Shown: positions 1 through 64,000 of the stretch, one piece after another
Numbering within the stretch: the first letter of the stretch is position 1
How the letters are laid out: each line of letters starts with the position of its first letter
Source of the DNA: Piscibacillus halophilus
Lineage (GTDB): Bacteria > Bacillota > Bacilli > Bacillales > Alkalibacillaceae
Direction: 5' to 3'
DNA: 64,000 bases
Assembly: GCF_900110685.1 (NCBI RefSeq)
Contig: NZ_FOES01000012.1
Span: 1 to 64,000, forward strand
Position numbers and translations under genes: made by a program
The notes under the pieces: model-generated
Seen by the model: only the letters and a program-made list of their open reading frames with translations
Database searches by the model: none
Told to the model about the DNA's origin: nothing

Positions 1-57
1 TGGACACTAAAAAAGATGACCCCGAATCAATATCGAGATCATCTTTTAGCTGCCTAG
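1..57 (+). CDS. IS3-family transposase OrfB, C-terminal end (partial)
   Basis: The first 57 bases are an open frame from the window edge to a TAG at 55-57. They encode an 18-residue tail with the sequence LKKMTPNQYRDHLLAA. This matches the usual C-terminus of the IS150-group integrase-type transposase (DDE, rve family), in which a SPxxYR-like segment ends the protein. The rest of the gene lies left of the window. About 10 bases after the stop comes a sequence resembling an IS3 terminal repeat, which supports the call. Identification rests on a short tail, so the family is likely but the exact element is unknown. Confidence 0.72.
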   Translation, partial: WTLKKMTPNQYRDHLLAA

Positions 58-68
58 TTTTTTTAAAA

Positions 69-93
69 CTGTCCACTTTTGAGGGTACAGTTC
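69..93. mobile_element. Probable right terminal repeat of the IS3-family element
   Basis: The stretch CTGTCCACTTTTGAGGGTAC, followed by AGTTCA, lies immediately after the transposase stop. TGTCCAC...GGGTACA ends of this kind are common for IS150-type elements of Bacillaceae (remembered, not searched). The outer boundary and any target duplication cannot be fixed because the other end is outside the window. The first intact chromosomal gene, exoA, ends 20 bases further on. Confidence 0.55.
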
Positions 94-113
94 AAGATCC
101 CGTGTAGCTTTTA

Positions 114-866
114 TTATAAATTTATTTCTAAATAGATCGGGCAATGGTCGCTTCCCATAACTTTTGTGTGAGCCTGTGAATTTATCAGCTTGTCTTTTAA
201 TCGTTCAGACACGATGAAATAATCAATTCTCCATCCGATGTTTCGTTCTCTCACAGTCTTCATATACGACCACCAAGTAAAAATGTCATCACGGTCAGGG
301 TGGAAGTATCTTAATGTATCGATGAACCCACTATTTAATAGACGTGTCATCTTGCCACGTTCTTCCTCAGTAAATCCTGAATTTCCTCGATTGGATTGAT
401 CATTTTTTACATCAATCGGTTGATGTGCCACATTCATATCACCACATAAGATCACAGGCTTGTCCTGATCAAGTTGATGAATATATTGATAGAATTCATC
501 TTCCCATTCAAGTCGTAAAGGTAGCCTTGCTAAGGAGCGTTGGGCGTTAGGCGTATAGACTGTGACAAAGTAATAGTTTTCGAATTCAAGCGTAAGAATT
601 CGGCCTTCTGGATGGGAATCGTTATTCATTCCATATGATACGCTAATAGGTGTTTTCTTTGTGAAGACAGCGGTTCCTGAGTATCCTTTTTTCTCGGCAT
701 AGTTCCAATATTGTTCATATCCATCAAGTTCTAAATCTATTTGTCCTTCTTGTAATTTGATTTCTTGTACAGCAAATATGTCCGCATCAACTTCATTAAA
801 GTAATCTAAAAATCCTTTTTTAATGGCCGCACGAAGTCCATTGACATTCCAAGATATTAGCTTCAT
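114..866 (-). CDS. exoA: Exodeoxyribonuclease III (AP endonuclease ExoA)
   Basis: Mg-dependent exonuclease III/AP endonuclease that cuts 5' of abasic sites in base-excision repair. The 250-residue protein opens with MKLISWNVNG and carries the family's catalytic positions: E35 (AVQEIK), D143 and N145 (GDMNVAH), the WRIDY segment near 212, and D240-H241 (GSDHCPI). Length matches the roughly 252-residue B. subtilis enzyme. The reading frame is open up to 896, but the ATG at 866 has an AGAGGAGA ribosome site just upstream and gives the family N-terminus, so that start is preferred. It is divergent from the ytrA-like operon. The 3' end lies about 20 bases from the IS remnant, so an insertion landed just beyond the stop. 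Confidence 0.96.
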   Translation of the reverse strand: MKLISWNVNGLRAAIKKGFLDYFNEVDADIFAVQEIKLQEGQIDLELDGYEQYWNYAEKKGYSGTAVFTKKTPISVSYGMNNDSHPEGRILTLEFENYYFVTVYTPNAQRSLARLPLRLEWEDEFYQYIHQLDQDKPVILCGDMNVAHQPIDVKNDQSNRGNSGFTEEERGKMTRLLNSGFIDTLRYFHPDRDDIFTWWSYMKTVRERNIGWRIDYFIVSERLKDKLINSQAHTKVMGSDHCPIYLEINL

Positions 867-933
867 AGCTGTAGTCTCCTCTCTATTTATGACCATTATT
901 TTACCATATATAAAAATTATTTTTAAAAAAGAG

Positions 934-963
934 TTGACTTCCAGACTGTATTAACCATATAAT
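934..963 (+). promoter_or_regulatory. SigA-type promoter of the GntR/ABC operon
   Basis: -35 TTGACT (934-939) and -10 TATAAT (958-963) are separated by 18 bases. The -10 lies within the first of three TGTATTA palindromes, so a regulator bound there would exclude RNA polymerase. Confidence 0.8.
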
Positions 964-967
964 ACAG
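946..967. promoter_or_regulatory. Operator palindrome 1 (YtrA-type), overlapping the -10
   Basis: Perfect inverted repeat CTGTATTA-N6-TAATACAG covering the spacer and -10. It shares the TGTATTA half-site with the two downstream palindromes. Confidence 0.72.
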
Positions 968-974
968 TTATCGG

Positions 975-994
975 TGTATTAAGCACTTAATACA
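975..994. promoter_or_regulatory. Operator palindrome 2 (YtrA-type)
   Basis: Perfect inverted repeat TGTATTAA-N4-TTAATACA just downstream of the expected transcription start. It resembles operators of the GntR/YtrA subfamily, which usually control their own operon. Confidence 0.75.
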
Positions 995-1010
995 TATTTT
1001 TTTGCGCAAG

Positions 1011-1032
1011 GTGTATTAAGGTATTAATACAC
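1011..1032. promoter_or_regulatory. Operator palindrome 3 (YtrA-type)
   Basis: Perfect inverted repeat GTGTATTAA-N4-TTAATACAC. Its centre is 37 bases from that of palindrome 2. A further half-site GTGTATTAA (1064-1072) abuts the ATG of the regulator gene. Confidence 0.75.
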
Positions 1033-1072
1033 TATAAACAGTAAGCTTACTTATAAAACGGGAGTGTATTAA

Positions 1073-1456
1073 ATGAACATACAATTCAATAACCGAGATC
1101 CCGTCTATGTGCAAGTGGTTCGTCACTTTAAGAATCAAATTGCGAAGGGTTTTTTACAACCGGGTCAGGCTATTCCCTCAAGGAGAGAGCTGGCGAATCA
1201 GTTAAAAATTAACCCTAATACGGCACAGCGGGCTTATAAGGAAATGGAGGAAGAGGGTTTGATTAAGACAGAGAAGAATCAGCCGAGTCGAGTCACGTCT
1301 AATGAATCTATATTACAGGATTTACGAGATGAATTAATTATACAAGCGGTCAATGAATTTGTGACATCGGTCAAATCCATTAACGTACCGTTAGATGATG
1401 CGTTAACGTTAGTCAAGCAAAAATATGAAGGTGAAAAGGGGGATTCAGATGATTGA
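1073..1456 (+). CDS. GntR-family transcriptional regulator, YtrA subfamily
   Basis: A short 127-residue GntR protein: an N-terminal winged helix (about residues 10-75, with PSRRELANQLKINPNTAQRAY as the recognition region) and only a small helical dimerisation tail, as in the YtrA subfamily. Such proteins repress operons encoding ABC transporters, some of which respond to cell-envelope stress. Ribosome site GGGAG (1060-1064) precedes the ATG. The stop overlaps the start of the ATPase gene by 8 bases. Three palindromes with TGTATTA half-sites upstream make autorepression very likely. The effector cannot be read from sequence. Confidence 0.9.
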   Translation: MNIQFNNRDPVYVQVVRHFKNQIAKGFLQPGQAIPSRRELANQLKINPNTAQRAYKEMEEEGLIKTEKNQPSRVTSNESILQDLRDELIIQAVNEFVTSVKSINVPLDDALTLVKQKYEGEKGDSDD

Positions 1457-2138
1457 ATTAAAAGACGTTGTGAAGAAATACGGGCGTAAAGAAGTTTTAA
1501 AAGGGGTTAGCTTCACAGCGAGTAAAGGTGAAATTACATGCCTAATAGGGGTGAATGGTGTTGGTAAAACCACTATTTTGAATGCCATTATGAAGTTAAC
1601 ACCGATTCAATCCGGTGAAATTTTAGTAGATGATGAAAAGGTAACAAAAGAAACGTTCGAAAAAGTGACATTTATTCCTGATGCAACCACGATGTTGCCA
1701 AATCTAACAATAGAAGAGGCCATGGATTTCATGAATGACTTTTATAAAGTATGGAATCAAAAACGTGCAGATGAATTACTGAAGTTTTTTAATTTAAATC
1801 AGAAAGACAAAATCTCAAGTCTTTCAAAAGGTAATACGGCCAAGACAAACTTATTATTAGGTCTTGCATTAGATGTGGATTATGTCTTAATGGATGAGCC
1901 GTTCTCTGGCATTGACATTTTTAGCCGAGAACAGATTGCAGAGGTGTTTACGACCCATTTAATTGAAGATCGTGGCGTGATTATTACCACTCATGAAATC
2001 AATGATATTGAGCATTTAATTGATAAAGCTGTGTTATTAGATGAAGGGAAAATTTATAAAGAATTTAATACAGAAGAAATTCGCGAAAATGAAGGTAAAT
2101 CAGTGATTGACGTTATGCGGGAGGTGTATCGCGGATGA
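1449..2138 (+). CDS. ABC transporter ATP-binding protein (YtrB-like)
   Basis: A 229-residue nucleotide-binding subunit. Walker A is GVNGVGKTT (34-42), Walker B YVLMDE (145-150) and the H-loop histidine 182 (TTHE). The signature motif is the degenerate LSKGN (126-130) instead of LSGGQ, a form common in YtrB/BcrA-like exporter ATPases. The start at 1449 follows a run of GGGGG and overlaps the regulator gene; the in-frame ATG at 1425 lies deeper inside that gene and has no ribosome site. The ATGA junction at the 3' end couples it to the permease. Substrate unknown. Confidence 0.9.
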   Translation: MIELKDVVKKYGRKEVLKGVSFTASKGEITCLIGVNGVGKTTILNAIMKLTPIQSGEILVDDEKVTKETFEKVTFIPDATTMLPNLTIEEAMDFMNDFYKVWNQKRADELLKFFNLNQKDKISSLSKGNTAKTNLLLGLALDVDYVLMDEPFSGIDIFSREQIAEVFTTHLIEDRGVIITTHEINDIEHLIDKAVLLDEGKIYKEFNTEEIRENEGKSVIDVMREVYRG

Positions 2139-2971
2139 AGAATTTTCTAAAGTTAACGAATTTTGAATTTAACCGTATGAGTAAGTTGTTGTTTGTATTA
2201 ATGGGGTTTGTCTTTTTGGTTCAAATGATAGGTGTATTTTATGAAGTATTGAGCTATAAAAGTCGGATCAATCAGTTAATAACAGAAGCTCACATGACGC
2301 AAGAGCAAGCGATTAATTCTATAGGTCAGCTATCCTTTGATACGATTATGTACAACATGTTTTTTCTTGGTCCAGTCTTTATCAGTGTGGGAGCCATTCT
2401 GTTTTATATCTTTTTAATTTGGTATCGAGATTGGTTGGGTAAAAACACGTTTATTTATCGACTACTCATGTTACCAACTGAAAGGCTAAATATTTATTTT
2501 TCTAAATTAGCCACAATTTTAATGTCTACATTATGTCTTGTTGCATTTCAGTTTGTTGCACTTTTACTTGAGCGAGCGGTATTCAAGATGATGTTGCCTG
2601 AAGAATTTAGAGTGGATACCTTATTAACCATCTTACTAGAAAACTTCCCATTAACCTATTTGATTCTTCCAAAAAGTATTGATGGATTTTTCATTATATA
2701 CGGGGCAGGAGCCATATCAGTGGCGTTGATTTTTACGATCATATTGCTCGAGAGAAGCTATCGAATGAAAGGAATAGTGTTAGGGGTTTTATATGCCATC
2801 GCTAGTATCGTATTAGTGGTTGCACCAGGCGTGATCAATTTTGAATTATTACCTAATGCGTATTTATATGAAATTGAAGTAATAGCTATTTCAGGTGCAA
2901 TAGCAATAGTGATTGGACTTGTGTCCATTTTGATTAGTCGAAAATTATTAAACGATCGAATTAGAGTGTAG
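2135..2971 (+). CDS. ABC transporter membrane subunit
   Basis: A 278-residue hydrophobic protein with about six membrane segments (near residues 17-38, 70-95, 118-143, 172-200, 208-230 and 245-268). It overlaps the ATPase gene by ATGA, the usual arrangement for ATPase/permease pairs, and belongs with the YtrC/YtrD-type permeases by context rather than by a clear motif. It probably forms the channel of the transporter encoded by this operon. Specificity is not apparent. Confidence 0.8.
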   Translation: MKNFLKLTNFEFNRMSKLLFVLMGFVFLVQMIGVFYEVLSYKSRINQLITEAHMTQEQAINSIGQLSFDTIMYNMFFLGPVFISVGAILFYIFLIWYRDWLGKNTFIYRLLMLPTERLNIYFSKLATILMSTLCLVAFQFVALLLERAVFKMMLPEEFRVDTLLTILLENFPLTYLILPKSIDGFFIIYGAGAISVALIFTIILLERSYRMKGIVLGVLYAIASIVLVVAPGVINFELLPNAYLYEIEVIAISGAIAIVIGLVSILISRKLLNDRIRV

Positions 2972-2980
2972 GGGGGAGTC

Positions 2981-4180
2981 ATGATGAAGAAATATTGGAA
3001 GTCAGTTGTTGTATTATCTTTTATCATTATAGGGTTAAGTTCCTATTTGATACATTCGGCATTGCTAGCCAGTGAGTTACCTAGATTTGAACTTGAACAT
3101 AAAAGCGGAGATGAAAGCTTAGTTGATTCAATGAGTGTTGCAGGTGTGTATATAGATGACAAATATCATAACGCATTTGATTTTGATGGTGAAGACACAA
3201 ACTATCGCAGTGATTCAACTTTTTTTGAAGATATGATAGGTGGCTATGACCCTGTAAAAGAAAGGTTAATTGATGAATATCGGGATTTTATGCGAGGAGC
3301 TCCTTATCTATACCAAAATTATTATGACGGGGACGATGCTTTAGTCATCGTGGAAGAGGATTGGAACCATCGTTATAATCAGATGGAAACGGATTTAAAA
3401 GTTTCTTATTTAAATAAGGAAACAGAAGAAGAACAAAAGTTTACGATTGATTTAGAAGATGGGAACTATGCAAATGTTATTGAAGTTCAATATGTAGATG
3501 GAGAAATATTTGTTTTCTCTGACCACGCGAATTCAAATGAGCGAGTTCTAATGGAGTATGTGTATGATGTTGAATCTAAACAATTGATTAGTGAAAAAGA
3601 AATATTAAAAAGTGAAGGATCCAATGAGAATGAGGTCGATTATTCTCAGATAAATAAGTTATACGAATCCGTTCCTTATCAACCAATGGAGAGCTTAATT
3701 TTTAGAGCTGAAGAAGTTGAGATGGAAGAGTTTGAAGAAGGATTACGAGAAGTGGGTAGAGAAGAAAAATTATTTCAATATGAACTCAAAACAGGAGAAA
3801 TCACTGAGTTAGATTTACCGGTAGAAGATTATGGTTATGCAGATCGGTATGACGGACAATATATTTATTTTGAACAACCAAATGATGAAAATACTATTTC
3901 GATCCGTCCATATGACCTAGAAAAAGAAGAGTTTCAGGAAGAAATTGAAATTGTTCAACATAAGATTGAGAATGAGAATGAATTAGATCAGTCACAACAT
4001 GTAGAACAATTGAGACCAACGATATATGAAGTTAGAGACCAATTATTATATACCCTTGAAAACAATAGTCTAAAAGTCATCGATGTTGAATCAGGTGAAA
4101 CGGTTTATGAAGGTGAGATCTCTTCGAATGATGGAATCGACATGGAAAATGTTCGATTTGATGATATGAGATTTGAATAA
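2981..4180 (+). CDS. Membrane-anchored extracytoplasmic protein of unknown function
   Basis: A 399-residue protein (398 if the second ATG at 2984 is used) with one N-terminal hydrophobic segment (about residues 8-28) followed by a long, very acidic, soluble region with no cysteine. The beta-strand-like texture with repeated YVDGEIFVF / RYDGQYIYF / EVRDQLLYT patterns suggests a beta-propeller-like domain outside the membrane. I do not recognise a family. It follows the permease by 9 bases with a GGGGGGAG ribosome site and ends at a strong terminator, so it is the last gene of the GntR/ABC operon. It may sense or present the transporter's ligand; that is inference from position. Confidence 0.7.
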   Translation: MMKKYWKSVVVLSFIIIGLSSYLIHSALLASELPRFELEHKSGDESLVDSMSVAGVYIDDKYHNAFDFDGEDTNYRSDSTFFEDMIGGYDPVKERLIDEYRDFMRGAPYLYQNYYDGDDALVIVEEDWNHRYNQMETDLKVSYLNKETEEEQKFTIDLEDGNYANVIEVQYVDGEIFVFSDHANSNERVLMEYVYDVESKQLISEKEILKSEGSNENEVDYSQINKLYESVPYQPMESLIFRAEEVEMEEFEEGLREVGREEKLFQYELKTGEITELDLPVEDYGYADRYDGQYIYFEQPNDENTISIRPYDLEKEEFQEEIEIVQHKIENENELDQSQHVEQLRPTIYEVRDQLLYTLENNSLKVIDVESGETVYEGEISSNDGIDMENVRFDDMRFE

Positions 4181-4199
4181 TAAAAAGTTCATGCTAGAT

Positions 4200-4236
4200 A
4201 CACGTGAATTCTGATATTGAATTCACGTGTTTATTT
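4200..4236 (+). terminator. Rho-independent terminator of the GntR/ABC operon
   Basis: Perfect 12-bp arms ACACGTGAATTC (4200-4211) and GAATTCACGTGT (4219-4230) with a 7-base loop, followed by TTATTTT. Confidence 0.85.
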
Positions 4237-4296
4237 TAACTAAAAAAGATAGTGGACTCTCTTTAAAACATGATATTTAATGGGAGGAGGCGCATT

Positions 4297-4935
4297 GTGG
4301 AGATTAATCATGGTTATCAAAGTAATTGGAAAATTTTTAGTCTATTCACTATTATCATTGGCTTAATGGTTGGTGTATTTTCTGTTAAATCGGACCATCT
4401 ATTATATGTTGGTGAGGATGGTACCCTCTCTATTGTTGAAATGGTTATAGCTTATATATCCATCATGATCAATTCTTTGCCTGTGTGGTTTATCGCTTCC
4501 ATGGTGGTTGGTTATTTATTTGGAAATAATATTAAAGAAGGTATGTTGAAAGGGGCTATCTATACAGTTACAGCTATAACATTTTACTTCTTAATTGGGC
4601 ATTATTTTATAGATTCTCTGATCCAAGTATCAATTTTTCATCAGATCAAAGTATACTTAATTTGGTATGGTGCATCCATTATCGGGGGTTGTTTAGGGGG
4701 AGGCACCGGTTATTTATATAGAAAATCGCCCAATGTATTATTCATCGTACTATTAGGTTTAATCCTACAACTGTTTGTAAATGGTGCAAGTAGTTGGAAT
4801 AATATGATCGGTACGGCCCAAAATATTACGTTTTGTTTAATGACTATAGGGATTGTGGTTTACCTAGTCATAGTTAATAGAAAAAAATTTACTCATACAG
4901 ATTTCCATAAGAAAAATGGACTTAGACGAAGCTAA
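4297..4935 (+). CDS. Integral membrane protein of unknown function
   Basis: About 212 residues with six hydrophobic segments, ending in a short basic tail. No enzyme motif is visible and I do not recognise the family. GTG at 4297 is preferred because GGGAGGAGG (4282-4290) lies 6 bases upstream; the in-frame ATG at 4270 has no ribosome site. The last codons and the stop fall inside the stem of a terminator shared with the convergent ytfP gene. It stands alone between two terminators. Confidence 0.72.
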   Translation: MEINHGYQSNWKIFSLFTIIIGLMVGVFSVKSDHLLYVGEDGTLSIVEMVIAYISIMINSLPVWFIASMVVGYLFGNNIKEGMLKGAIYTVTAITFYFLIGHYFIDSLIQVSIFHQIKVYLIWYGASIIGGCLGGGTGYLYRKSPNVLFIVLLGLILQLFVNGASSWNNMIGTAQNITFCLMTIGIVVYLVIVNRKKFTHTDFHKKNGLRRS

Positions 4936-4946
4936 GTCCATTTTTT
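4912..4946. terminator. Bidirectional terminator between the membrane-protein gene and ytfP
   Basis: Arms AAAATGGACTTAG and CTAAGTCCATTTT with loop ACGAAG. A-run on the left and T-run on the right suit both strands. The stop codon of the left gene is inside the stem. Confidence 0.85.
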
Positions 4947-4975
4947 AAGTATCACAAGCTTTTTGTCATGTTAAT

Positions 4976-6244
4976 CTAATATTTAGCTTCACTAGCCCTC
5001 TGAGCAGCATGAAGGCCGGCAACAAAACCAGTTGAAAACGCCGCTGTGATATTAAATCCACCTGTGTAACCATGGATGTCTAATATTTCACCACAAAAAT
5101 AAAGACGTTCCATCATTTTAGAAGCCATTTCGTTTGGAACAATTTCTTTAAGTGACACACCTCCGCCAGTAATGAAGGCTTTTTCAATCGATAAAGTTCC
5201 GTTAACCTTTAATTTAAAGTTCTTCATCGCGTGAGCGAGATCGAGTACTTCTTTTTTCTTTAAGTGATGATAGGTCGTAGTTGGGTCAAGATTGATTTGT
5301 TCCATTAAAAAAAGTAAATAACGCTCAGGAACCAATCCTTTCCAAACTTGTTTGATGGATTTATTTGGATGTTCTTTTGCTTGTTTCATGAGTCGGTTCA
5401 CTAAATTTTGTTCGCCTTCATCTGGAAAGCAGTCAATGGCAATGTCAATTGTATCGACCTTAAATTTTTTCAAAGCTTTGACTATGAATTGGCTCAGTCT
5501 TAATGCAGCAGGGCCAGACAATCCTTGATGAGTGAATAGTAGATCCCATCTATGTGATTGAATGGGTTTTCCGTTTGGTTTTAAAGCTGTGACTTCAACG
5601 TCATAAAGTGATAAGCCTTGTAATGTTTTATTTTTAATGAACGGTTCGTTTGATGTAAGAGGCACTTCTGTTGGGTAAAGCTCTGTAATCGTATGTCCGG
5701 CTTTCTTCGCCCATGCGTAGCCTTGGCCTTCACTCCCAGTGTTTGGCACCGACTTTCCTCCGACTGCAATGACCACGCATGATGTAGGGATTTTTTCATT
5801 TTCTAAAATGATTTCATGTGTCTCATCACCGTAATGAACAGCTTCTACTTTTGTGTTTAAACGTTTATCCACTCCATATACGTCTAATTGTTTTACTAAC
5901 GTGTTTACGACGGTTTTTGCACTGTCACTGACCGGAAACATGCGCCCTTTATCTTCTTCCTTTAATTTCACTCCAAGAGATTCGAAGTATTCGATGATGG
6001 AGTAATTATTGAAGATCGAGAAGGCACTATATAAGAATTTACCGTTTCCAGGAATATGAGCGATGAGCTCTTCATCTGGTAAAACATTTGTAACATTACA
6101 ACGTCCGCCACCGCTTATCGCGAGTTTTCTACCTAGTTTATTTCCTTTTTCAATGAGTAGGGTGTTAGCACCATTTCGACCGGCTGTAATTGCAGCCATT
6201 AATCCAGAGGGGCCTCCACCTATTACAACGACATCATATTTCAA
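4976..6244 (-). CDS. ytfP: HI0933-family NAD(P)/FAD-dependent oxidoreductase (YtfP)
   Basis: A flavoprotein of about 422 residues. The N-terminus carries the Rossmann motif [14 protein letters not shown], then [19 protein letters not shown], the hallmark of the HI0933/BaiN family. The C-terminal FAD segment is [15 protein letters not shown]. Related proteins reduce diverse substrates, but the Bacillus member has no firmly assigned reaction. The open frame reaches 6340, but that would overlap the divergent murJ start. A TTG at 6244 preceded by AAAGG gives a start directly before [10 protein letters not shown] and a length near that of B. subtilis YtfP (about 420), so it is preferred. Confidence 0.88.
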
Positions 6245-6333
6245 TTTAGTTTCAAGCCTTTCTATTTCTTTATCTGAGTCTATTATATGATAAAATATAA
6301 TGGTTAGATTGAACAACAATTGTAGGTGAAACC

Positions 6334-7953
6334 ATGTCAAACTCTATGCTACGAGGCACGATGCTATTAACAGGTGCTAATTATACTTCAAAAGTACTAG
6401 GGATGTTATACGTCATCCCTTTTTATGCATTAGTTGGTGAAGCAGGTGGTACGCTTTACTCATATGCTTATAATCCGTATCAAATATTTTTAACCTTATC
6501 TTCATTAGGAATACCTATGGCAATGGCTAAATTCGTTGCTAAATATGATGCTTTAGAAGACCATGCGACTAAGCAATCGATGTTTAAGTCAGGTATGATG
6601 GTTATGATGTTAATGGGGTTAGTAACCTTTTTAACTATGTTTTTTAGTGCTGAATGGTTAGCTAAACTTTTCCTTCCGGATGATGATTTAACCAATTCCG
6701 TAGAAGATGCAGCGTTTGTGATTAAAATGGTGAGCTTTTCATTAATCATAGTAGCTCCTATGAGTTTAATCAGAGGATATTTCCAAGGCCATCAATCAAT
6801 GGAACCGAGTGCTGTTTCGATTGTGGTTGAACAGATCGTCCGGATTGCGTTCTTATTAGCCGGAGCATTTATTGTGATTAAAGTACTAAATGGGACGATT
6901 AGACAAGCTGTTGGAGTAGCTGCTTTTGCGGCGTTCATTGGTGCCGTTGCATCTGCTTTAGTATTACTTGCATTTTACCGAAAACATAAACCTAAGATGG
7001 AACATGAATTAGAAGCAAGTCAAGGAACGTTAACTTTCCCTAAGCGAGATAAATATCAAGAACTTTTATCATATGCAGGACCATTCATCCTAGTAGGGGT
7101 CGCAACCCCGATGTATCAAATGATCGATCAGTTTACATTCAATAGAATTATGTCTTGGATTGGTAAAGCTGAAGTATCAGAGGATTTATTATCAGTCATT
7201 CTGGTTTATGGCCATAAATTAGTCATCATTCCAGTGACATTGGCTATTGGACTAGCGATGGCTGTTTTACCTGCTATAACCAAAGCCTATACGGAAGATA
7301 ACACTCGGCTTTACAAACATTATATTAATCAAGCGATTTTAATTGTTGTGTTATTAGTTTTACCAGCAGCGGTAGGTTTATCCATTTTATCGGAACAGGC
7401 TTACGGAACGTTATATGATGTGGAAAAAGCCGTGAATTACGGGGGTTCTCTTTTAGGTTATTATGCCCCAGTGTCGTTATTTTTTGCTATGTTTACGGTG
7501 AGTGCTGCCGTGTTACAAGGGATTAATCGTCAAAATTTTGCTGTCGTAAGTTTAGGTGTTGGCTTATTACTAAAAGTCATCTTAAACTTCCCATTGATTT
7601 TTATATTTGAAGAGAATGGGGCTGTCTTTGCAACGGGTATTGCTGTTTTGGTTGCTTCTATACTGAACTTTTATAAAATACACCAGGTGACGCATTTTAA
7701 AATAAGACCTTTATATAGAAAATCGTTATTAATAGCGATATTAACATTTATTATGGCAGTGGTCGTTCTGATTGTAAGATGGTTAGTCGGTTTACCATTT
7801 GGAATAGAAGCGAGTAAAACAAAGTTTTTAGTGCAGCTGCTTGTAACAATCCCAATTGGTGCGTATGTATACCTATGGCTTGCATATAAGACAACGTTAT
7901 TAGAAAGATTACTAGGAGACCGAGTGAAGCGTTTATCTAAGTTATTTCCATAA
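6334..7953 (+). CDS. murJ: MurJ-type lipid II flippase (YtgP)
   Basis: A 539-residue MOP-superfamily exporter with about 14 membrane helices, closest by memory to B. subtilis YtgP (544 residues), now called MurJ. It moves lipid-linked peptidoglycan precursors across the cytoplasmic membrane. The opening [20 protein letters not shown] and the [13 protein letters not shown] segment after the fourth helix are typical of the YtgP group. Ribosome site TAGGTGA precedes the ATG. It is divergent from ytfP and followed 18 bases later by the pseudouridine synthase gene, probably in one transcript. Confidence 0.9.
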
Positions 7954-7971
7954 ACGCGAAAGGTGGTTCGT

Positions 7972-8682
7972 ATGAGATTAGATAAAGTTTTAGCCAATCA
8001 AGGGTTTGGATCTCGAAAAGATGTCAAGAAGTTGATTAAAAAAGGGAAGGTACAAGTGGATGGAAAGGCGATCAAAGATTCGTCTTTCCATGTTAATCCA
8101 AATGAATCAGAAATAATAGTAAATGGAAAGGTTTTAAATTATCGTGATTATATCTATTTAATGATGAACAAGCCTAAAGGTGTCATTTCAGCCACTCATG
8201 ATCGAGTTGAAACGTGTGTGACCGATTTGCTGGATGAAGAGTATCAGCCTTTTTCACTCTTTCCAGTGGGACGATTAGATAAAGATACGGTGGGACTATT
8301 AATGTTAACCAATGACGGTGAACTTGCTCATCGTTTATTATCTCCACAACATCATGTTGAAAAAATTTATGAAGCCGAAATAAAAGGTTTGGTTACCGAA
8401 CAAGATGTACAGGCTTTTAAAGAAGGGATTACACTGGATGATGGTTATGTAACGAAGCCAGCTCAATTAACGATATTAGATGCTAATGATGTGTCGTACG
8501 TTCGAATAAATATTACTGAAGGAAAGTTTCATCAAATTCGTAGGATGTTTTCTGCATTAGGCCATAAAGTTGAAGAATTAAAGCGGTTACAAATGGGAAG
8601 TTTGGTATTAGATGGTGCTTTAGATCTTGGTGAGTACCGTGAATTGACAGAGGATGAGTTGAAACATTTACAAGCACACTAA
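7972..8682 (+). CDS. rsuA: RsuA-family 16S rRNA pseudouridine synthase (YtzG)
   Basis: A 236-residue pseudouridine synthase: an S4 RNA-binding domain (residues 1-60, MRLDKVLANQGFGSRKDV) and a catalytic domain with the active-site aspartate in GRLDKDTVGLLMLTNDG. RsuA-type enzymes modify one uridine of 16S rRNA. AAAGGTGG ends 5-6 bases before the ATG at 7972; the in-frame GTG at 7963 lies inside that ribosome site and is rejected. The next gene is convergent and begins right after the stop. Confidence 0.92.
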   Translation: MRLDKVLANQGFGSRKDVKKLIKKGKVQVDGKAIKDSSFHVNPNESEIIVNGKVLNYRDYIYLMMNKPKGVISATHDRVETCVTDLLDEEYQPFSLFPVGRLDKDTVGLLMLTNDGELAHRLLSPQHHVEKIYEAEIKGLVTEQDVQAFKEGITLDDGYVTKPAQLTILDANDVSYVRINITEGKFHQIRRMFSALGHKVEELKRLQMGSLVLDGALDLGEYRELTEDELKHLQAH

Positions 8683-8683
8683 T

Positions 8684-8905
8684 CTACTTTGGAAGTTTGA
8701 CCTTTTTATCAGTTGTTGTCCATTCACCTTTTTTATAACTTTCGACTAAACCGTTATATTGTAAGATGTTAATGTCACGTTGAATGGTACGATCTGATAA
8801 ACCAAATTGTTCTGATAGTTCCTTGGTCGTAGCGGTCCCTTTTTCATTCAAATACAGATAGATGTCTTTAATCCGGTTTAACATCGTTTCTGAAGGGTAA
8901 CTCAA
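8684..8905 (-). CDS. ytzE: Small DeoR-type HTH protein (YtzE)
   Basis: A 73-residue protein that is little more than a DeoR winged helix: NRIKDIYLYLNEKGTATTKELSEQFGLSDRTIQRDINILQYNGLV. It lacks the sugar-phosphate-binding domain of full-length DeoR regulators, as in B. subtilis YtzE. The start is TTG at 8905, five bases after AGAGGTGG; an upstream ATG at 8935 has no ribosome site. The stop is one base from that of the convergent pseudouridine synthase gene. Targets are unknown. Confidence 0.85.
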   Translation of the reverse strand: MSYPSETMLNRIKDIYLYLNEKGTATTKELSEQFGLSDRTIQRDINILQYNGLVESYKKGEWTTTDKKVKLPK

Positions 8906-9021
8906 AAAAACCACCTCTGGAAATTTTTTGAACACATGATATGATTGATTTAAAAATATTGTACTATAAAATAAATAAAAAAATCAAAAAATTTTAAAAA
9001 GAAAGAGAAGTGACGAGTAAA

Positions 9022-9582
9022 ATGTCTGACGACGCCCATTATTTTATTGGCATTCCTATACAAGAGGAATATCGTGAATGGTTAGTCAAGTGGCAAGAAA
9101 CATTAAAATCATTTGTGGATTATCGAAAGTGGGTTCATCAAAATGATTTTCATATCACGTTACGTTTTTTAGGTGGAGTTCCTCCTGAGAAACTTGACCG
9201 TATCAAAGAAGAACTTGACTCGATCAAAGGCACACCACTTCATTTGAAAGTAAATGGTCTTAACTTCTTCGGAAAAGAAGATCAACCTCGTGTTATGTAT
9301 GCTGAAATTGAGCGAGATGAAAAAATATTAGAGTTCAAAACGGAGATAGATGAACATTTGTCAGCCTTGGATATCGAACGAGAAAAGCGTCCTTACCGAC
9401 CTCATATAACGCTGGCTAAAAAATGGGCGAAAGGTAAGTTACACCTTTCCAAAGAGGCATTAGAACATAAAATAGAAGGACAAAAAATATTTAATTTAGA
9501 CGTTCATCAATTCAATTTGTATCGCGTCCATCCTGACCGTGAACAGAAGTATCACATTATAGAATCCTATGACTTAAAGTAA
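9022..9582 (+). CDS. thpR: RNA 2',3'-cyclic phosphodiesterase (2H family, ThpR/YtlP)
   Basis: A 2H-superfamily protein of 186 residues with the two catalytic HxT motifs, HITLRF in the N-terminal half and HITLAK in the C-terminal half. The family hydrolyses 2',3'-cyclic phosphate ends of RNA and is also called 2'-5' RNA ligase. Start ATG 9022 is chosen; GTG at 9010 is in frame but lies inside the purine-rich ribosome-site region. First gene of a conserved ytlP-ytlQ-ytlR run with spacing of 9 bases or less. Confidence 0.9.
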   Translation: MSDDAHYFIGIPIQEEYREWLVKWQETLKSFVDYRKWVHQNDFHITLRFLGGVPPEKLDRIKEELDSIKGTPLHLKVNGLNFFGKEDQPRVMYAEIERDEKILEFKTEIDEHLSALDIEREKRPYRPHITLAKKWAKGKLHLSKEALEHKIEGQKIFNLDVHQFNLYRVHPDREQKYHIIESYDLK

Positions 9583-9591
9583 GGTGTTGTT

Positions 9592-10515
9592 ATGGCTCAA
9601 CTAATAAAATTAAAAGACTATATATCTAGGTATGAAACGGGTATGTTCCGCTATCCGGGACAATTTATTAGAATGAAAAAAGAGCAATATGATAAGTTAA
9701 TTTATCGTTGGGAACAAGAAAAACACGAAATAGATTCTCAAGAATCGATTTCTACGGATTTAGAAGAAGATAAAAAATCTTTCTTTAACCGTCTTTTTAA
9801 TCGAAAAAAAGTGATCGATGTTTGGGATGATGAGGAAGAGCAGACCAACCTTCCTGAGAATGAACAAGACTTGAAATATTATTTTTTGGATGAGGTCTTT
9901 TCTACACAACTTAAATGGGCGTCTAGTACTCTTCAAGAGGTTTCTTATTTTGATCAATCGTACGAGCGTGACCCTTGGCTAAAATATTTTTTACAACGTT
10001 TTCCTGATACATATCTCGTATTCTATCAACCTATTTTTAAATTGAAGAAAGCGACTATTGAAGGTGAAGTTATTATTTTAACTCCAACTGAGTTGATGTG
10101 TATATCCATTCTAGATCGACGTTATTCTAATACCACTTTTAAACCAATTGATGATAGGAAATGGCTAGCCATTGAAGGTGGACAAGAGAAAACAATCGTG
10201 AATCCAGTGATAGATTTGAAACGGATGGAAAGACTGCTTAAGAGTATATTAGATTACTATGAGTTAGATTTTCCAGTCAAAAAATATTTATTTGCTAAGA
10301 GTAATCAAATTGCTCATCAATCGGTTCCATATCAGACTGAATTTATTGATCAAGATGATTACGAGTCATGGTTTCAAAAACAAAGACAGTCTACTTATCC
10401 TATTAAAGCGCAACAACTAAAAGTAGGTGAGAAATTATTAGAACACACACAAAGAACTTATGTGAAAAGGCCAGTTTGGGTAGAGGACGAGAGCCCAGTA
10501 GATGAGGGTTCATAA
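9592..10515 (+). CDS. ytlQ: Conserved protein of unknown function (YtlQ-like)
   Basis: A 307-residue soluble protein with a charged linker (about 45-100) and aromatic-rich segments but no recognised catalytic motif. The call rests on position: it lies between thpR and the lipid-kinase-like gene exactly where ytlQ lies in B. subtilis, and its length (about 306) fits. The stop overlaps the region holding the ribosome site of the next gene. No function is proposed. Confidence 0.75.
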   Translation: MAQLIKLKDYISRYETGMFRYPGQFIRMKKEQYDKLIYRWEQEKHEIDSQESISTDLEEDKKSFFNRLFNRKKVIDVWDDEEEQTNLPENEQDLKYYFLDEVFSTQLKWASSTLQEVSYFDQSYERDPWLKYFLQRFPDTYLVFYQPIFKLKKATIEGEVIILTPTELMCISILDRRYSNTTFKPIDDRKWLAIEGGQEKTIVNPVIDLKRMERLLKSILDYYELDFPVKKYLFAKSNQIAHQSVPYQTEFIDQDDYESWFQKQRQSTYPIKAQQLKVGEKLLEHTQRTYVKRPVWVEDESPVDEGS

Positions 10516-10516
10516 G

Positions 10517-11449
10517 ATGTATGTGTTTATGATTAACCCAGTAGCTGGTAAAGGAAAAGGCGTTCAAGTCGTTAAGCATTTTTTACGAGAAAATAATGTT
10601 TCTAAGAAAAACTATAAAACCTATTACACGGATTACCCGGGACATGCGATCGAATTGACGAAACAAATTGCATCCTTAAATAAAGATAAAATAACAATGT
10701 TAATCGTTGTTGGCGGGGATGGGACCTTTTATGAAGTGTTAAATGGAGCCAAGAATTTTAATCAACTACCACTAGCATTTGTACCAGTTGGTTCTGGGAA
10801 TGATTTTGCTCGTGGCTGCGATATGCCTTTAAACCCGAAGGATTGTCTGAATCAGATCTTTAAAGATAATTCATTTCAACCATATTGGGCCGGAGCTTAT
10901 TTGACAGATCATAAACCCCCTAGATTAGAAAGTTTGTTTGCTTCTAGTCTAGGGTTTGGCTTTGATGCAGAAGTTGCAGAACGTTCGAATGAATCAAATT
11001 GGAAACAATGGTTTAATCGTCTACACTTGTCTGTTTTGGTGTATGTATTAGGACTCATTATAACTATTTTTAAATTTAAACCAAAACAGTTAACTTTAGT
11101 CGTGGACGGGCAAGAGCGGGTTTTGGATCAAATTTGGATGCTAACAATTTCGAATCATCCTTATTTTGGTGGTGGCATGAAAATAGCTCCTAATGCTACA
11201 ATAAATAAACATACTTTTTACGTGACGATTGTCCATCAAATATCCAGATGGAAATTATTGTTATTGTTTATGACGGTATTCTTTGGTCAGCATACAAAAC
11301 TTAAAGAAGTTGAAACCTTCAGGGCGTCACATCTTATGATTAATTCACAAGAGAAGTTGACTTATCATGCAGATGGATACACGGGTCAGTGCTATCATTG
11401 TAGCGTTCATAAAGAGACAACTCCTAGATTTGTAAAAAGAAAAAAATAG
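10517..11449 (+). CDS. ytlR: Diacylglycerol/lipid kinase catalytic-domain protein (YtlR)
   Basis: A 310-residue DAGK_cat-domain protein with nucleotide-binding VVGGDGTFYEVLNG and PVGSGNDFARG motifs, as in DgkB, YegS and sphingosine kinases. It likely phosphorylates a lipid alcohol at the membrane; the substrate of YtlR has not been clear to my knowledge. ATG 10517 follows GAGGG by 8 bases and lies just after the ytlQ stop; the in-frame ATG 10502 would overlap ytlQ and start inside the ribosome site. A hydrophobic stretch (about 170-190) could touch the membrane. Confidence 0.87.
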   Translation: MYVFMINPVAGKGKGVQVVKHFLRENNVSKKNYKTYYTDYPGHAIELTKQIASLNKDKITMLIVVGGDGTFYEVLNGAKNFNQLPLAFVPVGSGNDFARGCDMPLNPKDCLNQIFKDNSFQPYWAGAYLTDHKPPRLESLFASSLGFGFDAEVAERSNESNWKQWFNRLHLSVLVYVLGLIITIFKFKPKQLTLVVDGQERVLDQIWMLTISNHPYFGGGMKIAPNATINKHTFYVTIVHQISRWKLLLLFMTVFFGQHTKLKEVETFRASHLMINSQEKLTYHADGYTGQCYHCSVHKETTPRFVKRKK

Positions 11450-11556
11450 GAAATTTTATAGTTTCCCCTTGAAAAATAATAGGTTTATAGGTTAATCTAA
11501 TTTAGTCTCCTTTTATCTTGAACTAAAACATCATGTGCAAAAAGTGGGTGAGTGAA

Positions 11557-12351
11557 TTGGAACATATATTAGGTTCCGACTGGTCAATTTCTCCAGCAGG
11601 TGGTACCTCAGGAGAAGCTTTCTTGGCACAAAATGAGAATAATCAAAAACTGTTTTTGAAACGTAATTCTTCACCTTTTCTTGCTGTATTGTCGGCAGAG
11701 GGAATTGTTCCAAAGCTTGTTTGGACGAAACGCTTAGAGAATGGTGATGTCATTACTGCACAGAAATGGTTAGAAGGTCGAGTTCTTTCAAAAGAAGAGA
11801 TGAAGGAAGAAAAAGTTGCTAAATTATTAAGTAAAATTCACCACTCATCAGAAATCTTGCATTTATTTATGAGAATGGGAAAACAACCACTAGAACCTTC
11901 TAATCTATTAGTACGATTAATCAATCAATATCGCGGAAATCAACATGTCGATCAAGCACTAATCGCGCACGCGTTAGAGTTTTTACATAAACATTTAGAT
12001 GCGGTAAGAACACAAGAGATGGTCGTTTGTCATTCTGATATTAATCATGAAAACTGGTTACAGGGTGAGGATGATCATTTATATTTAATCGACTGGGATC
12101 AAGCAGTGATAGCTGATCCAGCTTTAGATTTATGTATGTTACTTTATCAATATGTACCTCAAGATGAATGGTCAGATTGGTTGAAGTTATACGGTGTAGA
12201 ATTTGATGATAATTTATTTTTAAGAATACAATGGTATATGATTGCCTCGTCGCTCTCATTTTATATTTGGTATTTACAAAAAGGCAATCTCGACTACTCG
12301 AATAAATGGAAAGAACGATTAATGGAGCATAAATTAGCCATATATTCATAA
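11557..12351 (+). CDS. ytmP: APH/choline-kinase-type phosphotransferase (YtmP)
   Basis: An aminoglycoside/choline-kinase-fold protein of about 264 residues. It has the catalytic loop CHSDINHENWL and the metal-binding LIDWDQAVIADPALDL. The substrate is unknown. TTG 11557 with GGGTGA 5 bases upstream gives the N-terminus (M)EHILGSDW, which aligns with my memory of B. subtilis YtmP; the ATG at 11533 has no ribosome site. It is followed by a terminator, so trmB has its own promoter. Confidence 0.85.
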   Translation: MEHILGSDWSISPAGGTSGEAFLAQNENNQKLFLKRNSSPFLAVLSAEGIVPKLVWTKRLENGDVITAQKWLEGRVLSKEEMKEEKVAKLLSKIHHSSEILHLFMRMGKQPLEPSNLLVRLINQYRGNQHVDQALIAHALEFLHKHLDAVRTQEMVVCHSDINHENWLQGEDDHLYLIDWDQAVIADPALDLCMLLYQYVPQDEWSDWLKLYGVEFDDNLFLRIQWYMIASSLSFYIWYLQKGNLDYSNKWKERLMEHKLAIYS

Positions 12352-12358
12352 AATTCGT

Positions 12359-12401
12359 AATCTATATCCGAAAGGTGACCTTTTGGATATAGATTTTTTT
12401 T
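12359..12401 (+). terminator. Rho-independent terminator after ytmP
   Basis: Long stem with arms AATCTATATCCGAAAGG (12359-12375) and CCTTTTGGATATAGATT (12379-12395), loop TGA, followed by a T-run. A TATAAT at 12404-12409 right after it probably serves trmB. Confidence 0.88.
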
Positions 12402-12442
12402 AGTATAATAAAGAATTAATAAGACTAACTAGGAGTGACAAC

Positions 12443-13081
12443 ATGCGTTTAAGACATAAACCATGGGCAGCAGATTATATCAAAGAACATGAAGGCCTAA
12501 TGGTACTAGAACCATTTGAACAAAAGGGGAATTGGCAGACGCTGTTTGAACGTGCACAGCCGATTGGACTTGAGATTGGAACTGGGAAAGGTCAATTCGT
12601 TGCGAATATGGCAAAACAGCACCCTGAGATGAATTTTATAGGAATTGAAAAAGCTGAAAGTATTGTTGTGACAGCCATTCAAAAGGTGAAAGAGGTTGAG
12701 GCATCAAATGTTCATCTTGTGCATGAAAATGCGGAAGATCTGAGGGACATGTTTGCAGAGAATGAAGTGGATACCATTTTCTTGAATTTCTCAGATCCAT
12801 GGCCGAAGACTAGGCATGAGAAACGCCGTTTAACTTATAAGTCATTTTTAGAGCAATATGAGAATGTATTAAAAGACGGCGGTAAAATTGTTTTAAAAAC
12901 AGATAATCGTGGACTATTTGAATACTCACTTACTAGCTTCTCCCAATATGGAATGAAGCTGGAAGATGTCTCACTAGATCTACATGCCTTAGAAGATGAA
13001 TCCAACGTGATGACAGAGTATGAGGAGAAGTTTTCTAGTAAAGGACAACCTATTTATCGCTGCATAGCTACATTTCAGTAA
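12443..13081 (+). CDS. trmB: tRNA (guanine-N7-)-methyltransferase TrmB
   Basis: Class I SAM methyltransferase that forms m7G46 in the tRNA variable loop. The 212-residue protein has the SAM-binding GLEIGTGKGQF motif, an acidic GIEKAE after it, and the family-specific FSDPWPKTRHEKRRLT substrate-binding segment. Length and N-terminus (MRLRHKPWA) match B. subtilis YtmQ/TrmB. Ribosome site TAGGAGTGA. It is followed 21 bases later by ytnP, as in related genomes. Confidence 0.95.
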   Translation: MRLRHKPWAADYIKEHEGLMVLEPFEQKGNWQTLFERAQPIGLEIGTGKGQFVANMAKQHPEMNFIGIEKAESIVVTAIQKVKEVEASNVHLVHENAEDLRDMFAENEVDTIFLNFSDPWPKTRHEKRRLTYKSFLEQYENVLKDGGKIVLKTDNRGLFEYSLTSFSQYGMKLEDVSLDLHALEDESNVMTEYEEKFSSKGQPIYRCIATFQ

Positions 13082-13102
13082 TGGTTAAAGGGAGTGGATT
13101 CA

Positions 13103-13957
13103 ATGGAAACACTAACTGTTGGACGTGCGAAGTTGACATGGTTAAATGGGGGCGTCACTCATATGGATGGAGGTGCTATGTTTGGCGTTGTTCCTTATCC
13201 ATTGTGGAGCAAAAAATATCCACACAATGATAAAAACCAGATTGAATTAAGATGTGACGTCATTTTAGTTCAATTGGATGGCAAAAACATGATAATTGAT
13301 TCTGGAATTGGACGATCCAAGTTAAACGATAAACAGAAGCGTAATTTTGGGGTGCTTGAAGAGTCAAAAGTTGATGAGTCGCTAAATGAGCTAGGTTTAA
13401 CTGTTGAGGATATTGACTATGTCTTGATGACTCACCTGCATTTCGATCATGCTAATGGGCTAACCAAACCTGATAATGGTGAGTTAGTCAGTGCCTTTCC
13501 AAACGCAATTATTTTCACCTCAAAAGTTGAATGGGACGAAATGAGAAATCCTAATATGCGTTCAAAGAACACGTATTGGGAAGAAAACTGGAAACCTATT
13601 CAGCATCAAGTTAAGACGTTTGAAACATCTATTGAAGTGGTGCCAGGATTAACGATGCATCACACAGGCGGTCATAGTGATGGGCATTCCGTCATTAAAT
13701 TTGAAGATGATGAAGAATCGTTTATTCATATGGCCGATTTAATGCCGACACACGCGCACCAAAATCCATTGTGGGTACTCGCTTATGACGATTATCCCGT
13801 AACCAGTGTTCATGAAAAGAAAAAACTACAAGATGAATCTTATGAAAAAAATCGTTGGTTCGTCTTTTATCATGATGCCTATTATCGTGCCATTAAGTTT
13901 AATGAAAATAAAGAGATTGATGAAGCTATTAAACGACCACATTATGAATATTCATAA
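13103..13957 (+). CDS. ytnP: MBL-fold metallohydrolase, quorum-quenching lactonase type (YtnP)
   Basis: A 284-residue metallo-beta-lactamase-fold enzyme with zinc-binding H111-x-H113-x-D115-H116 ([10 protein letters not shown]), a later histidine in TGGHSDGH and the bridging aspartate in [10 protein letters not shown]. subtilis YtnP degrades lactone signals of Streptomyces; the same class of substrate is likely but unproven here. ATG 13103 sits 8 bases after GGGAG; GTG 13094 overlaps the ribosome site and is rejected. A terminator follows the stop. Confidence 0.9.
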
Positions 13958-13959
13958 GG

Positions 13960-13996
13960 AAGGCTTGGGTCTCAACCCAAGCCTTTTATTTTTTGG
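13960..13996. terminator. Terminator between ytnP and convergent tatA
   Basis: Arms AAGGCTTGGGT and ACCCAAGCCTT with a 4-base loop, then TTTATTTTTT on the + strand. Confidence 0.88.
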
Positions 13997-14030
13997 TCTG
14001 TTGTAATTACAGTTCAGGATTAACTATAAA

Positions 14031-14216
14031 CTAATCCTTACTCGAATCCTCCTTGTTTGATGGTTCTTCAATCAAAGTATTAGCTGATTTTTTGAATTCT
14101 GATAATGTTTGGCCGATTGCTGAACCGATTTCGGGTAATTTCTTTGGTCCGAAAACGATTAGAGTAATAATTAGGATAAGAATTAATCCGGGTATCCCTA
14201 TAGTGGAAATTCCCAT
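14031..14216 (-). CDS. tatA: Twin-arginine translocase subunit TatA
   Basis: A 61-residue TatA/TatE-type protein: one membrane helix (about 6-22), the [10 protein letters not shown] hinge, then an amphipathic helix and a short charged tail. It oligomerises with TatC to pass folded proteins across the membrane. ATG 14216 follows GGAAAGGAGG; an upstream ATG at 14237 lies inside the flavoprotein stop region. It is the last gene of a three-gene unit whose first gene encodes an RRQFLK Tat signal, so it probably serves that cargo. No tatC is in the window. Confidence 0.92.
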
Positions 14217-14236
14217 GGAGGATCTCCTCCTTTCCA

Positions 14237-15976
14237 TTAAGTTAAGCGGCTTTTGCTTTTACTCTTAACGAGTTGTCCGCCACCATTCTCCAGGTATTTC
14301 TGAATCCCTTCAGCTGCACGGTATGCCAGTGCTCCAACTGTACCTGTTGGGTTGTATCCGCCGTTATGTGCAAAAGCAGATGCTCCAACCACAAATAAAC
14401 TTTCGGAATCCCACATTTGTAAGTAGTTGTTGACAGCTGATGTTTGAGAATCTGCCCCCATTATGACACCACCAGTGTTGTGAGTGGTTTGGTAAGGAAC
14501 AATATCATAATGCTCAGACATCTCAGCTTCTTCTATAATATCAGCGCCCATTTCACCCATAATTTCCGCACAAACCTGAGTAATATACTCATGAAGTTTA
14601 CGGTCTTGTTCAGTAAAATCGTATGTTAATCTTAATAGAGGATTCCCATAGTAGTCTTTATAGGTTGGGTCTAAGTCCATATAGTTATTTCTGTGAGGCA
14701 TGGAAGCCCCTTGTGATGTTACATTTAAGGTTCTGTTATGATATTTTATAGCGTTTTTCTTAAACTCAGCCCCCCATGAAGGAGTTCCAGAAGGCGTGAC
14801 GTTAGAAGCGATTGGTCTTCTTCCTGTTTGAGTAATGGAGATAGAACCGCCGTGAATAAAGTCTAGATCTGAATGGTCAAAGTTATCACCATTATAATCA
14901 TCTACTGTTGCCCCTAACGAACCAGCTCCCATGAATGTATTAAACTTCTTTTCTTCAAAAAAGCCAGCTGCCCCAGGTAGAATTTGATAACAATAGTTTT
15001 TACCAATTACTCCTTCACCTGTTTCAGGATTGTAAGGTTGTCCAATGTTTGATTGAAGAAGTAGTCGAGTATTATTTAAAACATAACTCGTTAATACGAC
15101 GACATCTGCTGGCTGAATAAACTCTTCACCTGATAACACATCAACGTATCTTACACCCGTTGCTTTACCACCTTCTTGAATGATTTCAACAACATTAGAG
15201 TGCGTTCTGAGTTCAAAGTTTCCAGTTTTTTTAGCTGTTGGAATGACCGTGACGTTAGGTGATGACTTAGCTCCATACTCACAGCCAAATCGTTCACAAA
15301 AACCACAATATTGACATTGAGCAATGGTTTCACCATCAGGGTTCTCATAGTTTTCTGATAGGTTACCTGATGGCATTTGGAAAGGGTGTAACCCCATATT
15401 TTTGGTAGCCTCTTTAAAAAGATCTAAAATTGGAGTGCTTTTCATAGGTGGTGTCGGATAATCATTGTTACGGGGAGCCCCTTTTGGATTATCTTCACCA
15501 CTAATTCCCGCGACTTGTTCAAATTGATAAAAATAAGGTTCTAATTCATCGTAGGTGATTCCCCAATCTTGTAATGTATACTCATCACCTAATTTGTTTC
15601 CGTATTTTTCTTCTGTCATCGATTTGATTTCTAAATCATAAGGTAAAAAGCGCCACGTCTGACCGTTCCAATGAACACCAGCTCCTCCTACACCTGAACC
15701 GAGTAAAAATGATCCTTGTTGTCTCATTGGTAGAGCTAATTCATCAAGGTTATTCCGAAAAGTAATAGTTTCCTTTGACGTATCTTGCATAAGGCCATGT
15801 CTCAAGTCATAACGATACTCATCGTGCATCATTTGAAAATCTTCTGTCGAACGATCTTCACCTCGTTCAAGTCCTACGACATTGTAACCAGCTTTGGATA
15901 ATTCTGCAGCGATAATACCGCCAGTCCAACCAACGCCAATGGTTACAACATCAACTTTATCTTTTGTCGTTGCCAT
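14237..15976 (-). CDS. GMC-family oxidoreductase, gluconate 2-dehydrogenase flavoprotein type
   Basis: A 579-residue flavoprotein. The FAD-binding [15 protein letters not shown] motif is at 13-27, a Cys-rich segment [15 protein letters not shown] lies near 220, and the GMC C-terminal active-site region carries [11 protein letters not shown] and [18 protein letters not shown]. The family oxidises sugars, gluconate or alcohols at the outer membrane face and passes electrons to a partner. It has no signal of its own, so it likely hitch-hikes through Tat bound to the adjacent small subunit. The cytochrome c third subunit of classical gluconate dehydrogenase is not here. Ribosome site AAGGAGG; 11 bases after the small-subunit gene. 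Confidence 0.9.
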
Positions 15977-15987
15977 GTGTATCCTCC

Positions 15988-16749
15988 TTAGTGTAAGTGA
16001 TCATAAAGTGCACGTGGTTCCATCTCTACAAAATCTTCATTCTCAATTTCGTTCATATAACTCATTTGACTACCAGGGAACTCTTTCATGCGCCAACCTT
16101 CCATATTGGTATTTCCACCGTATAATGGATCACTAAAGGCGCCTGCTAGCGTTGCTTCTCTTAAAAGTCCAAAGAACGTTGAAGCTTGAACCCCACGTAG
16201 GTTTACTTCATCATTTGCAAATTTCGCTAGGATTTCGTCTTGTTGCTCTCCTTCTAAATTAACAAATGAATCATCAAACTCTTTTTGACTCTCACTTTCA
16301 ATCACTCTTAAACCTTCCATAAAAATTTCTTTTCGTCTCAAGCGACTTTGAAATCCTTGATAAGGAGTCCCCTCATGAAATGGCCCAGACATATATATAC
16401 GTTCATTATTGCCATAATCACCCGCCAATTCATGGTCAATAAAGTATGGAACACCTAAATCAATAGCCCCAGGACCATGATCATCCTCGGGAAAAATACG
16501 TTCGGTCGCGACGGCTAATCGTTCAAATACTCCTCGGTTTTTGAAAAATTTTAAGGCTCGGTTGAAATTCGGCCCATTTCCTTGATTGGCTTGTTCGTTT
16601 TGATTCTTGGTTTCATTTGTATCGTCAATTTGCCAGCCGATTACCGAACCGATAATCCCACCACCGACTAAACCACCAGCAAAATAACCACTATTCTTTA
16701 AAAATTGGCGGCGGGATTCATCTGTTTTATGTTTTTCTTCCTCACTCAT
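15988..16749 (-). CDS. Gluconate 2-dehydrogenase subunit 3 family protein with Tat signal
   Basis: A 253-residue protein with a clear twin-arginine signal: SRRQFLKNSGYF followed by a glycine-rich hydrophobic stretch (about 22-42). The remainder is a gluconate 2-dehydrogenase subunit 3 domain, the small helical partner of GMC flavoproteins. It is the first gene of the unit small subunit-flavoprotein-tatA, so it provides the export signal for the complex. AAGGAGG precedes the ATG by 11 bases. The true substrate of the pair is unknown; the annotation name reflects the family, not evidence for gluconate. Confidence 0.88.
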   Translation of the reverse strand: MSEEEKHKTDESRRQFLKNSGYFAGGLVGGGIIGSVIGWQIDDTNETKNQNEQANQGNGPNFNRALKFFKNRGVFERLAVATERIFPEDDHGPGAIDLGVPYFIDHELAGDYGNNERIYMSGPFHEGTPYQGFQSRLRRKEIFMEGLRVIESESQKEFDDSFVNLEGEQQDEILAKFANDEVNLRGVQASTFFGLLREATLAGAFSDPLYGGNTNMEGWRMKEFPGSQMSYMNEIENEDFVEMEPRALYDHLH

Positions 16750-16814
16750 CTTGTTTTTAACCTCCTTATCCTAAATGTACCGTTATTTTATGTCGTATTT
16801 GGTTAATTTATGTA

Positions 16815-16855
16815 ATAAAAAAGAAACTTACCAGATAATAGCTTGGTAAGTTTCT
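16815..16855 (-). terminator. Rho-independent terminator of ytzB
   Basis: On the minus strand, arms AGAAACTTACCA and TGGTAAGTTTCT are followed by TTTTTT. It separates ytzB from the Tat cassette. Confidence 0.85.
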
Positions 16856-16863
16856 AACCTTGA

Positions 16864-17169
16864 TTATGATTCAGTTTTTAATATTTCTCCGTTAGAAGCA
16901 TCAATGTAGAAGTTAGTTTGGATGTTCTGCCCGTTAATTTCTTGTGTGATCCCGCCTCTGTATACTTTGTAGGTTTCTTGTCTAATTTCTATTTCTTCTA
17001 GTTTCATTAAAATCCAAGAACCTGTAATAGGACCTTTTTCCTCAAACTGTTTCTTAACTTTCTTTAATGCAATTTCTGGAAACAACCATTGTTGTTTAAC
17101 TTTCTTTCCAATAATAGAGCCAACTGTAATCCCAATCGCAGCGGGGGCGATTAATTTATACCACTTCAT
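16864..17169 (-). CDS. ytzB: Small PepSY-like exported/membrane-anchored protein (YtzB-like)
   Basis: A 101-residue protein with an N-terminal hydrophobic anchor (about 6-22) and a PepSY-like fold ending in NFYIDASNGEILKTES, the usual PepSY closing strand. PepSY domains are often peptidase inhibitors or extracytoplasmic modules. It lies next to the M42 aminopeptidase gene, as I recall for B. subtilis ytzB and ytoP. Ribosome site TTGGAGAGG precedes the ATG. It is divergent from ytoP and ends at its own terminator. Confidence 0.75.
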   Translation of the reverse strand: MKWYKLIAPAAIGITVGSIIGKKVKQQWLFPEIALKKVKKQFEEKGPITGSWILMKLEEIEIRQETYKVYRGGITQEINGQNIQTNFYIDASNGEILKTES

Positions 17170-17245
17170 TTAATCCTCTCCAATATTATAATGTTATGGA
17201 TATTATACGATTCTTTTTCATACTTTAAAATATCTTTAATAGAGA

Positions 17246-17275
17246 TTGGAATAATTCTTGCTTTTTCGATAAAAT
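17246..17275 (+). promoter_or_regulatory. SigA-type promoter of ytoP
   Basis: -35 TTGGAA (17246-17251), 18-base spacer, -10 TAAAAT (17270-17275), about 36 bases before the ytoP start. Confidence 0.55.
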
Positions 17276-17310
17276 AGAAAAGGAAACATAATAGGATCGG
17301 AGTGATACAT

Positions 17311-18378
17311 ATGAATCAAGAAACGTTACAAATGTTTAAAACGTTAACTGAATTGCCTGGTGCGCCAGGGAATGAGCATCAAGTCCGTCACTATATGAAG
17401 CAAGAGCTAGAAAAATACTCAGATGAGGTCATCCAAGATCGTCTAGGTGGTGTGTTTGGAGTTCGTCGAGGGAATGGGCCTAAAGTCATGGTTGCAGGTC
17501 ACATGGATGAAGTAGGGTTTATGGTTACGCAAGTGACGAAAAATGGTATGTTAAGGTTTCAACCATTAGGTGGATGGTGGAACCAAGTGCTATTGGCTCA
17601 ACGTGTCCAAGTGATCACAGATCAAGGACCAGTTGATGGAGTGATTGGCTCCATTCCACCACATAACTTAACACCAGAACAACGTAAAAAACCGATGGAG
17701 ATTAAAAATATGTTAATTGATATTGGTGCAGACGATGAAGAAGATGTGCAAAGAATTGGTGTTAAACCAGGTCAACCGATTTTGCCTGTTTGTCCATTTA
17801 CACCTATGGCTAATGAAAAGAAAATTATGGCTAAAGCATGGGATAACCGTTACGGTTGTGGGCTATCCATCGAGCTCTTAAAAGAATTACAAGGTGAAAC
17901 ATTGAATCATGAACTTTATTCAGGAGCGACAGTTCAAGAAGAAGTTGGTTTAAGAGGCGCTCAAGCAGCGGCGAATATGATTAATCCTGATTTATTTTTT
18001 GCTTTAGATGCTTCACCAGCTAACGATATGGAAGGTAAGGATAAGGAATTTGGTCATTTAGGAAAAGGTGCTCTTGTACGAATTTTCGACCGTTCTATGG
18101 TCACACATCGAGGTATGAGAGACTTTGTTCTTGATACGGCTGAAACAAAAAATATTCCATATCAGTATTTCATCTCTCAAGGTGGTACAGACGCAGGACG
18201 TGTTCATATTTCGAATGAAGGGGTTCCTTCAGCCGTTATTGGTGTATGTTCACGTTATATTCATACAAGCTCATCAATCGTTCATGTAGATGACTATGCA
18301 GCAGCTAAGGAATTATTAGTTAATCTAGTTAAATCAGTCGATCAATCTACGGTTGATTCGATTAGAGAAAATGGTTAG
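17311..18378 (+). CDS. ytoP: M42-family metallo-aminopeptidase (YtoP)
   Basis: A 355-residue M42 peptidase with metal ligands in AGHMDEVGF (His, Asp), WDNRYGC (bridging Asp), the catalytic EEVGLRG pair, and FALDASP, plus a C-terminal histidine in RYIHTSSS. Such tetrahedral dodecameric enzymes remove N-terminal residues from oligopeptides in the cytoplasm (glutamyl/deblocking aminopeptidase type). ATG 17311 lies 8 bases after GGAG; GTG 17302 overlaps the ribosome site. Confidence 0.92.
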
Positions 18379-18383
18379 GCTAT

Positions 18384-18418
18384 CAAAAAAGAGAGATGAC
18401 AAATGTAGTCATCTCTCT
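18384..18418 (-). terminator. Terminator between ytoP and ytoQ
   Basis: Arms AGAGAGATGAC and GTCATCTCTCT with a short loop. The T-run follows on the minus strand, so it chiefly serves ytoQ. Confidence 0.82.
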
Positions 18419-18426
18419 AATAGTGC

Positions 18427-18867
18427 TTATTTAAAATAATAGTCTAGGACTTCTAATGCCTGTTCAATGGTTTCAACCGTTACAGTTGACTTATTAGATA
18501 GTTCTTTTAAAGGATGAATTAAAGATTCAGGTCGAACTAATATTAATGGTTTATTTAATCCAATAGCGATTCCAGCATCCATAGCGGTATTCCATTGTTT
18601 ATAGGACTCACCGAATAATGCGATAACAGCATCTGCTTTATTCATTAAAATATCGGTTCTGAAATTATTCACACTAGCTCCAGTGTCATCACGATATTTT
18701 TGGTTAGGTTGTTCACCAAGAATATGTTCACCAATGTCATCTGATAAGCCATGATTCTCTTGAGGTCCTGTAAATTCAATGTCTAAATTCTTTTCAGCAG
18801 CTTTTTGCTTAAGCTGTTGACGCCAATCATCATGGATTTGCCCAGCTAAATAAATAGATAGACTCAT
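18427..18867 (-). CDS. ytoQ: YtoQ-family protein
   Basis: A 146-residue protein of the YtoQ family, related by fold to nucleoside 2-deoxyribosyltransferases: SIYLAGQIHDDWR at the start, FTGPQENHGLSDDIG, and KADAVIALFGESYKQWNTAMDAG with acidic residues placed as in that fold. The reaction is not established. GGAGGTATCTTAAACT precedes the ATG. It is convergent with ytoP across a terminator. Confidence 0.87.
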   Translation of the reverse strand: MSLSIYLAGQIHDDWRQQLKQKAAEKNLDIEFTGPQENHGLSDDIGEHILGEQPNQKYRDDTGASVNNFRTDILMNKADAVIALFGESYKQWNTAMDAGIAIGLNKPLILVRPESLIHPLKELSNKSTVTVETIEQALEVLDYYFK

Positions 18868-18955
18868 AGTTTAAGATACCTCCAAGACTTGTTTTTCTAT
18901 TATCATCTTATGAACAGAAAAATTTGTCAAATTATTCATATAGGGGAGAGAGAAA

Positions 18956-19468
18956 GTGATTGATAAAAAAGTTTTGTTAGTGTTCCTAACCCTGCCACTT
19001 TTTATATTGTTGACGGGTTGTTTAGATTCAGAAGAAGATGTATTAGAAGAGTCTAATACTTTGGTGAAAGATGTATTTCTTTCAGATGAAGTTTTAGACA
19101 AAAATTTCGAATTAAATCGTTTAGAGATGTATAAACCGGACTCACTTGAATTTTCAGAGGCACGTGACCAAAATCTAATTTTCTATGAAAATAGTCAACC
19201 ATTTATTCTATTTATTAATGAATTAGAAGCGCCAAATAGTAAATGGTACTATAATGAGTTACAAGAGAAAGATGATGAACTACACCTTAGAACCTTTGAA
19301 ACGGATGATGAATTTGCATATTTTAGTGCAGAAGAAAAAGAAGACGATCAATTTGAGGTTCAAGTAGGGATTGGTGGCGTGAAAATGGCTACACTAACAA
19401 ACATTAGTGACCTTAAAGAAGATGTCCAAGAAATGATGAAAATGGTTAAATCAATTGAAAAGAAATAG
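18956..19468 (+). CDS. Predicted lipoprotein of unknown function
   Basis: A 170-residue protein with a lipoprotein signal: basic MIDKK, a hydrophobic run and lipobox LLTGC near residue 22, followed by an acidic domain of mixed strands. GTG 18956 is preceded by GGGGAGAGAG. I do not recognise the family. It lies 21 bases upstream of the PTS-IIC-like gene and may be transcribed with it. A membrane-tethered role outside the cell is clear; the ligand is not. Confidence 0.78.
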   Translation: MIDKKVLLVFLTLPLFILLTGCLDSEEDVLEESNTLVKDVFLSDEVLDKNFELNRLEMYKPDSLEFSEARDQNLIFYENSQPFILFINELEAPNSKWYYNELQEKDDELHLRTFETDDEFAYFSAEEKEDDQFEVQVGIGGVKMATLTNISDLKEDVQEMMKMVKSIEKK

Positions 19469-19489
19469 ATGTGATTAAGGAGTATTAAC

Positions 19490-20521
19490 ATGAAGGAGTT
19501 TTTGAAACGTAAGGGAGTAGAGGTAAGTTTTCAAGCTTATGCCATAACCGCCTTAAGTTACATGGCTTTAGGGTTATTTTCTTCGCTCATCATTGGAGTT
19601 ATTATTCAAACCATAGGTACTGAGATTCCTTATATGCCAGCATTTTTAGTTGAAGCAGGGGGATATGCGACTCAAGGTGGTGTATATGGTGGTGCGATTG
19701 GTGTAGCTGTGGCATACGGTTTAAAAGCTCCGCCGTTAGTCATGTTTAGTGCTTTATTTGCAGGTTCTTTTGCAGCTCACCCTGATTTTATTAATTCAGG
19801 TCCTGCGGGAAGTTTTATAGCTGCGTTAGTTGCCATTGAGATTGGGAAATTAGTTAGTAAAGAAACTAAAATTGATATTATTGTCACACCATTCGTTACC
19901 ATTATGGTAGGGTATTTTGTTGCTAATTTAGTTGGTGTGCCCATTGCAGAATTCTTAACGACGTTTGGTGATGTCATAGAATGGGCCATCCAATTAAGGC
20001 CGTTTCTCATGGGAATCATCGTAGCGGTATTAATGGGTATAGCCTTAACTGCACCGATTTCAAGTGTTGCGATCGCAATTATGTTAGAGTTAGAAGGGTT
20101 AGCTGCAGGTGCTGCAACAGTTGGGTGTGCAGCTCAGATGATTGGTTTTGCAGTTAGTAGTTATCGAGAAAATAAATTTAGTGGTGTTATTTCGCAAGGT
20201 CTAGGAACTTCTATGTTGCAAGTGGCTAATATTATGAGAAATCCTATGATCCTGATTCCCCCTACGGTCGCTGGAGCTGTTTTAGCCCCCTTGGCAACCG
20301 TATGGTTACAGCTTGAAAACAATGCCTATGGTGCTGGTATGGGAACGAGCGGGCTAGTTGGTCCGATTATGACACTTGAGACGATGGGATTTAATCAAGA
20401 AATATTGATGATTGTCATCATATTATACTTTATTGCTCCAGCTCTAATTAGCTTAATAATTTCAGAATGGCTTCGGAAAAAAGGATTGATTAAATTCGGA
20501 GATATGAAATTGGACGTATAG
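19490..20521 (+). CDS. PTS EIIC-2-type membrane protein
   Basis: A 343-residue polytopic membrane protein with about nine helices and conserved glycine-rich loops (GGYATQGGVYGGAIGVAV, GAGMGTSGLVGPIMTLE) typical of the PTS_EIIC_2 family. These proteins are annotated as PTS sugar-specific IIC components, yet no IIA or IIB gene and no catabolic enzyme is nearby, so a phosphotransfer role is uncertain. Ribosome site TAAGGAG. A strong terminator follows. Confidence 0.8.
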   Translation: MKEFLKRKGVEVSFQAYAITALSYMALGLFSSLIIGVIIQTIGTEIPYMPAFLVEAGGYATQGGVYGGAIGVAVAYGLKAPPLVMFSALFAGSFAAHPDFINSGPAGSFIAALVAIEIGKLVSKETKIDIIVTPFVTIMVGYFVANLVGVPIAEFLTTFGDVIEWAIQLRPFLMGIIVAVLMGIALTAPISSVAIAIMLELEGLAAGAATVGCAAQMIGFAVSSYRENKFSGVISQGLGTSMLQVANIMRNPMILIPPTVAGAVLAPLATVWLQLENNAYGAGMGTSGLVGPIMTLETMGFNQEILMIVIILYFIAPALISLIISEWLRKKGLIKFGDMKLDV

Positions 20522-20527
20522 CATATG

Positions 20528-20559
20528 GCATGACCTATATAAGGGGGTCATGCTTTTTT
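20528..20559 (+). terminator. Rho-independent terminator after the PTS-IIC-like gene
   Basis: Arms GCATGACC and GGTCATGC, then TTTTTTCTTTTTT. Confidence 0.88.
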
Positions 20560-20620
20560 CTTTTTTGATAAAATGGTAAAATAATGACTAGTGTGGCTTT
20601 CGTAAAGGAGGCGAAATTAA

Positions 20621-21430
20621 ATGAAAATGACTTCTATAAAAATGAAAAGAAAACTAGAAGAACGATTTAACCGGGAAGAGTGGCAAACCCATTTTGACCG
20701 CGATCAAGATACATTCCGAATCGAGTGGAAAGAGAGTAAACAAGGTGTAACGATTTCGTTACCCGGTGTTATTTCTAAATGGGAAGATCGAAAAGAAGAA
20801 GCTTTAGACGAAATCGAGAATCATATTAAAGAAGCTTTAAAGATTATGAATGAAGAACAGAATTTAGAAGGTAAAGAAGCTAATATATTTCCTGTGATTC
20901 GATCTGGCTCTTTCCCTACAGAGTCTAAAAGTGGAGAACGTTTAATTTATACGGACCATACAGCCGAAACTCGTATTTATTACGCACTAGACTTAGGTAA
21001 ATCTTATCGATTAATAGATGCTAAAATGTTGAAACAAGAAAACTGGGAAGAAGAGCGTGTCAAGGAAGTGGCTATGTTTAACATCCGTAGTCGCTCAACT
21101 GAAATGAAATCTGAAGAGGTCGCTGGGAACACGTTTTATTTCTTATCGACGAAAGATGGTTACGATGCGAGTCGAATATTAAATGAGGCGCTTTTAGAAG
21201 AAATGGCAGGTAAAGTTGAAGGCGAGCTAGCGGTCGGCGTCCCACATCAAGATGTATTGATTTTTGTTGACGTGAAAAATAAAACGGGCTATGACATTTT
21301 AGCTCAAATGATGATGCAATTCTTTGCGGAAGGTCAAATTCCGATTACGTCATTACCATTTCTATATGAAGATAAAAAGTTAGAGCCTATTTTTATATTA
21401 GCTCAAAACAAACCAAAAGATAAGGAGTAG
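20621..21430 (+). CDS. ytpQ: DUF1444 family protein (YtpQ)
   Basis: A 269-residue soluble protein of the DUF1444/YtpQ family. The N-terminal part is charged and helical; the C-terminal part carries VGVPHQDVLIFVDVKN and the DKKLEPIFILAQNKPK ending typical of the family. No reaction is known. Ribosome site AAAGGAGG. It is followed 6 bases later by ytpR, the arrangement seen in B. subtilis. Confidence 0.88.
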   Translation: MKMTSIKMKRKLEERFNREEWQTHFDRDQDTFRIEWKESKQGVTISLPGVISKWEDRKEEALDEIENHIKEALKIMNEEQNLEGKEANIFPVIRSGSFPTESKSGERLIYTDHTAETRIYYALDLGKSYRLIDAKMLKQENWEEERVKEVAMFNIRSRSTEMKSEEVAGNTFYFLSTKDGYDASRILNEALLEEMAGKVEGELAVGVPHQDVLIFVDVKNKTGYDILAQMMMQFFAEGQIPITSLPFLYEDKKLEPIFILAQNKPKDKE

Positions 21431-21436
21431 TGAACC

Positions 21437-22042
21437 ATGCAATTTGTGTATAACTCAAAAGGAATTGGCGATGTATTAATCATTACCTTAAATCAAACAG
21501 AGTCGAATGTGACATATGAGAATCACGGAGATGTTGTAAAAATATTGGATGAATCCGGTCAAATTGTAGGTTATAATATCTTTAATGTGTCTGAGTACAT
21601 TTATATGAATGGCAATGGCCCCCTGCAGGTTGATGAAGTTTTGGTCAATCAAGTCAAAGATATATTTAAGAAAAATGGAGTTGAAGATTCATTAGATTTA
21701 GATTTGACACCTAAATTCGTAGTTGGTTATGTTAAGGAAAAAGCTCCTCATGAAAATGCATCGAAACTTAGTGTTTGCCAAGTCGATGTAGGAGACGAGC
21801 AATTACAAATTGTTTGTGGAGCACCCAACGTTGATACAGGACAAAAAGTCGTTGTCGCAAAAGTTGGAGCGATGATGCCAAACGGAATGTTAATTAAAGA
21901 CTCGAGCTTAAGAGGAGTCGAATCAAGCGGAATGATTTGCTCTGCAAAAGAGTTAAACTTACCGAATGCCAGTGAGCAAAAAGGTATTCTAGTATTAGAT
22001 GCTGATTACGAAGTAGGGTCTCCATTTAACTTCTATTCATAA
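21437..22042 (+). CDS. ytpR: tRNA-binding-domain protein YtpR
   Basis: A 201-residue protein with an N-terminal DUF4479 region (1-90) and a C-terminal EMAP/Csa tRNA-binding OB fold (about 95-195), shown by [38 protein letters not shown] and [11 protein letters not shown]. It resembles the N-terminal part of the PheRS beta chain and is thought to bind tRNA or act in a structural role. AAGGAGTAGTG overlaps the ytpQ stop region, showing cotranscription. Confidence 0.92.
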
Positions 22043-22101
22043 ATGATCAATATTGCCCGTTCTCTAGGCGGGCTAATCTCATAAAATGTGAGGGATATAC
22101 G

Positions 22102-23217
22102 ATGAAAGAATTTACATTAAAACAACAAGGTGAGATTAAACGCCTGACAAATAAAACATTTAAATTTGATAAGCGTGTTGGAGAAGGTTGGTTTTCAGCT
22201 GTTTATTTTTTAAAAACGAAAAAAATCGTAGAAGAACACTTAAGAGATAACGTTGTTACGATGCAGTTTTTTCAAAAGAAAGATGCCGTATTATGCGGAA
22301 CAGATGAAGCAATCGCACTCTTACATACGTTTGCTGATCATCCAGAAGATTTAGAGATATATTCGTTACAAGATGGAGATAAAGTAAGCCCTTATGAATC
22401 TGTCTTAACGGTCACAGGACCTTACCAAAACTTTGGTTATTTAGAAGGAATTATTGACGGAATTCTCTCTAGACGTACATCTGTTGCGACTAATGTTTAT
22501 AAAGTGGTTAAAGCTGCAAAGTCCAACGGTTCAGACAAGCCTGTCATTTTTATGGGAGACCGTGATGACCACTATACTCAGCAAGCTGGTGATGGTTATG
22601 CAGCTTATATCGGTGGCTCGACAGCTCAAGCAACACATGCCATGAACGAATGGTGGGGTAAACAAGGAATGGGCACGATGCCACATGCTCTTATCCAAAT
22701 GTTTAATGGTGATATAGTTAAAGCAGCTCAAGCTTATAAAGATACTTTTCCTGATGATGATTTAATCGCATTAGTTGATTACAATAATGATGTAATTATC
22801 GATTCACTAAAGGTTGCGCGTGAGTTTGGGGACGAATTAAAAGGTGTTAGAATTGATACATCTAAAAATATGGTGGATCATTATTTCTTCCGCAACCCAC
22901 AAATTATGGGGGCCTTTGATCCACGCGGTGTGAATCCACAATTGATTTTTGCCTTACGTGACGCATTAGATCAAGAAGGATTCCATCATGTTAAAATCAT
23001 GGCAAGTGGTGGCTTTACTGAAGATAAAATAAAACGCTTCGAATCAATGGGTGTCCCAGTTGATATGTACGGTGTCGGGAGTAACCTGTTGAAGGTAAAC
23101 ATTGGTTTTACAGGTGATAATGTAAAACTAAACGGTAAAAATGAAGCAAAAGAAGGTCGTCGATTTAATTATAATCCACGTCTTGAAAAGGTAGATTACC
23201 CTGTAAACAAAAATTGA
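22102..23217 (+). CDS. pncB: Nicotinate phosphoribosyltransferase family protein
   Basis: A 371-residue type II phosphoribosyltransferase, the short class of nicotinate phosphoribosyltransferase, which makes nicotinate mononucleotide for NAD salvage. Visible hallmarks are DGILSRRTSVATNVYKV, FMGDRDDHYTQQAGDGYAAY, GTMPHALIQMF, ALVDYNNDV, GVRIDTS and KIMASGGF with PVDMYGVGSNLL near the end. It occupies the place where the FtsK-type translocase gene sftA would be expected from B. subtilis order. Its stop codon is within the stem region of the terminator that follows. Confidence 0.87.
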   Translation: MKEFTLKQQGEIKRLTNKTFKFDKRVGEGWFSAVYFLKTKKIVEEHLRDNVVTMQFFQKKDAVLCGTDEAIALLHTFADHPEDLEIYSLQDGDKVSPYESVLTVTGPYQNFGYLEGIIDGILSRRTSVATNVYKVVKAAKSNGSDKPVIFMGDRDDHYTQQAGDGYAAYIGGSTAQATHAMNEWWGKQGMGTMPHALIQMFNGDIVKAAQAYKDTFPDDDLIALVDYNNDVIIDSLKVAREFGDELKGVRIDTSKNMVDHYFFRNPQIMGAFDPRGVNPQLIFALRDALDQEGFHHVKIMASGGFTEDKIKRFESMGVPVDMYGVGSNLLKVNIGFTGDNVKLNGKNEAKEGRRFNYNPRLEKVDYPVNKN

Positions 23218-23248
23218 TTGTCCATGGGCAATCAATTTTGTTTTGTTT
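23210..23248 (+). terminator. Rho-independent terminator after pncB
   Basis: Arms AAAATTGATTG and CAATCAATTTT with loop TCCATGGG, followed by GTTTTGTTT. The pncB stop is inside the left arm. Confidence 0.83.
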
Positions 23249-23358
23249 AAAAAGAATTAAGTAAGCAACACGACAATCAGAAAAAATTACGTTTCAATTA
23301 AGGATTAATTAAAAAACAAATTAGCCACATTTTGATTAATGTTTTTATGAAGGTTTTC

Positions 23359-23367
23359 TGCTATAAT
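23359..23367 (+). promoter_or_regulatory. Extended -10 element upstream of murC
   Basis: TG-C-TATAAT (TATAAT at 23362-23367) is an extended -10. No good -35 lies at the right distance. murC starts about 69 bases downstream. The rest of the 218-base gap is AT-rich with nothing else recognised. Confidence 0.55.
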
Positions 23368-23435
23368 GTATAAAAGCAAAATCAATTTATTATGCATATA
23401 TTATACACAGGAAGACATAAGCGGAGGTTCGATTA

Positions 23436-24731
23436 ATGCCGACTTACCATTTCATTGGAATTAAAGGAACTGGAATGAGTGCATTAGCACAAATTTTACA
23501 TGATTCTGGAGAGAACGTACAAGGTTCAGATATAGAAAAACATATTTTTACTGAGGATGCTTTAAAAGAAAAAAATATTCGTATACTACCTTTTGATAAA
23601 GGAAATATAACAGAAGGTTTAACCATTATCGCTGGAAATGCGTTTAATGATGAACACGAAGAAATTGTGAAGGCGAAAGAATTAGGTCTTGAATTTTATC
23701 GATATCATGAATTTTTAGGGGAGTGGGCTACCCGTTATACAAGTGTTGCAGTAACTGGCGCTCACGGAAAAACCTCAACAACCGGACTATTAGCACATAC
23801 GTTAAAAAATAATGTTCCAACGTCATACTTAATTGGAGATGGAACAGGACATGGGCACCCAGAAAGTCAGTATTTTGTCTTTGAAGCATGTGAGTATCGC
23901 AGACATTTCTTAGCATATAAGCCTGATTATGCGATTATGACTAATATTGACTTTGATCACCCAGATTATTTTAGAAGTGTTGAAGATGTTTTTGATGCTT
24001 TTCAATCCATGGCCTTAAATGTTAAGAAAGGTATTATTGCATGTGGAGACGATGAGTATCTGCAACAAATTCAAGCAAAAGTGCCAGTCGTCTATTACGG
24101 ATTTACAGAAGGCAATGATTTTCAAGCAAAACATATCCAGGAGTCAGAAGAGGGGACTACTTTTGATGTCTATGTAAGAAGTACTTATTATGAAACATTT
24201 ACGATCCCAACCTATGGTAACCATAGTGTTTTAAACGCTTTAAGCGTAATAGCTCTTATGCAATATGAAGGCTTTAAAGCTCAACAGATTAGAGATTTGA
24301 AAACCTTCCCAGGAGTTAAACGACGTTTTACAGAAACAGAATGGAAGAATGGTCAAATTTTAATTGATGATTATGCCCATCATCCCAAAGAGATTGAAGC
24401 GACGATTGATTCAGCTAGAAAGAAATATCCGAATAAAGACATTGTAGCTGTTTTCCAACCTCATACATTTACTCGAACGAAGCAGTTTATTGATGAGTTT
24501 GCAGAAGCGTTATCACAAGCAGACTATATTTATTTATGTGATATTTTTGCTTCAGCTCGTGAAAAATCGGGAAATTTAACAATTGACCACTTAAAAGAAA
24601 AAATCGATGGTGCTCAACTGCTCTTAGAAGGCGAGACAAATATTTTACAACAGCATCAGAATAGTGTTTTACTATTCATGGGTGCGGGGGATATTCAAAA
24701 ATATGAAGAAGAGTTTAAGCAACTAGCTTAA
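23436..24731 (+). CDS. murC: UDP-N-acetylmuramate--L-alanine ligase MurC
   Basis: Cytoplasmic Mur ligase that adds L-alanine to UDP-MurNAc with ATP. The 431-residue protein has the N-terminal nucleotide-sugar-binding glycines ([14 protein letters not shown]), the ATP P-loop TGAHGKTST near residue 107, the [11 protein letters not shown] segment and the [12 protein letters not shown] and FQPHTFTRT motifs of the C-terminal domain. GGAGG precedes the ATG. The gene ends at a terminator and is followed by the large secreted enzyme. Confidence 0.97.
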
Positions 24732-24763
24732 TCTTAAATTTAAAAAATATTGATAATGATTAG

Positions 24764-24818
24764 TAGTTCAGTTTGGAATGCAATTTTATTTTGTATTCTG
24801 AACTGAACTATTTTTATT
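24764..24818 (+). terminator. Probable terminator after murC
   Basis: Imperfect long stem with outer arms TAGTTCAGTT (24764-24773) and AACTGAACTA (24801-24810), followed by TTTTTATTAT. The remaining bases to 25002 hold no recognised gene; a GGGAGGG ribosome site lies at their end. Confidence 0.75.
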
Positions 24819-25002
24819 ATAATGACAAATTAAATCTTATCGAAAAGTGGTTATAAATACATAGTTTGAATGGTAATAAATGATTTATTTTGTCGAAATT
24901 TCTAGAAAAGTTAGTTCTATTGCTTAGTGTTGCTAGTTTCTGACTATTAGTACAATTAAGTTGGCAAGACAAGTTTTCGTCAAAATCAAGGGAGGGTTTA
25001 TA

Positions 25003-28000
25003 TTGAGTCGAAAAGGATTGATGAGCTTCTTAGTCGGAGTACTGATATTTTGTACATTTAGTCCAGTGGTACAGGCTGAGCCAAGCCCAATTGGAGATAC
25101 TCGGTCCGCTTCATCCGACAAATCTGAACCGGTTGTCACAGTAGGTCCGAGTGGAAAAACCATTCTCACAAACGAAGAAACGACAAAAATAGGCCCAGGA
25201 TTAGAATTAACTACATTTGAACGGTTTGATGGACGTGGTTGGTTAAATGGTGAAGTGATGACCATTGATCTGGAGAATGAAGCCGTTTCAACCGATTTAT
25301 TGTACCCGGGAGAGATATCGGATACAAAACCCGTCTCAGAATTAGCTAAACAACATGGAGCAGTAGCCGGAGTAAATGGAGACTTCTTTGATATTAATAA
25401 TACGAATGCACCGTTAGGCACAATGATTCAAGATGGTGAGATGTTAAAAGGCCCTCAAGGATCTCATACTTTGACGTTTGGTGTTGATGAAAATGGCCTT
25501 GGGAATTTGTCCCGTATTTTTTTAGAAGGAACCGTACAATTACCTTCTAGCAGCGTGGAATTGGCTGCATTGAATCAATCTAGTATTCCTGCCGATGGTA
25601 TTGGCTTATATACCTCTGTTTGGGGACAAGCACAGCGTCCAAGTGCGGATCATGTCTATGAAGTACTGGTCCGTGATGGCGTAGTCGAGTCTGTTTCCGA
25701 CCAAGTGAGTAGCGGTCCGATCGATGAAGATAGCTTTGTACTAGTTGGACGAGAAGAGGGTGCACTACAGTTACAAGAACTTTCTGTTGGTGAATCGGTA
25801 ACAGTTTCGTACGCTCCAAAAGTCGATAATGATTCGATTATGGACTATGCGATTGGAGGAAATGCTATTTTAGTTAATCATGGTGAGGTTACAGCAGGAT
25901 TAGATGATCGTACTACAGCTCCTCGATCTGCAGTAGGCTTATCAGAAAATGGGAAAAAGATGTTTTTAGTTGTAGTTGACGGACGTCAAACGGATAGTCG
26001 TGGGATGACTTTACACGAACTAGGTGAATTAATGGTAGAATTCGGTTCTTACCAAGCTCTAAATATTGATGGTGGCGGATCTTCGACCATGGTTGCGCGT
26101 ATGCCGGGTGAATCAGATGTGGAAGTAGTGAACAGCCCGTCTGATGGGATGGAGCGTTCGGTGCCAAATGGTATTGGTATATTTGTCGAAGATGGAAGTG
26201 GTGAACTAAATCATTTTGCAGTGGAAACGGTTATGGAGGAAGAACATAGTCATCGTGTTTTTCCTGGTTTGACAAGAAGTTTTATTGGAAAAGGGTACGA
26301 TGAAAATTTTTCTCCTGTAAATGTTGATTCAATCAAGTGGAAGGCCCTCCCAGCGGATGTCGGTTCTTTTGATGAGGATGGCATCTTTTATGCTAGAAAG
26401 TCTGGTAAAGCTGTGGCACAAGCTCAAGTTCGGTCAACTAAGGGTACTAAGGAAATCAGGGTTCTTGGTGAATTAGATCGGATTGAGACAACTTCCTCTT
26501 ATCTAGGAATGGAAATTGGACGAAATGCTGACTTTTCTATAAATGGCTTTGACAAAAATGGTTATTCAGCACCTATTGAAGCACGTGATGTTAATTTAGA
26601 ATATGATCAAACGGTGATTGAAGTAGAAGAAAATGAAAACGGCAAGTTCACAGTTATTCCACTAGAAAATGGAGAATCAACAACAATTGAGGTAACTGTT
26701 CAGGATAAAGTCGTGCGACTACCAGTAACTATTGGATTGGAGACTGTGGACATTTCTGAATTTGAAACGGAAGATGGTTGGGAATTTACGAAGTATCCGG
26801 CTGATGTTGGAGCATCGATGGAGCTGGTAGAAGGTCGAAATGGTAACGGAATTCAACTTAGTTATGATTTTACTACCACTACAGCTACTCGAGCAGCTTA
26901 CTTACAAGGTTCACCGATGTTGGAGCTCCCAGGAGATGTTCAACAGCTTGGACTTTGGGTGCATAGTGATGGAAATGGTGCGTGGCTAAGAACAGTCTTA
27001 GAAGATGCATCAGGTACACGATATACATTGACATTGGCAGATGAAGTGGATTGGACGGGTTGGCAGTATGTGGAGACGAATTTACCAGAGGGTATACAAT
27101 ATCCAGTGAAGTTATGGCGCATTTATCCAGTAGAAACGGATCCAAATAGTCAATATACTGGTTCATTAATTTTTGATGATTTAACTGTAAAAGTCCCACC
27201 TGCCGTGGATGAGGTGGAGAGTGAAGAGGTAACACCTGATTCACTTATTGTTGAAAATGAAGGCATTGGCAAGGATCGTTGGAAGTTTGCCGTATTAAAT
27301 GATTCTCAATTTGTTGCCGATTCGCCGAATAGTCAGCAAGTTCAAATGGCTAGAAAAGCTTTACGTGAAATTGTAGCACAGGATCCTGAGTTTCTTGTAA
27401 TTAACGGTGATCTTGTGGATACGGCATGGGAAGAAGATTTTGAATTTGCCAAACAAGTATTAGATGAAGAAGTTGGGGATGCTTTTCCAATTTACTATAC
27501 GCCAGGTAACCACGAAATTGTAGGTAGTGGCTCATTGGATAATTTCTTAGAGGTATTTGGCGAAAATCGTTATACCTTTGACCATAAAAGAACACGTTTT
27601 ATATTACTTGATTCCTCAACAGGTAGCTTCCGGACTAGTGATTTTGACCAATTAATTGAATTAAAGGAATCATTAAATGATGCAGCTACCAATCCAAAGA
27701 TTAAGAATGTCGTCGTATTGGGACATCATCCTACACGCGATCCTCTACCGACGAATAATAGTCAGCTATCAGATCGGAAAGAAGCTGAGTTGATTGAAAA
27801 TTGGTTAACTGACTTTCGAGAAACTTCTAATGGAAAAGGGGCCATATATTTAAGTGGCCATGCCCATACGGTTCATTTAGAGCGTGTCGAAGGGGTTCCT
27901 TATATGGTAACAGGTTCAGCAGGCAAATCTCCTTATGGATCACCAGCTAAAGGTGGCTTTTATGCTTGGACGATGTTTGGGGTCGATCCTACTCCAATGC

Positions 28001-28380
28001 CAGAGAAAATGTTCGGACCAGAGTCATCAGATAAAAATTCAGATTGGGTTCAAGCAGAAGTTCGACCAATTTTAGAAGACATTTCGATCGACGGTCCAGG
28101 TTCAATCTCAGTCGGTGAGACGGCTACTATCTCTGCCGAAGGACATCAAGCTGGAAATCTAACGTTCCCACTTAGTTATCCTGCATCGGTTTCTTGGGAA
28201 GGAAGTGAGGATGTATTTATTGGGACAGGCGATGCTTTAGAAAGTGCGAAAAGTTCTGGTAAATATACTGCTACATTTAACCCAGTGAATGGAGAGTTAA
28301 CAGCTTTAAAAAATGGATGGATTCAGTTAGAGGTACTTTCCAATGAAATGAAAGCTCATATCGACATTGAAATAGAGTAA
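25003..28380 (+). CDS. yvnB: Secreted phosphodiester glycosidase / metallophosphoesterase (YvnB-like)
   Basis: A 1125-residue multidomain exoprotein. Residues 1-25 are a signal peptide with a VQA|EP cleavage site. About residues 90-390 form a phosphodiester glycosidase (NAGPA) domain, with VAGVNGDFFDINNTNAPLG and ALNIDGGGSSTMVAR. Then come Ig-like regions and a carbohydrate-binding-like module (about 600-740). A calcineurin-type phosphoesterase domain follows (about 760-1010) with NDSQF, INGDLVDTAW, PGNHE, GHHPT and SGHAHTVH. It likely attacks sugar phosphodiesters such as wall teichoic acids. Start is TTG 25003, six bases after GGGAGGG. No sortase signal is visible. Confidence 0.88.
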   Translation: MSRKGLMSFLVGVLIFCTFSPVVQAEPSPIGDTRSASSDKSEPVVTVGPSGKTILTNEETTKIGPGLELTTFERFDGRGWLNGEVMTIDLENEAVSTDLLYPGEISDTKPVSELAKQHGAVAGVNGDFFDINNTNAPLGTMIQDGEMLKGPQGSHTLTFGVDENGLGNLSRIFLEGTVQLPSSSVELAALNQSSIPADGIGLYTSVWGQAQRPSADHVYEVLVRDGVVESVSDQVSSGPIDEDSFVLVGREEGALQLQELSVGESVTVSYAPKVDNDSIMDYAIGGNAILVNHGEVTAGLDDRTTAPRSAVGLSENGKKMFLVVVDGRQTDSRGMTLHELGELMVEFGSYQALNIDGGGSSTMVARMPGESDVEVVNSPSDGMERSVPNGIGIFVEDGSGELNHFAVETVMEEEHSHRVFPGLTRSFIGKGYDENFSPVNVDSIKWKALPADVGSFDEDGIFYARKSGKAVAQAQVRSTKGTKEIRVLGELDRIETTSSYLGMEIGRNADFSINGFDKNGYSAPIEARDVNLEYDQTVIEVEENENGKFTVIPLENGESTTIEVTVQDKVVRLPVTIGLETVDISEFETEDGWEFTKYPADVGASMELVEGRNGNGIQLSYDFTTTTATRAAYLQGSPMLELPGDVQQLGLWVHSDGNGAWLRTVLEDASGTRYTLTLADEVDWTGWQYVETNLPEGIQYPVKLWRIYPVETDPNSQYTGSLIFDDLTVKVPPAVDEVESEEVTPDSLIVENEGIGKDRWKFAVLNDSQFVADSPNSQQVQMARKALREIVAQDPEFLVINGDLVDTAWEEDFEFAKQVLDEEVGDAFPIYYTPGNHEIVGSGSLDNFLEVFGENRYTFDHKRTRFILLDSSTGSFRTSDFDQLIELKESLNDAATNPKIKNVVVLGHHPTRDPLPTNNSQLSDRKEAELIENWLTDFRETSNGKGAIYLSGHAHTVHLERVEGVPYMVTGSAGKSPYGSPAKGGFYAWTMFGVDPTPMPEKMFGPESSDKNSDWVQAEVRPILEDISIDGPGSISVGETATISAEGHQAGNLTFPLSYPASVSWEGSEDVFIGTGDALESAKSSGKYTATFNPVNGELTALKNGWIQLEVLSNEMKAHIDIEIE

Positions 28381-28448
28381 ATCTTCCGCAAGTAGATTGG
28401 CTGCCTTTAAGGTAAATGCAACAAATGACAAAATGATATTTCGTAAAT

Positions 28449-28507
28449 AAAATCCGAACCTTGATTTGAATTCTATTTAAGAATTAATCAAAAGGTTCGG
28501 ATTTTAT
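28449..28507. terminator. Bidirectional terminator between the yvnB-like gene and the aminopeptidase gene
   Basis: Arms AAATCCGAACCTTGATT and AATCAAAAGGTTCGGATTT enclose a smaller GAATTC/GAATT repeat. A- and T-runs flank both sides. Confidence 0.8.
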
Positions 28508-28547
28508 ATTAAATAATTTTAATTATACTCTTTTATTTTTTGACGTT

Positions 28548-29660
28548 TTATTTCAAATTCTCAGGGTTTAAGCCTTCTAATTCAGGAAGGACAAATCGTC
28601 CGTCTTTACGGACTAATTCACCATCAAAATACATTTCTCCTCCACCGTAATCTTCACGTTGGATGACAACCATATCCCAGTGGATAGAGGAATTATTTCC
28701 ATTATAAGCATTATCGTAAGCTTGGCCAGGAGTGAAGTGGAAGCTGCCATCGATTTTCTCATCAAATAAAATGTCTTTCATTGGGTGTAAAATGTAAGGG
28801 TTAATGCCGATGGCAAATTCACCGATATAACGAGCACCTTCATCAGAATCAAGAACTTCATTGATTCTGTCACTGTCATTCGCTTTGGCATCAATGATTT
28901 TACCATCCTTAAACGTTAGCTCTACATTTTCAAATGTGAACCCTTGGTAAGGTGATGGCGTGTTATAAGTTAGGGTACCATTAACCGATTCTTTAACCGG
29001 TGCTGTATAAACTTCTCCGTCTGGAATATTCATATTCCCAGCACATTTAATTTTAGGAATATCTTTAATAGAGAATTTTAAATCTGTTCCTGGCCCTTTA
29101 ATATGAACTTCATCGGTTTGTTCCATTTTATTAACTAAAGCATCCATTGCTTTGTCCATCTTCGCATAATCTAACGTACATACATCGAAATAGAAGTCTT
29201 CAAAAGCCTCTGTACTCATATTGGCTAATTGAGCCATTGAAGCATTAGGGTATCTCAGGACACACCACTTTGTTTTAGGAACGCGGATATTACGGTGTAC
29301 TCGACCAACCGTCTGTCCAAATAGTTTATTATTAGCGCTGGGTACATCCGATAGTTCATTAATGTTATCGCCAGAACGAATGGCAATGTAAGCATCCATA
29401 TCTTCCATGACTGTTGCCTCATATTTTTCCCATGCTTTTAACTGCTCTTCGTTAGCTCCCATTAATAGTGATCGCATGACTTTTGGATCTTTAAGCGTGA
29501 CAAAAGGTTGACCGCCAACTTCGTATGATTTTTCTATAATTGCAGATACTAATTCTTGTTGAAGGCCTGTATTCTCAATAAGTAATTTTTCATTTTCTTT
29601 AAGTTGTACTGAATAATTCACTAATAAATCTGCTAATTTATCGATTCGTGGATCTCTCAT
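28548..29660 (-). CDS. ampS: M29-family aminopeptidase (AmpS type)
   Basis: A 370-residue M29 (thermophilic aminopeptidase) family peptidase, which releases N-terminal residues from peptides using two metal ions. Family features include IPDGEVYTAPVKESVNGTL with the metal-binding glutamate, YIGEFAIGINP, EKIDGSFHFTPGQAY and the HWDMVVIQ segment near the end. Length is slightly below the usual 410. AAGGTGAGGTAGGG precedes the ATG. It is divergent from the ytxG operon and inserted between murC and ytxG, which are neighbours in B. subtilis. Confidence 0.9.
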   Translation of the reverse strand: MRDPRIDKLADLLVNYSVQLKENEKLLIENTGLQQELVSAIIEKSYEVGGQPFVTLKDPKVMRSLLMGANEEQLKAWEKYEATVMEDMDAYIAIRSGDNINELSDVPSANNKLFGQTVGRVHRNIRVPKTKWCVLRYPNASMAQLANMSTEAFEDFYFDVCTLDYAKMDKAMDALVNKMEQTDEVHIKGPGTDLKFSIKDIPKIKCAGNMNIPDGEVYTAPVKESVNGTLTYNTPSPYQGFTFENVELTFKDGKIIDAKANDSDRINEVLDSDEGARYIGEFAIGINPYILHPMKDILFDEKIDGSFHFTPGQAYDNAYNGNNSSIHWDMVVIQREDYGGGEMYFDGELVRKDGRFVLPELEGLNPENLK

Positions 29661-29745
29661 ATGTATTCCCTACCTCACCTTTTTTGAATTTATATGAATA
29701 TTTTATCACATTTTGGTGTAAGTTTAACGGTTTATACTCAGACTT

Positions 29746-29771
29746 GTTTGACATTGGGCAATATGGGGTAT
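29746..29771 (+). promoter_or_regulatory. Candidate SigB promoter of ytxG-ytxH-brxC
   Basis: GTTTGA (29746-29751), 14-base spacer, GGGTAT (29766-29771). This agrees with the SigB consensus GTTTaa-N12-15-GGGTAt, and the homologous B. subtilis operon is a known SigB/SigH target. The ytxG start lies 37 bases downstream. Confidence 0.65.
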
Positions 29772-29807
29772 AGATTAGTAAGTAATAGTACATGGAAGGT
29801 TGTGTTA

Positions 29808-30215
29808 ATGTTGAATCTATTACATATTTCAGCACTGATTGCAGCAATCGCTTTTTTAATCCTCGTCATTTATATTGCTTATACGCTAATATCTGTACGT
29901 AAAACCTTTCATCATGTGGCTAACACAGTAGAGGGTATTGAAAAGCAAATGCAAGGAATTACCCATGAAACAACAGAATTGTTAAAAAAGACCAATCATT
30001 TAGCAGAAGACATTTCTGAGAAAACAGATAAAGTGAATGTTTTATTTGATGGTGTTAAAGGAATAGGGTATACAGTGCAGGATTTTAATGACTCTTTGCA
30101 GAAGTTATCAGAAGAGTTGCAAGATCAGGCAAATGAACATGCTGAAAAAACTTCTCAGACCATTAAATGGGGTGAGGCAGCGATTCATTTATGGAAAAAA
30201 TACAAAGAAAAATAA
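29808..30215 (+). CDS. ytxG: General-stress protein YtxG (DUF948)
   Basis: A 135-residue protein: an N-terminal membrane helix (about 5-25) and a long amphipathic coiled-coil region rich in KxxxLxxDI repeats, the DUF948 pattern. B. subtilis YtxG is a stress-induced membrane protein of unknown mechanism. ATG 29808 lies 9 bases after GGAAGG. The frame is open to 29694, but that extension crosses the SigB-like promoter and is rejected. The next gene, ytxH, begins 21 bases after the stop. Confidence 0.87.
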   Translation: MLNLLHISALIAAIAFLILVIYIAYTLISVRKTFHHVANTVEGIEKQMQGITHETTELLKKTNHLAEDISEKTDKVNVLFDGVKGIGYTVQDFNDSLQKLSEELQDQANEHAEKTSQTIKWGEAAIHLWKKYKEK

Positions 30216-30236
30216 TTTTTAGAGGAGGAATCTCTT

Positions 30237-30674
30237 ATGTCAAATGAACAGGAAGCAAAAAATAATCAGGAAAACATTAATAGTAAGGACTTTTTAATTG
30301 GAAGCTTAATCGGTGGTATTGTAGGGGCTTCAGTAGCACTGTTATTTGCACCAAAATCTGGCCGTGAAATGAGAGAAGATATAAATTCAGGAGCTCAACA
30401 AGTACGTGAACGTGCAAGTGAATGGAAAGATGTAGCTTACGAAAAAGGAACAGAGTGGTCATCACAAATTCAAGAAAGAAGCCGTGAAATAACAGATCGT
30501 GTAAAAGATAAGACTGACGAACTTCAAGAACGTGTTAATCAATTTAAAGATGAGAAACTAAATAAAGATAATAAAGAAGCACTAGAGGTTGCAGAAGCAA
30601 TTGAAGAAGCTGCAGAAGAGTTAGAACGTCTTGAAGCAGATCAAGCGTTAGAAGAAACCATTAATAAAAATTAG
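30237..30674 (+). CDS. ytxH: General-stress protein YtxH
   Basis: A 145-residue YtxH-family protein with a glycine-rich membrane helix followed by LLFAPKSGREMRED, the family signature, and a long charged helix full of RxRE/KDKTDEL heptads ending in an acidic tail. Members resemble late-embryogenesis-abundant proteins and are induced by general stress. Ribosome site AGAGGAGG. A terminator hairpin directly follows, so downstream brxC may be partly attenuated. Confidence 0.9.
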   Translation: MSNEQEAKNNQENINSKDFLIGSLIGGIVGASVALLFAPKSGREMREDINSGAQQVRERASEWKDVAYEKGTEWSSQIQERSREITDRVKDKTDELQERVNQFKDEKLNKDNKEALEVAEAIEEAAEELERLEADQALEETINKN

Positions 30675-30677
30675 TCG

Positions 30678-30711
30678 AAAAAGTTGTTGGGGATATCCAA
30701 CAACTTTTTTT
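30678..30711 (+). terminator. Terminator or attenuator between ytxH and brxC
   Basis: Stem AAAAAGTTGTTGG / CCAACAACTTTTT with a small loop and a long T-run. It lies inside the ytxG-ytxH-brxC operon. Confidence 0.85.
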
Positions 30712-30732
30712 GAAATTTAAGGAGTGTAGAAG

Positions 30733-31050
30733 GTGGAGCAATTAACCTCAATAGAAGATTTTAAAAAAGCTATAGAGCAACATGACGAATTAGTGTTGTT
30801 AAAACATAGCTTAACATGCCCAATTAGTCGTGAAACGAAAGGACAAATAGAGGAGTTCCAGTCCTTTCATGATGTACCTACTTATATAATCCATATACAA
30901 GATCATCGTGATGTTTCAAATTTTGTAGAAGAGCACTTTGGTATTAAGCATGAATCACCTCAAGTTTTTTATATTAAAAATGGTGAAGTTGATTATCATG
31001 CTTCTCATTGGGAGATTACCTCTAAAAAAGTAGAGAAAGCATTGCAATAA
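30733..31050 (+). CDS. brxC: Monothiol bacilliredoxin BrxC (YtxJ)
   Basis: A 105-residue thioredoxin-fold protein with the single-cysteine active site TCPIS (Cys29). This is the hallmark of YtxJ, now called BrxC, which takes part in removal of bacillithiol from protein thiols after oxidative stress. GTG start at 30733 with AAGGAG upstream. It is the last gene of the ytx stress operon. The presence of BrxC implies the organism makes bacillithiol, whose biosynthetic genes are not in the window. Confidence 0.9.
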   Translation: MEQLTSIEDFKKAIEQHDELVLLKHSLTCPISRETKGQIEEFQSFHDVPTYIIHIQDHRDVSNFVEEHFGIKHESPQVFYIKNGEVDYHASHWEITSKKVEKALQ

Positions 31051-31085
31051 AAACCCTAAGCTCCTATTGAGGGAGCTTAGGGTTT
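31051..31085. terminator. Bidirectional terminator between brxC and the FtsA-like gene
   Basis: Arms AAACCCTAAGCTCC and GGAGCTTAGGGTTT. The last codons of the minus-strand FtsA-like gene fall in the right arm. Confidence 0.87.
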
Positions 31086-33226
31086 GATGTTTTATCGAAT
31101 TCAATTGATAGTTGATCTCCACCATGAATCTCTTCTAAGAATCCTACTTCCTTATGATTCTTAATTAATTTAAAACGATTACCCTGAATTTGGTCAAAGT
31201 CAATATCAATATAGCGAAATATATTTTGGAAAATAAAAGGCTCTTCTGTTTGATCTTCGTAAATAATTACATCGTCTGGTTGAATCATAGTATTGAAGTC
31301 AATTATTTCACCATTTCGATATACTTTTGTAAGTCTTTTGGTCAACTTTACTGGTTGTTGATTAAAATAAACTTGAATTGAATGGTCACTTTCTTTATCA
31401 ACTTGTTCTAATAGTTTTTCGACAGTAATAGATTCGTTTTGCTTGATCGTTAATTGATCATGGTTATGGATTCTATCAGTTAATTGTAACTCTTTCCCTT
31501 GTTTTTGAACTTGAATAATGTAATCAAAAATCTTTATATTTTTATGGTTTAAGGTAATTTTAAACGGACGCATTTTGGATAATACATGGTCAAATCCACA
31601 TTGTTTTAGAACATGTTCTAATGAATAATGAGAGTGCCAGATAATACGATCATTGTCTGATAATGTGTAATCTAATGGAACCTCGTGTCCATTCACTAAA
31701 ACGGGTAGTGGCAATTGATAAACCTCTTGATTGATATGTACCGTCATTTTAGGAGTATTTCCTAAAACATCTTCAACGGTATAAATAGGTGTACGGCCAT
31801 CTTCTCCTTTTATAACGTCAATATGATCATTATGCTTGATAGGATCTTGAATGGATGCCTCGCGACCATTTATTTTAATGATAGGGGCAGATCCAAGTGT
31901 GCCTGGCAAGGTCATGTTTTTACCGTTTAATTCAACCATTATGGCCATTCCGGGTTTTCCATATAATTTATTAACTTGAATGCCAGCAGCTAATAAGGAA
32001 TCTGCAATGGTTAGTTGCTTTAGATCAAATAATCGGATGGTTCGTTCATTTACGGTTACACTAATATATTTGACAGGATTTTGTTTAGCCGCAATAGCAA
32101 TCCCAATTGGTGTAATGTATTCTGGGCTATCTGGTAAACATTCTTTATTAGTTAATGGTTGAATTGCATCGATTCCACGAACGACCACGCGGTTCTCAGG
32201 TAAATTAAGGATTTTAGCTATTTTTCTAGGTAACTCCGGTGTTAAACTTCCTCCTCCAACTAACATGACAGCTTGAGGTGATTTTTGGTTTAACAATAAA
32301 ATTTCCTCACTAATAGATGCTGCCAAGTCTGAGATTGAATCATCAATTTCATTGACAACTTCAGCATACTGATATTGATGTTGAATTCCTAATATATCTT
32401 CAAACTCAATTGTTTGTTGATTGGTTAATTGTCGTTTCGCGAATTCCGCTTTGTGAAAGTCTAAAAGGAATGTCTCACTAAGAGCTTCGGTGATTTCATC
32501 TCCAGCTTTTGGTACCATCCCATATGCCGTAATGGTTCCTTCACTCGTAATAGCGATATCACTCGTTCCGGCTCCGATATCAACTAATGATACATTTAAA
32601 CGTCTCATCGACTCAGGAATTAAGACTTGGATCGCTGCAATTGGTTCTAACGTTAAAGCTTCCATTTCTAAGTCAGCTCTTTTTAAAGCAGATAATAGTG
32701 AATCTACGACAACTTTAGGTAAGAAAGTGGCTATAATGTCGACTTTAGCTTTTTCACCTTGTTGATCGACTAACGAACCAATTTCCGATTCATCTAATAA
32801 ATAGTGCAATACCGAGTATCCGACACAATAATAATGCGTCATTTGGTTGGACTGTTCTTCTTCAGCTAATTGATATTGAGCTTGTTGAACGGCTGATAGC
32901 TCTAAATGTAGGATATCTTCATCAGTCATTAAAGGTTGCTCTAAAATAGATATTTCATAAGAAGCTCGTTTTGTTTTTAACGCTCTGCCTGCCGCTGCCA
33001 CACATACTTTTGATAGTGGACCGTGCTTAGTTTCTAGTTGTTTTTTTACGTTATGAATCACGTCAGAGACTTTTAATATATTATGTATTTGACCGTCTAA
33101 CATAGAGCGTTCTTCATGTTCTTCCGTGACCATATCTAGAACTTTATATTGTGAATGATTATGTTCTAAAATTAAACCTATGACACTTCTGGTACCTATA
33201 TCCAAGGCAAATAGTTTTTCGCTCAT
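31064..33226 (-). CDS. FtsA-like actin-fold protein with tandem C-terminal repeats
   Basis: A 720-residue protein. The first 380 residues form an FtsA/PilM-type actin fold: phosphate-1 LDIGTRSVIG, phosphate-2 LVDIGAGTSDIAI and adenosine-binding MLVGGGSLTP. The remaining part is unusual. Four repeats of about 62 residues (near 430-489, 494-544, 556-608, 617-671) each run NG/NQ turn, leucine strand, second N-G turn, ND-x-I and usually a TVExVL helix. The start ATG 33226 follows AAAGGGG. Annotated in relatives as cell-division protein FtsA, but it is not the canonical ftsA of the ftsAZ operon. It may bind ATP and act at the membrane; function is unknown. Confidence 0.8.
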   Translation of the reverse strand: MSEKLFALDIGTRSVIGLILEHNHSQYKVLDMVTEEHEERSMLDGQIHNILKVSDVIHNVKKQLETKHGPLSKVCVAAAGRALKTKRASYEISILEQPLMTDEDILHLELSAVQQAQYQLAEEEQSNQMTHYYCVGYSVLHYLLDESEIGSLVDQQGEKAKVDIIATFLPKVVVDSLLSALKRADLEMEALTLEPIAAIQVLIPESMRRLNVSLVDIGAGTSDIAITSEGTITAYGMVPKAGDEITEALSETFLLDFHKAEFAKRQLTNQQTIEFEDILGIQHQYQYAEVVNEIDDSISDLAASISEEILLLNQKSPQAVMLVGGGSLTPELPRKIAKILNLPENRVVVRGIDAIQPLTNKECLPDSPEYITPIGIAIAAKQNPVKYISVTVNERTIRLFDLKQLTIADSLLAAGIQVNKLYGKPGMAIMVELNGKNMTLPGTLGSAPIIKINGREASIQDPIKHNDHIDVIKGEDGRTPIYTVEDVLGNTPKMTVHINQEVYQLPLPVLVNGHEVPLDYTLSDNDRIIWHSHYSLEHVLKQCGFDHVLSKMRPFKITLNHKNIKIFDYIIQVQKQGKELQLTDRIHNHDQLTIKQNESITVEKLLEQVDKESDHSIQVYFNQQPVKLTKRLTKVYRNGEIIDFNTMIQPDDVIIYEDQTEEPFIFQNIFRYIDIDFDQIQGNRFKLIKNHKEVGFLEEIHGGDQLSIEFDKTSNPKLPQ

Positions 33227-33356
33227 CTGATTAAGCCCCTTTTGTGATGGATTGAATGACAACTAGTGTTTGGTCATTTATAATACTAGGAAGAATATTT
33301 AGTTAAGCATAATGTATCATAAAAATAGATTTCGATAAACTAGGGGAGGAATCAAC

Positions 33357-34418
33357 ATGAGCGCTAACCGATTAGATGACTTAAGAAAAGAAGTTGACCA
33401 GGTCAATTTGCGTTTATTAGATTTGATAAATCGTAGAGGTGAATTAATCAAACAAATCGGTGATATCAAAACAGAACAAGGTATCAATGTGTTTGATCCT
33501 ATTAGAGAAAGAGAAATGTTGGATCTCATCTTGAAAAATCATGAAGGCCCATTCGAGTATTCCACGATTGAGCATTTGTTTAAAGAAATTTTTAAGGCAG
33601 CAAAAGAGTTAATTGAAGAGGATCAATTAAACGCCTTATTAGTCTCGAGACAAAAGAAACCGACCGACACAGTCGTTAATATCGGTGAAGAGATTCAAAT
33701 CGGGAATGGACATCAAGAGTTTGTGTTTGGACCTTGTTCCGTTGAATCGTATGAGCAAGTGGACGCTGTAGCTCAAGCGATAAAAGAAGAAGGATTAAGC
33801 ATGTTAAGAGGAGGAGCCTTCAAACCGAGAACCTCCCCTTATGACTTTCAAGGTTTAGGACTTGAAGGATTAAAAATTTTAAAAGAAGTCGGTGACAAGC
33901 ACGGGCTTAAAACTGTCAGTGAAATTGTAAACCCTAACGATATTGAATTAGCGCATGATTATGTTGATGTCATTCAAATTGGAGCTCGTAATATGCATAA
34001 CTTTGAATTGCTTAAAGAAGCGGGACGAGCTAGTAAACCAATTTTCCTAAAGCGCGGTTTAGCAGCTACTATTAATGAATTTATAAATGCTGCAGAATAC
34101 ATTATTTCACAAGGTAACGGACAAATCATTTTATGTGAAAGAGGAATTCGTACTTATGAGACAGCAACAAGAAATACATTAGATATTACGGCAGTGCCAA
34201 TACTAAAGAAAGAAACTCACTTACCTGTGTTTGTCGATGTAACCCATTCTACAGGTCGAAGAGATTTATTATTGCCTGCTGCTAAAGCTGCATTTGCGAC
34301 TGGAGCAGATGGGGTGATGGCAGAAGTCCATCCTGATCCGGCAACAGCATTATCCGATTCTCAACAACAAATGGACATTCCAACATTTCAATCTTTTATT
34401 AATGAGTTACGCCAATAA
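33357..34418 (+). CDS. aroA: Bifunctional chorismate mutase / DAHP synthase AroA
   Basis: A 353-residue enzyme with an N-terminal AroQ-type chorismate mutase (about 1-85, [23 protein letters not shown]) and a C-terminal type I-beta DAHP synthase (about 105-350) marked by [54 protein letters not shown] and [11 protein letters not shown]. It starts the shikimate pathway from PEP and erythrose-4-phosphate; the mutase part senses chorismate and prephenate. Ribosome site GGGGAGG. A terminator follows, so ccpA has its own promoter. Confidence 0.97.
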
Positions 34419-34456
34419 CAGGAATACTATCTTCATAGTATTTCTGTTTATTTTGT
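34419..34456 (+). terminator. Terminator after aroA
   Basis: Arms CAGGAATACTAT and ATAGTATTTCTG (one G-U pair), loop CTTC, followed by TTTATTTT. Confidence 0.8.
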
Positions 34457-34496
34457 GAAGGTTTATTAAATAGTTGTTTATAGGCGGTATTATCTG

Positions 34497-34525
34497 TTGA
34501 TAGAATTTTTAGAATGTCGTATGCT
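34497..34525 (+). promoter_or_regulatory. SigA-type promoter of ccpA
   Basis: -35 TTGATA (34497-34502), 17-base spacer, -10 TATGCT (34520-34525), 43 bases before the ccpA start. Confidence 0.65.
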
Positions 34526-34567
34526 AACAATATTAAAACGAATATCGGTGTGAAATGAGGGGTTTAA

Positions 34568-35569
34568 ATGAGTGTAACAATTTACGATGTAGCAAAAAAA
34601 GCAAATGTTTCAATGGCGACGGTTTCCCGAGTCATTAACGGAAATACGAACGTAAAACCAACTACTAGAAAAAAGGTATTAGCAGCAATCGAGGAGCTCG
34701 GCTTTAGACCGAATGCGGTAGCACGTGGTTTAGCAAGTCGAAAAACAACCTCTGTTGGGGTTATTATACCGGATATTTCAAATATGTTTTTTGCTGAGTT
34801 AGCACGAGGAATTGAAGATATCGCAGCCATGTATAAATACCATATTATTTTAAGTAGTTCAGATCAAAACTTAAATAAGGAATTAGACCTTTTTGATAAC
34901 ATGCTAGAAAAGCAGGTAGACGGTGTTATTTTTATTGGAGGTTCTGTATCGGAAGAGCATGTTAAAGCCTTTAAAAATTCAAATGTACCAGTCGTATTAG
35001 CTGCGACGGTCGATGAATCCAATGAAATCGCTTCTGTTAATATTGACTATTATTTAGCTATTCAAGATGCCGTTCAACATTTAGTTGAAGAAGGTGGACA
35101 TCAGACTATTGGGTATGCTTCAAATAACACAGGTTCCAGTATAGAGCTTTCGAAAGTACAAGGTTTTAAAGATAAATTAGAGCAACACAAATTAAATGTC
35201 CCTAATCATTTAATTTATGAAGGCGATGATTCGTATCAATCTGGGTTAAAAGCCGCTGAATATTTCTTGGGTCTTGATGAAGTACCAACCGCGGTTATGA
35301 CGTCCTCTGATGAAATGGCGTTAGGTGTGATTCATGGGGCTCAAGATAAAGGCGTACAAATTCCTGAAGATTTATCCGTTGTCGGCTTTGATAATACAAG
35401 ATTATCTGTGATGGTTCGTCCTGAACTCACAACAGTTGTACAACCAATGTACGATATTGGAGCCGTCTCGATGAGATTATTAACTAAATTACTTAAAAAT
35501 GAAGAAGTGAGTGAAGATCAAGTCGTTCTTCCTCATCGAATTATAAAAAGAAGCTCAACAATTCAATAA
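34568..35569 (+). CDS. ccpA: Catabolite control protein A
   Basis: LacI-family global regulator of carbon catabolite repression, which binds cre sites with HPr-Ser46-P. The 333-residue protein begins with the LacI helix-turn-helix ([23 protein letters not shown]) and hinge helix ([14 protein letters not shown]). A periplasmic-binding-fold core follows, ending [12 protein letters not shown]. Length and position between aroA and motPS are as in B. subtilis. Ribosome site GAGGGG. No terminator lies between it and motP 53 bases downstream, so readthrough into the stator genes is likely. Confidence 0.95.
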
Positions 35570-35622
35570 CCCAACCGATAATAAATATATAGACAAACTT
35601 GTACAATTAGGGTGAGAGGCTA

Positions 35623-36447
35623 ATGAAAAAAAGAGACATACTGACACCGATTGGAATCGGAATAGGTGCAACGATGATATTAATGGGGATTTATTTTAAT
35701 AGTGGGCTAGATGGCTTCTCAACATTTCTCCAATTGTCATCATTTATTATCGTGTTAGGTGGATTAACTGGAGCTTTACTGATTAACTTTAATTTAAAAG
35801 AAATGAAATTGACTGGAAAAGTATTTAAGGAAGCGTTCAGTAAATCGGATCACAATTTACGAGAGTTAATTCAATTATTCATTCGTTTATCGGAAAAAGC
35901 ACGACGTGAAGGACTGCTAGCTTTAGAAAGTGAGCTTGAAGATTTAGACGATGAATTTATTAAAAAAGGCGTTTATTTAGCCATTGATGGTATTGAGCCA
36001 GAAGTTATTAATGACATCATGAACGCTGAGATTACCGCAATGGAAGAAAGACATGGAAAAGGTCGAGCAATTATTGAAAAAGCAGGGGAGTATGCTCCGT
36101 CATGGGGGATGATTGGTACACTTATTGGTTTAGTCCTTATGCTAAATAATTTAACTACTCCTGAAACGATTGGACCAAGTATGGCAGTGGCCCTATTAAC
36201 GACGTTTTATGGGATGGTACTTGCTAACCTCGTTTTTATTCCTATATCAGGAAAGTTATACAATATGACTGAAGAAGAAGTTTTTATGAAACAAGTGATT
36301 ATTGAAGGCGTCATCGGGGTTCAATCTGGTCAAAACCCTAAAATACTAGAAGAGAAATTGAGTGCTTTTCTTTCTAATGAAGAGCTAAGTATGCAAGAAG
36401 ATGAAGTTGAAGAAGAAGTCATCGGAGAGACGGCCAATGAATCTTAA
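35623..36447 (+). CDS. motP: Flagellar motor stator MotP (MotA family, Na+ type)
   Basis: A 274-residue MotA-family stator subunit with four membrane helices (about 8-26, 34-54, 150-172, 185-207) and the long cytoplasmic loop between helices 2 and 3. The conserved PSWGMIGTLIGLVLML segment contributes to the ion channel. With MotS it forms a stator that powers flagella from Na+ flow in Bacillaceae; the position after ccpA is diagnostic of motPS. Ribosome site AGGGTGAG. The motS start overlaps its last codons. Confidence 0.92.
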   Translation: MKKRDILTPIGIGIGATMILMGIYFNSGLDGFSTFLQLSSFIIVLGGLTGALLINFNLKEMKLTGKVFKEAFSKSDHNLRELIQLFIRLSEKARREGLLALESELEDLDDEFIKKGVYLAIDGIEPEVINDIMNAEITAMEERHGKGRAIIEKAGEYAPSWGMIGTLIGLVLMLNNLTTPETIGPSMAVALLTTFYGMVLANLVFIPISGKLYNMTEEEVFMKQVIIEGVIGVQSGQNPKILEEKLSAFLSNEELSMQEDEVEEEVIGETANES

Positions 36448-37204
36448 TCGAAATCGTAAAAAACGGCCAAAAAAAGAAGCACCACTTTGGATGGTCACGT
36501 ACTCTGATATGGTTACGCTCATTTTAGTATTTTTTATATTATTGTTTTCAATGTCACAAATTGATGCTGAAAAGCTAAAAACCGTTACGGAATCCTATCA
36601 ACAGAGAGTTATTCTTGATTACTATCCATCTGCGGTTGAATTAGATCAAGCTAGCAACCTAGAAGATGATGAAGATGAAAATGAATTCGAAGGCATGACA
36701 GAGATTGAAGAAACAGAAGAATTAACTCCACATGATTTAGAAGAACAAGTAGATGAATTAGAACGTTTACTTCAACAAATAGAAGAATACATAAGGAATG
36801 AAGGATTATCTGATGTCATTTCAGCTACGAGAACAGAACAAGGTGTTGTATTAGTTTTACAAGAAAATGTCCTGTTTGAATCTGGTGAAGCGGAATTAAT
36901 TGGAGATGCGTTACCACTATTACAAAAAGTAGCAACGTTATTGGAAAATATTCCTAACCAAGTGAAAGTTGAAGGGCACACGGATCCGAGACCTATTAGA
37001 ACCAATCGCTTTCCTTCAAACTGGGAACTGAGTGGTGCTAGAGCAAGTAGTGTTGTACGATATTTTGCAGAAGAAGAGGACTTGGAGGCAGAAAGGTTTC
37101 AAATATCGGGTTTTGCAGATACGAGACCGATTGTTCCAAATGATTCTTCAGAAAATATGAAAAAGAATAGACGTGTTGAAATTATTATATTGGAATCTGA
37201 CTAA
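36437..37204 (+). CDS. motS: Flagellar motor stator MotS (MotB family, Na+ type)
   Basis: A 255-residue MotB-family protein with one membrane helix (about 19-41) holding the ion-binding aspartate 24 (TYSDMVTLILVFFILLFS), an acidic linker (70-100) and an OmpA-like peptidoglycan-binding domain with VEGHTDPRPI and NRRVEI. ATG 36437, eleven bases inside motP and preceded by GGAGAG, gives the family N-terminus; the in-frame ATG at 36401 would lie deep inside motP. Na+ selectivity is inferred from the motPS locus rather than from a specific residue. Confidence 0.92.
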   Translation: MNLNRNRKKRPKKEAPLWMVTYSDMVTLILVFFILLFSMSQIDAEKLKTVTESYQQRVILDYYPSAVELDQASNLEDDEDENEFEGMTEIEETEELTPHDLEEQVDELERLLQQIEEYIRNEGLSDVISATRTEQGVVLVLQENVLFESGEAELIGDALPLLQKVATLLENIPNQVKVEGHTDPRPIRTNRFPSNWELSGARASSVVRYFAEEEDLEAERFQISGFADTRPIVPNDSSENMKKNRRVEIIILESD

Positions 37205-37234
37205 TTGAATGGTTTGATCTAAAATTTTAATCAC

Positions 37235-37266
37235 AAAAAGCACTCGAGAAAATCGAGTGCTTTTTA
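37235..37266 (+). terminator. Rho-independent terminator after motS
   Basis: Arms AAAAAGCACTCGA and TCGAGTGCTTTTT with loop GAAAA. Confidence 0.92.
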
Positions 37267-37360
37267 ACTGATTCAATGAGGTTGATTTGGAATAAAGATC
37301 ATATTTTAATACATCATATTAGGCGTTAATCTCAAAAGGTTAACGTTATTTTTAAACAAT

Positions 37361-37387
37361 AAAAAAGCCTACCATAGATAGTAGGCA
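37361..37387 (-). terminator. Terminator after acuC
   Basis: Stem GCCTAC/GTAGGC (37367-37372, 37381-37386); a run of six Ts follows on the minus strand. Confidence 0.75.
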
Positions 37388-37402
37388 AAGAGAAAAAGAA
37401 AG

Positions 37403-38569
37403 CTACATGTATTTTTGTTGGTTCGTGATGAATTGCAAACTCTTTTCAAGAGATAATCTATTTTTTTCTGTAATTTCAGGTTTACGAGGAATTTCTTTAT
37501 ATATGCCATCCGTGTCTTGCCATTGGTTAGGCAATGTGACGGGACTTTTTTCTTGCCATTTCTTTAACCAGTCTTGTGGCAAGTCGCCTGTTAATATTTC
37601 TGATTTAGCCGCAATATTCCAAACTTGACCCCATGCACGAGGAACTACTCGCCACATATCATAGCCTCCGCCGCCAAGGGCAATCCAACGACCGTCACAA
37701 TAAGTATGGGCTATTTCATGTGCTAGTTTTGGTATAATCTCGTAAGTTTCCATCGTACTACATAAATGGGTAAGAGGGTCGTATGCATGGGCATCTGCAC
37801 CGTTTTGCGTAATGATTATATCTGGTTTAAAATATTCGGCAATTTCTTTTATGGATCGTTTATAAACTTCTAAAAATGATTCGTCTTCTGTAAAAGCGTC
37901 TAGTGGAATATTAAATGAATAACCATAGCCGTCTAATCGACCTCGCTCATTTGTAGTACCAGTTCCAGGGAATAAGTATCGGCCTGTCTCATGAATGGAT
38001 AAAGTACAGACATTTGGATCATCATAAAAGATCCATTGAACCCCATCTCCGTGGTGGGCATCTGTGTCTATATACAAAACCTTATAATCTGTTAGTTCTC
38101 GAATATATTTTATAGCAATCGCTGCATCATTATATACACAAAAACCAGAGGCTTTCCTAACAAATCCATGATGTAGGCCACCACCTAAATTAACGGCATG
38201 CTTAAAACCATTTTTTAAAACGGCATCTACAGCACTTAAAGTTCCTCCAACTAATAAGGACGCTGCCTCATGCATCTTAGGAAAAATCGGTGTATCTTCT
38301 GTTCCTATGCCATATTCCAGCGCTTCACTTTCGGTTAATTGATTAATTCCAGCTCTCTTAACTGCATCAACATAGTTGGGATGGTGAACGGTTTTGATTT
38401 CTTCATCTGTGGCCATTCTTGGTGGAATCACTTGGTCGTCTGTTAAGGTTCCTGCAGATTTAAGAAGTTCATATGTTAGTGTCACTCGTAATTGATCAAA
38501 AGGATGATCTTCTCGAAATTTATATTGATTGAAATCGTTTGAGTAAACAAATGCTGAATGACAAATCAT
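37403..38569 (-). CDS. acuC: Protein deacetylase AcuC
   Basis: A 388-residue class I HDAC-like Zn-dependent deacetylase. Motifs: LGGGLHHGF, YIDTDAHHGDGVQWIFYDD (metal-binding Asp and His), SIHETGRYLFPGTG, QNGADAHAYDPL and GGGGYD. In B. subtilis AcuC removes the acetyl group that AcuA places on acetyl-CoA synthetase. The ATG at 38569 overlaps the acuB stop as ATGA; the longer frame start at 38596 is deep within acuB. No acsA gene is in the window, although it adjoins the operon in B. subtilis. Confidence 0.93.
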   Translation of the reverse strand: MICHSAFVYSNDFNQYKFREDHPFDQLRVTLTYELLKSAGTLTDDQVIPPRMATDEEIKTVHHPNYVDAVKRAGINQLTESEALEYGIGTEDTPIFPKMHEAASLLVGGTLSAVDAVLKNGFKHAVNLGGGLHHGFVRKASGFCVYNDAAIAIKYIRELTDYKVLYIDTDAHHGDGVQWIFYDDPNVCTLSIHETGRYLFPGTGTTNERGRLDGYGYSFNIPLDAFTEDESFLEVYKRSIKEIAEYFKPDIIITQNGADAHAYDPLTHLCSTMETYEIIPKLAHEIAHTYCDGRWIALGGGGYDMWRVVPRAWGQVWNIAAKSEILTGDLPQDWLKKWQEKSPVTLPNQWQDTDGIYKEIPRKPEITEKNRLSLEKSLQFITNQQKYM

Positions 38570-39213
38570 GGTGATAACCCCGGTATGTTTGGCCACAGTA
38601 CTTCATACCCTCTATTTTTCAATTGATCAATTAATGGCATAGGATTCATCGTTTGAATTCTTAATACAATAATTTTTTGCGTTCGATCTTGATCGTATGG
38701 ATAAATAAAAACGGATGATATGTTAATTTTTCTTTCACCAATAATTTGTGTAATTTCAGGAAGCATTCCTACTTTGTTAGGGACTTTGATTTCAATTTGA
38801 GAACTTTGCTCATGAATTCCTGTTAATTGAATCAAGGTGTATAGTAAGTCTTTCTCGGTAACAATCCCGACTATTTGATTATCTTTTGTAACAGGGACAC
38901 ATGCAATCTCGTGCTCATAGAAAATAGAGGCTATTTCTTCGATGAAATCTAATGGATGAACAGTAATAACTGGGCTTGTCATGATGGAGCTAACTTGGTG
39001 ATTTAGTGTTTCTTGGTTTTGGTTTTTTTCTAATGTAGATGGAGCAGCATCTCGGATATCACGATCTGAAATAATTCCAACGACACTGTGATGTTCATTA
39101 ACGATCGGAATATGTCTGATATGATACTTGTTTAATAGTTCTAATGCTTGTTTAATGGTATGGTGAGGTTCTAAGGTGATGACATCCTTTTTCATGATTT
39201 CTTCAACTAACAA
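38566..39213 (-). CDS. acuB: AcuB, CBS-pair and ACT domain protein
   Basis: A 215-residue protein with two CBS domains (about 5-58 and 75-130; IRHIPIV...GIISDRD and IACVPVT...GIVTEKDLL) and a C-terminal ACT domain (about 137-212). It is thought to sense adenine nucleotides within the acetoin/acetate utilisation operon. TTG 39213 with GAGGTGA 6 bases upstream gives (M)LVEEIMKKDVITL, aligning with B. subtilis AcuB. The GTG at 39222 overlaps that ribosome site, so it is rejected. It lies 14 bases after acuA. Confidence 0.92.
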   Translation of the reverse strand: MLVEEIMKKDVITLEPHHTIKQALELLNKYHIRHIPIVNEHHSVVGIISDRDIRDAAPSTLEKNQNQETLNHQVSSIMTSPVITVHPLDFIEEIASIFYEHEIACVPVTKDNQIVGIVTEKDLLYTLIQLTGIHEQSSQIEIKVPNKVGMLPEITQIIGERKINISSVFIYPYDQDRTQKIIVLRIQTMNPMPLIDQLKNRGYEVLWPNIPGLSP

Positions 39214-39227
39214 TGGTTTCACCTCAT

Positions 39228-39866
39228 TTACATATATAAATCATTTCGTCCCATAAATCTTAGTGAATCAAAAGTTTTGATGGACTCTTCAGGAACATTT
39301 TGACCAATACGAACAAGTAAACAATTGGCAGGGTGAGATATTATTTCTGGGTCATCTGTGGACATAGGTTCTAGTCCTCCATACCCCATCATTGTTTCCA
39401 TTAGTTTTCTGTATTCCCATACATTTAAACCTGTTGATTTCATATCCCAATGCCAATAATATTCTGTCGTGATGATAATATAGTTTTCCATTTGTTCATC
39501 CATCATAGCAACTTTTAGAATAGTAGAGCCAATACCTAAACCACGATAATCATGAGATACCTCAATAGCTCCTAGTTCTAAGAGATCATCCATCTTTATG
39601 GTGGACCATCTTTCTAAAGGGTCAGGATGTAAAAACGTCGCATATCCCACTATTTTATCTTGATCGCGTGCAATAATGATCCGACCTTCTGGAAACTCAG
39701 CAATAGATTTGATGGCCTCATATTGTTTCTTAGGTGGTCTAAATGCTTTTAAACCTTCATCAAAATAATAATGATCGAGCTCTTGAGTTGTAACTGGACC
39801 CTCAACAACGACGGAGCGACCGTTTTTATTTATTACCTGTTTATGATATTTTTTCGGATGTTCCAA
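39228..39866 (-). CDS. acuA: Acetyl-CoA synthetase acetyltransferase AcuA
   Basis: A 212-residue GNAT-family acetyltransferase that inactivates acetyl-CoA synthetase by acetylating its catalytic lysine. The acetyl-CoA-binding loop is VSHDYRGLGIGSTILK, preceded by IIIARDQDKIVGYATFLHPDPLERW. TTG start at 39866 with GGTGGTGA upstream. First gene of acuABC. Upstream to 40015 there is only the pbp terminator and no obvious catabolite-responsive element. Confidence 0.92.
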   Translation of the reverse strand: MEHPKKYHKQVINKNGRSVVVEGPVTTQELDHYYFDEGLKAFRPPKKQYEAIKSIAEFPEGRIIIARDQDKIVGYATFLHPDPLERWSTIKMDDLLELGAIEVSHDYRGLGIGSTILKVAMMDEQMENYIIITTEYYWHWDMKSTGLNVWEYRKLMETMMGYGGLEPMSTDDPEIISHPANCLLVRIGQNVPEESIKTFDSLRFMGRNDLYM

Positions 39867-39941
39867 ATCGTCACCACCTGATTAACCTAATGATACATCT
39901 ATGTTAAGTATAACATGATTGACTAAATGGAATTAATATAA

Positions 39942-39979
39942 AAAAGACAAATAGAGCTGAAATGCTCTATTTGTCTTTT
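39942..39979 (-). terminator. Terminator after the class A PBP gene
   Basis: Arms AAAAGACAAATAGAGC and GCTCTATTTGTCTTTT with loop TGAAAT; T-runs on both sides, with the longer one on the minus strand. Confidence 0.9.
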
Positions 39980-40015
39980 GAACACTGTATTAGATGAAAT
40001 TAATAATGGTTTACA

Positions 40016-43000
40016 TTAGAATAAAAGAAATTTAGAGTTGGTTATCGGATTTAGAAAAGCCGTTTCGTCATTACTTTCTTCGTCGCCATTTCCGTTACCA
40101 TTTCCACTGTCTCCATCTCCGCCTTCATCATCTTCTCCATCTTCACCATCTTCTCCATCTTCTTCATCTCCGCCTTCATCATCTTCTTGATCTTCGTCAT
40201 TATCTCGTTTGCGTTTATCTTTCCTGTCTTTATCCTTATCTTTTTTGTCTTTTTCATCTTTCTCATCATCTTCCGGTTCTTCAATTTCACCATAAGTGAC
40301 TGAAGAAGAGTGGTCAGATTCGTTACCAAAGAAGTCGACAGCTTTAACGGCATAAATACGGTTTTTAGATACTTCAACACCTGGTTCTTTTGTGGAGTCT
40401 ATCAATTCGAAATCATCATCTTCTGATTCTTTCATATAGACTTTGTATCCAATCACATCTCCGTCTAATTCACTCCAAGTTAATTTTGAACCATTCATTT
40501 GTACACCTTTTGGCGCAGATGGTGAACCATCATCTTCTGGAGGTCCATCTTCAGGAACGACTAAATTAGCCCAAGCTTCATTATCAGGTAATAATTGACT
40601 AATATCCTCAATATCATCCCAGCCTTGTTCTTCGACGAATCCTGGTCTGAGGAAGAAACCTTCTTCGACAAACTCTTCAGGTGTGCTGTCAATGGCCTCA
40701 TAGTACTCATCACCAATTTGTACGTATTCGCCTTCTGTTACACTATCATCTTTCTTTGTAGGAACGTGATCGATGTTAAATAAATCAGTTTTAACAAGGC
40801 CTAATTCTTGGCAAGCCTCACTAGGTAATAATCCAGAAATTTGACAGTAGTTTCTTGATACAATACCTCCTGGACTTTCATGTCGTTCTTGAGGTGCCAT
40901 TAAGTCTGGATTAACTTCGGTTGCAGCGTTAACTAAACTAGACCAGTACCCTAAGTTACGTTGGCTGTAACTTAAACTACAATTTCTACAATTATTTAGA
41001 TTCATTACTTCTTTCTCGTGTTCAGACACCTGTCCGTCTCCATTAATATCGTACTCATCATAACCAATCCAAGTACCTAGTGTAACATTCGGATTCGTAC
41101 CAACAAAGAGTGCGTCCATCCATCCATTTGAAGTTCCTGTCTTACCTGCCCAGTCAACGGACGGGTTAGAGAGTTGACCTCTAGCATAAGTGGCAGTACC
41201 TTGAGTCAGTACATCACGTAAAATATCTAGAGTCAGGTATGCTGTCTGTGGCGAGAAGACATCAAGTTCATTTGTTTCATGTTCATAGATTGTGTTTCCA
41301 TCACCATCAGTAATCTTCTCGATCATATAAGAATCTTTAAACTTACCACCATTTGCGAATACTGAAAAGGCATTGGTAGTCTCCTCAAGTGAGACATATA
41401 CAGGTCCAAGAACTCCAGGCGCATACAGGCGATTTGGTGCAAACTCATTACCGTCAAATCCCATATTATTTAGATAGTTAGACAGTTCTTCGTGTCTTCC
41501 TTTTCGGTTTAACATATCTATAGCTAGTCTTGAAGCTGGAAGGTTATCTGAATCTTTTAGCGCCTCGCGAGCACTTACAATTCCACTTTGTGATCCTGAA
41601 ATATAGTTTGAAGGACTCCAGCCACCAAGTTCATTTACTAATTGATTACCAAATTTCACATCGGCAAGCGGAGAACCTGGACTAGCAATTCCCATGTCTA
41701 TAGCAGATGCATACCAAAATGGTTTCATCGTACTACCGTTTGGTCGTTGGTGATAAGAGAAATGGTTAATTTCACTTCGCTCAAAATCACGGCCACCGGT
41801 AAAAGCTAAGATGGCACCCGTACGATTATCTTTTAACATTGCACCTGCTTCTACTGGCATTTCAATTTCAATTTGTTCATCATTTTCTTCGTCATAACGA
41901 TATACAGTTCTTGTAGGTTCAAAGTAAGGATATTCTCTTGTCACCTGTTGGAAAGCGTCATAAATATCCTTGTCAATAGTTGTGTGAATCTCATAACCGT
42001 TTTGACGTAAATCACGTTCTGCTCTTATTTCATATTGTTCTAGTAATTTATCATTTTCCTGTAATTCTTCCATTGTATAGCCGTCTTCTTCAGCTAATAC
42101 TTTTGTCATTTGTTCAATTGCTCGATCTTCAATTTCAAACGTTAAGAATGGATAATCAGAGATAGTGGATTCTTTTTTATCAGTAAGATTACCAATCACG
42201 TCGTAATCTAATGCCTCTTCATACGTTTCTTCATCAATAATTTCTTCCCTTAGCATACGGGATAAAACAATACGTTGGCGCTCAAGACCTGGTTGCAAAT
42301 CTTCTTCAGATTTTAAATTTCCTCCATTATCAAAAGGAGTATAGACAGAAGGACTTTGAGGTAAACCTGCAATGAAGGCAGCTTGAGCAATATTAAGCTC
42401 ATCCGCATCAACATCAAATAATCCTTGTGCTGCCGCTTGAACACCAGCAATGTTTCGACCAGAGGAGTCACGCCCAAATGGTACAATGTTCAAGTACGCC
42501 TCAAAAATCTCATCTTTTTCAAAGAATCTCTCAAGACGTAAGGCTACTAAGATTTCTTTTGCTTTACGTTCAAATGAAACTTCATTTGTTAGAATCTGAG
42601 ATTTGATAAGCTGTTGAGTTAATGTACTACCACCGGATTGCATATCTGCATTTGAAAATTCCTGAAAGAGTGCTCTGAAAATCGCCTTTGGGACAACCCC
42701 GTTGTGAGTTTCAAAGTATTCATCTTCTGTTGCTTTGATTGCATCCTTTAAATGGTCAGAAACTTCTTCTAACTTAACTTCCTCACGATGTAAATCACTA
42801 CGAAGTTTACCCATATGTACATTATTTGCGAAGTATATATTAGAAGTTTCTTCGTAATTGTAAATCTGTTTACCCATTTCTTCTCGATCAGATGCTTCTA
42901 GGTCTTCGGTAAGTGAGGCAAAGTAACCGACTCCTAGACCACCTAAGAAAAAAGCAACAATAAAACCTAAAACAAGAAAGAATAATATAATATTCCAAAT

Positions 43001-43075
43001 GACGTCTAAAGTAATTCGTGTCGTTGAAACGAATCTACCTTCTTGAAAGACAGATAGCCATTTATTTTTATTCAT
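40016..43075 (-). CDS. Class A penicillin-binding protein with fibronectin-like domain and acidic tail
   Basis: A 1019-residue bifunctional peptidoglycan synthase. A cytoplasmic tail and one membrane helix (about 24-50) precede a GT51 glycosyltransferase domain (about 85-270; ATEDEYFETHNG, GGSTLTQQLIK). The transpeptidase domain carries the nucleophile motif STMK, SDN and KTGTSN (about 430-720). A fibronectin III-like module sits near 850-930. Residues 932-1003 are almost entirely D, E, K and G, then a short hydrophobic end. Ribosome site TAGGAGG. It lies where acsA would be in B. subtilis. Confidence 0.92.
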   Translation of the reverse strand: MNKNKWLSVFQEGRFVSTTRITLDVIWNIILFFLVLGFIVAFFLGGLGVGYFASLTEDLEASDREEMGKQIYNYEETSNIYFANNVHMGKLRSDLHREEVKLEEVSDHLKDAIKATEDEYFETHNGVVPKAIFRALFQEFSNADMQSGGSTLTQQLIKSQILTNEVSFERKAKEILVALRLERFFEKDEIFEAYLNIVPFGRDSSGRNIAGVQAAAQGLFDVDADELNIAQAAFIAGLPQSPSVYTPFDNGGNLKSEEDLQPGLERQRIVLSRMLREEIIDEETYEEALDYDVIGNLTDKKESTISDYPFLTFEIEDRAIEQMTKVLAEEDGYTMEELQENDKLLEQYEIRAERDLRQNGYEIHTTIDKDIYDAFQQVTREYPYFEPTRTVYRYDEENDEQIEIEMPVEAGAMLKDNRTGAILAFTGGRDFERSEINHFSYHQRPNGSTMKPFWYASAIDMGIASPGSPLADVKFGNQLVNELGGWSPSNYISGSQSGIVSAREALKDSDNLPASRLAIDMLNRKGRHEELSNYLNNMGFDGNEFAPNRLYAPGVLGPVYVSLEETTNAFSVFANGGKFKDSYMIEKITDGDGNTIYEHETNELDVFSPQTAYLTLDILRDVLTQGTATYARGQLSNPSVDWAGKTGTSNGWMDALFVGTNPNVTLGTWIGYDEYDINGDGQVSEHEKEVMNLNNCRNCSLSYSQRNLGYWSSLVNAATEVNPDLMAPQERHESPGGIVSRNYCQISGLLPSEACQELGLVKTDLFNIDHVPTKKDDSVTEGEYVQIGDEYYEAIDSTPEEFVEEGFFLRPGFVEEQGWDDIEDISQLLPDNEAWANLVVPEDGPPEDDGSPSAPKGVQMNGSKLTWSELDGDVIGYKVYMKESEDDDFELIDSTKEPGVEVSKNRIYAVKAVDFFGNESDHSSSVTYGEIEEPEDDEKDEKDKKDKDKDRKDKRKRDNDEDQEDDEGGDEEDGEDGEDGEDDEGGDGDSGNGNGNGDEESNDETAFLNPITNSKFLLF

Positions 43076-43101
43076 GATCGAACCTCCTAAATTCAGAATC
43101 T

Positions 43102-43110
43102 ATTATAGCA
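43102..43110 (-). promoter_or_regulatory. Extended -10 promoter element of the PBP gene
   Basis: On the minus strand, TG-C-TATAAT lies 27 bases before the ATG. No strong -35 is seen, which is usual for extended -10 promoters. Confidence 0.6.
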
Positions 43111-43153
43111 TAATCTATTCAATCATCCTATTCGTGATATGGTAGATTTTTTG

Positions 43154-43182
43154 TTGCATTTTTTAAAAAGATATGGTAAAAA
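43154..43182 (+). promoter_or_regulatory. Probable SigA promoter of the tyrS leader
   Basis: -35 TTGCAT (43154-43159), 17-base spacer, -10 TAAAAA (43177-43182), placed about 25 bases before the first T-box helix. Confidence 0.5.
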
Positions 43183-43213
43183 TATCTCATATCATACATG
43201 AATGAATATAAAA

Positions 43214-43427
43214 CGCTATGAACGGTTGAAGTAGGAATATGCCCAATGTTTCAGAGAGCTGGTGGTTGGTGTGAATCAGTACAAGGCATAGGACGAATTA
43301 CGACTTGGAGCATCTCTTATTAAGAGCGGTTAGTTGGCCGATATTGCAATGAAGTGGTAGTGAATACACTACAACTAGGGTGGTAACGCGAATCCTTCGT
43401 CCCTATTATTGGGCGATGGATTTTTTT
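43214..43427 (+). ncRNA. Tyrosyl T-box riboswitch upstream of tyrS
   Basis: The leader has an AGTAGGA-type stem I, a specifier loop with GTGAATCAGTACAAGG in which the Tyr codon TAC is at 43280-43282, and the conserved T-box sequence AGGGTGGTAACGCG (43377-43390). A terminator stem follows (43391-43420) with a T-run to 43427. Uncharged tRNA-Tyr would pair with the specifier and the T-box bulge and allow readthrough into tyrS. The codon matches the downstream gene product, which confirms the assignment. Confidence 0.93.
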
Positions 43428-43493
43428 GTGTTTTAAGACTATGTTCACACATAATAAGACTTAGTCTCTATAAAATTTGGAGGTGTAGAAACA

Positions 43494-44759
43494 ATGAACA
43501 TATTGGAAGATTTAAGAGCTCGAGGACTTGTTAATCAAGTTACAGATGAAGAAGGATTAGAAAAGCATTTAAGTGAAGGGAGGGTTTCTTTATATTGTGG
43601 GTTTGATCCAACAGGAGATAGCTTGCACATCGGGCATTTGTTACCGATTATTATATTAAAACGTTTCCAAGAAGCTGGTCACCAGCCGATTGCGTTAGTC
43701 GGTGGAGGAACCGGTATGATCGGTGACCCTAGTGGTCGTAATGAAGAGCGCCAATTAAATGAAGAGAGTGTTGTGGAACATTACAGTAATCGAATTAAGT
43801 CACAATTAGCCAAGCTCCTAGATTTTAATGATGAGAAGAAGGGAGCTGTAGCGGTTAATAACCTTGATTGGTTAAAAGAAATGTCCGTTATTGAACTACT
43901 AAGAGATGTTGGTAAGCATTTTAGTGTTAACTATATGTTAGCGAAGGATTCAGTTGAATCAAGAATTGAGAACGGAATTTCATTTACAGAGTTCTCATAC
44001 ATGCTATTACAGTCTCTTGATTTTCAAAAGTTAAACCAAAAACAAAACTGTACCCTACAAATCGGAGGTAGTGATCAGTGGGGGAATATTACAGCTGGTT
44101 TAGAATTGATTCGCCGTACAAGTGAGGAAGGGGAAGAGGCAAAGGCATTTGGTTTAACATTCCCTTTAATTACTAAAGCAGATGGAACAAAATTTGGTAA
44201 AACCGCAGGAGGAGCTGTATGGTTAGATCCTGAAAAAACGACTCCATATGAATTTTACCAATTCTGGTTAAACGTTGATGATCGTGATGTTATAAAATTC
44301 ATTAAGTACTTCACATTCTTATCATTAGATGAAGTAGAAGAATTAGAAAAAGAAGTCCAAGAACGACCTGAACAACGTGCGGCTCAACGACGTTTAGCAG
44401 AAGAAATGACGAAGTTGGTTCACAGCGAAGAGGCCTTAGAACAAGCGATACGTATTTCAAATGCCTTATTTAAAGGGGATATTAAAGCATTAAATAAGGA
44501 AGAAATCGAAGCTGGGTTTAAAGATGTTCCTTCTCATACATTAGAAGAAAACGAGAAGGGCTTAGTCGATTTATTAGTTGAAGCAGGAATCTCATCATCC
44601 AAGCGTCAAGCTAGAGAAGATATTAAAAATGGAGCTATCTATATTAATGGTGAACGTGAACAAGATATGCAATATGTCATTGATCAGAAAGATAAACTAG
44701 ATGATGCATTCACGGTCATTAGAAGAGGTAAAAAGAAATATTTCTTAATCCGTCATTAA
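43494..44759 (+). CDS. tyrS: Tyrosyl-tRNA synthetase
   Basis: Class Ic aminoacyl-tRNA synthetase of 421 residues, charging tRNA-Tyr. The HIGH motif is H45-IGH (GDSLHIGHLLP), the KMSKS-equivalent is KFGKT (near 230), and the C-terminal part is an S4-like RNA-binding domain (SSKRQAREDIKNGAIYINGE). Ribosome site TTGGAGGTG. Expression is controlled by the upstream T-box. A strong bidirectional terminator follows. The neighbouring rpsD of B. subtilis lies about 19 kb further on here. Confidence 0.97.
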   Translation: MNILEDLRARGLVNQVTDEEGLEKHLSEGRVSLYCGFDPTGDSLHIGHLLPIIILKRFQEAGHQPIALVGGGTGMIGDPSGRNEERQLNEESVVEHYSNRIKSQLAKLLDFNDEKKGAVAVNNLDWLKEMSVIELLRDVGKHFSVNYMLAKDSVESRIENGISFTEFSYMLLQSLDFQKLNQKQNCTLQIGGSDQWGNITAGLELIRRTSEEGEEAKAFGLTFPLITKADGTKFGKTAGGAVWLDPEKTTPYEFYQFWLNVDDRDVIKFIKYFTFLSLDEVEELEKEVQERPEQRAAQRRLAEEMTKLVHSEEALEQAIRISNALFKGDIKALNKEEIEAGFKDVPSHTLEENEKGLVDLLVEAGISSSKRQAREDIKNGAIYINGEREQDMQYVIDQKDKLDDAFTVIRRGKKKYFLIRH

Positions 44760-44800
44760 AAAAGCAGATGGGCCAAATTAAACGGCCCATCTGCTTTTAC
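44758..44800. terminator. Bidirectional terminator between tyrS and the UPF0182 gene
   Basis: 15-bp arms AAAAGCAGATGGGCC and GGCCCATCTGCTTTT with a 9-base loop. Confidence 0.92.
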
Positions 44801-44856
44801 TTTTCTTTAAGAAGTTGTATAATCTCTTCGTTTTGATGTATTATTTTTTCGCTATT

Positions 44857-47634
44857 TTAAGGAGTTTCGTTTAGGCGATCTTCAATTTCCTTCATGATTT
44901 CACCAGCACGTTCCCATTGTCCGTTTGATAGGGCATCTTGATACTGATCGAATAATTGAGAAACATCACGTAATGTTTGCTCAGCATCTAAGATTGGTTG
45001 ATCCTCTGTCTCTGTACCTTCTTCTTCAGTATTTTCTGGATCAGTGTCCGTGTCTGGATCTGGTTCAAGTTCTGGTGCGTTTCCTGGCGCTCCTTCTTCA
45101 ACCATTGCAACAATTTCATCTAATGCTTCTTTAAAGGTTGGCTTCATAACGATGTAATCTTCATATGCGACAATAACCTGCTTCACTTCTGGTAATGAAG
45201 TTTCATTAGACGATTCAATGTAAATTGGTTCAACGTATAAAACCGTATCTTCGATTGGATAAGTGAGTAAATTACCACGGATGACTTCTGAGCCACCTTG
45301 AGACCATAAGTTTAATTGTTGTGATATATAACTATCTTGGTTGATTCGGTTTTCGATTTGTTGTGGTCCATATATATTTTTCTGTTTAGGGAATCTGTAC
45401 ACAAATAATTCCCCGTAATTGTCCCCATCATTTCTAACTCCCATCCAAGCGATCATATTTTGCCTGTTCTTAGGAGTGAATGGAATCGAAAGGATAAACT
45501 CTTCCATATCTTCATCCGGTAAGGTAATCGTAATATAATATGGTTCCATAACAATGTCCTGGTTGTAATATTTCTCTGTAGGGAATTGCCAAGTATCCTC
45601 TCGGTTATAAAATACTTCTAAATCTGACATATGGTATGTTCCCCATTTATCTGCTTGCACCTGGAATAAGTTCTCAGGATAACGAAAGTGAGCTCTTATA
45701 TCTTCTGGAACCTCTGTTGTAAAGAGGTCAGGAAACATGTTTTGGTACGTTTGTAATAATGGATCATTTTCATCAGCAACATAGAAGTTTACTTCACCTG
45801 TATAAGCATCGATGGATACCTTTACAGAGTTTCGAATATAGTTACGATCTTTTTGATATGGCTCAGCATATGGATAATTTTCAGCTGTTAAATAGGCATC
45901 CATAATCCATACCATCGTTCCATCGTCACGTACGACAAGGTATGGATCTGTATCATAATCAAAGAAAGGTGCAATTCGGTTAACACGATCTTTAATATTT
46001 CTTGTTTCAAGTAACTGACTTTCTTCTGTTAATTGATCCGAAACAAACATTCTAAATGATCCTTCTTTAATTGAGAATAACAGTTTGTTCAGACCTTGAA
46101 GCGGAACACCGGTATTTGCTTCATATCTAGTTGAAGCATTGGATTCACCTTGAGGATAGTCGAATTCATCAACTTTCGTATTAACGATGACATTGCCTGC
46201 TTGTTCTTCACCAAAATATAGCTGCGGTCTTGAAACCTCTAAGGCTCCTTGTGTCGGTAAATCTTGCAACAAGTATCTAGGCTGACCTTGACTATCAACC
46301 TCATTAACATGGCTCATCGTTACTCCATAACCGTGAGTATAGCGTAACTTGTCATTCACCCATGTTCTGGCTTGGTCTGGTAAATTAGATGTATCTAACT
46401 CACGAGCACCAATAAAGACTTGACTATATTCTCCATCAATCATGTATCGGTCAATATCTATATCATTAAATTTATAGTAATTTCTAATCGTTTGTTTTTG
46501 ATTATAAACATCTTTTAGTGGTCGTGAATCATTGAGACGTACGTTATTGATTGTTAACTCATTTCGCTCAATTAACTCTTCATCTAAACTATCTTCACCA
46601 GGGTGTTGGATTTCATTTATATTATCTAATCCATAAGCTGCACGAGTATACTCGAGATTTTGTTCTAAATATGGTTTTTCCTGATTGAACTCATTAGGTG
46701 AAACGACGAATTGTTGTACAGCTACTGAAGCGAGCTGACCTAATATAACGATGGCAATATAAGTCGCGATGGGGATTAGAACACCCTTAATTCTCCCGCG
46801 TACTAAGGAGATAATCATCCAAACGGTTGCTAAAATCGCTGTAGCCGCAAGAATATACGCTTTTGGAATATTGACAACATCATCTGTGTAACTTAACCCA
46901 TAAACCACACTGTCTTGAAAAGCATTGACGCTATTAGTTAATAACGTACCGTATGGTTCTAACAGGTGCTGAGCTGCTAATATTAGTCCAATAAAACCTA
47001 AAGTAAATCCTAAATGTAATTGAGCACGACGGCTTTTACGGTACATTTCAAATACTGAGTAAGCACCAATTTCAGCTAATAAAACTATGATGCCCAAACT
47101 AAATAATACACCTAGAACAAATTCTAAGAATGGTAGTATGTACAAATAAAATGAAATGTCTAAATTAAAATGTGGGTCGGTTGTACCGAATGGTTCATAA
47201 TTGAGAACTTTTAATGCTGGTTCCCAGCCTAAACCTTGAACTAACATCGTACCTAAAACACCAAATATAATCGAAACCACTAATATAATATTTCGACTGA
47301 TTTTCTTACTCATGATGGCATTAGGTATGGCATTATGATTCAAGTAAGATAAGTAAGATTTGCGTATCCAGCTTAGGGTAAAAATACCAATGACTAAAAA
47401 CAACACAAATCCTATAACGCCTAACGCTACTTTACTAGCCATAATCGTTGTATAAACATTTTGAAAATCAAGTGTCTCCATCCAAATATAATTGGTTAGG
47501 ATTTGGAATCCGATTATTCCAAGGATAAGGATTGGTAAAATAATCAGAAAAACAAACTTTAGACGCTTTGTTAATTTCTTAATATTATCTGCCTGCTTTT
47601 TATTAAGTTGTTCGAAAAAGTCTTGTGAATCCAT
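44857..47634 (-). CDS. UPF0182 family membrane protein
   Basis: A 925-residue COG1615/UPF0182 protein. Seven hydrophobic helices occupy the first 300 residues. A large extracytoplasmic domain with the family segments TRAAYGLDNI, SHVNEVDSQGQPRYLLQDLPTQG and YFGEEQAGNVIVNT follows, then an acidic P/D/E/T-rich linker and a C-terminal helical segment. No biochemical function is established. ATG 47634 follows GGAGG by 5 bases; an in-frame ATG at 47646 overlaps that ribosome site. It stands alone between a terminator and a divergent gene. Confidence 0.9.
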   Translation of the reverse strand: MDSQDFFEQLNKKQADNIKKLTKRLKFVFLIILPILILGIIGFQILTNYIWMETLDFQNVYTTIMASKVALGVIGFVLFLVIGIFTLSWIRKSYLSYLNHNAIPNAIMSKKISRNIILVVSIIFGVLGTMLVQGLGWEPALKVLNYEPFGTTDPHFNLDISFYLYILPFLEFVLGVLFSLGIIVLLAEIGAYSVFEMYRKSRRAQLHLGFTLGFIGLILAAQHLLEPYGTLLTNSVNAFQDSVVYGLSYTDDVVNIPKAYILAATAILATVWMIISLVRGRIKGVLIPIATYIAIVILGQLASVAVQQFVVSPNEFNQEKPYLEQNLEYTRAAYGLDNINEIQHPGEDSLDEELIERNELTINNVRLNDSRPLKDVYNQKQTIRNYYKFNDIDIDRYMIDGEYSQVFIGARELDTSNLPDQARTWVNDKLRYTHGYGVTMSHVNEVDSQGQPRYLLQDLPTQGALEVSRPQLYFGEEQAGNVIVNTKVDEFDYPQGESNASTRYEANTGVPLQGLNKLLFSIKEGSFRMFVSDQLTEESQLLETRNIKDRVNRIAPFFDYDTDPYLVVRDDGTMVWIMDAYLTAENYPYAEPYQKDRNYIRNSVKVSIDAYTGEVNFYVADENDPLLQTYQNMFPDLFTTEVPEDIRAHFRYPENLFQVQADKWGTYHMSDLEVFYNREDTWQFPTEKYYNQDIVMEPYYITITLPDEDMEEFILSIPFTPKNRQNMIAWMGVRNDGDNYGELFVYRFPKQKNIYGPQQIENRINQDSYISQQLNLWSQGGSEVIRGNLLTYPIEDTVLYVEPIYIESSNETSLPEVKQVIVAYEDYIVMKPTFKEALDEIVAMVEEGAPGNAPELEPDPDTDTDPENTEEEGTETEDQPILDAEQTLRDVSQLFDQYQDALSNGQWERAGEIMKEIEDRLNETP

Positions 47635-47767
47635 GTTTACCTCCATTAAAAAGTTATTGATCTAATTGTTAATACGAATAAGTAAGTACTTTAGTTTCAC
47701 ACATAGTTTAAGTTTAAGTTAAAATACGGTTAGTTTCCAGAACTTTAATAGTTAAGGAGTGATGATA

Positions 47768-48040
47768 ATGGAAATTTTAATCAATCAACATGCCATAGAA
47801 GTAAATAGCTATAAATTGGATGATATCGAAGAGAAGAGACTGATCATCTTAGACTTTAAAGTGACTCATGAAGAGTATCATGATGTGACTACTTTGTTAT
47901 ATGAGAATAATTTTGATGTTAAAGTCCCTAATGAAGACATTGAATTTCAGGCCACGATTCAAAATTATTGGACGTCCTTTACTAACCTTTATAAAGAAGG
48001 AGCGGTTGGAGACTTTCATGTCGAGTTAATTGAAAAATAG
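47768..48040 (+). CDS. ykvR: DUF3219 family protein (YkvR-like)
   Basis: A 90-residue soluble protein matching the DUF3219 pattern: LDFKVTHEEYHDVTTLLYENNFDVKVP and ATIQNYWTSFTNLYKEGAVGDFHVELIEK. The family is known mainly as a structure without an assigned role. ATG 47768 lies 8 bases after AAGGAG; GTG 47759 and ATG 47762 overlap the ribosome site. A hairpin follows the stop. Confidence 0.85.
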   Translation: MEILINQHAIEVNSYKLDDIEEKRLIILDFKVTHEEYHDVTTLLYENNFDVKVPNEDIEFQATIQNYWTSFTNLYKEGAVGDFHVELIEK

Positions 48041-48063
48041 GAGGGAGTGAAGCACTCCCTCTT
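48041..48063. terminator. Hairpin between ykvR and the Cys-rich peptide gene
   Basis: Arms GAGGGAGTG and CACTCCCTC with loop AAG. The T-run is better on the minus strand, so it may end the MarR/permease operon. Confidence 0.72.
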
Positions 48064-48067
48064 ATGA

Positions 48068-48190
48068 TTACTTACAACATGCCTGATCAGAGTCGCAGCA
48101 TGAAGTTTTTTGTTGTTCATCGACTATGATAGAAGAAGAACAACAGTTTTTCTTTTTATTAGGTTTAAGATTATTCAGTAGTTTTAACAT
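48068..48190 (-). CDS. 40-residue Cys-rich peptide, putative metal-binding
   Basis: A short gene with ribosome site GGAAGGTG 6 bases before the ATG (48188-48190) and stop at 48068-48070. The peptide starts MLKLLNNLKPNKKKN and contains three adjacent-cysteine pairs: CC at 16-17, 31-32 and 38-39. It is 15 bases downstream of the ArsP-type permease gene, in the same orientation. Small proteins with CC motifs often accompany permeases and regulators that handle thiophilic metals; a chaperone or sequestering role is inferred. I do not recognise a named family with certainty. Confidence 0.78.
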   Translation of the reverse strand: MLKLLNNLKPNKKKNCCSSSIIVDEQQKTSCCDSDQACCK

Positions 48191-48205
48191 ATTTTTCACC
48201 TTCCT

Positions 48206-49072
48206 TTAAATCAGATAAAATAAAGTACCTGACATGGTGGCCATGAATAATACTGAAATGATAAATGCCAAGACTAGTTTTCTTTCAAAAATAGAGTGTA
48301 ATAGCGTCACCTCAGGTAGACTCGCACCAGTTGAACTAATCATAATGGCCATCACTGGACCCAGTGCCATCCCTTTCATAATCATAATGTTAGCGATTGG
48401 GATCATGGTGGATAATCGAATGTACAATGGAATTCCGATTAAAGCAGCAATCGGAATTAACCACCACTCATTCCCTCCAAATGCATTAGTCATCCACTCT
48501 GTTGGGACAACTCCATGGATTAACGAACCTATGAAAGCGCCCAGTATTAAGTAAGGATACACCGTCTTCATTAGAGTTTTGGTTTCATTCCAAGCATTTT
48601 TGACATTAAATTTATTTGGAGGTTCAGTAGTTGACTTGACAACGAAAGGCTCGACGGCATTTTCAAAACCAAGTTTCTCCAAACTTAAGCCAATGACAAT
48701 CGATAGAATTGTTGAAACTAACGTGTAAATAATGGTTACCTTCCATCCGAGTAGGACCCCCATTAATGTCAAGATGGTTGGGTCAAGTATTGGTGAAGCG
48801 AATAAAAAAATCATGACAAATCCAAAACGCATCCTGTTTTGAAGCATGGTTGCCACAATAGGGATGGTAGAACAAGAGCAAAATGGAGTAATAAAGGCTA
48901 ATAAAACTGCAATAAGAGATCCTACAGAAGTGTTAGCATGAACGAGATGCTCTTCTAACTTCTCATAAGGAATCAACCCTTGAATCAAATGAACTACAAA
49001 CGTAACGGTAAAGAATAATGCCGTTAATTCTAGTGCAATAAATAAAAAACTTTTTAAGATATCAATCCACAT
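48206..49072 (-). CDS. UPF0718/ArsP-type permease
   Basis: A 288-residue membrane protein of the permease family COG0701 (DUF318), which includes ArsP exporters of trivalent organoarsenicals. About eight helices; the family motif TPFCSCSTIP with C65 and C67 lies in the second helical bundle, and the family FASPILDPTI segment follows. ATG 49072 is preceded by GAGGTGATG. It is flanked upstream by a palindrome shared with the marR gene and followed by the CC-peptide gene. Export of an arsenic- or antimony-like species is plausible; substrate unproven. Confidence 0.88.
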   Translation of the reverse strand: MWIDILKSFLFIALELTALFFTVTFVVHLIQGLIPYEKLEEHLVHANTSVGSLIAVLLAFITPFCSCSTIPIVATMLQNRMRFGFVMIFLFASPILDPTILTLMGVLLGWKVTIIYTLVSTILSIVIGLSLEKLGFENAVEPFVVKSTTEPPNKFNVKNAWNETKTLMKTVYPYLILGAFIGSLIHGVVPTEWMTNAFGGNEWWLIPIAALIGIPLYIRLSTMIPIANIMIMKGMALGPVMAIMISSTGASLPEVTLLHSIFERKLVLAFIISVLFMATMSGTLFYLI

Positions 49073-49090
49073 GATCATCACCTCAAAGTA

Positions 49091-49115
49091 AAATAGTTGT
49101 AAAATGCAACTATTT
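49091..49115. promoter_or_regulatory. MarR operator upstream of the permease gene
   Basis: Perfect inverted repeat AAATAGTTG-N7-CAACTATTT, 19 bases upstream of the permease start. The same core, TTGTAAAATGCAACTA, recurs upstream of marR. Confidence 0.78.
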
Positions 49116-49149
49116 AGTGTTTGAAAACCTCCTAATAATATAGAGGAGG

Positions 49150-49581
49150 TTAAACACTTCTCATCGCTTTGTTTAATAAATCAATAGAATATGTGACAGT
49201 TTGGCGCTCATCTTCATTTAGCTGACTAAAGATTTGATCTAAACTTTCATTCATATATTGGTCTATATCTTTTTCAAGTTGAGCGCCTTTTTCTGTTAAC
49301 TGAAGAATTTGAATCCGTTGATCATCAGGATGAGGAGTCTTTGTGATATAACCTTTATTAATTAATGATTTGACTTGGCGGCTAAACGTGGTGATATCAA
49401 CACCTAAAGTATTGGCTATATCACGCATGGATGGATGATGCTGACGACCAACTTCAAACAGAATATGACTTTGTTGAACACTAACATCTTGCCCACAACA
49501 CTGATCACAGCACTGTTCATTTAGTAAACCGTAGTGACGTACAACAAGTTGAAACAGGGATCTAAGATTCTCATGACTCAT
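49150..49581 (-). CDS. MarR-family regulator with N-terminal CCxxCC motif
   Basis: A 143-residue MarR winged-helix regulator: MRDIANTLGVDITTFSRQVKSLINKGYI is the recognition region, followed by a wing with TPHPDDQRIQILQLTEKG. The first helix carries NEQCCDQCCGQ (C24, C25, C28, C29), which is not part of the usual MarR fold and could bind a soft metal ion or sense oxidation. ATG 49581 follows AGAGGTGA by 6 bases; the GTG at 49590 is inside that site. It is the first gene of the permease operon and likely represses it from two palindromes. Confidence 0.9.
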   Translation of the reverse strand: MSHENLRSLFQLVVRHYGLLNEQCCDQCCGQDVSVQQSHILFEVGRQHHPSMRDIANTLGVDITTFSRQVKSLINKGYITKTPHPDDQRIQILQLTEKGAQLEKDIDQYMNESLDQIFSQLNEDERQTVTYSIDLLNKAMRSV

Positions 49582-49601
49582 AAATATCACCTCTTAATTA
49601 C

Positions 49602-49630
49602 TTTATACCCCAATTATTTGTAAAATGCAA
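49602..49630 (-). promoter_or_regulatory. Promoter of marR
   Basis: On the minus strand: -35 TTGCAT (49630-49625), 17-base spacer, -10 TATAAA (49607-49602). The -35 lies within the operator. Confidence 0.75.
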
Positions 49631-49634
49631 CTAA
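49614..49634. promoter_or_regulatory. MarR operator upstream of marR
   Basis: Near-perfect inverted repeat TTATTTG-N7-CAACTAA (one mismatch) with the same central TAAAATG as the permease operator; covers the -35 of the marR promoter. Confidence 0.75.
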
Positions 49635-49713
49635 TTTAATTATGAAACTTTAATTCAAATATATTCGTATATGAAAACACAATAAAAAAGCTATTTAAGT
49701 AAGGAGATCAAAA

Positions 49714-50427
49714 ATGAATTTTTGGTATATTTTAATGATTATTTTTACGATAATGACATTCTTCGCTTCATTTATAATAAGACGAAAACAGAATCGATCA
49801 GCTCTAATTGGCTATATCACTTGGATACTATTAAGTCTATATTTTATTGTCGAATATATCGTTATAAAGACAACGGAAGCTCCTTATAATTTTTATAAGC
49901 AACCGATGAGTGACCTTGGCGTAACGACATGTGGTAAAAACACTTATGATATAGCTAATTATTTGATTTGTTCACCCAATCACTTACTTATGAACTGGAC
50001 GTTTACTCTTACTGGTATTGCCATTTTTGTAGGCGCTATTCTTATACAACCATCTTGGCCAAATCATCGAAGGATAAAACTTGCAACAATACTACTTATT
50101 ATATTTGGATTGAGTTATTCTGTTTCGGGCATCATTCCAGCAGATATCAACTTTAAATGGCATACACTATCTGCCCTTCCAGGAATGGTTGTTCATATTC
50201 CAGCATTAATAATGATTGGAAATTCTGTTAAAACGAAATGGCCAAAATTATCAATTTGGACTTATGTTTGTGTATTTATAAGTACAACCTCATTGTTATT
50301 ACTATTCTTTCAGCCGTTTTTTGACCTTCCCGGAGGATTATTACAACGTATTTTATACGGTTCGGTGTACTTATGGATGACCGTCACTGCAATTATACTT
50401 TGGAAATATGAGAGAATAACGAATTAA
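49714..50427 (+). CDS. DUF998-family membrane protein
   Basis: A 237-residue protein with about seven membrane helices and the DUF998 landmarks PMSDLGVTTC after helix 2, NWTFTLTGIA and a final YGSVYLWM helix. No reaction is known. Ribosome site AAGGAG. It is transcribed away from the marR operon across a shared intergenic region, but no operator core lies close to its start, so co-regulation is uncertain. Confidence 0.82.
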   Translation: MNFWYILMIIFTIMTFFASFIIRRKQNRSALIGYITWILLSLYFIVEYIVIKTTEAPYNFYKQPMSDLGVTTCGKNTYDIANYLICSPNHLLMNWTFTLTGIAIFVGAILIQPSWPNHRRIKLATILLIIFGLSYSVSGIIPADINFKWHTLSALPGMVVHIPALIMIGNSVKTKWPKLSIWTYVCVFISTTSLLLLFFQPFFDLPGGLLQRILYGSVYLWMTVTAIILWKYERITN

Positions 50428-50469
50428 TTTTTAACTGTATGATTCACATATTCATAAATAAAATTAAAG

Positions 50470-50510
50470 ACGGCCCCAACTAGATATTTTTTATGACTGT
50501 TGGGGCCGTT
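50470..50510. terminator. Terminator between the DUF998 gene and the M20 peptidase gene
   Basis: 11-bp GC-rich arms ACGGCCCCAAC and GTTGGGGCCGT with an 18-base loop. T-runs are weak on both sides. Confidence 0.65.
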
Positions 50511-50544
50511 AACGTTCTTTATAGCTGAAAGTTATTAACAACTA

Positions 50545-51669
50545 CTATATTTTTTTAAGTAAATTTGCAAACATAGCAGCTCTTTTCGGAAGTTCGTCTA
50601 TAATGATATGTTCGTGTTCTGCGTGTGGTCCATCACCTAAAGCACCAAGCCCATCTAAAGTGGGGACACCTAAAATAGCAGTGAAATTTCCGTCACTTCC
50701 ACCCCCAACAAGTTTCTCACCGATATCTAAACCTACTTCTTTTCCTGCTTCTTGAGCCTTGTTAAACAGTTCTTGGGTTGCCTTGCTTTTAACCATTGGT
50801 GGACGATTGAGTTCTCCAGTGACTTTTATCTCCACATGATTGGTTACTGGCTCTAAACTTTCTAATGCTTGAACAATCCGATCAGCTTCTTCAACTGTTT
50901 TAACTCTAAAATCTATAAGTGCTTCTGCATGGTCAGGGACGACATTTCTTTTTGTACCACCATGAACGACTCCAACGTTAACGGTTGTCCCTATATCATA
51001 ATTGGTTAGTTTCTCTATATTTATTATTTGATGAGCAAGTTCATTTACAGCACTGTGACCTGCTTCATGATGATTCCCTGCATGTGATGCTTTCCCGTAT
51101 ATCTCTAAATTATAAATTCCAACTCCTTTACGTGCCGTTTTTAAATCCCCCGTTTTAGCGACAGGGGGCTCAGTAATTAATACAATATCGCTGTTTTGAG
51201 CCTCTTGCTCAATTAATTCTTGAGACGTTTGACTTCCAAGCTCTTCATCTGAAGTGAATAGGAAGGTTAGTTCGATATTTGGAAATGCATTTTCTTCTTG
51301 TAGAGCATTGACAGCCCACAGTGACTGAATAATCCCACCTTTCATATCGATGGCGCCTGGCCCGTAAAACTTATTATCTACTATTTTAATCGGGAGTCGA
51401 CCTTCGTCCCAAACGGTGTCAAAATGCGCACATACTAAAACACGTTTAGTTCCATTTCCTACGGTAATTTTAAAATGATCACCACGTTTAGACTGTTTAT
51501 AGACTTCAAGATTTCCTCCAATTAATTGTCGTGCAATATTTTGTAAGGTTAGACCGCATTCATCTACAAGTTCTTTTTGATCTGATGGTGATTCAGCACT
51601 AACTAAAGTATGTAAGCTATCTAACATATCTTCATGGTGTTCTTCTAAATACTTTTCAATTTTACTCAT
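50545..51669 (-). CDS. M20-family peptidase, glutamate carboxypeptidase type
   Basis: A 374-residue M20 metallopeptidase resembling carboxypeptidase G2. Metal ligands and catalytic residues: CAHFDTVW (His, Asp), GPGAIDMKGG (bridging Asp), TSDEELGS (catalytic Glu pair), ITEPP and the C-terminal GPHAEHEH histidine. The lid domain contains GKASHAG. It should cleave a C-terminal glutamate or another residue from a small acyl-peptide in the cytoplasm. AAAGGATG precedes the ATG. It is divergent from the two-peptidase/ABC transporter operon, sharing a 149-base control region with it. Confidence 0.88.
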   Translation of the reverse strand: MSKIEKYLEEHHEDMLDSLHTLVSAESPSDQKELVDECGLTLQNIARQLIGGNLEVYKQSKRGDHFKITVGNGTKRVLVCAHFDTVWDEGRLPIKIVDNKFYGPGAIDMKGGIIQSLWAVNALQEENAFPNIELTFLFTSDEELGSQTSQELIEQEAQNSDIVLITEPPVAKTGDLKTARKGVGIYNLEIYGKASHAGNHHEAGHSAVNELAHQIINIEKLTNYDIGTTVNVGVVHGGTKRNVVPDHAEALIDFRVKTVEEADRIVQALESLEPVTNHVEIKVTGELNRPPMVKSKATQELFNKAQEAGKEVGLDIGEKLVGGGSDGNFTAILGVPTLDGLGALGDGPHAEHEHIIIDELPKRAAMFANLLKKI

Positions 51670-51698
51670 AAAATCATCCTTTCTGTTTACGACAAAAC

Positions 51699-51736
51699 TA
51701 ATCTAAAAATTTTAAATTGACAAAATATTTAGATTA
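51699..51736. promoter_or_regulatory. Inverted repeat spanning the -35 of the peptidase/transporter promoter
   Basis: Perfect 9-bp arms TAATCTAAA (51699-51707) and TTTAGATTA (51728-51736), 20 bases apart and enclosing the -35 box. A candidate regulator site; the protein that would bind it is unknown. Confidence 0.5.
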
Positions 51737-51745
51737 AATTATAGT
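51717..51745 (+). promoter_or_regulatory. SigA promoter of the peptidase/transporter operon
   Basis: -35 TTGACA (51717-51722, consensus), 17-base spacer, -10 TATAGT (51740-51745). Start expected near 51752. Confidence 0.8.
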
Positions 51746-51757
51746 AAATACTAACAT

Positions 51758-51791
51758 ATTTAAGGAACACTTTCAGCCAATTTCCTTAAAT
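51758..51791. repeat. Inverted repeat in the leader of the peptidase/transporter operon
   Basis: Perfect 10-bp arms ATTTAAGGAA (51758-51767) and TTCCTTAAAT (51782-51791), 14 bases apart, just downstream of the expected start. It may be an operator or an RNA hairpin; there is no T-run directly after it. Confidence 0.5.
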
Positions 51792-51818
51792 AATTTAATT
51801 TTTTTGAGGAGTGGTCGT

Positions 51819-53168
51819 TTGGAAGAACTGTATAAGCATATCGAGGAACATCAAAACGAGTATGTAGAATGGTTGCAAGACTTATGTCGTATACCGAGTG
51901 TGGCTGCTCAAAATCGAGGGATGGAAGAAGCTGCACAAAAAGTTTTAGAACATCTGAACTTACATAATAAGGCCGACACTAAACTCATTGATACGGACGG
52001 ATATCCTGTTGTTTTTGGAGAAGTAAAAGGTAAAAGTAAACGAGTGCTATCTTTTTATAACCATTATGATGTCCAACCTGAAGATCCTGTTGATCTATGG
52101 GATACTCCTCCGTTTGATAGTGAAATAGTAGATGGCAAATTAATAGCACGTGGATCGGCAGATAACAAAGGTAATTTAATTGCTCGTATAGCTGCTGTTC
52201 ATGCCTATCAACAAGTTTATGGTGAATTACCAATCAATATTAAATTTATCGTTGAAGGAGAAGAAGAAATAGGGAGTCCTAATTTAGAAGGTTTTGCGGA
52301 AAAGAATGCTGACTTAATTAAAGCAGATGGGTGTATATGGGAATTCGGTTATAAAAATGCTGACGGACGACAACAGGTTAGCTTAGGGGTAAAAGGAATG
52401 GCTTATGTTGAACTAACTTGTAAAGGGGCGAATACGGATTTACATTCAGCTAATGCAGCGGTTATTGAGAATCCTGCATGGCGATTAATTTGGGCACTTC
52501 AATCCATAAAGGGTGAAAATAATCGAGTGAAAATACCGGGGTTTTATGATGATGTGTTAGATCTGACACATCAAGATGTACAGTTAATAAGTGAACTAAT
52601 ATATAGCGAGCAAGAAATGAAAGAGCAGTTGGATATTAATCAATTCGTTAATGGTGTTGAAGGTGAAGAGCTAAAAAAACAATTGATTTTTTCACCTACA
52701 TGTAATATTTGTGGTTTTGAAAGTGGATACACAGGAGAAGGTGCGAAAACAGTCCTCCCATCTGAGGCAAAAGTTAAAATAGACTTTCGCTTGGTACCTA
52801 ATCAAGACCCTTATAAAATTGTTGAACAACTTAGAACCCATTTAGATCATCATGGGTTTGAGGATATTGATATTACTCCAATGGGACTGGAGTATCCAGC
52901 AAGAACTGAACCTGACGACCCTCTCGCTAAAAGTGTTATATCTGCTACTAAAAATGTAATGGGAATGGAACCAACCGTCATGCCAATGTCACCTGGGACA
53001 GGACCTATGTATGAATTATGTCAGAAGCTAGGTATTCCGGCAGTTTCTGTTGGTGTTGGAAATTTTGCATCTAATAATCATGCACCTAATGAAAATATTT
53101 ACATTAAAGATTTCATAGATGGAATTAAGATTATTGCTAGAGTCATTGATGACTTTGCAAAACATTAG
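51819..53168 (+). CDS. M20-family dipeptidase
   Basis: A 449-residue M20 peptidase of the dipeptidase/CNDP-like group. Catalytic motifs: SFYNHYDVQPED, ARGSADNKGN, VEGEEEIGSP (catalytic Glu pair), and a C-terminal GNFASNNHAPNE histidine. TTG 51819 with GAGGAG 7 bases upstream is chosen; TTG 51804 overlaps that site. It is followed by a second M20 gene with a 10-base gap, then by the ABC transporter genes, so it likely hydrolyses imported dipeptides in the cytoplasm. Confidence 0.88.
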   Translation: MEELYKHIEEHQNEYVEWLQDLCRIPSVAAQNRGMEEAAQKVLEHLNLHNKADTKLIDTDGYPVVFGEVKGKSKRVLSFYNHYDVQPEDPVDLWDTPPFDSEIVDGKLIARGSADNKGNLIARIAAVHAYQQVYGELPINIKFIVEGEEEIGSPNLEGFAEKNADLIKADGCIWEFGYKNADGRQQVSLGVKGMAYVELTCKGANTDLHSANAAVIENPAWRLIWALQSIKGENNRVKIPGFYDDVLDLTHQDVQLISELIYSEQEMKEQLDINQFVNGVEGEELKKQLIFSPTCNICGFESGYTGEGAKTVLPSEAKVKIDFRLVPNQDPYKIVEQLRTHLDHHGFEDIDITPMGLEYPARTEPDDPLAKSVISATKNVMGMEPTVMPMSPGTGPMYELCQKLGIPAVSVGVGNFASNNHAPNENIYIKDFIDGIKIIARVIDDFAKH

Positions 53169-53178
53169 GGGGGATATT

Positions 53179-54372
53179 GTGGACCAATTAATCGAAGAAG
53201 ATCAATTACTTATTGAAGCCAAAAATATACAAGAAAAATTAATAGAGTGGCGACGTGATTTTCACCAACATCCTGAATTGGGTTTTGAAGAAGTCAGAAC
53301 CTCAACCATTGTAGCAAATTATATGGAAACTTTAGGTTTAGAAGTTCAACGCGAAGTAGCTGGGACTGGGGTTATAGCTTTATTGGAAGGTGATAGACCT
53401 GGGCCTACCGTTGGATTGAGAGCGGATATGGATGCTTTGCCAATCCAAGATTTAAAAGATACTCCTTATAAATCAATTATTGAAGGGAAGATGCATGCTT
53501 GTGGTCATGATGCTCATACAACCATTCTTATGGGTGCTGCCACGATCTTAACAAAACAAGGGCTAGGAAAAGGGAATATAAAATTTATTTTTCAACCTGC
53601 AGAAGAAGGTCGTGGTGGAGCTACAGCAATGATTGAAGCAGGATGTTTAGAGAACCCAAAAGTAGATATCATGGCAGGTCTACACGTAAACACAGGAATT
53701 GACACAGGACATATAACGGTTACGAGAGATCGGGTAGGATGTGGGTCTGCAGATTTTTTTGATATTGAAATTAAAGGAAGTGGTGGACATGCAGCTCACC
53801 CACATCAAACTGTCGATGCTATAACAGTCGCTAGTGAAGTCATATCTGCTTTACAACAAATTGTTAGTCGACAAGTGGCGCCTAATGATGCGGCTGTTGT
53901 TACAGTAGGAACAATAGAAGGTGGGTCTGCCAGTAATGTAATCGCCCCTTCTGTCAAAATGTCTGGAACGGTAAGAACACTTAATCCTGATGTTCGTCAT
54001 GAAATTCCTCAAAAAATGGAGCAAGTCATATCTGGTGTTACATCAGCGTTTGGGGCGAAGTATGAATTTAATTATGAATACAAGTTCCCCTCAATATTAA
54101 ATGATTATGAGTTAAGAAGTCTGGTGGAAGAAGTTGCAGATATAGTGTTAGGTGAAGGACATTGTACTCGTGAAAAATCGGGGTTAGGTGGTGAAGATTT
54201 CGCCTTTTATTCAGAGAAAGTTCCATCTATATTCTTTCGATTGGGAGTCGGAAATGAATATATGACTCGATATCCAGGGCATCATCCAATGTTTGATATA
54301 GATGAAAAAGCATTGCCTTATGGATCTGCGATGCTAGCACGATTTGCTCTACAGTATATAAATTCAAATTAG
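53179..54372 (+). CDS. M20D amidohydrolase (N-acyl-amino-acid hydrolase type)
   Basis: A 397-residue M20D enzyme with WRRDFHQHPELGFEE, ADMDALPI, MHACGHDAHTT and QPAEEGRGGATAMI, plus the closing GHHPMFDID. M20D members remove acyl groups from amino acids or act on hippurate-, IAA-amino-acid- or amide-type substrates. GTG 53179 is used, preceded by GGGGGG with a 5-base gap; an ATG at 53119 lies inside the dipeptidase gene. Second gene of the operon, 15 bases before the substrate-binding lipoprotein. Confidence 0.9.
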   Translation: MDQLIEEDQLLIEAKNIQEKLIEWRRDFHQHPELGFEEVRTSTIVANYMETLGLEVQREVAGTGVIALLEGDRPGPTVGLRADMDALPIQDLKDTPYKSIIEGKMHACGHDAHTTILMGAATILTKQGLGKGNIKFIFQPAEEGRGGATAMIEAGCLENPKVDIMAGLHVNTGIDTGHITVTRDRVGCGSADFFDIEIKGSGGHAAHPHQTVDAITVASEVISALQQIVSRQVAPNDAAVVTVGTIEGGSASNVIAPSVKMSGTVRTLNPDVRHEIPQKMEQVISGVTSAFGAKYEFNYEYKFPSILNDYELRSLVEEVADIVLGEGHCTREKSGLGGEDFAFYSEKVPSIFFRLGVGNEYMTRYPGHHPMFDIDEKALPYGSAMLARFALQYINSN

Positions 54373-54387
54373 AAGGAGGAAAAATGA

Positions 54388-55941
54388 GTGAAATTAAAAC
54401 TTAGTATTTTTGCATTAATGATGATGTTTTTCTTAGTTGCATGTAACCCGGATAGTTCGGAAGTCGATACGGGCGATGAAGAGTCAAGTGGAGAGACAGC
54501 AGAAGATGACGAATTAGTTATAGCGAATGGTTCAGATATGGTTACTTTTGATATTCATGATCACAATAACACATCGACTGAAGCTATCCACGTTAATTTA
54601 TTTAACTATTTAGTTAAAGCTGATGGAAACGGAGGATTTGTTGGGGACTTAGCAGAGGAATGGGAAAATATTGATGAACGAACTTGGAAGTTTCAATTGC
54701 GTGAAGGTGTCACTTTCCATAACGGAGAAGAATTTACAGCAGACGATGTCAAATTCACTCTAGAGAGAGTGGCCAATGATGATACCTTGTTAGAACATGG
54801 TAATTATAATCAAATTGCTGAAGTGAACGTGATTAATGATTACGAACTAGAAATAATTACAGAAAATCCAGAGCCAGCGTTACTCAATCGATTGTCTCGT
54901 CTAGGTTCAGGAATGCTTCCTTCTGATTATATAGATGAAGAAGGATGGGATACTTTCTTAGAAGAACCAGTCGGAACTGGACCATATCAATTCACTGAAT
55001 GGGTGAAAGATGACAGAGTTGTTTTAGAACCATATGAAGATTACTTTGGAGAGGCTCCAAAGTGGAATAAAGTGACTTTTAGATCGATCCCTGAAGATTC
55101 TACCCGTGTTTCCGAATTATTAACGGGTGGTGTAGATATCGCAGCCAATATTCCGCCTGAAGACTGGGAACGTATAGAAGGTGACGATGCCGTGAAACTT
55201 GCCGATAGTCCATCGCAACGGGTCATGATGTTAGTTTTACGTACAGCTGAAAATGAAGTGACTGGAGATCCTAAAGTAAGGGAAGCGATTGATTTAGCGA
55301 TCGATAATGAGGCAATTGTTGAGAACTTATATAACGGTGCAGCCACTCCAACTCGTACTAGAGTTACCCCAGGTAATAACGGTGCAAATGAAGATTTATA
55401 TGGACAAAGTAATTATGACCCAGAACGAGCTATTGAACTTCTTGAAGAAGCGGGTTATGGTGATGGGCTTGAAATTTCATTTGATGCTCCAAGCGGGCGC
55501 TACTTAAAAGATCGGGAAACTGCGGAATTAATTCAAGCGATGCTATCAGAGGTAGGAATTACAGTTGATCTTCAATTTAACGAATGGAGTACTTTTACAG
55601 ATAAATATTCTAGTAGAAGTTTTGGAGAGATGTTTATGATCGCATATGGTAATTCCATGTTTGATGCTGCATTAGCATTAGATCGATTAACTCAAGCTCA
55701 AAACGAAGGAGAAACAGATTATATTAATGATGAAGTTGAACAGCTTTTAACAGAAGCTGAAAGTAATATGAATCAAGAAGAACGTGTGAAACAGTATCAA
55801 AAAGCACAAGAATTAATTGCCGAAGATCGCCCACATATCTACTTATTCCAAATGGATTCTGTTTATGGCCTTCAAGAGAATGTGGATTTTGAACCAAGAT
55901 TAGATGAAATGTTTTATGTTGATGACCTTTCCAAAAATTAA
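54388..55941 (+). CDS. ABC transporter substrate-binding lipoprotein (SBP_bac_5, peptide type)
   Basis: A 517-residue extracellular binding protein. The lipoprotein signal ends in LVAC with Cys19 as lipid anchor; an acidic linker follows. The SBP family 5 body shows LAEEWENIDERTWKFQLREG, TFHNGEEFTADDVKFTLERV and PVGTGPYQFTEW. Family members bind oligopeptides, dipeptides or related amides. GTG 54388 lies 7 bases after AAGGAGGA; the ATG at 54384 is out of frame and hits a stop at once. A hairpin after the stop probably makes this gene more abundant than the permease genes. Confidence 0.92.
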   Translation: MKLKLSIFALMMMFFLVACNPDSSEVDTGDEESSGETAEDDELVIANGSDMVTFDIHDHNNTSTEAIHVNLFNYLVKADGNGGFVGDLAEEWENIDERTWKFQLREGVTFHNGEEFTADDVKFTLERVANDDTLLEHGNYNQIAEVNVINDYELEIITENPEPALLNRLSRLGSGMLPSDYIDEEGWDTFLEEPVGTGPYQFTEWVKDDRVVLEPYEDYFGEAPKWNKVTFRSIPEDSTRVSELLTGGVDIAANIPPEDWERIEGDDAVKLADSPSQRVMMLVLRTAENEVTGDPKVREAIDLAIDNEAIVENLYNGAATPTRTRVTPGNNGANEDLYGQSNYDPERAIELLEEAGYGDGLEISFDAPSGRYLKDRETAELIQAMLSEVGITVDLQFNEWSTFTDKYSSRSFGEMFMIAYGNSMFDAALALDRLTQAQNEGETDYINDEVEQLLTEAESNMNQEERVKQYQKAQELIAEDRPHIYLFQMDSVYGLQENVDFEPRLDEMFYVDDLSKN

Positions 55942-55977
55942 TGTTTTTTCTTAAGCTTTTTTAAGTATTAACTCAAG

Positions 55978-56010
55978 AAGCTGTCTGTAAATAAAGCTTG
56001 CAGACAGCTT
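55978..56010 (+). terminator. Intra-operon hairpin after the binding-protein gene
   Basis: 10-bp arms AAGCTGTCTG and CAGACAGCTT with a 13-base loop; only a weak T-rich tail. Likely a partial terminator or an mRNA-stabilising hairpin. Confidence 0.65.
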
Positions 56011-56049
56011 TCAACTTATTTAATTGGTTTTTAAGGAGGAGCGGGGAAT

Positions 56050-56967
56050 ATGAGATATTTTTTATCAAGTATTTTAAAAGTTATTCCTGTTTTATTGATG
56101 ATTTCTTTTATTGTGTTTTTTTTGGTGAGATTAACTGGTGACCCTGTTTCCCTCATGCTCCCAGAAACAGCAACTGACCAACAACGAGAGGACCTACGTC
56201 AATCTTTAGGGTTAAATGATCCAATTTACATACAATATTTCACCTATATGGCAGATGTTATTCAAGGAGATTTTGGTGAATCCTTCCGTTATAATCAACC
56301 AGCGATTGATATCGTTTTAGAAAGGTTGCCGGCTAGTTTCACGTTAGCTATTTCATCCATGATCATCGCCACAATTATTGCTGTACCAGCAGGAATATAT
56401 TCTGCTATTAAACGAAATACATTTGCAGATTTAATTATTACAGGTAGTTCAGTTTTAGGAAAAGCCATGCCTAATTTTTGGTTAGGAATTATGTTAATAC
56501 TAATACTTGCTGTTCAATTTAGTATTTTTCCGGTTTCCGGGTCAGGGACGATTGCACATCTCGTTCTTCCATCTATTACATTAGGAACTGCTATTGCGGC
56601 TGAGATGACGAGGTTAATTCGTTCAAGTATGTTAGAGGTGCTAGGTTCAGAGTATATTCGAACGGCTAGAAGTAAAGGTTTAAGAGAAACAATTGTTGTC
56701 AATAAACATGCTTTACGTAATGCTCTGATACCAGTTGTGACGATTATGGCCCTGCAAACGGCTACATTAATTGGTGGAACATTAATAACAGAAACGGTCT
56801 TTTCTTGGCCAGGTATGGGACAATTATTAGTTCAAGCAGTGAATGCAAGAGATATGGCTGTTGTGCAGGCGGCAACATTTATCATTGCGATTTTAGTTAT
56901 ACTTAGTAATTTAACAGCTGATTTAACTTATAGATTCTTAGATCCTCGAATTAAATATGAGGATTAG
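56050..56967 (+). CDS. Peptide ABC transporter permease (DppB type)
   Basis: A 305-residue permease with six membrane helices and the N-terminal GDPVSLMLPETAT loop of the DppB/OppB group. The EAA loop reads SEYIRTARSKGLRETIVVNKHALRNALIP (with G at the conserved place), followed by WPGMGQLLVQAVNARDM. It forms one half of the transmembrane channel. AAGGAGG precedes the ATG. Partner permease starts 13 bases later. Confidence 0.93.
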   Translation: MRYFLSSILKVIPVLLMISFIVFFLVRLTGDPVSLMLPETATDQQREDLRQSLGLNDPIYIQYFTYMADVIQGDFGESFRYNQPAIDIVLERLPASFTLAISSMIIATIIAVPAGIYSAIKRNTFADLIITGSSVLGKAMPNFWLGIMLILILAVQFSIFPVSGSGTIAHLVLPSITLGTAIAAEMTRLIRSSMLEVLGSEYIRTARSKGLRETIVVNKHALRNALIPVVTIMALQTATLIGGTLITETVFSWPGMGQLLVQAVNARDMAVVQAATFIIAILVILSNLTADLTYRFLDPRIKYED

Positions 56968-56980
56968 GAGGTGATACCTA

Positions 56981-57895
56981 ATGAATGCTAATACACAAGT
57001 CGAACAAAACATGGATGTCAAACCACATCATAAAGAACAGTCTAGAGTAAGCAAGGTATTCAAACAATTATGGAAAAGCAAAACAGGAACGGTTGGACTA
57101 GTTATTGTACTGTGCGTCATATTGATGGCTGTATTTGCTGATATTATTGCTCCTTATGATCATACAGAAACGAATGTATCAGCTAGACTGCTACCCCCAT
57201 TTTGGATGGAAGGTGGGTCATTCAATTATATATTAGGAACTGATAATTTAGGGAGAGATGTATTAAGTCGTATTATTATTGGATCTAAGGTGTCACTGCT
57301 AGTGGGAATTGCTTCTGTAATTGTAGCTGGGGCAATTGGTCTATTTTTAGGGTTAGTTTCTGGTTATTACGGAAAATGGATTGATCAAGTCATTATGAGG
57401 TTAGTGGATTCTTTTTTAGCAATCCCGAACATCTTATTTATGTTAATTATTTTGGCAGTTATAGGACCAAGTTTAACTTCAATTATAATCGTATTAGGTG
57501 TTACAACTTGGGTTATTTATGCAAGAATGGTCCGAAGTGAAACATTGAGTATAAAAGAAAGAGACTATGTTAAATCGGCCCGAGCAATTGGTGCGAGTGA
57601 TTATCGAATTATTAAAAAGTATATTTTACCGAACGTTGTATCATCCTTTATTGTCATTGCCACTCTCAATGTAGCAACCACGATCATTTTAGAATCATCT
57701 TTGAGTTTTTTAGGGTTAGGTATACAATCTCCTGATGTGTCATGGGGGCTTATGCTCAGTGACGGTAGAGACTATTTAGCGACTAGTTGGTGGGTCGCAA
57801 CCTTTCCTGGATTAGCCATTACTATTACTGTTTTAGGTATTATTTTTCTAGGAGACTGGTTACGTGACATGTTAGATCCAAAGACTAAGTCATGA
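56981..57895 (+). CDS. Peptide ABC transporter permease (DppC type)
   Basis: A 304-residue permease of the DppC/OppC group: cytoplasmic N-tail, then ILGTDNLGRDVLSRIIIGSKVSL, the family signature after helix 1. The EAA loop is RDYVKSARAIGASDYRIIKKYILPN, and SLSFLGLGIQSPDVSWGLML lies before the last helix. Ribosome site TAGGAGGTGAT. Second channel subunit. Confidence 0.93.
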   Translation: MNANTQVEQNMDVKPHHKEQSRVSKVFKQLWKSKTGTVGLVIVLCVILMAVFADIIAPYDHTETNVSARLLPPFWMEGGSFNYILGTDNLGRDVLSRIIIGSKVSLLVGIASVIVAGAIGLFLGLVSGYYGKWIDQVIMRLVDSFLAIPNILFMLIILAVIGPSLTSIIIVLGVTTWVIYARMVRSETLSIKERDYVKSARAIGASDYRIIKKYILPNVVSSFIVIATLNVATTIILESSLSFLGLGIQSPDVSWGLMLSDGRDYLATSWWVATFPGLAITITVLGIIFLGDWLRDMLDPKTKS

Positions 57896-57913
57896 TAAAA
57901 GTGAGGTTATGTT

Positions 57914-58921
57914 ATGACGGAACCATTATTAGATATAAAAAACTTACGTATTCGTTTTCGATCGGATGAAGGCACCGTCAAACCTGTTAATGGTGTTTCA
58001 TTTCAGGTGAATGAAGGTGAAACCGTTGCGGTTGTCGGTGAATCAGGTTGTGGGAAAAGCTTAACCTCCTTATCGATCTTAGGGTTAGTACCATCACCTG
58101 GTGAGGTATTTGAAGGTGAGATAAGATTACAAGGTAAAGATTTAACTAAATTAAAGAAGAATCAAATGAGAAAATTAAGAGGAAATGAAATTTCTATGAT
58201 TTTCCAAGAGCCTATGACTTCATTGAACCCAGTATTCACCATTGGAAATCAAATGACCGAAGTAATTAAACTTCATCAACAATTAGACAAAAAAGAATCT
58301 ATTAATAAGGTTGTTGAAATGCTAGATTTAGTAGGGATACCAGAGCCTGAAAGGGTTGTGAGGCAATTTCCACATCAACTTTCAGGTGGAATGAGGCAAC
58401 GCGTTATGATTGCAATGGCTCTATCATGTAATCCTAAGCTATTAATTGCTGATGAACCGACTACAGCACTTGATGTAACGATTCAAGCTCAAATTTTAAA
58501 TTTAATGAAAAAGCTTAAAGATGAACTAAATACTGGTGTCATACTTATTACACATGATTTAGGTGTGGTTGCAGAAGTGGCTGATCGTGTTGTCGTTATG
58601 TATGGTGGGGAAGTTGTAGAAGAGGCACATGTGAATGAAATTTTTGATAATCCAGTCCACCCATACACACGAGGACTTCTATCTTCTGTGCCTAAAATGA
58701 CAGGATCAGTTGAAGAGTTAGGAGCTATCCAAGGATCTGTGCCAACACCATCGCAAATGCCTAAAGGATGTAAGTTTCATCCACGATGTCCAATTGCAAC
58801 AGATTTATGTAAAGATGAGCATCCAAACCTTGAAGAAACTTTACCTAATCACTTTAAACGCTGTTTCCATATGGAGGGAGGATCAATCTATGAGCAGCAT
58901 AAAAGAGAAACAACTACCTAA
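57914..58921 (+). CDS. Peptide ABC transporter ATP-binding protein (DppD type)
   Basis: A 335-residue ATPase with Walker A GESGCGKSL (42-50), signature LSGGMRQR, Walker B LLIADEPTTALD and H-loop THDLGVV. The C-terminal oligopeptide-transporter extension has GCKFHPRCPIATDLCKDEHP, the Cys cluster of this subfamily. AAGTGAGGTTATGTT precedes the ATG. Its last 32 bases overlap the second ATPase gene. Confidence 0.93.
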   Translation: MTEPLLDIKNLRIRFRSDEGTVKPVNGVSFQVNEGETVAVVGESGCGKSLTSLSILGLVPSPGEVFEGEIRLQGKDLTKLKKNQMRKLRGNEISMIFQEPMTSLNPVFTIGNQMTEVIKLHQQLDKKESINKVVEMLDLVGIPEPERVVRQFPHQLSGGMRQRVMIAMALSCNPKLLIADEPTTALDVTIQAQILNLMKKLKDELNTGVILITHDLGVVAEVADRVVVMYGGEVVEEAHVNEIFDNPVHPYTRGLLSSVPKMTGSVEELGAIQGSVPTPSQMPKGCKFHPRCPIATDLCKDEHPNLEETLPNHFKRCFHMEGGSIYEQHKRETTT

Positions 58922-59888
58922 TGTCTTAATGGAAGTTAAAGGGTTAAAGAAGCACTTTGAAGTTAAAAAGGGATATTTTAACAAACAAGTCAGTTATGTA
59001 AAAGCCGTTGATGGTGTCGATATAACTATATATGAAGGAGAGACATTAGGAATCGTTGGTGAATCAGGGTGTGGTAAATCAACGACTGGAGAAATGTTAT
59101 TAGGTTTACTTAAACCATCCGAAGGTGTAGTTAAATTTAAGGGAAAAGATATGACCGAAATGAGTAAGAAAGAACTAAGAGACATTCGGAAAGACATACA
59201 AGTCATCTTCCAAGATCCATTTGCCTCATTAAATCCTAGAATGACTGTAGAAGAGTTAATTGGAGAACCGTTAGAAATTCATACTTCTATGACGAAATCA
59301 GAGATCAAAAATAAAGTGATTGAACTTTTAGAAGTGGTGGGTTTAAATAGCGAACAATTAAAAAGATATCCACACGAATTTAGTGGTGGTCAGAGACAAC
59401 GTATTGGGATTGCTAGAGCGCTAGCATTAAACCCTAAAATAATTATTTGTGATGAACCGGTGTCAGCCTTAGATGTATCCATTCAAGCTCAAATTTTAAA
59501 TTTATTAAAAAAGTTACAAAGAGAATATAATTTAACTTTAGTATTTATTGCTCACGGTCTTCCTGCTGTCCGTAATATTAGTGATCGAATAGCTGTTATG
59601 TATCTTGGTAAGATTATAGAAATAACAGAACGTGATCAATTATTTGGTGAACCTATGCACCCTTACACAGAAGCCTTGTTAAAATCTATCCCTGTTGATC
59701 ATCCTAAGTGGCGAACTAACTGTGAACCGCTTAAAGGTGATTTACCTAACCCAGCTAATCCACCTAGTGGCTGTACGTTTCACACTAGATGTCCCTATGC
59801 TCAAGATATTTGTAAGAATAAAGTTCCTAATCTAGAAGAAGTTAAGATAAACCATTTTACAGCTTGTCACTTCCCATTAAAACAATAA
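58890..59888 (+). CDS. Peptide ABC transporter ATP-binding protein (DppF type)
   Basis: A 332-residue ATPase with Walker A GESGCGKST (57-65), signature FSGGQRQR, Walker B IIICDEPVSALD and the C-terminal CTFHTRCPYAQDIC cluster. The H-loop reads IAHGLPAVRNIS where most relatives have SHDLxVVxxIS, so the residue after the histidine is Gly rather than Asp. ATG 58890 follows GGAGGGAGG; the frame upstream to 58794 lies inside the previous gene. Confidence 0.92.
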   Translation: MSSIKEKQLPNVLMEVKGLKKHFEVKKGYFNKQVSYVKAVDGVDITIYEGETLGIVGESGCGKSTTGEMLLGLLKPSEGVVKFKGKDMTEMSKKELRDIRKDIQVIFQDPFASLNPRMTVEELIGEPLEIHTSMTKSEIKNKVIELLEVVGLNSEQLKRYPHEFSGGQRQRIGIARALALNPKIIICDEPVSALDVSIQAQILNLLKKLQREYNLTLVFIAHGLPAVRNISDRIAVMYLGKIIEITERDQLFGEPMHPYTEALLKSIPVDHPKWRTNCEPLKGDLPNPANPPSGCTFHTRCPYAQDICKNKVPNLEEVKINHFTACHFPLKQ

Positions 59889-59899
59889 CGTGATGATTT

Positions 59900-59925
59900 A
59901 GGCATCTCAAAAGAGGTGCCTTTAA
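59900..59925 (+). terminator. Hairpin terminator after the transporter genes
   Basis: Arms AGGCATCTC and GAGGTGCCT (G-U pairs) with loop AAAA, then TTTAAATT. Moderate strength; readthrough into the regulator gene is possible. Confidence 0.65.
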
Positions 59926-59968
59926 ATTGGTAACAAAACCAACAATATCTTAAGGGGGTTATATAGAA

Positions 59969-61270
59969 ATGAAGTTTCAAATTGGAGTTATAGGACCCAA
60001 TGATTCTATTGAAAAAATTAATGAAATTGGTAAGAGTTTTAATGATCTTAAATTAGTTACTTTTCCTTATGAAAAAACAGAAGAAACTAAAGAGATACTT
60101 GAGAACCATAAAAACCAATTTGACTATTGGCTCTTATCGGGTCCAGTCCCATATAAGTATGCAATTGATCATAATTTACTCGGACTTAATGATGGCCATT
60201 TTGCAAGATTACATGGGTCTAGTCTATTCGGAACGTTGTTAGAAGCAAACATAAAAGAGGGACGGATTATTGAAAGTGTCAGTTTAGATTCCATTGGTGA
60301 AGAGGAAATTAAGCAGGTTGGAGATTCCTATGCAATTCAACATATTAAAATTAATATTAAAGCTTCAAATACATATATCCCATCAAGTGAATTATCTGAT
60401 TTTCATCAAGAACTATATGAATCTGGAAAGACAGATGTAGCATTGACTTGTGTACGATCAGTCTACTTGGAATTAAAAAAACGAGGTGTTCCGGTGTATA
60501 GAGTTTTACAATCTGATCTATCTATTTATAGTGCATTAAGTCACTTGAGGGAGAGAGCGTTTGCTAAGCAATTTGAAAAGAAACAATTTGTAATACTTGG
60601 AGTTGAAATTCTATATCCTAAAAAAACAGATTCAAAAAGTATTTCTTTTAAATTAATGAGACAAGAATTGGATTTAAATAGAATACTTATAGATTTTGTA
60701 GAAAAAATAAATGGTTCTTTAGTCAGTATGGGTAAAGGACTATTCTATATATATACGACGAAAGGAGAAATAGAGCTTTTTCAAAAATATCATTCTCCTT
60801 ATCAGTTAATAAAAGAAATGGAAGCGGCTAGTGGATTGTCGGTTCAAGTCGGTATAGGGTATGGTTCAACGGTGTTAGAAGCAAATGACCATGTTCAAGT
60901 AGCTTTTAATTATGTTCAAAAAAATGATGAAGCTTCGATTGTCATCATCGATGAAGATAAAAATGTAATTGAATATAATACTGACAATGAGCATTTACAA
61001 TATCAACTGAAAAGTTCTGTTTCAAAGTGGAAAGAGAAATTACAGAGTGGCAGTATTAGCGCTTCAAAGTTATCGAAGATCGAATCGCTGGCTTATCATT
61101 ATCAATGTTTTGAAATTACATCTAGTGATTTAGCTAATTGGTTAAATAGTACAGAACGTAATGCTCGAAGACTATTAGCTGAAATGGAACGTATTGGTGT
61201 AGTAGAAGTGATTGGAGAGGAAGCAAATGGTAGAGGACGTCCTAAGAAAATCTATAAATTAAATGTCTAG
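59969..61270 (+). CDS. Predicted transcriptional regulator with sensor, GGDEF-like and winged-helix regions
   Basis: A 433-residue protein without a family I can name. Residues 1-200 resemble a PrpR-N-like sensor (IGVIGPNDSIEKI at the start, DYWLLSGPVPYKYA). Residues about 205-350 contain FVILGVEILYP and VQVGIGYGSTVLEANDHVQVA, reminiscent of a degenerate GGDEF/CdaR-type module without the GGDEF motif. The C-terminus is a winged helix ending GRGRPKKIYKLNV, where the RGRP segment would touch DNA. It lies 80 bases after the transporter and is the obvious candidate regulator of that operon. Ribosome site TAAGGGGG. Confidence 0.7.
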   Translation: MKFQIGVIGPNDSIEKINEIGKSFNDLKLVTFPYEKTEETKEILENHKNQFDYWLLSGPVPYKYAIDHNLLGLNDGHFARLHGSSLFGTLLEANIKEGRIIESVSLDSIGEEEIKQVGDSYAIQHIKINIKASNTYIPSSELSDFHQELYESGKTDVALTCVRSVYLELKKRGVPVYRVLQSDLSIYSALSHLRERAFAKQFEKKQFVILGVEILYPKKTDSKSISFKLMRQELDLNRILIDFVEKINGSLVSMGKGLFYIYTTKGEIELFQKYHSPYQLIKEMEAASGLSVQVGIGYGSTVLEANDHVQVAFNYVQKNDEASIVIIDEDKNVIEYNTDNEHLQYQLKSSVSKWKEKLQSGSISASKLSKIESLAYHYQCFEITSSDLANWLNSTERNARRLLAEMERIGVVEVIGEEANGRGRPKKIYKLNV

Positions 61271-61503
61271 ATGGAGTCTATTTTTATGGATATATAGAAA
61301 ATTATGCGGAGGTTCCTACTGTGAATGGATAATAAAAATAGGGTGTTCAGATAATCGTGTGGAAGACTCCAATACATAATTTTATATTCATACAACGTAA
61401 CGTAAATCGGCTAAAAAATTCTTCAATTACTTCCATATGTGCCAATGAAATCAGGTCCATTTAAACTGAAATAAACTTTACTACTTAAATCATAATTGTT
61501 GTA

Positions 61504-61532
61504 TTGTCTGTAAAATTCCCTTATGCTAATAA
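61504..61532 (+). promoter_or_regulatory. Probable promoter of the membrane-protein gene at 61594
   Basis: -35 TTGTCT (61504-61509), 17-base spacer, -10 TAATAA (61527-61532). The TetR-type palindrome begins at the last base of the -10. The preceding bases 61271-61500 hold no gene or motif that I recognise. Confidence 0.6.
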
Positions 61533-61549
61533 TTGATTGATCAATCAAT
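61532..61549. promoter_or_regulatory. TetR-type operator palindrome
   Basis: Perfect 18-bp palindrome built on TTGATTGATCAATCAA, directly after the -10 and followed by another CAATCAA repeat. TGATTGATCA-type sites are common for TetR repressors; one is encoded 1.3 kb downstream. Confidence 0.7.
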
Positions 61550-61593
61550 CAATAAAATGATTAAGCAGTCAAAATAATAATTTGGAGGGAACA

Positions 61594-62676
61594 ATGAAAA
61601 ATAAAAACTCTGAAACGCTCACACAAGTCAAAAGCGAGTTTGAAAACGGTAAATACAAGACACAGTTTCTACCAGTACTTGGATTATTATTTTTTGCACC
61701 ATTTACTGCAGAGTACATAATAGGGTATCTAGATGTAACCGGGAATTTTGGGTTAATGTTCTTATATTTAATATTTTTTGGACCATTATACGGTGGAGCA
61801 GCATTAATTATACGGGAATTTACTCGCAGAGCTGGTCTTGGTTGGTTAACAATAACTATTCTTGCTTTTGCATTTGGCTTATTTCAAGCGGGTATAATTG
61901 ATCATGGGTTATTCAACCCCGCGTTTCAAGATATTGATTATTGGCAAGATTTGCGTGATCCAACTTATATTTCCTTTCTCGGTATTAGTGCATACCAAGC
62001 TGTTGATTTTATAAGTGGGCACGTTGTTTGGAGTATTACTGTTCCCATCGTGATTATGGAAATATTCTTTCCAAGTCAAAAAAGAGACCCTTGGTTAAGT
62101 AATGTAAGTTTGACTATTATCATCATTTTATACTTACTTGCTTCTGCCTTTATTTTTCAAGATCAGGTGACAATGGACCAATTTCTTCCATCAGTAATTC
62201 AATTCATTGTAACTGGAATAATTGTTATCGCTTTGATAATTGCTTCGTTTATTATTGGCAAACATACCATGACACGCAATGCAAAACCTGCCCCTAAACC
62301 TTTATTTGTTGGAACGGTGACACTCTTGCTGCTAAGTATGCACACTATCATTGAATTATTAGCAGTTTTGCTTGGGTTTTCCTCAGATTTTATGATGGAG
62401 TGGCCGGGTGTTATATTAAGATTGGCGTCATTATCATTGCTCGGTTATTTGATTTTAGTTTGGTCAAAGCAAAAAGGGTGGAATGCCTTGCACCATCTTG
62501 CTTTAGCTGGTGGTGCGATTTTGACGAGAACATGGATTGCTTTTCTTATCCAGCCTCTCGGAAATGTATCGTCATCTGACAAACTTATTGGAAATACGAT
62601 TTTCTTATTAAGTGCTATTCTGCTCATCCTTTTTGGAACATATGTCACTAAAAAGACAATTAAAGTACCAGATTAA
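61594..62676 (+). CDS. Polytopic membrane protein of unknown function
   Basis: A 360-residue protein with about ten membrane helices after a 25-residue polar N-terminus. Conserved-looking polar positions within or near helices include GPLYGGAALIIREFTRR, GIIDHGLFNPAF and DFISGHVVWS. No transporter or enzyme family is recognised. ATG 61594 follows GGAGGG by 4 bases; the TTG at 61582 overlaps that site. The TetR palindrome at its promoter and the downstream TetR gene suggest an inducible function such as efflux, unproven. Confidence 0.75.
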   Translation: MKNKNSETLTQVKSEFENGKYKTQFLPVLGLLFFAPFTAEYIIGYLDVTGNFGLMFLYLIFFGPLYGGAALIIREFTRRAGLGWLTITILAFAFGLFQAGIIDHGLFNPAFQDIDYWQDLRDPTYISFLGISAYQAVDFISGHVVWSITVPIVIMEIFFPSQKRDPWLSNVSLTIIIILYLLASAFIFQDQVTMDQFLPSVIQFIVTGIIVIALIIASFIIGKHTMTRNAKPAPKPLFVGTVTLLLLSMHTIIELLAVLLGFSSDFMMEWPGVILRLASLSLLGYLILVWSKQKGWNALHHLALAGGAILTRTWIAFLIQPLGNVSSSDKLIGNTIFLLSAILLILFGTYVTKKTIKVPD

Positions 62677-62819
62677 ACAAATAGGTTTCCGTAGAATCAG
62701 TATCAACGTTGGGTAGCTGAACACCCGGATTTTCCTCCATAGGTTAATGTCCTGCTATTAGCAGGGAACGAGCTTTAAAGAAATGATGAGACAGAAGAGG
62801 GTAAGGTCTTCGAAAATAT

Positions 62820-62897
62820 ATGGCTGTTCATGGAGTTGTTATTCATGTTGAAGATAAACGGATGTATGTAAGAATAGTAAGAGGTGAGGATAAATGA
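62820..62897 (+). CDS. Possible 25-residue ORF overlapping the TetR gene start
   Basis: ATG 62820 opens a frame encoding MAVHGVVIHVEDKRMYVRIV plus five more residues; its TGA overlaps the TetR ATG as ATGA. It has no ribosome site of its own. It could be the decayed 3' end of an older gene or a coupling ORF. Upstream, 62677-62819 holds two small hairpins (for example CCTGC/GCAGG at 62751-62765) and nothing else recognised. Confidence 0.25.
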   Translation: MAVHGVVIHVEDKRMYVRIVRGEDK

Positions 62898-63520
62898 AAG
62901 AAGATCTAAAAATGGAAGGTAAACAGTCATTTATCGCTGAAGCAAGACGTGAACAAATTATAGAGGCAGCGATCAAAACGCTTGATGAAATTGGTTATGT
63001 AAAAGCAAGCCTTGCACAAATCGCAAAAAGAGCAAGAATTAGCACAGCACTTATATCTTACCACTTTACAGATAAAAGCGATTTGATGAATCATCTGCTA
63101 ACAAACTTGTTAGAAGGATCATCAACATATATTTTGAATAAAGTACATCAGGAAACTACCCCTCACGGGAGACTAAATGCCTTTATAACGGCAAGTCTCG
63201 CTTATCAAGATACGCACCCTGAACGTAATACGGCTCTGATAGAAATTATCTTTAATGCTAGAACACCTGATAATATTCCGTATTATAAGTTAAGTGACGT
63301 TGAAGATGAAGACCCAATCATGAATGAGCTTCGGAGCATTTTGCGCGATGGACAGGCAAAAGGGGTATTTGGGGTGTTCAATATAGATGTCATGGCTAAT
63401 ATGATTCAAGGAGCGATTGGAGAGTATATGTTTAATACTGATATAACAAAAAAGTTTGACTGGAGAACGTATAGTAGAGAACTTGTAAACATTGTTAATC
63501 AAGCATTAAAAGGATATTAA
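62894..63520 (+). CDS. TetR-family transcriptional regulator
   Basis: A 208-residue TetR regulator. The N-terminal helix-turn-helix (about 18-62) reads RREQIIEAAIKTLDEIGYVKASL...IAKRARISTALISYHF; the remainder is a helical ligand-binding domain with RNTALIEIIFNARTP and a C-terminal dimerisation helix. AAGAGGTGAGG precedes the ATG. It probably binds the TTGATTGATCAATCAA site before the membrane-protein gene at 61594 and represses it; the inducer is unknown. Confidence 0.9.
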   Translation: MKEDLKMEGKQSFIAEARREQIIEAAIKTLDEIGYVKASLAQIAKRARISTALISYHFTDKSDLMNHLLTNLLEGSSTYILNKVHQETTPHGRLNAFITASLAYQDTHPERNTALIEIIFNARTPDNIPYYKLSDVEDEDPIMNELRSILRDGQAKGVFGVFNIDVMANMIQGAIGEYMFNTDITKKFDWRTYSRELVNIVNQALKGY

Positions 63521-63699
63521 CTAGGCTTATGAACTCGAAGAAAAATTCTTTGATATCTATAAAGCCGAATAAATTAACAATGTCTATTTATCAAAGTTGG
63601 CTTTCAAATGTACCTAAAGATTTAATGACTTATTTTGAAGATAATAATTGGGAAGAAGATATATTTAATTATTTTACTTATCCGATTACCATAAAAAAT

Positions 63700-63741
63700 A
63701 AAAGCCCTGAAATTCCTTATTATAAGGATTTCAGGGCTTTT
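63700..63741 (-). terminator. Rho-independent terminator of rpsD
   Basis: Long perfect stem with outer arms AAAAGCCCTGAAAT and TTTCAGGGCTTTT (G-U/A-T tolerant near the loop), 29 bases beyond the rpsD stop. T-runs on both strands, so it could also end the TetR transcript. Confidence 0.88.
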
Positions 63742-63769
63742 AAGTATTGTGCGATACAAAGCAATTTTA

Positions 63770-64000
63770 TTAACGAGAGTAGAACTCAACGATAAGCGCT
63801 TCGTTAATTTCTGAAGGTAATTCAGAACGTTCAGGGTAGCGGTTATAAGTCGCTTCTTTCTTGTCAGCATCGAAAGTAATGTACTCAGGTACGAAATTAC
63901 TTACTTCGATAGATTCAGCAATGATGTCAAGATCCTGAGATTTCTCACGAACACCAATTACTTGACCAGGTTTTACACGGTAAGATGGGATGTCTACGCG
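63770..64000 (-). CDS. rpsD: 30S ribosomal protein S4, C-terminal part (partial)
   Basis: The minus strand from the window edge encodes 76 residues that match the C-terminus of ribosomal protein S4: [20 protein letters not shown], then [24 protein letters not shown] and a TAA at 63772-63770. This is the end of the S4 RNA-binding domain and the conserved tail. S4 nucleates assembly of the 30S body and in Bacillus represses its own synthesis through its leader, which is outside the window. In B. subtilis rpsD lies beside tyrS; here about 19 kb of other genes separate them. Confidence 0.95.

Follow-up and report, generated by a model that had tools for sequence, protein, structure and literature searches.

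Three adjacent genes on the minus strand of the Piscibacillus halophilus genome encode a MarR-family regulator, an ArsP_1 permease and a short peptide with cysteine pairs. Together they probably constitute an arsenical-resistance operon, in which a thiol-sensing MarR represses an exporter of the ArsP type, the substrates of which are trivalent arsenicals, probably organic ones, and the peptide acts as a thiol carrier. Comparison between genomes shows that this group of MarR proteins, a characteristic palindrome and the gene downstream travel together, and that most of these downstream genes are arsenical genes or code for ArsP-type permeases. The unit lies in the window, which is the whole stretch of 64,000 nucleotides that was analysed (contig NZ_FOES01000012.1, positions 1 to 64,000), and its elements are as follows.

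49602 to 49630, minus strand: putative marR promoter, with -35 TTGCAT at 49630-49625, a 17-nt spacer and -10 TATAAA at 49607-49602
49612 to 49636, no strand assigned: palindrome 1, with core TTGTAAAATGCAA, with pairing at 8 of the 9 arm bases, overlapping the putative marR -35
49150 to 49581, minus strand: MarR-family repressor with N-terminal CCDQCC (MarR_2, 1e-12; predicted MarR fold)
49116 to 49158, minus strand: hairpin across the marR stop codon, directly ahead of palindrome 2 (folding z -3.8)
49091 to 49115, no strand assigned: palindrome 2, two perfect 9-base arms, about 20 bp ahead of the permease start codon
48206 to 49072, minus strand: ArsP_1 (PF03773) permease with TPFCSC motif (E 2.5e-48)
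48068 to 48190, minus strand: 40-aa cysteine-pair peptide with three CC pairs (open reading frame list and profile of relatives)
48041 to 48061, minus strand: terminator-like hairpin at the operon end, 9 pairs, 6 of them G-C, followed by a T-rich tail

The clustered cysteines that had been reported from the letters of the window alone (hereafter the sequence-only reading) are all present: CCDQCC in the MarR, TPFCSCSTIP in the permease and three CC pairs in the peptide. Ribosome-binding sites and relatives indicate ATG 49581 as the likely start of marR (MSHENL...), ATG 49072 as that of the permease gene (MWIDIL...) and ATG 48190 as that of the peptide gene (MLKLLNNLK..., 40 aa); the listed open reading frames begin three codons earlier, at GTG. 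The marR -35 and -10 were read by eye and are absent from the list produced by a consensus promoter scan, TTGCAT having 3 of the 6 bases of the scan consensus, so the promoter is putative. The overlap of one palindrome with the marR -35 is likewise as read by eye. One terminator-like hairpin occurs in the region and 1.0 is expected from shuffles, so the argument for it is its place and not its number.

The unit is flanked by a DUF3219 gene and a DUF998 gene, and no ars gene was seen beside it among the window's open reading frames and family scans. Elsewhere in the host genome, a 2.99-Mb assembly with a single ArsP_1 match and no match to Acr3, a separate arsR-arsB-arsC set is located on another contig. 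The hairpin at the marR stop codon is variable in sequence and conserved in position, and was also observed in L009-L012, L016, L022, L023, L157 and L160; against mononucleotide shuffles, 43 of 65 related loci give a folding z below -2, and in a few of these the palindrome is part of the stretch that was folded. Placed between marR and palindrome 2, the hairpin may determine how much regulator is made relative to pump.

The permease is a PF03773 protein (165.2 bits, cut-off 32.3). Its only cysteines, C68 and C70 of the 291-aa open reading frame, fall within TPFCSCSTIP and are invariant in sets of 11 and 38 sequences, the loci having been chosen partly for TPFCSCST. According to a published survey, a C(S/T)C motif is present in all of the ArsP homologues surveyed, a tPF before the motif marks ArsP cluster 2, and ArsP genes in ars operons are already known (PMC4435449). 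The TPFCSC of the window has both the motif and the cluster-2 tPF; going by motif, the permease belongs with the ArsP homologues of cluster 2. Among curated transporter models, the SO_0444 Cu/Zn exporter and SaoE come nearest, and the permease falls far below the cut-offs of both, with 73.6 bits against 300 for NF033936 and 69.8 against 325 for NF040736, which places it outside either family; all 38 relatives scanned match both models at E <= 1e-5. Sequence comparison with solved structures gave no relative of the permease, the predicted model of which is mediocre (pLDDT 72.2).

The regulator has a winged-helix MarR domain by family match, model and fold search. Its predicted structure (pLDDT 84.9) best matches the solved structures of MarR, MepR, FabT and MexR. 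MarR-type families lead its matches and the ArsR metalloregulator model is absent from the best 25 of 32 and the best 25 of 29 families, so the protein does not group with ArsR/SmtB. The N-terminal CC pairs are in the least certain part of the model (block pLDDT 61). An N-terminal CC is common to all 46 MarR proteins linked to a permease, and CCxxCC occurs in 7 of them; a C-terminal CC is found in 45, the exception being the MarR of the window. Compared with its relative L008, the MarR of the window has a tail (49150-49165) that is shorter by five codons and is without the C-terminal CC. The cysteine site may be common to two MarR subunits, as is the case for the site shared between subunits in some other MarR proteins.

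Relatives of this MarR were sought in 397 genomes of the order, where 95 homologues were found at E <= 1e-25 in 91 genomes; one more came from a search of the family (3 of 22 genomes), and all of the resulting 96 loci were examined. A search of genome contigs with the single MarR protein found no relative, while the permease profile did find loci. Eleven of the 96 homologues (L165, L167, L171, L181, L191, L195, L204, L205 and L208-L210) are a paralogue group, with neither palindromes nor arsenical neighbours in the stretch read. The palindrome is present in 71 of the 77 loci with a C-terminal CC and in 4 of the 19 without it (Fisher 1.2e-9 over the 96 loci, a descriptive value because the MarR rows are related).

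The 16-mer TTGTAAAATGCAACTA has exactly two copies in the whole genome, both of them in this unit, which bears out the earlier observation of one palindrome core before marR and again before the permease gene. When up to 3 mismatches are allowed the window contains 4 matches against 1.6 expected, and 6 of 100 shuffles reach 4, so that it is the exact pair that counts. The core is better written as TTG[CT]AnnnT[AG]CAA than in its original form. Of the 46 permease-linked loci, 40 have this pattern upstream of marR, 44 have it ahead of the permease and 39 have it in both positions, which favours the self-regulated unit that the sequence-only reading had described. Both places are also occupied in 12 of 14 flavoprotein loci, 2 of 2 ArsI loci and 3 of 3 ArsO-like loci. 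At the ArsN1-like loci the palindrome is upstream of marR in 2 of 8 and before the acetyltransferase in 0 of 8, and the C-terminal CC is present in 2 of 8; being mostly without operator and C-terminal CC, these loci argue only weakly for one regulon.

Which genes are found under this MarR? In the hand-checked set of 96 loci, 48 have an ArsP-type permease as the first gene downstream and 14 have a flavoprotein. In the same position, 8 have an ArsN1-like acetyltransferase (with the flavoprotein following in 5 of these), 3 an ArsO-like gene, 3 ArsI (in one case at a distance of 528 bp), 2 ArsM (at 396 and 629 bp) and 1 a MATE-like transporter, named by reading of the sequence. The remaining 17 have none of these as first gene; 11 of them are the palindrome-less group and one has a permease 1 kb further on. 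ArsB, Acr3, ArsC or ArsA is the first gene in 0 of the 96. The family names rest on representatives that were scanned with models. Against a cut-off of 116, the ArsI representatives scored 167.2, 161 and 173.1 bits. Of the two ArsM, one scored 368.7 (cut-off 263), and one ArsN1-like protein of the MarR set 207.6 (cut-off 170), the representative from a permease locus being below this at 145.3. The ArsO-like protein, at 267.1, is below its cut-off of 425, and two scanned flavoproteins, at 52.4 and 62.8, are far below it and pass the threshold of no curated model. MFS transporters were ruled out as a common MarR neighbour, the proteins of about 455 aa being flavoproteins. This NAD(P)-binding flavoprotein is located under the MarR and palindrome at L016:2012-3385, L023:2022-3398 and 12 other loci; the two sequences fully read have CC pairs close to their termini. 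The flavoprotein is a candidate for a new arsenical enzyme.

The permease loci were also approached independently of the regulator, by taking the best 80 of 472 regardless of which regulator was present. Close upstream there is a MarR in 30 of these, an ArsR in 40 and neither in 10; none has both MarR and ArsR close upstream on its strand, and several have an ArsR elsewhere nearby. Within 900 bp upstream, TTGCAnnnTGCAA is present in 29 of the 30 loci with MarR and in 0 of the 40 with ArsR, and the palindrome is present in 5 of the 10 with neither regulator in range (Fisher 1.4e-15 for palindrome against regulator type, on related rows). Three of these last five have a MarR further upstream (L087, L145, L146); of the other two, L078 has no MarR in view and L143 starts near a contig end. 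Within about 2.6 kb of the same best 80 of 472 loci there are 54 with ArsR-like genes, 15 with ArsC, 14 with GNAT, 11 with ArsA, 10 with ArsB, 5 with Acr3 and 4 with ArsD, counts that stand without a background rate from other PF03773 permeases; representatives were named by models, and ArsA and Acr3 from reading of the sequence. P-type ATPases, of the Cd/Zn type by sequence reading, are near 7 of the 80. The trio is kept in Bacillaceae and neighbouring groups, often beside arsenic-resistance genes, and the lack of conservation that the sequence-only reading had said would count against it was not observed.

A tree of these 80 permeases (best 80 of 472) requires 3 changes of regulator where the minimum is 1, as counted on the 70 rows with MarR or ArsR with the others left out. 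An ArsR clade of five (support 100/99) sits inside a clade composed mostly of MarR loci (98/98), and L090, which has both a MarR and the palindrome, is placed inside the ArsR clade (95/89). At both of these exchange points the palindrome follows the regulator. With 3 changes on the tree, the regulator has probably been swapped at least twice while the cargo stayed unchanged, an exchange that rests on two events. Such exchange on one cargo suggests that both regulators respond to one type of signal.

Neither Pfam nor NCBIfam has a family that matches the peptide of the window, even at E as high as 1; the sequence-only reading had suggested that the peptide in this setting may be undescribed. 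Galaxin_repeat (Pfam) matches 2 of 11 peptide members, with a best E of 0.00046, and was taken as cysteine composition; no NCBIfam model, that of ArsD included, matches any of the 11 at E <= 0.1. A profile built from the 11 members gave 87 matches at E <= 0.001 in 86 of the 397 genomes of the order, and all 87 places were examined. Seventy-five are no more than 300 bp downstream of a PF03773-type permease, 6 are close to a permease but differently arranged (4 of them within 300 bp and the other 2 about 0.7 kb away), 1 is 1.3 kb from one, and 5, including one at a contig end, are without a permease. Whether the regulator is MarR or ArsR, the peptide gene comes after that of the permease. A search with the peptide core found it in 65 of the best 80 of 472 permease loci, to which a Tenuibacillus locus (L074) is added, the peptide of which departs from the core as does that of the window; it was not found in the other 14.

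These peptides begin with a stretch of mean net charge +2.3, followed by CC-x-[VI]-x-I-x-E-V-K. The N-terminus is weakly amphipathic, with a moment of 0.357 against 0.308 when shuffled (standard error 0.020, 61 peptides). From 1 to 5 CC pairs are present in the 65 relatives and the constant part is the first pair with its [VI]xIxEV core, so the three pairs noted earlier are there in the window but are not a constant feature of the peptide. In the wider phylum the peptide is rare, with 9 of 398 genomes having it at E <= 1e-4, two of these being from the order itself. In five of the other seven it forms the N-terminus of a protein of 227-269 aa, the fusion partner of which is DUF2703 in the two that were scanned (129.8 and 129.9 bits, cut-off 23.6); DUF2703 also matches the 'DF family (seleno)protein' model, below cut-off. 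The fusion protein is directly after the permease in L267-L269 and after a permease fragment in L272, and the L271 and L272 loci have ArsC-like, or ArsR- and Acr3-like, genes nearby. Further cysteine pairs are present at the C-terminus of the fusions in L267, L268, L269, L271 and L272. Near those of L267 and L272 there are also a small thioredoxin-like gene with CxxC and a permease-like piece of 162 aa.

The unit and its parts are also carried on plasmids. The permease as query matched 935 plasmid records at E <= 1e-20, all at less than 60% identity. An ArsR-permease-peptide trio is present on pSALNT16, a Staphylococcus aureus plasmid from retail turkey, and relatives of its peptide are on 19 plasmid records from Staphylococcus, Mammaliicoccus and Enterococcus. 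The sources of some of the 19 are turkey, chickens, swine, a poultry farm or poultry litter, while further ones were obtained from people, soil and fermented food; the plasmid permease-peptide pair may be linked with farm arsenicals. The MarR-permease-peptide arrangement is on the Priestia plasmid pBEH3. On the Paenibacillus plasmid pJ45TS6, MarR and permease are near annotated ArsN1a, trxB, two ArsR, an arsenic transporter and ArsC.

Is the unit a spare exporter of inorganic arsenite and antimonite, with a MarR that senses As(III) and Sb(III) and to which organoarsenicals are incidental? ArsR stands in the place of MarR at 40 of the best 80 of 472 permease loci, the ArsR representatives read carry a CxC site of the kind known for inorganic As(III), and ArsC, ArsB, ArsA and ArsD neighbour some of the loci. 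ArsP has moreover been proposed to pair with ArsA on arsenite (PMC6205960). Yet neither ArsB, Acr3, ArsC nor ArsA ever comes first after MarR (0 of 96), where ArsP-type permeases, ArsI, ArsN1-like genes and ArsM are found instead, and the host genome already has arsRBC elsewhere, all of which makes this explanation rather improbable. Or is it a general thiol-stress unit, its MarR a redox or electrophile sensor and its permease an exporter of Cu, Zn, Cd, Hg or an SAO-like organometal? The nearest NCBIfam models of the permease, the P-type ATPases near 7 of the best 80 of 472 loci and the sub-threshold match of the peptide-fused DUF2703 to the (seleno)protein model would fit, but the permease is far below the SO_0444 and SaoE cut-offs (73.6/300 and 69.8/325) and the genes in the MarR loci are of ArsI, ArsM and ArsN1 type; we consider it very unlikely.

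A separate doubt concerns the peptide, which could be a passenger or a metallothionein-like arsenic sink that does not work with the permease. Its CC number varies from 1 to 5, it was not found in 14 of the best 80 of 472 permease loci, and 12 of its 87 genome-wide matches are not directly downstream of a permease. Set against this are the 75 of 87 matches within 300 bp downstream of a permease, under either regulator, the fixed core CC-x-[VI]-x-I-x-E-V and the fusion to a folded domain, and a passenger or sink is on this evidence unlikely. As for the cargo, export of arsenic, antimony or another thiophilic metal had been proposed for the unit; the arsenical neighbours uphold the arsenic part, while the likely inducer is a trivalent, probably organic, arsenical and not metals generally.

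An arsenical-resistance operon of this type would work as follows. A MarR dimer would sit on TTGCAnnnTGCAA before its own gene and before that of the permease. Binding of a trivalent arsenical, most likely methylarsenite or a similar organoarsenical, to the vicinal cysteines would release MarR. The peptide would bind the arsenical in the cytosol and hand it over to the permease, its basic N-terminus perhaps holding it at the membrane, and the ArsP-type permease would export the arsenical via its membrane CSC motif. The organic preference is proposed because of the identities of the MarR-linked genes and the published ArsP work (PMC6205960).

What appears to be new is the MarR group and the peptide, the literature on the latter having been approached through its neighbour genes, and not the permease. 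No literature on a MarR regulator of arsenicals or on this MarR group was found in a search outside which most subscription papers lay, and PMC8060452, in the part consulted, concerns other MarR genes. We tentatively suggest, as a possibility somewhat short of a probable one, that these proteins are an undescribed class of organoarsenical-sensing MarR repressors in Bacilli with a common operator code, swapped with ArsR in evolution, and that the peptide represents a new kind of arsenical carrier, held at the membrane, that serves ArsP-type permeases specifically and is fused to DUF2703 in distant relatives. If true, arsenicals would have a second type of sensor fold, which could be of use in biosensors, and ArsP a possible thiol carrier.

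Several known systems resemble parts of the unit. Cysteine sensing occurs within the MarR family in OhrR and MexR, which share the MarR fold with the regulator of the window; the latter differs in its vicinal CC pairs and in the arsenical company of its downstream genes. ArsD, the arsenic metallochaperone, is like the peptide in having vicinal cysteine pairs, of which R773 ArsD has three, and in being encoded with an arsenic exporter. The peptide, however, is about 40 aa long and has no ArsD model match, and ArsD itself is near 4 of the best 80 of 472 permease loci. The SAO system likewise pairs a related permease with a small Cys-Cys protein, SaoC being Cys-Cys-ended; SaoE is related to the permease of the window, but the latter scores 69.8 against a cut-off of 325. 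The ArsR-controlled ars operons of Bacilli, including those on Staphylococcus plasmids, have the same permease and peptide under ArsR, whereas the unit of the window has a regulator of MarR fold with N-terminal and, in its relatives, usually C-terminal CC pairs, and a palindrome of its own, TTGCAnnnTGCAA. Campylobacter jejuni ArsP, a trivalent organoarsenical permease (PMC6205960), shares with the permease of the window the PF03773-type family, the C(S/T)C membrane motif and arsenical gene neighbourhoods, a likeness by family and motif and not by alignment, and the unit described here differs from it in having a MarR regulator and a Cys-pair peptide after the permease.
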